Notes under the pieces: generated by a model
Told to the model about the DNA's origin: nothing
Database searches by the model: none
What the model saw: only the letters and a program-made list of their open reading frames with translations
Source: Chrysochromulina parva
Taxonomy: Eukaryota; Haptophyta; Prymnesiales; Chrysochromulinaceae
Assembly (NCBI GenBank): GCA_002887195.1
Contig: PJAB01000541.1
Coordinates: 1-24,393, forward strand
DNA: 24,393 nt
Reading direction: 5' to 3'
Made by a program: the position numbers and the translations under genes
In this document: in pieces, positions 1-24,393 of the stretch
Layout: each line of letters starts with the position of its first letter
Position numbering within the stretch: position 1 is the stretch's first letter

Positions 1-62
1 CGGGGACCCCTGGACCCCCTATTATCACAGCCATACTCGATCAGCCGCCGGGCCGGGCCGCT
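1..62 (-). repeat. Arm A of a dispersed inverted repeat
   Basis: The first 62 bases match the reverse complement of 21099-21164. The first 18 bases are identical, followed by shared blocks through an ATACTCGATCAGCCGCC core and a GGGCCGGGCCGCT end. The differences are a few single-base changes or indels and a 6-bp insertion (creating GCGGCCGC) in the other copy. Similarity stops at about 62 on the inner side. The outer side is cut by the window edge, so the full length of the element is unknown. It may be the end of a transposable element or an interspersed repeat. Confidence 0.75.
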
Positions 63-688
63 GAACGCTTAGCCCCGCCCGGTCGCCTTTAGCGCGTCCT
101 TGATAAGGCGCATCTTCATACTCAGAGGGTGTGTGAACTATTCCGGAGAAATTCCAAACCAAAGTCGTCACACTCAGTGCACCACAAACAGCGCCGGCTT
201 GCACTGTGTCTGTACAAGTGTACATGTAACCGGATACGTATTGTTTAGATTTGAACACGACGTCGTGTTCCCCCGTGTGTGCATGGAACACAATAAGCCT
301 GACGCGTGACGGGTGACGGCAGATACTTGTAACCGACTCGAGCGAGGCGCCACGGCCAGGCCGCAGGCGCCAACAGGCGCGTCGGTCCGCGGGGCGGCGC
401 GGCTGGTGCTTGCTTCGCGTGTGTCAGCGCGAGGAAAAAGCATTTATCATTTAACGAATGTCCCTGTCTCAGCTCTCAGGTCACGCGCGGCCTCGGTCGC
501 GCGGGGTGAAACTGAAAGGTGCTGCGATCATCTTTCAAGTTAGTCGGTATAATCGAGTAGTCCCGCAGTCCCTATGAGCACGAATGACCGAATGAGGGAA
601 ATGCCTGGCCAAGAAACTGTGGTCGAAACTGTAGGACCGTATTGTTGGATTTAGTTCAAAAACAGGTTTTCAAGAGCTACGAATTCGT
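63..688. other. Non-coding stretch downstream of the SseB-like gene
   Basis: Only short overlapping frames of fewer than 90 codons occur on both strands, and none has a recognisable motif. The stretch lies 3' of the minus-strand gene that ends at 689 and probably includes its 3' untranslated region. I see no RNA gene or clear polyadenylation signal. Confidence 0.5.
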
Positions 689-1408
689 TTAAGCGCGCCC
701 CATATCGCACACAGCGCGCGCCACCTCATTGGCGAACGCGATCGGCGGGGTTGGACCCGCCGGGTTGAAAACGACGCCGTCGAGCATCGTGCCCTGGTCG
801 AGAATATACTGAAAGAGCTCTTGACCCGCCAGCCGCATCGAGACGTGCTCGCTCGGCTTGCTCGCCGCCGCCACAAACGCTTGGAGGGCATCCTGTGTCG
901 TGAACGCTGCCACAAGGCGCCGGCCTCCATCCACATCCGGCACGAGGGCCATGCGGAGTGAGGAAGAGTCGCCCGTTGCCTGCGCGCACAATACGAAGAA
1001 CGCGCCCGTTCGAAGACGTGAAAAGGGTTCGGAAACCTCGAGCGGCGAGCCATCATGCAGCCTCTGCAGCAGCGCCTCGACCACAGTGGATTGCACGAAC
1101 GTAGCAAGCAGAGAGGTCTCAGTGGCGTCCAAGACCAGAGGTGCTACGTCTGCTTCGTAGTGAAATCGAATCGATGATGTTTGTGCGGCTGCCGCCGCGA
1201 GCGCTATCCCGTTTACGGGCTTCAGCATTGACTCGGATGGGGCGGCTGCACCGCAGTACACTTGGCAGTCGACCAACTCACCATGCTCGTCCACATCCGC
1301 GTACCACTCGCCGTGCGCCACGATTTGGCGGCAGAGCGCTCCCAATGGGATCGACTGGTCCGATGCGCGAGCGTCGGCGCAGCGTGCGAGCCACTCCGCA
1401 ATCGACAT
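689..1408 (-). CDS. SseB N-terminal-domain-like protein, 239 aa
   Basis: The C-terminal half (about residues 145-235) resembles the SseB N-terminal domain. A strand ending in DGGRRLVAAFT (159-169) is followed by a helix (TTQDALQAFVAA type), then AGQELFQYIL (194-203) and the diagnostic LDGVVFNPAGP (209-219). In bacteria this domain is found in proteins related to the enhancer-of-serine-sensitivity protein, and its biochemical role is poorly defined. Residues 1-140 are not recognised. No signal peptide or membrane segment is visible, so a cytosolic or nuclear protein is likely. The ATG at 1408 is chosen because the frame closes soon upstream and a TATA-like box lies 53 bp further up. No intron is evident. 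The domain call is fairly good, but the cellular function is unknown. Confidence 0.75.
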   Translation of the reverse strand: MSIAEWLARCADARASDQSIPLGALCRQIVAHGEWYADVDEHGELVDCQVYCGAAAPSESMLKPVNGIALAAAAAQTSSIRFHYEADVAPLVLDATETSLLATFVQSTVVEALLQRLHDGSPLEVSEPFSRLRTGAFFVLCAQATGDSSSLRMALVPDVDGGRRLVAAFTTQDALQAFVAAASKPSEHVSMRLAGQELFQYILDQGTMLDGVVFNPAGPTPPIAFANEVARAVCDMGRA

Positions 1409-1845
1409 GCCGCGCGCGACCGTTGCAGCGACTCACATAAAAAAGCGCCCGACACGGCGGCCTTTTTATAACCAAGGGCTGTGAAAAACAACGTGCACGA
1501 CGCCCCCGCGGAGGCGGCGGGCGAGCGACCCGCCCCACGACCGCACGCACTCGAGCGCCGGGGCCGTTCGTTGTTGAAAAGGGGTCGTTATTTGCGGTCA
1601 TCATTCTTATGCCTCTTATCGGATCGTTCCCTCGGGTGTGGTGATTAGTGTGGTGAGATAAGTACCAACATAAGGAGATCTTCACCGCGCATACAGCAGT
1701 ACAGAGATGTGCTATACGCATGATATGAGTGGTGAAGTTGTATGATTGTAACGTACTACTGTAGATCCATCGCGACGATCGACGGTGACCGCGTGCGCGA
1801 GATCGGGCGCGAGATCGGCCCACGCACGCCGCAAGCGAGACGTGC
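1409..1845. other. Spacer between two tandem minus-strand genes
   Basis: This stretch holds the promoter of the SseB-like gene (TATA-like box at 1461-1470) and the 3' flank of the PDI-like gene ending at 1846. Frames here are short and unrecognised, and no repeat or RNA is seen. Confidence 0.5.
1461..1470 (-). promoter_or_regulatory. TATA-like box for the SseB-like gene
   Basis: Read on the minus strand this is TATAAAAAGG, 53-62 bp upstream of the ATG at 1408. Transcription starting about 30 bp downstream of the box would leave a short leader of about 25-30 bases. This is the best TATA-like element beside a gene start in the window. Confidence 0.5.
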
Positions 1846-3294
1846 TCACGCCAATTTCTTGAGCTTCTGGCCCGTGTGGTAGACGACGTTGTCCAGCAGA
1901 CCTACAACGGTGTAGATGCCGCCTATGACGGCGCATATCTTTGTGACAAAGGAGGAGAAGCTCTGTGTCTCCTCTTGCACGACGACCATGACCGGCGAGA
2001 TGTCGTAGTGGAAGGCCGCGTTGGGCACCAGATCGGTGTCGACGTACGCGTCCGCCTTGCCCTCATACCATTCTAGCTTGCGTGGCTGGTACTCATTGTA
2101 GTTAGCCTTGTAGAGGTACGTGTGTTGCCGCTCGCCGTCGAGGAACTGGTACTGGAAGGGCACCACCTTGAGGTAATGCTTGAGCGTGGCCAGCTCCTGG
2201 TGCATCCCGTACGAGGCGCTCAGCAGCCCCGAGCGCTGCTCGAGCGGCAGCACGTGCCGCAGTCGGAACGTCTCCTTCAGCGAGGAGAAGATTAACTTGT
2301 CAACGTGGTGCGTCACGTTCATCGTGCGCATGTTGAACGAGTGCTCGGGCGAGGCGGCGGAGATGCGCAGGTTGCCCGGCACGCGCGAGATGCGCACCGA
2401 GCCGGTCAGCATGCACCCTTCGCCCTCGCCCACGCTCGCCTCGACGTGCTGGCCCGCGATCTGTGCGGTACCTAGTCCGCCGCTCGACTTTGCGCGCGGC
2501 AGGCTGGTCTCGATGAACTCAATAAAGGCGTTCGAGTCGCGGTCGCCAAGGTAGTTCTCGTGCGCGTGCAGCGCCTTATGTCGGTAGACGCGGATCGTCG
2601 GGAACGCGTGGATGTGCTGCGTCTGGCATAGGCTGTGCGCGTTGGCGGCGGTGCAGTCGACCTTTGCGACGCGAACCCGCGACGCAAACGGCTTTCCCCT
2701 AAGTTCATTGTGCGTCTTGATCCAGATGGGCTCGAGGCGCTGCGACCACGGGCACCATGGCGCGCCAAAGGCCAGCAGCACGAGCTCAAAGTGGCTCACG
2801 AAGGTCTCAAAGTTGTCCGCGTTGAGCTGCGCAGGCCCGTCATCCTTGCCGAGCGCCTTGAGCATCTCCTCCTCGTCGACTTCGATCTTTTCGTGCTTGA
2901 CCGCCCGTGGCGCATCGACGTGGAACTCTTCCTTGTGGCCAGTGCCGGGAGCGACGCGCACTTTGAGCACATCGCTCGAGAGGTTGGTCAGCGCGGTACC
3001 CATAACGTCGAAGAGGTCGACGCTCGCAAAACGGCATGGCAGCCGCTCCATGGTGATGTTGAAGAAGAGCCTCATTGTCGTGTCGCCCGTGTCGTCGAGC
3101 GCGACGTCGGTACTCGTCGTCATCTTGAGGTATTCCGCGATGTTGGAGACGAACAGGTAGGTCATCAGCCCGGCACACACAAGAGAGAGCGCGCCACCAA
3201 GCCTCGTCGCGTCGGTAAGGTCGTTCGGCACCTTTGGGTACAGGTGGAGCTGCTGCAGAAAAGAGTTCCTTTTGGACGGAGAGAGCGCTGCCAT
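1846..3294 (-). CDS. PDI-C/PDIL5-3/5-4-type protein: ERGIC-N, thioredoxin, ERGIC-C; 482 aa
   Basis: This is a full-length member of the plant/algal PDI family in which a thioredoxin domain sits between the two halves of an ERGIC/Erv41-Erv46-like cargo receptor. A hydrophobic segment at about 33-52 (GGALSLVCAGLMTYLFVSNI) follows the N-terminal FLQQLHLYPKVP motif. The thioredoxin core has LLAFGAPWCPWSQRLEPIW at about 173-191, with CPWS (181-184) in place of CxxC. One redox cysteine is therefore missing, as in plant relatives that carry a CxWS-type site. The ERGIC-C part ends with YDISPVMVVV and a second membrane segment (about 445-470). The last residues, KKLA, form a KKxx di-lysine retrieval signal, predicting cycling between ER and Golgi with both termini cytosolic. 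The likely role is cargo folding or selection in COPII/COPI traffic. There is no intron. Confidence 0.9.
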   Translation of the reverse strand: MAALSPSKRNSFLQQLHLYPKVPNDLTDATRLGGALSLVCAGLMTYLFVSNIAEYLKMTTSTDVALDDTGDTTMRLFFNITMERLPCRFASVDLFDVMGTALTNLSSDVLKVRVAPGTGHKEEFHVDAPRAVKHEKIEVDEEEMLKALGKDDGPAQLNADNFETFVSHFELVLLAFGAPWCPWSQRLEPIWIKTHNELRGKPFASRVRVAKVDCTAANAHSLCQTQHIHAFPTIRVYRHKALHAHENYLGDRDSNAFIEFIETSLPRAKSSGGLGTAQIAGQHVEASVGEGEGCMLTGSVRISRVPGNLRISAASPEHSFNMRTMNVTHHVDKLIFSSLKETFRLRHVLPLEQRSGLLSASYGMHQELATLKHYLKVVPFQYQFLDGERQHTYLYKANYNEYQPRKLEWYEGKADAYVDTDLVPNAAFHYDISPVMVVVQEETQSFSSFVTKICAVIGGIYTVVGLLDNVVYHTGQKLKKLA

Positions 3295-5067
3295 TGGTGG
3301 TCGACAAGGCCCGCCACTGCGCTGAGGATGGCGTCAGGCAGGCGCTGCCCGGCCGAGCGCTCGACGGTGGACCCAAGGCTTGGTGCCGATGCAATCGTGT
3401 GTGCTGAGGTGGCAGAAGTTCGGAGGTGTGACTGTGATGGGATTCGGGCGCATGCATTCGGGAATGTGGGGAGAGGGGGAAGCGGGGAGAGGCAGATCTG
3501 GTTCTTCGGGTCGTGTGGATTGTGCGTGTGGGTTATGTGACGGGCGCGATTGTGGCTGCACACCTGAGTCTCTTGTCGGGCCGTGCGGATTCTGCTGTCC
3601 TCGGGTGCAATATGCCACACGGCTGTGCCACCCGTTGGACGTGAGTGTGGCCGCTGCCACTGCCGCTGCTCCTGCTGCTTCAGCCTCCGCAGCTGCCGAA
3701 ACACAAGCTTCTGCCGCATGCACTACGTAGTAGGCGTACATCTTGACATCTTGCGATCTTGGTGCCCGGAGAAGCCCGGAGCGATGGAGGCGGGTGAGCG
3801 GTGAGCCTCTCGTGTGGCCCCCATGTGAGGCCAGATCCACAGAGCGCGCGCCAGCCCCCCTCCGAGCCCCAATACACTCCCCGGCACACTCCCCTTGGCG
3901 CGTGGCAGCTCGCTAGCGTGCAGCAGCACGCGCGTGGGCGGAATAAGCCAGGCGGCAGCTCTGACTCAGCTTTGCTGACGGCCCCCTTGTGAGCGAAGCC
4001 GCCCATCAGGCAGTGCGGTCACCGGACGAGGCCCTTGGCGTACCTTTGAAGGATGACCGTCTTGGCGTCATAGGTGGCCGGAGGCTTGGCCAACAGCTGT
4101 GGATTCGCGTGCCGCTGCAACGCGGCGACCAGACGGCCACTGTCTGCGCGATGCATCCTCGGCTGAGACGGACGCCGGCAAGCTGGCAAGCTTGGCGGGC
4201 CTCGCAAAAAGGGCCACCTCCAATCGCAGCCAGCGTGCGAGCCTGCCCAGTTATTGGCCCCGAGAGCGCTGCCGGCGGGCATCAGCGCCGCCACAGTTGC
4301 CGCCACCGCCAGCGCCGCCTCCAACTCAGCCGGAGATTAGCCGGAGTTAGACAGGCGTCCTGCCGTCCACCGCATGATGAACGACCTGCACACGACCAGG
4401 CATGCAGTGATGCAGAGACCGTCAAGCAGACAAGACGGTCCACGAGGACCTGATTGTATAAAAATGTTGGAGACGTCCACTCTCAAATCCTGGTGGTAAT
4501 CGCGATCCCACCAGGACGTGCTCTGGCACCAAGCTGTCCCAATTGGCACCCGCCGACCCGCACTCCGAACCGCCGTCGTCATGCGACAGTGTTGAGGGGT
4601 ATTTTGTGTTCCCTGGTGGGGGCGACACGCCATTGGGCGCGTGGGTGTGCAGGAGAGGAAGCCGAGAGGAAGCCGCCAAGCACATCGCCTCCACGTCCGT
4701 GCCTTCGTGCCTTGATGGCCTCGATCAAGGTGACCTCGGGGGAGGTCGAGCTTGCCCGGGAATCATGATCACGAAGCCAGTACGGTGAAGCGTGCTCATT
4801 GGTGAAGTTGGCCAATTGTTCTCGCTGTCCTCGTCCTCCTCTTTGTCCTCTTATTGCTCATGAAGTCGACTCGACGTGCTCGACCTCGACTCCTCGTCGG
4901 CCTCAATGAGACACCGGACTGGCGTACAAAAGAATGCAGAATCGTATCCACTAGCTTGAGGACCCCTGGTCCCTCTGATCGCCACAACTTGTTCAACCTG
5001 ACTTTTGTTTACGGTACGTTCACTTACCATAAATGGTACGGACCCGCCCGTCCGTGTTAGCCATCAC
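3295..5067. other. 1.8-kb stretch without a supported gene
   Basis: Frames on both strands are short and overlap each other, and I recognise none. The Ala-rich stretch encoded near 3640-3720 and the minus-strand hydrophobic run near 4260-4320 come from GC-rich triplet runs. A perfect 10-bp palindrome ACTACGTAGT lies at 3722-3731, and a TATAAAAA run at 4456-4463 (+) has no obvious gene just downstream. The right end (4806-5013) may hold an upstream exon of the glycosyltransferase, described separately. The left end should contain the PDI-like gene's promoter. Confidence 0.4.
4806..5013 (+). other. Possible upstream exon encoding a signal anchor for the glycosyltransferase
   Basis: From 4806 one plus-strand frame is open and reads a very hydrophobic run (PIVLAVLVLLFVLLLLM, about 4812-4862) followed by basic residues (KSTRRARPR). 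This is the layout of a type II Golgi signal anchor. A GTACGT donor-like site follows at 5014. Against this, a stop lies just upstream at 4803 with no ATG before the hydrophobic run. The frame also differs from the downstream gene, and simple GT-AG joins I tried do not restore it. The run is pyrimidine-rich and could instead be part of an intron. It is only a candidate. Confidence 0.25.
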
Positions 5068-7449
5068 ATGCAGGCACATGTATCGGTCGCAATTGACGCG
5101 AGCGGCTCCACCGATAATGCGCCGGTCCCGGCTTTTGAGCTAACGAGCAACGAGGGCGTGCCGCTGGCCGCGCTGCCGCACCTCACCGCGCTCGGCGAGC
5201 GCTGTCAGGTGTACATGCGGCGCGCGCTAGCCGAGCAGGCTGATCCGCGGGCGCACCTCTCGCTCTATCCAGATCCGTTGCAGGGCGTGAGTATCGCGCC
5301 ACGGCCGCGGGCCGACGATGTGCGGCTCGTCTTCTTTGTGCTCGCTTCGCGGCCGAGTGCGCCAGCGCTCGTGTCCCGCCTCGTGCGCGCTCTCTACAGC
5401 CCGGTTCACCTCTTCCTCGTCCACGTCGACCTCAAGGCGAACGCCTCCGTGCACGAGGCGCTCGTTTCATACGCGAGTACGCTTGCCAATGTGCATGTGC
5501 TCAAGACACGGCGGCTCGTGCAGTGGGGTGGCTTCTCGATGGTGACAGCGATGCTGGATGCCATGGCTTCGTTCGTCCAGCGCGTGGACTTCGACTTTTT
5601 CATCAACCTGTCCGACAGCGAGTTGCCCCTGCGCACGAGCGAAGAGCTCACCGCCTTTCTCGGGCGCTTCAAAGGCCGCGCGTTTGTGCACGTCGACCCG
5701 CCGCCATCCGCTGCGGGCCGAAGGGGTGAAGGAGGCGACGCTGCGACGTCAGCAGCGGCGGCGGCGGCGGCGGCAGCAGCTGCAACGGTTGCGCCCCGCT
5801 TGGAGGACGACGTCGAGCTCGACCAGTTCCCATCCCCATCCCCTTTGCAGCGCCGCCGCCGCGCCTTTTGGGGCGGCGCCTTGCGTCGGCACTCCGTCAT
5901 AGAGTGCGGTGGTTTCGGATTCGTCAGTGTCAATTCGAGCGCCAACTCGAGCCTGACGCGCCGCTCGCCCGGTCCGGCTTGCTGTTACGGCCAGTCGGGC
6001 CCGCTGCTCCATGCGGCGGTGCCCTTTGCAGCGCCCGAGCCGCCCCGGCCGTCCTATGGCGAGTTCCGCGGCACGCAGTGGGCCATTCTACCGGCGAGCC
6101 TCTGCAGGTACCTGATTGCGACTGATTGCGGTTGATTGCGGTTGATTGCGGTTGATTGCGGCTGATTGCGGCTGATTGCGGCTGATTGCGACTGTGTGCG
6201 GCTCCTGCCGGCGAGCCTCTGCAGGTACCTGCTCACGGATGCGCACGCGTTGCAGTGGGCGCGCGTCTTCGAGCGTCGGCTGCTCGCGGACGAGTGGTAC
6301 CTACCCACGGTGCTCATGCACTCGCCCTTCCGGCGCACGGCGATCGATCTGCCCCTGCGCTACGAGATGTGGCCGGAGAATGAGGCGGGTGCGCGTGCGC
6401 GCTACTGGGCGTCCCTGCCCGAGGCGGAGTGGGGGGGCGCCATGTTGCTCGATGGGAAGGCGCTGGCGGCCGCGCAGCGTTCGCCCGCGCTCTTCGCCAA
6501 GAAGGTGCTGCCTTCGCACGAGCCCACACTGCTGCGCCGACACGACGCGTGGATGGCGCGCAAGCTCAGCGGGGAGCCTGAGCCGCAGCAGCCGCCGATC
6601 GCCTCGCCACACCTTCGGGCGGACCCGACGCTCGACAGCTTCGGGATGCCCGCGCTTGGCGGCGAGGCGGCGGCTGACGACGGCGAGGCGCCATCCCGAG
6701 CACCCGACCCGGACGTGCCGCCCGAGTCCGAGGAGGAGCAGCGGCAGCAGCGGCAGCAGCGGCAGCAGCGGCAGCAGCGGCAGCTCACGGCGTCGCTAGA
6801 TGCGCCTTCGCGGCGGCGGCGAGGGCGGCGTCGGCGTGTCGCGTCGCTGGTGTTCACCGACGGCTCCTCGTGCTCATGCGCCCCCGAGTGCCGGCCGATC
6901 AAGGCTCCTTGGGCGGCGAGCCCGGAGGATGCCGCCGAGCTGACCGGCATGCCGTTCGGGTCCGGCGATGCTACCGGCGATGCTACCGGCACGCCGTTGG
7001 GGTCCGGCGAAGCTACCAGTACCTGCTGCATGCACGCCGCCGATGGCAGGGCAGCATTGTGCGCGGGGGGCAGTGGGGACGATTTGGGATCGGACTTGAG
7101 AGTGTCCGGTTTGGACATGGCCGCGTTACCGCTGGCCCTCCGCCCATGCCCGCAGCCGCGGCTAGGGGGTAGCGGCTTCAGCTCGGGCGGAGGCCAGCCC
7201 GTTCAAGCCCTCTTCCTCAATAGGTCCCCCTACCCGGTGCGCGTCCTACACGTCGACAGCACAGGGGCTGAGCAGGCACTGCTCTCGCTGCGCCCGGCCG
7301 AGCACGCCGAGGTGGACACGGACAGCCTGCAGGCGTGGCGTGTCCGCACGCTCGGAGGCTCGTTGCTTGTGGAGCTCGATACGACGCCGCGAGTCGACGA
7401 CGCATCAGGGATGGCTGCCATACACATTGAAGATTGCTTAGGGGCGTGA
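5068..7449 (+). CDS. GT14 (core-2/I-branching/xylosyltransferase-like) glycosyltransferase with C-terminal VHL-beta-like domain; join(5068..6107,6225..7449), about 754 aa
   Basis: The N-terminal part carries the GT14 signature: LFLVHVDLKA (115-124), a WGGFS motif (153-157) and FINLSDSELPLRT (178-190). Members transfer sugars from UDP-donors in the Golgi lumen. Without splicing the frame stops at 6133-6135. Removing 6108-6224 joins the two halves seamlessly, giving ...LCRYLLTDAHALQWARVF. Variable inserts follow: an Ala run (about 229-239), a QQR run (DNA 6738-6784) and a Cys/Gly-rich linker. The C-terminus (about 673-735, starting ALFLNRSPYPVRVLHVDS) resembles the beta domain of VHL. ATG 5068 is the first ATG in the frame, but it gives no signal anchor. 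A GT14 enzyme normally has one, so an earlier exon may be missing. It converges on IFT81. GT14 call strong, VHL-like call moderate. Confidence 0.8.
6108..6224 (+). other. 117-bp GT-AG intron made largely of 10-bp tandem repeats
   Basis: The intron starts GTACCTGATT after CTCTGCAG and ends CCTCTGCAG before GTACCTGCTC. It contains an in-frame TGA (6133-6135), and its removal restores the glycosyltransferase frame. A 24-bp direct repeat spans both splice junctions (6091-6114 and 6208-6231), so donor and acceptor copies are the same sequence, offset by exactly 117 bp. The interior is nine 10-bp units, each carrying CTGAT or TTGAT, which resembles a branch-point motif. The length is a multiple of 3. 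Retention would truncate the enzyme. Confidence 0.75.
6111..6200 (+). repeat. 10-bp tandem repeat, nine units, consensus GYTGATTGCG
   Basis: Nine contiguous decamers occupy 6111-6200. The seven inner units (6121-6190) differ only at positions 1-3 (ACTGATTGCG, GTTGATTGCG, GCTGATTGCG), and the last unit (ACTGTGTGCG) is degenerate. They fill most of the intron. Confidence 0.9.
6738..6784 (+). repeat. 9-bp coding repeat (CAGCGGCAG)n
   Basis: About five copies of a 9-bp unit encode a Gln-Arg-Gln run in the linker between the catalytic and VHL-like regions of the glycosyltransferase. It is probably a length-variable, disordered spacer. Confidence 0.85.
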
Positions 7450-7964
7450 AACCACCGGCACCACCCACGGTGGGCGGTGCTCCAAAAGACCTCCCTATAC
7501 AAGCGCTACCGTCGCGCACGCGGCACGGGCTCACGACGGCGGGCTCAGGGGCGGCGCGCACACCGACGCGCGACGGCGTGGGCGACGCCGGACGCGCCTA
7601 GCCTGCAAGCGTGGTAGGACCCGCCCGCGCCGCCCCGCAACGCGCAAGGCCCTACCGCCTAGCGGCTACCAGCGCGCTGGAGGCGGGACCCCGGGAGCGG
7701 CCAGGCCCCGCCCCCCCCGGGGCCGACGGCCGGGCCGTTGCGTTGGGGGGATAGTTACAAAATGTAAAGTTGAGTACGAATCGTTTTAGGATTGCGAGGA
7801 TATACAGACGAAAGTCAGAGCAGACGAAAGTATAAACAAGCGCACCTGTGCATCACGGCACGCGCTGTCAGCCCAGCTCAAGGCCCGGCGCGGGGTCCTT
7901 CGCGTCGGAAGCCACGGCCGGAAGCGACTTCAGAGCGAACCGAAGCACGTGCCTACCGCCGCAC
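7450..7964. other. Convergent 3' region between the glycosyltransferase and IFT81
   Basis: This stretch holds the 3' ends of two converging genes. It contains a very GC-rich block with strong palindromes (7669-7724), then an AT-richer piece with TGTAA on the plus strand (about 7762) and TTACA (TGTAA on the minus strand) just before it. TGTAA is the polyadenylation signal in green algae. Its use here is unproven. Confidence 0.4.
7669..7724. repeat. GC palindrome cluster
   Basis: A perfect 12-bp palindrome CCAGCGCGCTGG lies at 7669-7680. It is followed by a hairpin with perfect 7-bp arms, GGCCCCG (7704-7710) and CGGGGCC (7718-7724), around seven C residues. It lies between two converging genes, so a role in transcript ending is possible but not shown. 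Confidence 0.5.
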
Positions 7965-10040
7965 TCAGAACCCCATGGCTTCGCCGTTGTCGTCGGGCAT
8001 GGTGAAGACGTTGGTTTCCTCCTGCTCCATATTCGCGGCCGCGACGGCCTCGGCGCGCGCGCGCTGTTGCATGTCGACCTTGCAGCGCAGCAGCTTGTGC
8101 AGGTCCTTGAACATCTTGACCTGCTTGGCGTTCGGGCCTTGGTTCTCCTTGATGCGCTTCTGCCGGTCGCGCAGCTCCTTGCTCGCGGCGTCCTGCTGCT
8201 TAATCTTGTAAGCGTACAGCTCCTTGTACGAGCGGACCTGGGTGCCGTCGGGCAAGGTGCGCCGGAAGCGGCCCGCGCGCTCGTCATTGGAGCGCTGCAG
8301 CTTGACCGTCTCGATCTGTCCCAAGGACTCGTAGTAGTACACGTTCGACTCCTCGTGCGCCGCCTCCTTGAGCGCCACCTCCGCCTCCGCCCTGACCGTC
8401 CCTAAGTCGGAATCGATGCCGGCCTTGGTGTTGTTGTACAGCGTTTTCTTCTCGAGGTAGCCCGTCTCCTTGTCGCGCACGTCGGTGCGCATCTTGCGCA
8501 GCTTGACGATCTGCGGCGCGAGCTTGTTCTTGTGCCGCTTGATCTTGTCGTTGATCTCGGCAACCACCGCGGAGAGCTCCTCGAGGGTCTTCCCTTTGAC
8601 CTCATCCACCTCCGCCTTGGCGGCCGACACCTTCTCGAGCTCCTCCTGCGTGTGGCCGTAGCCAGTAAGGCCGCGCCGCGCCTCAACCTCGCCGAGCGTC
8701 GCGGCGAGCGCGCGCTCCTGCTGGCGCAGCAGCCCTTCCGTACGGCTCACCACGCCCCACTCCGCGCGGATCTCAGAAAGCTCCGCGCGGTAGCGCTTGT
8801 ACACCGCCGTCTTGCCGCGCAGCTCGGACGCGTACTTGCGGAATTCGTCGCCCTTGAGCACGGGCCGATCGCTCACCTTGGCGAGGTCGCCCGCCTTCTC
8901 GGCGAGCTCCGCCTCGATGCCGGCGCGCTCGCGCCCTACCGTCGCCAGCCGCTGCGCGATCGCCTCACGCTTCTTGGCCACAAGCGTCGCCTGCTGCCGG
9001 AACATGGCCAGCTTGTCGTCGGGGTTGATGTTCTGCGCGCGCTTGCGCTCCTCGAGTTGCTGCACGGCGCGCGCCATCTGCTTCTGCTGCTGCTCCATCT
9101 GTGCCACCTCCACCTCGTTGACGGACGGCTCAGCAAGCACCTGCTGCAGCTCCTCCATGCGCCGCTGCTTTAGCTGGATCTCCTTGGGCAGCGTCTCGAG
9201 CGCGCGCTGCTCGAGGCTGTCGACCTCGCGCTCGAGCGCCTCGAGCGTCTGGCGCGCGTCCTGCGAGCTCGACGAGCGCTCGGAGCGCTGCGCGTTCAGC
9301 CGCTCCACCATCCCGTTCAGCCGCGCCTCTGCCTGCAGCAGCTGCGCCTTTTGGTCCTTCAGCCGGTCCTGCAGCTTCACCTGCTCGTCCTGCTGCAGCC
9401 GCAGCTTGTGCGTCGCCTCGAACATCTCCTCGAAGCGCTCGTGGTCGGCGAGCTTCGTCTTCAGGTTCTCGACCTTCTGCTCGAGCATGCCCTTGTCCTC
9501 CTCCATCTGCATGATCGCCTTCTTGATCTCGTTGGGCGAGATGAGCTGCGACTTGTACTTATCCGACGTCTTGTGCACCTCCTTGAACTCCTCCTGCAGG
9601 TCCTTGTAGTTCTGGTAGACTTCGACGACCTCCTCGTCGGTGAACATGTGTTCGGGCACCTCCACGTTGACCAGGAATCGCGCCAGGTACGCGCGCTTCT
9701 GCAGCTCAGGCAGCCGCTGCAGCATCCACGCGAGCATCGGGTAGATGAGCTGCGGCTCGCCGTGGAGCAGCGCCGCCTTGGCCTGCTGCATCTCGATCGA
9801 GATCTTGTAGTTAAGCACCCGCATGAATTCGAGCATGCGCGTCGCCGTCGCGTCAGGCGTCTCGTCGCGCAGGTCAATGCGGTGCTGAGACGACAGGTTT
9901 GCCATCACCTCGTTGACCACTTCGAGAAGCTCGAAAGGCGACTTTTCGTCGAAAGCAACCATGGTCAGCTGCATCTGGAAGGGTGGATCGTTGAGCCGGT
10001 CGACGATGAACTGGAGCTCGCCGCCCATCTGGCCCGCCAT
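7965..10040 (-). CDS. IFT81: Intraflagellar transport protein 81 (IFT81), 691 aa
   Basis: This is a full-length IFT-B core subunit, close to the usual length of about 676-700 aa. The N-terminal calponin-homology-like domain (about 1-130) starts with ELQFIVDRLNDPPF and ends with the highly conserved block LQRLPELQKRAYLARFLV (about 108-125). In studied organisms this domain binds tubulin as cargo together with IFT74. The rest is almost entirely charged, heptad-rich coiled coil, where the IFT74 partner packs. It acts in building and maintaining cilia. The gene is a single uninterrupted frame. The ATG at 10040 gives MAGQMGGELQF, directly before the conserved domain. It is divergent from the gene starting at 10235. 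Large opposite-strand frames across it are shadows of the coiled-coil codon pattern. Confidence 0.95.
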   Translation of the reverse strand: MAGQMGGELQFIVDRLNDPPFQMQLTMVAFDEKSPFELLEVVNEVMANLSSQHRIDLRDETPDATATRMLEFMRVLNYKISIEMQQAKAALLHGEPQLIYPMLAWMLQRLPELQKRAYLARFLVNVEVPEHMFTDEEVVEVYQNYKDLQEEFKEVHKTSDKYKSQLISPNEIKKAIMQMEEDKGMLEQKVENLKTKLADHERFEEMFEATHKLRLQQDEQVKLQDRLKDQKAQLLQAEARLNGMVERLNAQRSERSSSSQDARQTLEALEREVDSLEQRALETLPKEIQLKQRRMEELQQVLAEPSVNEVEVAQMEQQQKQMARAVQQLEERKRAQNINPDDKLAMFRQQATLVAKKREAIAQRLATVGRERAGIEAELAEKAGDLAKVSDRPVLKGDEFRKYASELRGKTAVYKRYRAELSEIRAEWGVVSRTEGLLRQQERALAATLGEVEARRGLTGYGHTQEELEKVSAAKAEVDEVKGKTLEELSAVVAEINDKIKRHKNKLAPQIVKLRKMRTDVRDKETGYLEKKTLYNNTKAGIDSDLGTVRAEAEVALKEAAHEESNVYYYESLGQIETVKLQRSNDERAGRFRRTLPDGTQVRSYKELYAYKIKQQDAASKELRDRQKRIKENQGPNAKQVKMFKDLHKLLRCKVDMQQRARAEAVAAANMEQEETNVFTMPDDNGEAMGF

Positions 10041-10234
10041 AGCACGCAGTGCGGCGCCAGCAAGAAGGCCGTTTGCACTCCAAGAATTCGCTGAGAACAG
10101 CGCTCTGGCACACTGTGAACAGTGAATTAGCCGCCTGGCCGTTCGTCGCGCTACAGCCGTTCGTTCCCCTGCGTGTTTCGTCTCCTTCGAACGAATTCCA
10201 TGTTAGCTTCCATATTTGGCAACCCAGACCTTCA
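10041..10234. promoter_or_regulatory. Short divergent promoter region (IFT81 / glycosyltransferase-like)
   Basis: Only 194 bp separate the two divergent start codons. A perfect inverted repeat CACTGT-GA-ACAGTG lies at 10111-10124, between the two genes, and could be a dimeric factor site. I see no TATA box and no clear RFX X-box. Confidence 0.35.
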
Positions 10235-12088
10235 ATGGCGGCCGAGGTCGCTGAAGTGCACGTCCGCAGCAGCAACAGCACAGTGCTGAACGCTGACACG
10301 CACCTGCATCACCAACATCACCTGAGCCCGCATCGCCACTCAAGTGGTTCGAACGACATCCCTCAATTGCAGCGCCACCTCAACACCGCCTGGGCAAGCC
10401 ATGCAATCGTCGGCCCCAACAATGTGACAGTCGTGGAGGCCTCAGCCGGTCGTTGGTTCCCGCATGGCAGCTGTGCCTCTCCCGAACTCTGGCTATTTCT
10501 GAGCGGACACGCCCGAACCTTTGCATGGACGGCGCCCTTTTTTGCCCGCTTCGCCAGCGCCACAACCTCCGACTGCGCCTTCATCGTCGCAGCCGTGCCC
10601 GACGAGCTCGACGCACCGCTGAAGGACTCGACGCCCGGCGGTGCCTACGGCCGCGTCGACCATGCTGCGCTCGCGAGCGCATTCGGTCCAAATCCGGAAG
10701 TGGCCGCCCTTTTGCAACGGGTGGCGATTACGTCCTTGGTCAATCGCGCAGGTGCTCCGGCTGTGTGTTACGCTGTGCTGCGCCGTCGAGGCGCGATCAA
10801 CAATTACCCCGCGGCCCTCGCCTTCGGCTGGCACGCAGTATGGGCTCTCGCCCAATGGGCGAGCTGGCATCATGGCATCGAGCCCGATCCGAGCTCGATT
10901 GTCATCCGCACGCGGCCCGACGTCTTGCTCACTCTCCCGCTCGAGCTGGCGAGCCTGCGTCGGTACGTGGCGCATGGGAGGCACGGTCGGCACCTGATGC
11001 TCGGTCAGGCGGTCAAGCGCGCCACCGGCTCCAACCTCGCGCAGTCCGACGTGCACGCCATCTTCTCCTTTGGCTCCTACGAGGCTGACGTGGCAAAGCC
11101 TCTTGAGCGCGCGGGCGACCGTCGTCTCGAGCCACGCCACGGTCTCCTCTGGTGGCAGCGGGGGTTTGCGTCCGGGTGGGGCTACGGGCGCGCTGTGGAC
11201 GTGTGGGCCAAGGACGCGAGACGCTTCGGGCGACCGTTGGGTCCGCTGTCACATGCCGTCGAGGCGCTCTTTGAACAGTCTGGGCATGAGGCTGGGCTTC
11301 ACGGCGATCAACTGGGAGGTCGTCCGGGAGGCGATCGCATGTGGTTCGGCAACGCGAATGGCAGCTCCACGAGCATGGGCGATGGCGCTCACGAAAACGC
11401 CTCTCAGGAGAGCAAGAGTCCGATGGAGCGGTGCGTCAACAGCTGCCTCTGCTTGGACGGCGTGAGCACCACGTGCCAGCGACCTTCGTGCCTCGTCACG
11501 GTCGCAGAGAGCCTGGTTGTTAAAACGGATGCATGCAACGTTCAGCGGCATCTTGCTGCGATCAACGCCACCAGCCGCGCCAGTGCTGGGCCCATTGCGC
11601 CTTGTGTGCTTCGGGGTCCGCTGCCATGGCCCCCAAACCGCGACGATGCGGCGGGCGAGGTGCTCATGGCTACCACGCGGTTCGACCTTGCAGCCAGTGT
11701 CAGCTGCTACTGCGCGGCGGAGACGACGACGCCCGAGGCCATTGCCAGTGGCGCGCTCGTATGCAGTGACAACGAGCGCGGGCTACGTGGAAGCCACTGC
11801 TTCCGCGCGAGAGATGTCAGCAGCGCAGGCGCAAAGCTCCTCGCCAACAACAAGAAGGTCGCCGTTGGCCACTATCGGTGCAAGAGCGGCGCGCGTCTCG
11901 AGCCCGAGGCTGTTACTGTGAAGAGCGGCGCGCGTCTCGAGCCCGAGGCTTTCACTGTGTCAAAAGCGCCAGCACAGCATCCTTCACTCGGCGTGTCACG
12001 CGGCGTGTGGCCGGAGGGCTGCAACGGCCCTCAATTTGCCGCACCGCAGCCGGTCGTGACGATTGCGACGTGTTTCGTCGCCAAATAG
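10235..12088 (+). CDS. Probable glycosyltransferase-like protein, 617 aa
   Basis: I do not recognise a named family with certainty. The first half looks like a compact globular enzyme: a strand ELWLFLSGHARTFAW near residue 84, then NNYPAALAFGWHAVW, an acidic-basic signature IVIRTRPDVLLTL near 223, and SDVHAIFSFGS near 271. The order resembles predicted Golgi-type glycosyltransferases that carry an R-x-R-P-D motif. The second half is Cys-rich (CVNSCLCLDG, CYCAAE, CSDNERG, HCF), followed by a 13-residue tandem duplication near the C-terminus. The frame extends upstream of ATG 10235 without an ATG, and 10235 leaves a compact intergenic region against IFT81. No clear signal peptide is visible, which argues against a simple secreted form unless an exon is missed. 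The CDS is likely and the function weakly supported. Confidence 0.6.
   Translation: MAAEVAEVHVRSSNSTVLNADTHLHHQHHLSPHRHSSGSNDIPQLQRHLNTAWASHAIVGPNNVTVVEASAGRWFPHGSCASPELWLFLSGHARTFAWTAPFFARFASATTSDCAFIVAAVPDELDAPLKDSTPGGAYGRVDHAALASAFGPNPEVAALLQRVAITSLVNRAGAPAVCYAVLRRRGAINNYPAALAFGWHAVWALAQWASWHHGIEPDPSSIVIRTRPDVLLTLPLELASLRRYVAHGRHGRHLMLGQAVKRATGSNLAQSDVHAIFSFGSYEADVAKPLERAGDRRLEPRHGLLWWQRGFASGWGYGRAVDVWAKDARRFGRPLGPLSHAVEALFEQSGHEAGLHGDQLGGRPGGDRMWFGNANGSSTSMGDGAHENASQESKSPMERCVNSCLCLDGVSTTCQRPSCLVTVAESLVVKTDACNVQRHLAAINATSRASAGPIAPCVLRGPLPWPPNRDDAAGEVLMATTRFDLAASVSCYCAAETTTPEAIASGALVCSDNERGLRGSHCFRARDVSSAGAKLLANNKKVAVGHYRCKSGARLEPEAVTVKSGARLEPEAFTVSKAPAQHPSLGVSRGVWPEGCNGPQFAAPQPVVTIATCFVAK
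11882..11959 (+). repeat. 39-bp in-frame tandem duplication
   Basis: Two adjacent 39-bp copies (11882-11920 and 11921-11959) differ at only two bases. They encode KSGARLEPEAVTV and KSGARLEPEAFTV, which points to a recent in-frame duplication. Confidence 0.95.
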
Positions 12089-12173
12089 TCGCCAAATAGA
12101 TCAGGGTCGGTGACGAGCTCGTTTACGCAAATAGCCGACAACCCGTGTCGTGCCGCACCCACACTGAAATACC

Positions 12174-12215
12174 GGCACGGCGCGCGCCCGGCACGGCGCG
12201 CGCCCGGCACGGCGC
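12174..12215 (+). repeat. 16-bp GC-rich tandem repeat upstream of the cyclase-like gene
   Basis: The unit GGCACGGCGCGCGCCC occurs at 12174-12189 and 12190-12205, with a partial third copy to 12215. It lies in the 223-bp gap before ATG 12312. Just upstream, an 11-bp duplication TCGCCAAATAG covers the previous gene's stop codon (12078-12099). Confidence 0.9.
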
Positions 12216-12311
12216 CACGTTGCAGACAACTCGAGAAAGCTGCGTTTTGCATCCTGGGAGGGCGGCGTTGGAGTGTGGGTGAAGCGTTGGGAGCGGCCTT
12301 CACCGGAGCCC

Positions 12312-14318
12312 ATGGAGCGCATGTCCGCCAACGGCGACTGCCTCCCTCCTGAGCTCAAGGCGGCAGAGCCCCAAACGGAGCCGATGACGGTCGACGAGTA
12401 TATGATGCAGCACATCCCCGGGATTGAGGCGGAGATTAATCTGTTCCTCGAAGCTCTGATGGCCGCTCGTCCTGCGAATTCCATCCAATTCATGGCAGAG
12501 TACTTGTCAAAACGAGGCGGTGGACAGGAGACGCCTCAACGTTCATTGTCGCTCAACGTTGAGGCGGCAAGCGGCGCGTCCCCATCCGAGTCCTTTGCGC
12601 GGCACAGTCCAAACGTTTCGTTTAGGCAAACTAAGGTCAACCGAGATATTGTAATCACGGTTAACCTGAGCGCGAGGGCGCAATGGGTGAAGGCCTTCCT
12701 CGACTGCGATCCGCGGCGGCATTTGTGCGATTATTTCAAGCCGGGCGATGAGCGCGGTCCATTTGGTTATCTGCGTGCCCAAGGCTTGAGGCCACGGGGG
12801 CCGCCTTCCCACCACTTTGCAGTTTGGCGGCCGACGAGTCTCGACGCGATGCGGATGCTCTTCGACGGCTCGGCCTGTGGAAAGGCCCTCAACATCAAGG
12901 GCAAGTCAGCCAGGAGCGGCATCCTGTCTGGCTTTGTGCCCTTCTTGCAGATTGACAACGAGGCCGACAAGGGCAAGGTGGGCACGTCTCCGTCGGACGC
13001 GCGCAGCCGGGTCTTCTTCCGCACGAAGGCGGCGCGCGACAGCGTACGAGCGCGACTCGAGCCCATACTCGCCGAAATAGAGGCGCGTGCTACCAAAGCC
13101 ACGCAGCTGATGACCGGCTGGAAGTTGGGCAAAATGGCGCTCGACGAGTATCAACGCGATGAATGTCTGCATGACTTGGGCTTGCTGTGGAAGATGAAGG
13201 CGGGGCATGAAACGCTGATCGACATCGATGAGCACGCGCGGCCCGAGGTGCCCGCGCTTAACCAGGCGTATGGGCTCGACATGCCCGAGAGACTCCTCTG
13301 GCAAGCCTTTGTGGTGCGTCAAGACATCAGCCATCCGCCCGGCTGGGAACCGGGCCGACCGAGCGAGCCAGCGTTCATGGACCTGAATATGCAGGCGATG
13401 CGCGAGAAGAAGAAGCCGCTGGCCGCCATCTGGCAGTACGACCGCGAGAACCCTATGAACCCTCGGGGACTGCTGATGGCCCACGAAGAGGAGATTGGGG
13501 TACGGCCAGTCGCCTCCGACATCGACGCCTTCCTCATTGGCAGTAAGGGGATGGAAGTCGGTCCTCCGCTGCCCGACGACCAGCTCAAGCTTGCGCATTG
13601 GTGCATCACCAACGTGGCCGGCGTGCTCGAGACGCCCATGTCGCAGGGGTGGACCAAGCGATGGCTCGACGTGCTGAAGCACGAGACAGTCATCAACGCG
13701 GTGCCGAAACACTCGATGCCAGAGTTCGGCTACGGAGATACGCGCTCGTACGACATCATCGTCAAGATCGTGCAGCGGCTCAACTTCTCGGGCGCCGTGC
13801 GCCACGGCGCCGAGTGCTTCAATTTCTATTTCCCACAGGAGCTGGATACGGAGTTCCTCGTGTGCTGGGAAGGATTCAAGGATTACGTGCCGCTGAACGT
13901 GCCGTGGGCCTACGTGGACCAGGCCGGCCTCAAGCACTTCCTGATGGCGCGCTTGGAGGAGGGCTACTCATTCCCTCTCAATCCCAAGTGGATCCTGTGC
14001 GACCCGGGCTTCCGCGACATTTTCGACGTGATGCAGAGCGCGCCGCACGCGCAGGAGTCGCTCGAGTCTTGGCTGCCCGCTGATCTCCGCAAGCGGATCA
14101 ACGAGTTGCTGAAAGCCTACCCTGAAGGCTTCAAGCCCGTCGCGAAGGAGGGCGAGAGCATGATCATGATCGACAATGACATGGCTGAATGGGAGCTCAG
14201 GCGCCACGCGGCCCTCGCGCGCGCCAAGGCCAAGCTCAAGGCTATCCACAAGTTCAACATGCTTATCCGAAGAAGATCGATGGATACGGGATTTCCCGCC
14301 GTTGCTCCCCTGTCTTAG
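12312..14318 (+). CDS. Class II (edema-factor/CyaA-type) adenylyl cyclase-like protein with N-terminal RIIa/DPY-30-like docking motif, 668 aa
   Basis: Residues 26-66 look like an RIIa/DPY-30 dimerisation-docking fold: an alpha-helical run, then INLFLEALMAARPANSIQFM and AEYL. The central and C-terminal parts match the catalytic architecture of class II adenylyl cyclases, which make cAMP from ATP. GKALNIKGKS supplies two lysines seven apart (K191, K198) and is followed by GFVPF. SDIDAFLIG supplies the metal-binding D-x-D pair (D403, D405). RHGAECFNF supplies His498, Glu501 and Asn504 in the expected i, i+3, i+6 spacing. All expected catalytic positions are filled, so activity is plausible. A basic amphipathic helix at 629-655 could bind calmodulin (inference). 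There is no signal peptide or toxin-delivery domain, so it is an intracellular signalling enzyme rather than a secreted toxin. There is no intron, and base composition is like its neighbours. ATG 12312 is the first ATG in frame; 12321 is an alternative. Confidence 0.8.
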   Translation: MERMSANGDCLPPELKAAEPQTEPMTVDEYMMQHIPGIEAEINLFLEALMAARPANSIQFMAEYLSKRGGGQETPQRSLSLNVEAASGASPSESFARHSPNVSFRQTKVNRDIVITVNLSARAQWVKAFLDCDPRRHLCDYFKPGDERGPFGYLRAQGLRPRGPPSHHFAVWRPTSLDAMRMLFDGSACGKALNIKGKSARSGILSGFVPFLQIDNEADKGKVGTSPSDARSRVFFRTKAARDSVRARLEPILAEIEARATKATQLMTGWKLGKMALDEYQRDECLHDLGLLWKMKAGHETLIDIDEHARPEVPALNQAYGLDMPERLLWQAFVVRQDISHPPGWEPGRPSEPAFMDLNMQAMREKKKPLAAIWQYDRENPMNPRGLLMAHEEEIGVRPVASDIDAFLIGSKGMEVGPPLPDDQLKLAHWCITNVAGVLETPMSQGWTKRWLDVLKHETVINAVPKHSMPEFGYGDTRSYDIIVKIVQRLNFSGAVRHGAECFNFYFPQELDTEFLVCWEGFKDYVPLNVPWAYVDQAGLKHFLMARLEEGYSFPLNPKWILCDPGFRDIFDVMQSAPHAQESLESWLPADLRKRINELLKAYPEGFKPVAKEGESMIMIDNDMAEWELRRHAALARAKAKLKAIHKFNMLIRRRSMDTGFPAVAPLS

Positions 14319-15250
14319 CACCCACGGCGTTGATTGTCGAGCGCACGTAGCAGTGCACTGTACGTTTTACCTCATAATTCATGTTGTACGGTTGTTGATG
14401 TTGAGTACGGTCCGCATGCGTCCCGAGTTGTATCGGTAGGCCACAGCACCCGCCGCACGCGCGCCCTCCACGCGAGCGCGCGTCGACGGGTGCGCCCGGC
14501 CCACTATGTCGTAGAACACGCACCATAGGGTAATTTCTAATTACCTGAGTGTTGAAACCCTCCCCCAAGGTCAAAATCTCGCGCCGCGGCCGGTCGGCGT
14601 TGCGCGCTCGCGTGTCGCGAGACCGCGAGAGTCAGAGTGGAGCGAGACCGAGACGCGAGAGCGAGCACCCGGCGTGCGAGCCCGCACCCGGGGCGCCCCC
14701 GCGCCGGCGGCGGGGACCCCGCGGGGTACAAGTAAACGTTTCTCTTCGTCTGCTCACTGCCGGTTTGTGGTTAGGCGTCGGTCAAGGCGTCGGTAACTAT
14801 GGTATTTGGTTTTATCGGGTTATGCTTATCGTTATGGGCGTATGGCTTATGCGCGCCGCGCGGCGCGCGCCGCCCGGCGCGCGCGCCTCGCCGGACGCCG
14901 GTCGCCTCGCCGCGCCGCCCGCCTTCGCCGGCCCCTGCCTAACGATTTTTTCAGACGTTGCGACGTGCCCGCACGCATACGCTGGGCGGGATCGGTGGAG
15001 CGGCGGGCGGATGATGTCGGTACCAAGTTCGGCGATCGTTACCGACATAAAGCGTCCGAGAGCGCCCGCCGCGTGGGCGGTGCCCGCGGAGAAGTGTGCG
15101 TTACACAACGAGTGCACTGTTGCAAAAAACGGGGCGAACCCGGGCGCCGGGGAGCGACAACTCGCTCGTGCTCGTCCGGTGTGGGCGCTATGCCGCCGTA
15201 GCATTCTCTAGCATAGATTCATTCTGTCGCGAGCTTATCGCGAGCCGCCC
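14319..15250. other. 0.9-kb GC-rich spacer
   Basis: This is the convergent 3' region between the cyclase-like gene and the BTB gene. It holds a short tandem repeat AAGGCGTCGGT-type unit (about 14774-14796) and a run rich in TTATG (about 14815-14853). A dense CG/GC palindromic block follows (about 14854-14890). A 220-codon plus-strand frame (14549-15211) encodes a hydrophobic stretch but has no recognisable domain, so it is not called. Confidence 0.4.
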
Positions 15251-16675
15251 TCATCGGTAGTAGAGCAACTTCATCCAATGCTCCGCTCGATCGATCTTAT
15301 TGGAATCGAGCTCGATCTCGAGCCCAGCCCGCCAGCCCTCACCATAGTGCCACGAGAGCCGATAATGACCATTCTCGTCGACCCGATCCTCGTCGTCACC
15401 GTTGTGCAGCCCGGAGCCGAGCGTATCAGCGGAGGAGAGGCTGACCTTCTCGACGCGCGAGAAGCCAAATGAGCCCCCGGGCTCGTCGCCCTCCTCCTCG
15501 TCGTCCCCGTGCTCGACGCAGAAGTACCAGTGGACGCCGTTGGCCTCATGGGTGCGATTGCCGAGCGTTCGCTTGCACACCGCTTCTCGGGGCCCGACAG
15601 CGCCGATGGCGATCGAACCGTCGGGCCGCTGGGCACCGACAAAGACATACTCGGCGTCCAGGGGGATGGACTCGATGTTCTCCGGTAGCGGCGCGCCGTG
15701 CTCGGCGTCCGCCACGTACGAGACGCACACGTGCTGGGTCCAGCCATCCAGAAAGCTCCTCGGGAGGTCGCGCTGCACGCCCCGGGGCACGCCACGGGCG
15801 TTCCAAGTTCGCGAGGGCGTTCCATACGACTTGTCCATCATCGAGGGCAGCAGAATCGCGGCCGCGCCGCCAGGTAGCTGCTGGAGGAGGGGGTCCATCA
15901 TGACTCGCTCGCTTACATACTGGCGCGGCAGTTGCGGGTATCGCACAAGGTTCAGCAGCGTCGCGGCCGCCTCTGCGAGCGCCGCGGCGGGCTGCGCTCG
16001 CAGCCAGTCGACGGTGGACTCGAAGACGTCCTCCTCGGGCGCGAGAAGCATGTCCGCCTCGAGAAGATCGCGCATGAAGCGCAGCGGCATGCGCAGAAAC
16101 GTCGAGCCCGCGCGGCACTGCGCAAACTCTTTCAGGACGACCTTCATGGCAGCCTTCTCAAGCGTCGTAATGCTGTAGCGGTCGGCGAGCGTCCACGTCT
16201 CGAGGCTATTCGACGCCTCGAGTCGCAACTGGATGGCGACGGCTGCCGCATGGAGAAGAGAGAGCACCTGCAGGTAGTGAGCACACTCGAGCAGCGGGAT
16301 GATCAGCGACTCGGAGAGTGAGACCTCGCCGACATACACGTATTCCAGGAGCTTCTCGAGCGCGCTCGCGGAGAGGTGGGGAAATTCGATCGGCCCAGCC
16401 GAATCCGACCAGTCAGCCCCCATGCGGCCATGCAGGTAGTCACTGCTGGCCGCCAGGATGTTCCTATGCGCCTCAAAGGTCCTGCCATCGCATGCTCGGA
16501 TTGTGACGTCTGTCAGGCGTCTGTTCCTAAAGTACTCGATCATGCGAGGCGGCTGCGCATGCCCGCCGCTCAAGGTGAGGACCTCTGTCGGCCGCGGCCG
16601 CTTAGGGTTAAGGTTGCGACCGCTGCCCCCACGCAAAGCCAAGGCTGTCACGAGACCGCCGTTCGTCTTCTCCAT
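15251..16675 (-). CDS. BTB-BACK domain protein, 474 aa
   Basis: Residues about 45-140 form a BTB/POZ domain: the RLTDVTI start, FEAHRNILAASSDYL, then LEKLLEYVYVGEVSL and LECAHYLQV. A BACK domain follows, with NSLETWTLADRYS, about 100 residues of helices, and an EEDVFESTVDWLRAQP block. Such proteins are usually substrate adaptors of cullin-3 ubiquitin ligases. The C-terminus (about 305-474) is not a kelch repeat. It looks like a beta-rich domain containing YVFVGAQRPDGSIAIG and HYRLSWHYGEGWRAG, a pattern I associate with algal proteins of unknown function. That half would be the substrate-binding part. The ATG at 16675 is divergent from the PPTase gene. There is no intron or signal peptide. Confidence 0.85.
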   Translation of the reverse strand: MEKTNGGLVTALALRGGSGRNLNPKRPRPTEVLTLSGGHAQPPRMIEYFRNRRLTDVTIRACDGRTFEAHRNILAASSDYLHGRMGADWSDSAGPIEFPHLSASALEKLLEYVYVGEVSLSESLIIPLLECAHYLQVLSLLHAAAVAIQLRLEASNSLETWTLADRYSITTLEKAAMKVVLKEFAQCRAGSTFLRMPLRFMRDLLEADMLLAPEEDVFESTVDWLRAQPAAALAEAAATLLNLVRYPQLPRQYVSERVMMDPLLQQLPGGAAAILLPSMMDKSYGTPSRTWNARGVPRGVQRDLPRSFLDGWTQHVCVSYVADAEHGAPLPENIESIPLDAEYVFVGAQRPDGSIAIGAVGPREAVCKRTLGNRTHEANGVHWYFCVEHGDDEEEGDEPGGSFGFSRVEKVSLSSADTLGSGLHNGDDEDRVDENGHYRLSWHYGEGWRAGLEIELDSNKIDRAEHWMKLLYYR

Positions 16676-16926
16676 TTTCCGAGGTACTCCGTTTTGCAGC
16701 TCCGTTTCCTACTCCGAGGCTCGTCACGTCAGAACGAACGTTTCTTTGAACTCTCATGACCCAGCTTCGACTTGCTTGGCTAGACTTGCGCTTCGTCATT
16801 CATGCAGAAACGCTCGTTTGTCGAGACACGTCCTCGAGCAATCCCTCGAGCCGTCCTCGCGCCCGCCGCCCAGAGGGCGGAGGCACGACCAGAGCCTGAA
16901 ACGAGCCCCTTGCAGGCCCCGAAATC
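16676..16926. promoter_or_regulatory. Divergent promoter region (BTB-BACK / PPTase)
   Basis: These 251 bp separate two divergent ATGs. They contain three CTCCG elements within 16687-16716 and a double CGTCA (16722-16731), which resembles bZIP half-sites. No TATA box is visible. The factor assignment is speculative. Confidence 0.3.
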
Positions 16927-17889
16927 ATGAGGAGGCGCAGCACGTCGTGTCTGCTGCTGCTTTGCCTGCGTCCAACTCTGTCGGCCTTCTCCTCACCGCT
17001 TCAGCAACTGTGCCGCCGCCGCCGAGCCTCGTCCCTCCGCGCTTGCTCGACTGCGCCTTTTGAGACGGCCTTCACACTGCAGCTCGAGCACGGCCTGTGT
17101 GTGGCTGTGCGCCTGCCTTCGGCCGATGCCGGCAACGCGGATTCGACGGCGTTGCCGCTCGACGAGCTGCACCCGCGCGAGCTTGACCTGCTCTCGGACA
17201 TGCAGCCTGCTCGGAAGCTGATGTACGCCGGCGGCCGGGTGGCGATTCGCCGTGCGCTCCGGCTCGCAGGCGCTGCCACCGCCGCAGACGCACCCGTACT
17301 GTCGAATCCCTCGGGCGCCCCCGCTGTCTTCGCCGGCGCCATGGGCTCCATTAGCCACACGACCGGGCTCGCCGCAGCGTACGTCCAGTCTACTGCCGAC
17401 CTTGGCGGCGACGGCGTCGGTGGCGGCAGCGGCAACGGCGGCGAGTGGTGGTCACGACGGACAGTCGGCATCGACGTCGAGAGCGCGGCTCGCGGCGTCG
17501 CGCTCAAGATTGCCACGCGCGTGCTTGCTCCCGAGGAGAGAGCGACCCTAGGGGTGTGCGCCAGCATGCCTGAGCACGCCGACCTGCTGCTGCGCGTCTC
17601 GATCAAGGAAGCGCTGTACAAGGCGCTGCACCCGCTGGTGCGCCGGCCCATCCGATGGCACTCGGTCACCGTGCAGCCGATGCCCGACGGCACGTGCACC
17701 GTCGATGTCGGCAAACTCGAGAAGCAGGTGGGCATGCGCATGGCGGCAGAGGCAAGCTGGCGCCTACATGAAGGGTACGTCATTTCGACGGCGGCGGCGT
17801 GGAGCGACCAGAGGGACGGCGTCGTGACGCCCACGGGCGCGGCCTGCCGGGGTGCCGCCGCCCAGTTTTCTGAAAGCGAATATCCATAG
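16927..17889 (+). CDS. Plastid-targeted 4'-phosphopantetheinyl transferase, 320 aa
   Basis: It moves the phosphopantetheine arm of CoA onto a serine of acyl carrier protein or PKS/NRPS carrier domains. Sfp/EntD-type motifs are in order: GSISHTTG (140-147), VGIDVES (180-186, with the Mg-binding D183 and E185) and IKEALYKALHP (226-236). The N-terminus MRRRSTSCLLLLCL...LSAFSS is a signal peptide with an S-A-F junction (19-21), followed by an Arg/Ser/Ala-rich stretch. This is the bipartite presequence of secondary red-type plastids. The likely role is therefore activating plastid ACP for fatty acid synthesis, though activation of polyketide synthases cannot be excluded. A Gly-rich insert lies at about 159-172, between the first two motifs. 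It is a single exon, divergent from the BTB gene. Confidence 0.85.
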   Translation: MRRRSTSCLLLLCLRPTLSAFSSPLQQLCRRRRASSLRACSTAPFETAFTLQLEHGLCVAVRLPSADAGNADSTALPLDELHPRELDLLSDMQPARKLMYAGGRVAIRRALRLAGAATAADAPVLSNPSGAPAVFAGAMGSISHTTGLAAAYVQSTADLGGDGVGGGSGNGGEWWSRRTVGIDVESAARGVALKIATRVLAPEERATLGVCASMPEHADLLLRVSIKEALYKALHPLVRRPIRWHSVTVQPMPDGTCTVDVGKLEKQVGMRMAAEASWRLHEGYVISTAAAWSDQRDGVVTPTGAACRGAAAQFSESEYP

Positions 17890-18091
17890 CCCGAGTTCAA
17901 TACACGTGAGTCGTGAGTGTTGAAGACGCTTCTGCCTGAGTATCGAGGTGTTCTTGCTTGCTTGAGTTGCTCTAGCAGACTACTGTGATTTGGTCAATCA
18001 ACTCTTCGTGCGGCGCAGCGGAACGAACGATCGTTTCGAGTGCCGTACCGGTACTATTTTAGACCATCGCTGTTGCTGCCGCAGCAACAAA

Positions 18092-18682
18092 ATGGCGCAG
18101 CCGTCTTGCAAGCCCAAAAGCTCGACCGAGGCACCCTGGGGCTCCTTCGACGTGCCGCAGACCCTGACGAGCACCTATGCCTCGACGTACATCGATGCAG
18201 GCATGTGCCGGCCACGCGAAAAGATCATTCCCAAGCCTGCGCACGAATGGGGGCACGACTTGAAGTTCGAGGGCCGCTCCACGGCGCAGGACGCCTACAC
18301 GAACCACAATTCGTACATGATGCGACCGAGCTGCAAGCCAGAGCCCAAAGTCGTGGCGACCCCGTGGATGACGCCGCTCACCACCACGGCGGGTTCGCAC
18401 TTCACCGCTTATTCGGGAACTGCGAGGACAGTCCCCTTCCGGCCGAAGGCTTCGACCGTCGACCTCGATGTGAAGTTCGAGACGCGCTCGACACAGCAGG
18501 ATGCGTACCCGGCAATGGGGTATGTCAGACCGCCCAAACCCTTCCTTCCGAAGGAGCAGCCGCGCGACAACCTACCCTTCGAGCACACTTCTACTTCGCG
18601 CGCGGCCTACATCCCGCATGAGGTGATGCCCTACGTAAAAGCACGGAAGCCCTCGGGTGCAGGGGACCCATTTGGAGCATGA
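18092..18682 (+). CDS. SAXO/FAM154-like axonemal microtubule protein, 196 aa
   Basis: The protein is basic, Pro/Thr/Tyr-rich and built of a repeated module: LKFEGRSTAQDAY, VKFETRSTQQDAY and LPFEHTSTSRAAY, each followed by an RP/KP segment. This matches the Mn modules of stabiliser-of-axonemal-microtubules (SAXO) proteins, which bind microtubules of axonemes and basal bodies. Other periodic elements are SCKPKSS and SCKPEPK. The ATG at 18092 (MAQPSCKP) is preferred because the upstream in-frame extension is unlike the rest and has no other ATG. It has no signal peptide and is a single exon. The N-terminal Cys-rich signature typical of SAXO is only partly visible, so the exact family member is uncertain. 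Confidence 0.75.
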   Translation: MAQPSCKPKSSTEAPWGSFDVPQTLTSTYASTYIDAGMCRPREKIIPKPAHEWGHDLKFEGRSTAQDAYTNHNSYMMRPSCKPEPKVVATPWMTPLTTTAGSHFTAYSGTARTVPFRPKASTVDLDVKFETRSTQQDAYPAMGYVRPPKPFLPKEQPRDNLPFEHTSTSRAAYIPHEVMPYVKARKPSGAGDPFGA

Positions 18683-18928
18683 ACTGAACCATGACGGCGG
18701 CAACAGCAGGGAATGGCGTGAGCCAGAGTGGAGGGTCGTTGCGAGCACACGGCCTGCGGTGTCCTCTCCACCTCTCCTCGGTACCGTGGACAGCCGGCAC
18801 TGCTCAGATGTGAGTGGCATTCGTGAGGTTACATTGAGTTCAGGTAAGGTGCATCTCATTTCTGCGTCCGTGAATGTTTTATGGTTCTTGACGAAACGCG
18901 TCAAGGCGGCCGAGGCCGAGCCCTTTCG

Positions 18929-20776
18929 ATGCGGCGGGCGCTGCTCGGCCTGCTTCTGGCGTCGCCGGCAAGCGCATGGAAAGTAACCCCAAAGCATGGA
19001 GCGCGCGCACGCACGGCTTCGCCACGCATGAGCACGGCTGACAAATCGATGACGCAGAAAATGATGGCGATGGCAGATGCGAGCACCGTGCAGACAGGTG
19101 GAGCTGGCGGCGCGACCACCTACGAGGCCCTGCTGCGCTTGGACGACATGTGGTCGAACTTGCGTTCGGGAGAGCTCCCCGCGCCGCGAGCTGTCGTCTT
19201 CGAAGAGCCGAACGCGGCTGCTGAGACACCGGACTTTGACGTTGTCGTGTGTGGCGGAAACATCGGCATCTTGCTGGCCACGGCGCTCGTGCTGCGTGGG
19301 CTGCGCGTGGCGGTGCTGGAGGCTGGCGAATTACGCGGGCGTGAGCAGGATTGGAACGCCTCGCGCAAGGAGGTGATGGAGCTCGTCGAGGCCGGCATCC
19401 TCTCGTTGGAGGAGGCGACGGAGCAGGTCATCGGGATCGAGTTCAACCCAGTGCGCTGCGGCTTTCCCGGCGTCGACGACGTGTGGCTCAACGACGTGCT
19501 CAACGTCGGCGTGCGGCCGGAGCGCCTGGTCGCATGCGCGCGCGCGCGCTTCGAGGCGGCGGGCGGCGTGGTCCTTGAGAACACCCCTCTCACTCGCGTC
19601 AGTGTCCGGCCGGGTGCGGCTGTCCTGTCGACCAAGGGCGGCGGCGAGCTGCGCACACGTTTGGTGGTGGACTGCATGGGACAGCGTTCGCCCATCGTTG
19701 CACAGGTGCGAGGCGGGCAGGAGCCCGACGGCGTCTGCATCGTCGTTGGCTCGTGCGCCGACGGCTACGCACCAGAGCGCAACACGTTTGGCGACATCAT
19801 CTTGGCGGACTCCAGCACGGAGCCCGCCAACAACGGCTGCCCCAACCAATATTTTTGGGAGGCCTTTCCGGCCTCTGCGAGCCCGACGCAGCGCACCACG
19901 TATCTCTTCACGTACTTGGGCCTCGAAAAGGAGCGCCCCTCCGTGCTCGACATCATGGAGGACTATTGGAAGCTCCTGCCCCTCTACCAGGGCGTCGAGC
20001 TCGAGGCTCTCACGCCGAGGCGCATTCTCTTCGGCCTCTTCACCTCGTACAAGGACTCGCCGCTGCCGGTCAAGTGGGACCGAGTGATGCAGATTGGGGA
20101 CGCGGGCGGCTTGCAGAGCCCGCTCTCGTTTGGCGGGTTTGGCGCCATCACGCGTCATATTGGTCGACTGACCCGCGCCGTCGTGGGCGCCATCGAGGCG
20201 GATGCGCTCCAACGGCATCAATTGGCGCTGATCAACCCGTACCAGGCAAACCTGCGCGCGGCGTGGCTGTTCCAGGCGTCGATGCGCCCTCCGGTCGTCC
20301 CAGGCGCCTGGCCGGACGACTTTATCGTCAAGGTGCTCGCCTCGACGTTTGAGGTTCAAAAGGGTGCGGGCGTCGGCGTGATGCTCCCGTTCCTCCAAGA
20401 CACGCTCCGCGTCGATGGGCTTGCGGTCACCATCGGGGGGCTCATGCTGAGCGCCCCGGCGACCGCCGTCGAGATCTTGGTGCGGCTCGGGCCCCTCCCA
20501 CTCGCCGACTGGTTCCTCCACTTTCTGGGCATGATTGTCGGCTCGCTCATCGGATCCGAGCAGGGGCGCGCTGCTCTCAAGGCAGCCGAGCCGTCGCTGA
20601 GCGCCGAGCAGCGGTTCGCTCTCAACCGTTACGTCGAGGGCTGGCAGTACGGCAGTGGTCTTGACTACGTCGCTCCTGACGAACCGCAGGTGATGATCCC
20701 CGAAGAGCTTTCGCGCGCAAAGAAGGCGGCTGCTGCCGCACGCGCTTTCGTACCTGCGGCGAAGGTGGCAGCCTGA
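18929..20776 (+). CDS. cruP: CruP-like flavoprotein (lycopene cyclase paralogue), plastid-targeted, 615 aa
   Basis: A FAD-binding Rossmann strand FDVVVCGGNIGILLA (103-117) is followed by RGREQDWNASRKEV (136-149) and FNPVRCGFPG. Near 390-410 lies the second FAD motif, with QIGDAGG followed by SPLSFGGFGA. This combination is what I associate with CruP, the paralogue of lycopene cyclases found in cyanobacteria, plants and algae. There it limits oxidative damage and its cyclase activity is disputed. The N-terminus MRRALLGLLLASPASAW is a signal peptide with an S-A-W junction and then an Arg/Ser-rich stretch, predicting plastid import. ATG 18929 is preferred over the in-frame ATG 18881, because the latter would bury the signal peptide behind 16 polar residues. 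It is a single exon. A 522-codon antisense frame over it is a shadow. Confidence 0.8.
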   Translation: MRRALLGLLLASPASAWKVTPKHGARARTASPRMSTADKSMTQKMMAMADASTVQTGGAGGATTYEALLRLDDMWSNLRSGELPAPRAVVFEEPNAAAETPDFDVVVCGGNIGILLATALVLRGLRVAVLEAGELRGREQDWNASRKEVMELVEAGILSLEEATEQVIGIEFNPVRCGFPGVDDVWLNDVLNVGVRPERLVACARARFEAAGGVVLENTPLTRVSVRPGAAVLSTKGGGELRTRLVVDCMGQRSPIVAQVRGGQEPDGVCIVVGSCADGYAPERNTFGDIILADSSTEPANNGCPNQYFWEAFPASASPTQRTTYLFTYLGLEKERPSVLDIMEDYWKLLPLYQGVELEALTPRRILFGLFTSYKDSPLPVKWDRVMQIGDAGGLQSPLSFGGFGAITRHIGRLTRAVVGAIEADALQRHQLALINPYQANLRAAWLFQASMRPPVVPGAWPDDFIVKVLASTFEVQKGAGVGVMLPFLQDTLRVDGLAVTIGGLMLSAPATAVEILVRLGPLPLADWFLHFLGMIVGSLIGSEQGRAALKAAEPSLSAEQRFALNRYVEGWQYGSGLDYVAPDEPQVMIPEELSRAKKAAAAARAFVPAAKVAA

Positions 20777-21389
20777 CTGCTCCCGCTTTGGCGAGAGAAG
20801 CCGCACGTCCGAGAAGCGAGAACGATCGCGTGCTTCGTTTGTGACGATCTGACGAAAAGAGATATCTGAGTGTCTGAAACGAACCCTGACGAAGATCAAA
20901 ATGTTTTATCGTTTGTGTGGTACGGTGTGCAATGTCCGCAGTGCCCAGTGCGGGCGGCTCTAGTACCTTGCCATCGAAGAGCGTGCAGCGTCGCGCCGAC
21001 ACAGTCTGCTTTGCTGGTTTTGAAATCATGTGTGATTTTTACGGATCTCCCCGCGACTGCGGTGTCGTTATGAACATGAACAAGATACAAGTGTTTAAAG
21101 CGGCCCGGCCCCGGCGGCTGATCGAGTATGCGGCCGCTGTGATAAGGGGGTCCAGGGGTCCCCGAGCCAATGGTAACCGCACACGTATGTACGCCGGTCC
21201 GGTGTCTTGGGTGACGAGTTATAACGCCCGATCCACAGACTCGAGCATTCACAGCCAATGTTTACACCACACCGACAACCGCTTGAGGGCGTGAGCTCGC
21301 TGGCGCGGCGCACGTCGGCGTCCGGCACACGCTCCTACAGAGCTCCGAGAAGGACGGAACAGCGAGAATAGGCCGCGGAGGACGAGCAC
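20777..21389. other. Spacer carrying arm B of the dispersed repeat
   Basis: This lies between two same-strand plastid-type genes. It contains the repeat at 21099-21164. Short frames on both strands are unsupported. The last 60 bp before ATG 21390 would be the 5' leader of the next gene. Confidence 0.5.
21099..21164 (+). repeat. Arm B of a dispersed inverted repeat
   Basis: This 66-bp sequence is the inverted counterpart of 1-62, and similarity ends at an AGCGG/CCGCT edge on the inner side. It contains GCGGCCGC (21130-21137), which is absent from the other copy. The AGGGGTCCCC end is itself quasi-palindromic. The flanks do not match those of arm A, so this is a short interspersed element or element end rather than a long duplication. 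Confidence 0.75.
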
Positions 21390-21995
21390 ATGCTGCTCGT
21401 TGCATGCTGCGCTGTTGTCGTTGCTTTCGCCAGTCGACTGGTGCCCACCGTGGCAGCATCCCGCACTTCAACCGGAGCTCGAATCGCACGGCTGTGCATG
21501 AGTGGCCTTGGCGGTACCCGGTGGACGGTGAAGCTCGACGTGGGCCCCGAGCCTGGAACGTGGATGCCGCCCTCATGGGGTCGCACTGGCCTTCGCGCTC
21601 TCGCCTCGGTGGACTTGGCCTTTGAGACAGATGGACGGCTGCAGCTTTTGGGCACGGGCCAGTGGGATCAAAAGACAGTGAAATGGGCGATGCTGGACGC
21701 AAACAAGACTGTCGGGGCGTGGTCGGTGGATGGCGAGCAAGTCACGTTTTACCTGCAGCACGAGGGCCTGGAGCGCGAGGACGTTGTCTTGGAGCCAGGC
21801 CGCGTGTACGCCACTGCGGGCGCATGGGGCTCGACGCTGGGACGGAAGGGCAACCTCTGCATACGACAGCGCAAGTTGGGTTGGCTTCCCTTTTTGCCCG
21901 CTCCGAGTGAGGCCTCCTTTCTCGTCGGGCGCTTCGAGACTCGTGCTCTGGCTGTAACGTTAACCCAACGTGTTCGTGGCGCAGCAATACTGTGA
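21390..21995 (+). CDS. Predicted plastid protein of unknown function, 201 aa
   Basis: The first about 23 residues (MLLVACCAVVVAFASRLVPTVAA) form a signal peptide, followed by a short Arg/Ser-rich stretch to RLCMS. The mature part starts WTVKLDVGPEPGTWMPPSWG (45-64). It continues as a beta-rich domain of alternating strands (VDLAFETDGRLQLLGTG, then WSVDGEQVTFYLQHEG, REDVVLEPGRVYATAGAWG, LCIRQR) and ends near SFLVGRFE. I associate the G-T-W-M-P-P-x-W-G signature with a conserved algal family of unknown function, possibly plastid-located, but I cannot name a role. The tail after residue 190 looks unconserved. It is a single exon on the same strand as the CruP-like gene. Confidence 0.7.
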   Translation: MLLVACCAVVVAFASRLVPTVAASRTSTGARIARLCMSGLGGTRWTVKLDVGPEPGTWMPPSWGRTGLRALASVDLAFETDGRLQLLGTGQWDQKTVKWAMLDANKTVGAWSVDGEQVTFYLQHEGLEREDVVLEPGRVYATAGAWGSTLGRKGNLCIRQRKLGWLPFLPAPSEASFLVGRFETRALAVTLTQRVRGAAIL

Positions 21996-22883
21996 GGCCC
22001 TCTGTCGGGTTGACAGTGGGGTTGTCGGCAGTGGCCCGTGCGTGGGCTACTGTGAGGGCTACTGTATAATCTCGTTCAAAGGAATGCTAAAGCGGAGCGT
22101 CGGTTTTTGTTCTCTCTCAGGATACTTCAGCCGACGACTTACCCCGCGCGGACGACCGGGGCGAGACGGCAGACGCGGAACCGCGGATACTCTTGGTACT
22201 TGGATACTCCAATTTGAATAACTTTCAAGTTAAAGTTTCACAAGACGAAGACGTACGGGGCGAGGGAGACCCAGCAGACAGGGCGCTTCGTAGTGACTTT
22301 CACGAAATTTCACAATAGTGACTTTGGATAGTGATGGCGCGCGGCGGCTGCCAGGTGCGCGGCGCGCTGTGCAGGGGCCCCGACGCCGGCTCGTTTTGAC
22401 GTTTCGGCGGGCGGACGGCGTCAGGCGATGAGCGAGGCGCCGAGGGAGGAGCAGGCGTCCGCGGTCCGCGCGGGTCGGTTCACGCGACTGGCTCGCAGAC
22501 ACCAGACTGGTATCATGTTTGATTTCGTAATATCTTATATCACGAATACGAGAAATAGTCGATATATGAATCCGGGTAATGCGCCCTAATGCTCTGCCAC
22601 CGTGCCAGACAGACGTTTTGGGGACAAGGGTGAACCCAGGGGTGTGCGAGCTTTGCTTATGTTTTTAGAGGCGTGTTCCCGTATACGTAAAGGTAGGAAC
22701 CTAGGAACTGGACGCGGGCCAAAACGGTGCGGGTGCAACCCGCCGCGCAGCACCGCGAGAGGCAGAGGGCCACCGTGTGGGCGTGGCCCGAGCAAAAAGA
22801 CACACGCACGCGGTCGCAGGCACATGCACGCCATGTGCACCTGCGGCCGCCGCTGGCTGCTACAGCTGCTGCGCCGGTGGCGC
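21996..22883. other. 0.9-kb non-coding stretch
   Basis: No gene is supported. Features seen are a duplicated GGCTACTGT (about 22045-22067), two TAGTGACTTT copies (about 22293 and 22317), and an AT-rich island around 22505-22570 with a hairpin. The right end is the 3' flank of the 88-residue gene. GC-rich pieces alternate with AT-rich ones, unlike the even composition of the coding regions. Confidence 0.45.
22524..22546. repeat. AT-rich inverted repeat
   Basis: TTCGTAATAT and ATATCACGAA are 10-bp arms with one mismatch around a CTT loop, inside the only clearly AT-rich island of the right half. It could form a hairpin or be a factor site; no further support. Confidence 0.5.
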
Positions 22884-23150
22884 TCACGACGTGAAGAAGC
22901 CGCCCATATTGGTGCGCCTCTTGGTCTGGGGCGGGCGGAAGTTGCTGCCGTTGTTGATCCCCGCAAACTCTGCGCGCGCTCCCACGACGCCGTACTGCTT
23001 CACCCGGATGCAGCCGCCCTCGGGAACGACGTTCTCCGCGCTGAAGGTCGCGGTGGCGATGCCCACCTTGCTGGCCGTCATCTTCTCGATCTCGGCTTCC
23101 AGCTTTGCATTCTCCGCCTTGAGCTTTTCGATCGCCAGGGTCTTGTCCAT
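22884..23150 (-). CDS. Small coiled-coil protein of unknown function, 88 aa
   Basis: It starts with a strong heptad helix, MDKTLAIEKLKAENAKLEAE then IEKMTASK (about residues 1-28). A compact part with GGCIRVKQYGVVGARAEFAG and a basic tail PPQTKRRTNMGGFFTS follow. No family is recognised. The ATG at 23150 is preferred because the helix begins exactly there. The frame is open further upstream (to about 23276) but with low-complexity Ala/Ser/Gln sequence and no ATG. Size and layout suit a small structural partner protein, but no function can be assigned. Confidence 0.55.
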   Translation of the reverse strand: MDKTLAIEKLKAENAKLEAEIEKMTASKVGIATATFSAENVVPEGGCIRVKQYGVVGARAEFAGINNGSNFRPPQTKRRTNMGGFFTS

Positions 23151-23661
23151 GGCTGTGGCCTGCGCTGCGCTCGGAATGAAGGGGCGTGCAGTGAGCGGGC
23201 AGGCTGAAGCCAGGTCAGAAGCGGAGCAGCAGCTGCTGCGCTGCGCCTGCGCCGCTGCTCGTGCTCCTGTTGCCACCAGGACGCGCTAAGTTGGCACGCG
23301 CTGCGCTGGTGGAAGAGCAGGCGGGTTCTGCAGGAGCTGGAGCACACGCGGGCAGCTTTTGCACGGTCAGGCTGGTCGTTGGATGCGAAGCTGACGGCAA
23401 CGCCTGATGTGCGTGCTTGCGGTGCGGTTGCATTGCGGACCTGAACGAGCGGTCTGTGAAACGACATCTTTCTTTACACCGGGGGCGATTTTTGGGGAGG
23501 GCCAGTCCCTTAAATGTCACACGTAAGAAGAAGAGGCTCGACGAGAAGACGAGTTCACCTTGTTGACTGATGGCTGGTTGAAGAGAAGAATATTTGGAGG
23601 GGATTGATTGATTGTTGCCAAGGAATTATGAAGCGTTGTTTGGCTTGAAAGTGTGTCGCTT
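23151..23661. other. Spacer upstream of the coiled-coil gene and tRNA
   Basis: This is probably the promoter and leader of the minus-strand gene at 22884-23150, and the 5' flank of the tRNA. A minus-strand frame from ATG 23467 runs over the gene in another frame and looks like low-complexity shadow sequence. From about 23520 the DNA becomes less GC-rich toward the tRNA. Confidence 0.4.
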
Positions 23662-23733
23662 GGCTTTGTGGCGCAACGGTAGCGCGTCTGACTCCAGATC
23701 AGAAGGCTCTAGGTTCGAATCCTAGCAGGGTCA
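23662..23733 (+). tRNA. tRNA-Trp (CCA)
   Basis: The 72 bases fold as a full cloverleaf. The D arm is GCGC/GCGC, and the anticodon arm TCTGA-CTCCAGA-TCAGA puts CCA at 23694-23696. The T arm is CTAGG-TTCGAAT-CCTAG, with discriminator A at 23733. The A box (TGGCGCAACGG) and B box (GGTTCGAATCC) are intact. No intron is present and CCA is not encoded, as in eukaryotic nuclear genes. The acceptor stem has three G-U pairs. Confidence 0.95.
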
Positions 23734-23744
23734 TCAAAAAAACC

Positions 23745-23760
23745 TTTTTTTTTGTTTTTT
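23745..23760 (+). terminator. RNA polymerase III T-run terminator
   Basis: Nine T, one G and six T start 12 bases after the tRNA end, the usual pol III stop signal. Confidence 0.85.
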
Positions 23761-24393
23761 CTTGTCGAAGTATAAACATAATTGGCTGAAGTGACTCACC
23801 CTTGCCACAAATTCGCCTCCGCTCCTCCGATGCGGAACGTGCGTCCTCGCGCCGTCGAGGCGGAGTACGAGGTCGCGTAAGTGCGGGGAGTGTTGCACGG
23901 CACCGGCACCCTCAGCAAAAACGTTTTCGAACGCTGCATCTTACGATGCACGAGCCGCCAACGAGTGACTTGGCAATCCGCTGTCGAGCTCGGCTGAAAT
24001 GATGCGGCGGCGGCGACCTGGAAAAGGACAGGCTGGGTTTTTCGCCCCCCCCCCATCCCCGCCACCACTCCTGGGATCGTGATGCGCCTATGGTACGCCG
24101 TCGCCATACGCATACACAAACATGATCATTGAACATGCCATGACGACATGCTTGCTGGGGGGGGATGGGATGTAGGCGACTAAACGCCTAGCTCTCGGAA
24201 GAGCTCCGGCGGACAGCGGCGACGGAGGTGGCGGTGGGGGTCATGCGGGGGTCATGCGGCCTACGACACATCATGCACGAGGCTGAACACATATGGTACC
24301 GACTGATGTAACCGCGGGAGAGGCCACCCGAGAGTAGATTCTCCGTGAGGTACATAACAGTCGGCCCCCGAAGGGAACGCAAAAGTCACTCGA
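23761..24393. other. Non-coding right end
   Basis: No gene is supported. It holds a C run (about 24046-24055), an 11-bp tandem duplication GGGGTCATGCG (24237-24258) and short unsupported frames. Confidence 0.45.

Follow-up and report, generated by a model that had tools for sequence, protein, structure and literature searches.

The gene P0001, which lies in the window (the whole stretch of 24,393 nucleotides analysed here), probably encodes a native class II nucleotidyl cyclase of the cytosol, in what looks like a haptophyte alga; its N-terminal D/D (RIIa/DPY-30-type)-like segment would dock the enzyme to a scaffold helix (Table 1). From sequence comparison and structure prediction, the assignment of its main domain to the class II (edema factor/CyaA/ExoY-type) nucleotidyl cyclases holds on two grounds, the fold family and the active-site residues.

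Table 1. Features of P0001 and of one neighbouring gene, with positions in the window
Feature	Position	Strand	Basis or remark
D/D-like + class II nucleotidyl cyclase gene (P0001)	12312..14318	+	668 aa, intronless
D/D (RIIa/DPY-30-type)-like segment, residues 25-68; core helices 38-50 and 57-68	12384..12515	+	sub-threshold Pfam, low pLDDT
Low-confidence linker, residues 69-120	12516..12671	+	without predicted structure; pLDDT <50 at 69-118
Class II nucleotidyl cyclase domain, residues 121-658	12672..14285	+	alignment, profiles, AlphaFold2, Foldseek
R173, WRP motif, putative phosphate-contact Arg position	12828..12830	+	alignment; role by ExoY analogy
Motif I, residues 190-200 with K191, K196, K198	12879..12911	+	ExoY-type Lys at +5
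CB/LID lobe, about residues 196-400	12897..13511	+	ExoY analogy; boundary inferred
D403-x-D405, putative metal-binding aspartates	13518..13526	+	alignment; DxD spacing as in edema factor and Pa-ExoY
H498-E501-N504, switch-B motif HxxExxN	13803..13823	+	alignment; His-Asn spacing 6
C-terminal basic amphipathic helix, residues 622-658	14175..14285	+	one helix in AlphaFold2; candidate activator-binding or regulatory element, role inferred
IFT81 neighbour gene	7965-10040	-	same contig as P0001

A class II cyclase domain in an algal gene

In the open reading frames of the window, the frame of P0001 is unbroken from its start ATG at 12312 to a stop codon ending at 14318, and two ENA proteins, P0002 and P0003 (96% and 93% identical to it, respectively), also hold the docking part and the cyclase in one frame. 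No signal peptide is evident at the N-terminus of P0001 on reading by eye. The contig, from an assembly of 45 Mb in 2199 contigs, also carries IFT81 and genes for an ERGIC/thioredoxin protein, a branching-type glycosyltransferase, a BTB-BACK protein and a phosphopantetheinyl transferase, together with a SAXO-like protein whose match lies below the Pfam cut-off. Among relatives of IFT81 bearing an organism name, the nearest comes from Calcidiscus leptoporus (55%, with 77% of the query covered); that of Emiliania huxleyi reaches 43% with 80% covered, and some animal proteins (34-39%) fall between these two haptophytes by E-value. From this the host is taken to be a haptophyte.

Across 121 aligned family rows, the putative active-site positions are near-invariant: K191, K196 (the Lys at motif I +5) and K198 are each kept in 118 rows (three gaps), R173 in 115 (five gaps, one Gln), D403 in 119 (one Gly, one gap), D405 in 119 (one Glu, one gap), H498 in 119 (one Tyr, one Ala), E501 in 119 (two gaps) and N504 in 120 (one gap). 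Once the eight rows with gaps at these positions are set aside, the full nine-residue catalytic set is present in 112 of 113 rows, and the sole departure, P0033, differs at three catalytic positions together. The role assigned here to E501, the Glu of HxxExxN, is one that we assume. A previous, sequence-only reading of the same DNA had picked out K191/K198, D403/D405 and H498/E501/N504 as a class II catalytic set; these residues were found where it had placed them, and R173 and K196 extend its list.

Counterparts of several of these residues have been described, namely the phosphate-contact Arg (Arg-63 in PMC8595890, R64 in PMC9223806), the metal-binding aspartates (D491-D493 of edema factor, D212-D214 of Pa-ExoY; PMC9223806) and the His/Asn pairs (H577/N583 of edema factor, H291/N297 of Pa-ExoY; PMC9223806, PMC10553838). 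With the ExoY types of Pseudomonas and Vibrio MARTX, P0001 shares the K-x4-K-x-K form of motif I (Lys at +5), an Arg 18 residues before the first Lys of that motif, the DxD, a His and an Asn 6 apart, and Foldseek matches (8br0, 8bo1, 7p1g). Unlike P0001, the ExoY types are bacterial, secreted and actin-activated, and identity in the structural match is about 10-11%; D/D, CNBD and EF-hand modules are not among the features described for them in the available portions of these accounts. With edema factor (EF) and CyaA, likeness is found at the level of the fold (Foldseek) and of the motif I sequence profile, but these are secreted toxins dependent on host calmodulin, with a His at motif I +5.

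The Pfam profile PF03497, put forward as a check in the sequence-only reading, recognises the family (at E<=0.1 it picks up 60 of the 63 members, the best being P0009 at 2e-7 and 31.6 bits, above the cut-off) but leaves P0001 at 14.2 bits, against a curated cut-off of 25. Compared with PDB sequences, the family profile retrieves class II enzymes alone up to E=1, through motif I, with edema factor best (E=2.7e-6) and ExoY types from 0.11. A profile of the D403-H498 half (residues 366-525; 12 rows) retrieves no class II enzyme from the PDB and one unrelated match (E=1.5), and an NCBIfam search gave no match.

The AlphaFold2 model of P0001, built from 63 alignment rows, has a mean pLDDT of 83.3 (>90 in most ten-residue blocks of 131-650) and a pTM of 0.79. 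Among the best 50 of 66 Foldseek matches of this model in the PDB, the top 20 all belong to class II, being edema factor, CyaA or ExoY structures, with best E-values of 1.8e-5 for EF and 1.7e-4 for CyaA and probabilities of 0.23-1.00, and unrelated folds appear from E=0.61. The superposition itself is poor: the target-normalised TM does not exceed 0.40, and the rmsd of the class II rows is about 14-25. The overlay on known class II enzymes that had been proposed as a check is thus favourable in its ranking and wanting in its fit: the model indicates the class II fold family, while the lobe geometry, including the relative placement of lobes and inserts, is unconfirmed because TM-scores are low and rmsd is large.

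A D/D-like segment at the N-terminus

Upstream of the linker, AlphaFold2 places helices at residues 27-34, 38-50 and 57-68, with a block mean pLDDT of 47-58. With moderate confidence, and on sequence comparison, the helix pair at residues 36-68 most resembles the D/D domains of PKA-R and DPY-30, being D/D-like and no Pfam member. Residues 1-81 have two Pfam matches alone, both below the cut-off, namely Dpy-30 (E=0.068, 13.3 vs 22 bits) and RIIa (E=0.14, 12.3 vs 22.4 bits). The segment is carried by three near-identical sequences only (P0001-P0003); a profile of the three orthologues finds the PKA-R D/D domain in the PDB at E=0.0088, followed by dpy-30 (1.4) and the ciliary protein CATIP (1.6), the matched part of which is presumably D/D-like, and no others up to E=10. 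The P0001 segment alone finds PKA-R (6xqk) at 0.013, with two designed helical proteins next in line (0.14 and 4.8); since a single sequence also matches designed proteins, the signal is in part that of a generic helix. The docking helices suggested by the sequence-only reading are moderately supported by the predicted helices and the PKA-R profile match, and by RIIa and Dpy-30 being the only Pfam families to answer, but fall short in Pfam score and in pLDDT.

Further comparison was made with a home-made D/D profile of four of the seven RIIa matches in the genome, the other three lacking a clear frame. Against these four domains, hhalign places the segment in register with E=0.00073 and a probability of just 26%; the corresponding HMM gives the P0001 segment 6.6 bits and P0127 13.5, and when residues 23-72 were shuffled 2000 times, three of the shuffled sequences scored at least as high as the segment. 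The window segment is absent from the Pfam match lists of the genome for RIIa (7 matches, 5 above the cut-off) and Dpy-30 (17 matches, 9 above). Several RIIa proteins of this genome bear EF-hands, as read by eye. The C-terminus of P0010 was considered as a further D/D domain and not counted, with no support from Pfam and -0.8 bits from the home-made profile. Like PKA-R/DPY-30 domains, the segment is a predicted helix pair with a P-x-N/D...F-x-A-x-Y core, its best match being 6xqk; unlike in PKA-R, it is fused to a cyclase instead of CNBDs, or stands alongside CNBDs (P0127), and the similarity is sub-threshold. A tie to the cilium, suggested by the D/D type and by ciliary neighbours, would be a guess, and the anchoring to a PKA scaffold put forward in the sequence-only reading stays conjectural; a PF06098 (RSP3) search of the genome gave no match, but its control was silent too.

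What do the closest relatives carry in place of this segment? On a careful tree of 32 rows, picked by hand from 118, P0001-P0003 have P0004 as their sister (support 100/96) and P0005 as the next branch (99/96), both of these starting with MGCGAS. The 13-row clade around P0001 includes six rows with an MGCGAS-like start, three with the D/D segment and four with neither, and the three-way N-terminal label changes 5 times on the whole 32-row tree. A Met-Gly start with a Cys at positions 3-6 (MGCGAS, for example), which we take to be a myristoylation/palmitoylation pattern, is found in 16 of 130 family proteins. D/D docking may have taken the place of an acyl anchor, in an exchange for which the counts do not decide between gain and loss. 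On a quick tree of 118 rows (13 fragment rows of the 130 left out, one model added), D/D domains correspond to two changes and fused CNBDs to one, P0088 and P0116, without labelled CNBD, being left out.

A eukaryotic family with diverse modules

The family to which P0001 belongs is large and little studied, and occurs in photosynthetic protists; of 8000 candidates that were scored, 568 proteins match at E<=0.01. The 120 matches listed include proteins of Cymbomonas, Effrenium, Durusdinium, Symbiodinium, Polarella and Cylindrotheca, as well as two transcriptome entries that we take to be Attheya and Triceratium (genus names completed by us), and the named homologues among them are all eukaryotes: dinoflagellates, diatoms and one prasinophyte. 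Scans with the family alignment gave 40 pattern matches in bacterial and archaeal genomes of GTDB (three degenerate patterns, of limited reach) and 43 in the viral IMG/VR (two degenerate patterns, also of limited reach), 0 of either set being confirmed by tblastn. A bacterial or viral origin was considered and set aside, these scans having yielded no tblastn-confirmed relative.

Precomputed CNBDs are present in 34 of the 120 homologues among the matches listed (hand count). A pattern search placed the last phosphate-binding cassette in 35 of 38 CNBD proteins, at a distance of 101-114 residues from the motif I that follows (32 of these cassettes with FGE, three degenerate), and RAA, presumably the mark of a cAMP-type cassette in these fused CNBDs, occurs in 24 of the 38. 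The CNBD-cyclase fusions form one dinoflagellate-type clade, one member of which adds a D/D-like segment of its own. P0127 combines a Dpy-30-like segment (E=0.0035, below the Pfam cut-off) with two CNBDs and the cyclase, so the association of docking and cyclase, for which the sequence-only reading knew no described enzyme, is not a one-off. Six DEP domains accompany the cyclase in P0129, and a hydrophobic N-terminal stretch is seen in some members (e.g., P0054 and P0072).

Two paralogue loci of the same genome, C679 and C1052, are interrupted by GT-AG introns and carry a centrin-like EF-hand pair, inserted after the motif I half and ahead of the DxD half at a site aligned with about residues 250-317 of P0001. 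By analogy with the limits of the ExoY LID (K86 to M209; PMC10553838), this pair is located in what corresponds to the LID lobe. In the C679 model the inserted pair matches Pfam EF-hand_7 (E=1.7e-15); in C1052, whose gene model stops before the H-E-N part, it was seen by eye. The exon boundaries were drawn by us, one exon combining cyclase sequence with the first EF-hand, and the exon after it combining the tail of the second EF-hand with further cyclase sequence; because adjoining exons each hold both kinds of sequence, the fusion is independent of any one splice choice. EF-hands are absent at this site of the alignment in the nearest relatives, P0030 and P0122, and 0 of 22 matches to the EF-hand paralogue model have a precomputed Pfam EF-hand, candidates having probably been crowded by EF-hand words. 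The genome also has 101 CNBD matches and 10 matches to class III cyclases (PF00211), from which the same kind of reaction is expected, with an unrelated fold and a dimeric active site.

In its available text, a 2022 review confines class II cyclases to secreted bacterial enzymes (PMC9223806); P0001, assigned to class II by its fold family and active-site residues, falls outside the class in the review's sense as a eukaryotic gene with no evident signal peptide. A structure-clustering study has reported algal proteins with partial edema-factor-domain matches and raised toxin systems in this respect (PMC10584675), and its eukaryote-enriched AFDB cluster is very probably the same family as P0001, in line with the earlier surmise that such domains might already be annotated in other protists. 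The mention is brief and, in the part available, does not cover catalytic residues, module fusions or the docking domain. Among the openly accessible papers searched, this study alone was seen to mention an algal branch, and no further description of class II cyclases as a family of eukaryotes was recognised.

Catalysis, docking and rival readings

In the reading that we prefer, NTP would be bound by the CA and LID lobes through R173, K191 and K198, D403 and D405 would hold one or two metals, H498 and N504 would place ribose and base, and a cyclic nucleotide would be released, most likely cAMP, with cGMP or others possible. The N-terminal helix pair would dimerise as a D/D domain and clip the enzyme onto an amphipathic scaffold helix, thereby taking a targeting role probably played by acyl anchors in the closest relatives. 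Any switch that works by way of the LID or of the basic helix at the C-terminus would likewise be part of this proposal, as would the docking partner, the location and the direction of the module swap.

Motif I +5 is a His in the calmodulin-activated EF/CyaA and a Lys in the actin-activated ExoY (PMC10553838). K196 being the ExoY-type Lys, calmodulin control, which had been entertained on the toxin analogy, cannot be read from it, and cAMP cannot be assumed as the sole product; the class II fold family and the active-site set of the earlier reading are supported. The C-terminal basic helix noted earlier is recovered as a single predicted helix, in which residues 637-654 have a net charge of +7, the highest for any 18-mer of P0001 (tied with overlapping 18-mers), and for the aligned C-terminal segment the mean over the measurable rows (99 of 121) is +5.8.

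A guanylyl- or broad nucleotidyl cyclase, not an adenylyl cyclase, would be a rather unlikely identity for P0001 (itself without a CNBD) given the CNBDs of its relatives, mostly with the RAA that we take as cAMP-type. The replacement of the EF/CyaA His by K196 and the in vitro preference of Pa-ExoY for GTP (PMC8524455) speak for it, but Vn-ExoY, also with Lys at +5, is reported to make cAMP, not cGMP (PMC8595890). Is the D/D-like segment simply an ordinary helical hairpin or coiled coil on an active cyclase? This is unlikely, even though it would account for the sub-threshold Pfam scores, the low pLDDT, the absence from the RIIa and Dpy-30 lists of the genome and the designed-protein matches: all three PDB profile matches are D/D proteins or a ciliary protein, the hhalign match is in register, few shuffles reach the score of the segment, and P0127 has a clearer, yet still sub-threshold, Dpy-30 match.

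That P0001 is part of an algal toxin system, exported or injected against competitors or grazers, appears very unlikely. Its fold and catalytic set match those of bacterial toxins, the idea is in print (PMC10584675), and the hydrophobic N-terminal stretch of P0054 and P0072 leaves room for the export of such members; P0001, however, has no evident signal peptide, and relatives bear intracellular modules (CNBDs, EF-hands, DEP domains, acylation-like starts), so that endogenous signalling fits better than a toxin. Even less credence is given to a pseudoenzyme serving as scaffold or nucleotide sensor only, which is highly improbable with an active-site set from which, among the 113 gap-free rows, P0033 alone departs. 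As for a bacterial contaminant or a toxin gene acquired very recently by horizontal transfer, it would suit an intronless gene of a class otherwise described as bacterial (PMC9223806), but is extremely improbable in view of a contig shared with IFT81 and other eukaryotic genes, of paralogues with introns in the genome, of GTDB and IMG/VR scans with few degenerate patterns and nothing confirmed, and of named listed homologues that are all eukaryotes. The native eukaryotic context, as opposed to toxin delivery, that the sequence-only reading had advanced is in this way upheld by the neighbours, the paralogues and the signalling modules of the relatives.

Beyond the preferred reading of P0001, the chances seem evenly divided that class II cyclases form a native signalling system in photosynthetic protists, with CNBD sensors, Ca2+ sensing by EF-hands in the LID, acyl anchors, and D/D domains on two separate branches. 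In such a system, the external eukaryotic protein that steadies the lobes of the toxins (calmodulin, actin) would correspond to a logic that some algal enzymes hold in cis. The family architectures speak against the toxin reading of algal edema-factor-like proteins, and the algal branch offers a native setting for asking how the class II fold switches on: with the EF-hand paralogues, in-cis control of such an enzyme by Ca2+ can be tested directly, and with the D/D segment so can scaffold targeting. With a large branch in eukaryotes that keeps its active site intact and bears host-type regulatory modules, class II cyclases would become a widespread form of plankton signalling.

Class II cyclase paralogues and other family architectures

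In two paralogues of the window cyclase from the same genome (loci L008 and L009, on contigs C679 and C1052), the LID region of the cyclase, the lobe named by analogy with ExoY, is interrupted by a pair of centrin-like EF-hands. The model from C679 retains the motifs that hold the catalytic Lys, Asp and His residues. Among database homologues, a single chain (P0127) joins a Dpy-30-like segment, two cyclic-nucleotide-binding domains and a class II cyclase, an arrangement like that of PKA-R with a cyclase attached. In P0129 the cyclase is preceded by six DEP domains, and P0009 apparently has two tandem cyclase domains, its sequence having been read by eye.

Among the 113 gap-free rows (of 121 aligned) compared at nine catalytic positions, the DxD and H are altered (to G, E and Y) in the homologue P0033 only, which may be a pseudoenzyme, or else a misaligned or misassembled row.

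Features of the window and of the paralogue loci
Feature	Location	Strand	Remarks
ERGIC_N - thioredoxin domain - COPII-coated ERV, single ORF	window 1846-3294	-	Pfam
Likely glycosyltransferase-gene intron	window 6091-6231		repeats and flanking direct duplication
IFT81	window 7965-10040	-	Pfam
SAXO1-2-like gene	window 17990-18682	+	Pfam E=0.0012, under cut-off
Class II cyclase paralogue with EF-hand pair and introns	C679 (L008)	-	gene model, 815 aa
Class II cyclase paralogue with EF-hand pair and introns	C1052 (L009)	-	incomplete near contig end

A repeat-bearing intron

The likely glycosyltransferase intron holds a series of 10-bp repeats resembling CTGATTGCGG, with 8 overlapping matches of 20 bases each. 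A direct duplication containing AGGT flanks the repeat run (window 6091-6114 and 6208-6231), and the intron looks as if it were born by duplication. The 30-base form of the repeat has 291 matches genome-wide, versus 0 for the reversed control, and similar words also occur in introns of the cyclase paralogues.

Cilium-related neighbours and RIIa proteins

Two axoneme or cilium genes, SAXO1-2-like and IFT81, lie near the cyclase. Elsewhere in the genome, four proteins (L010, L012, L013 and L014) combine an RIIa domain with EF-hand-like loops, the latter read by eye, and resemble radial spoke protein 7 in this; they are possible neighbours of the D/D cyclase.
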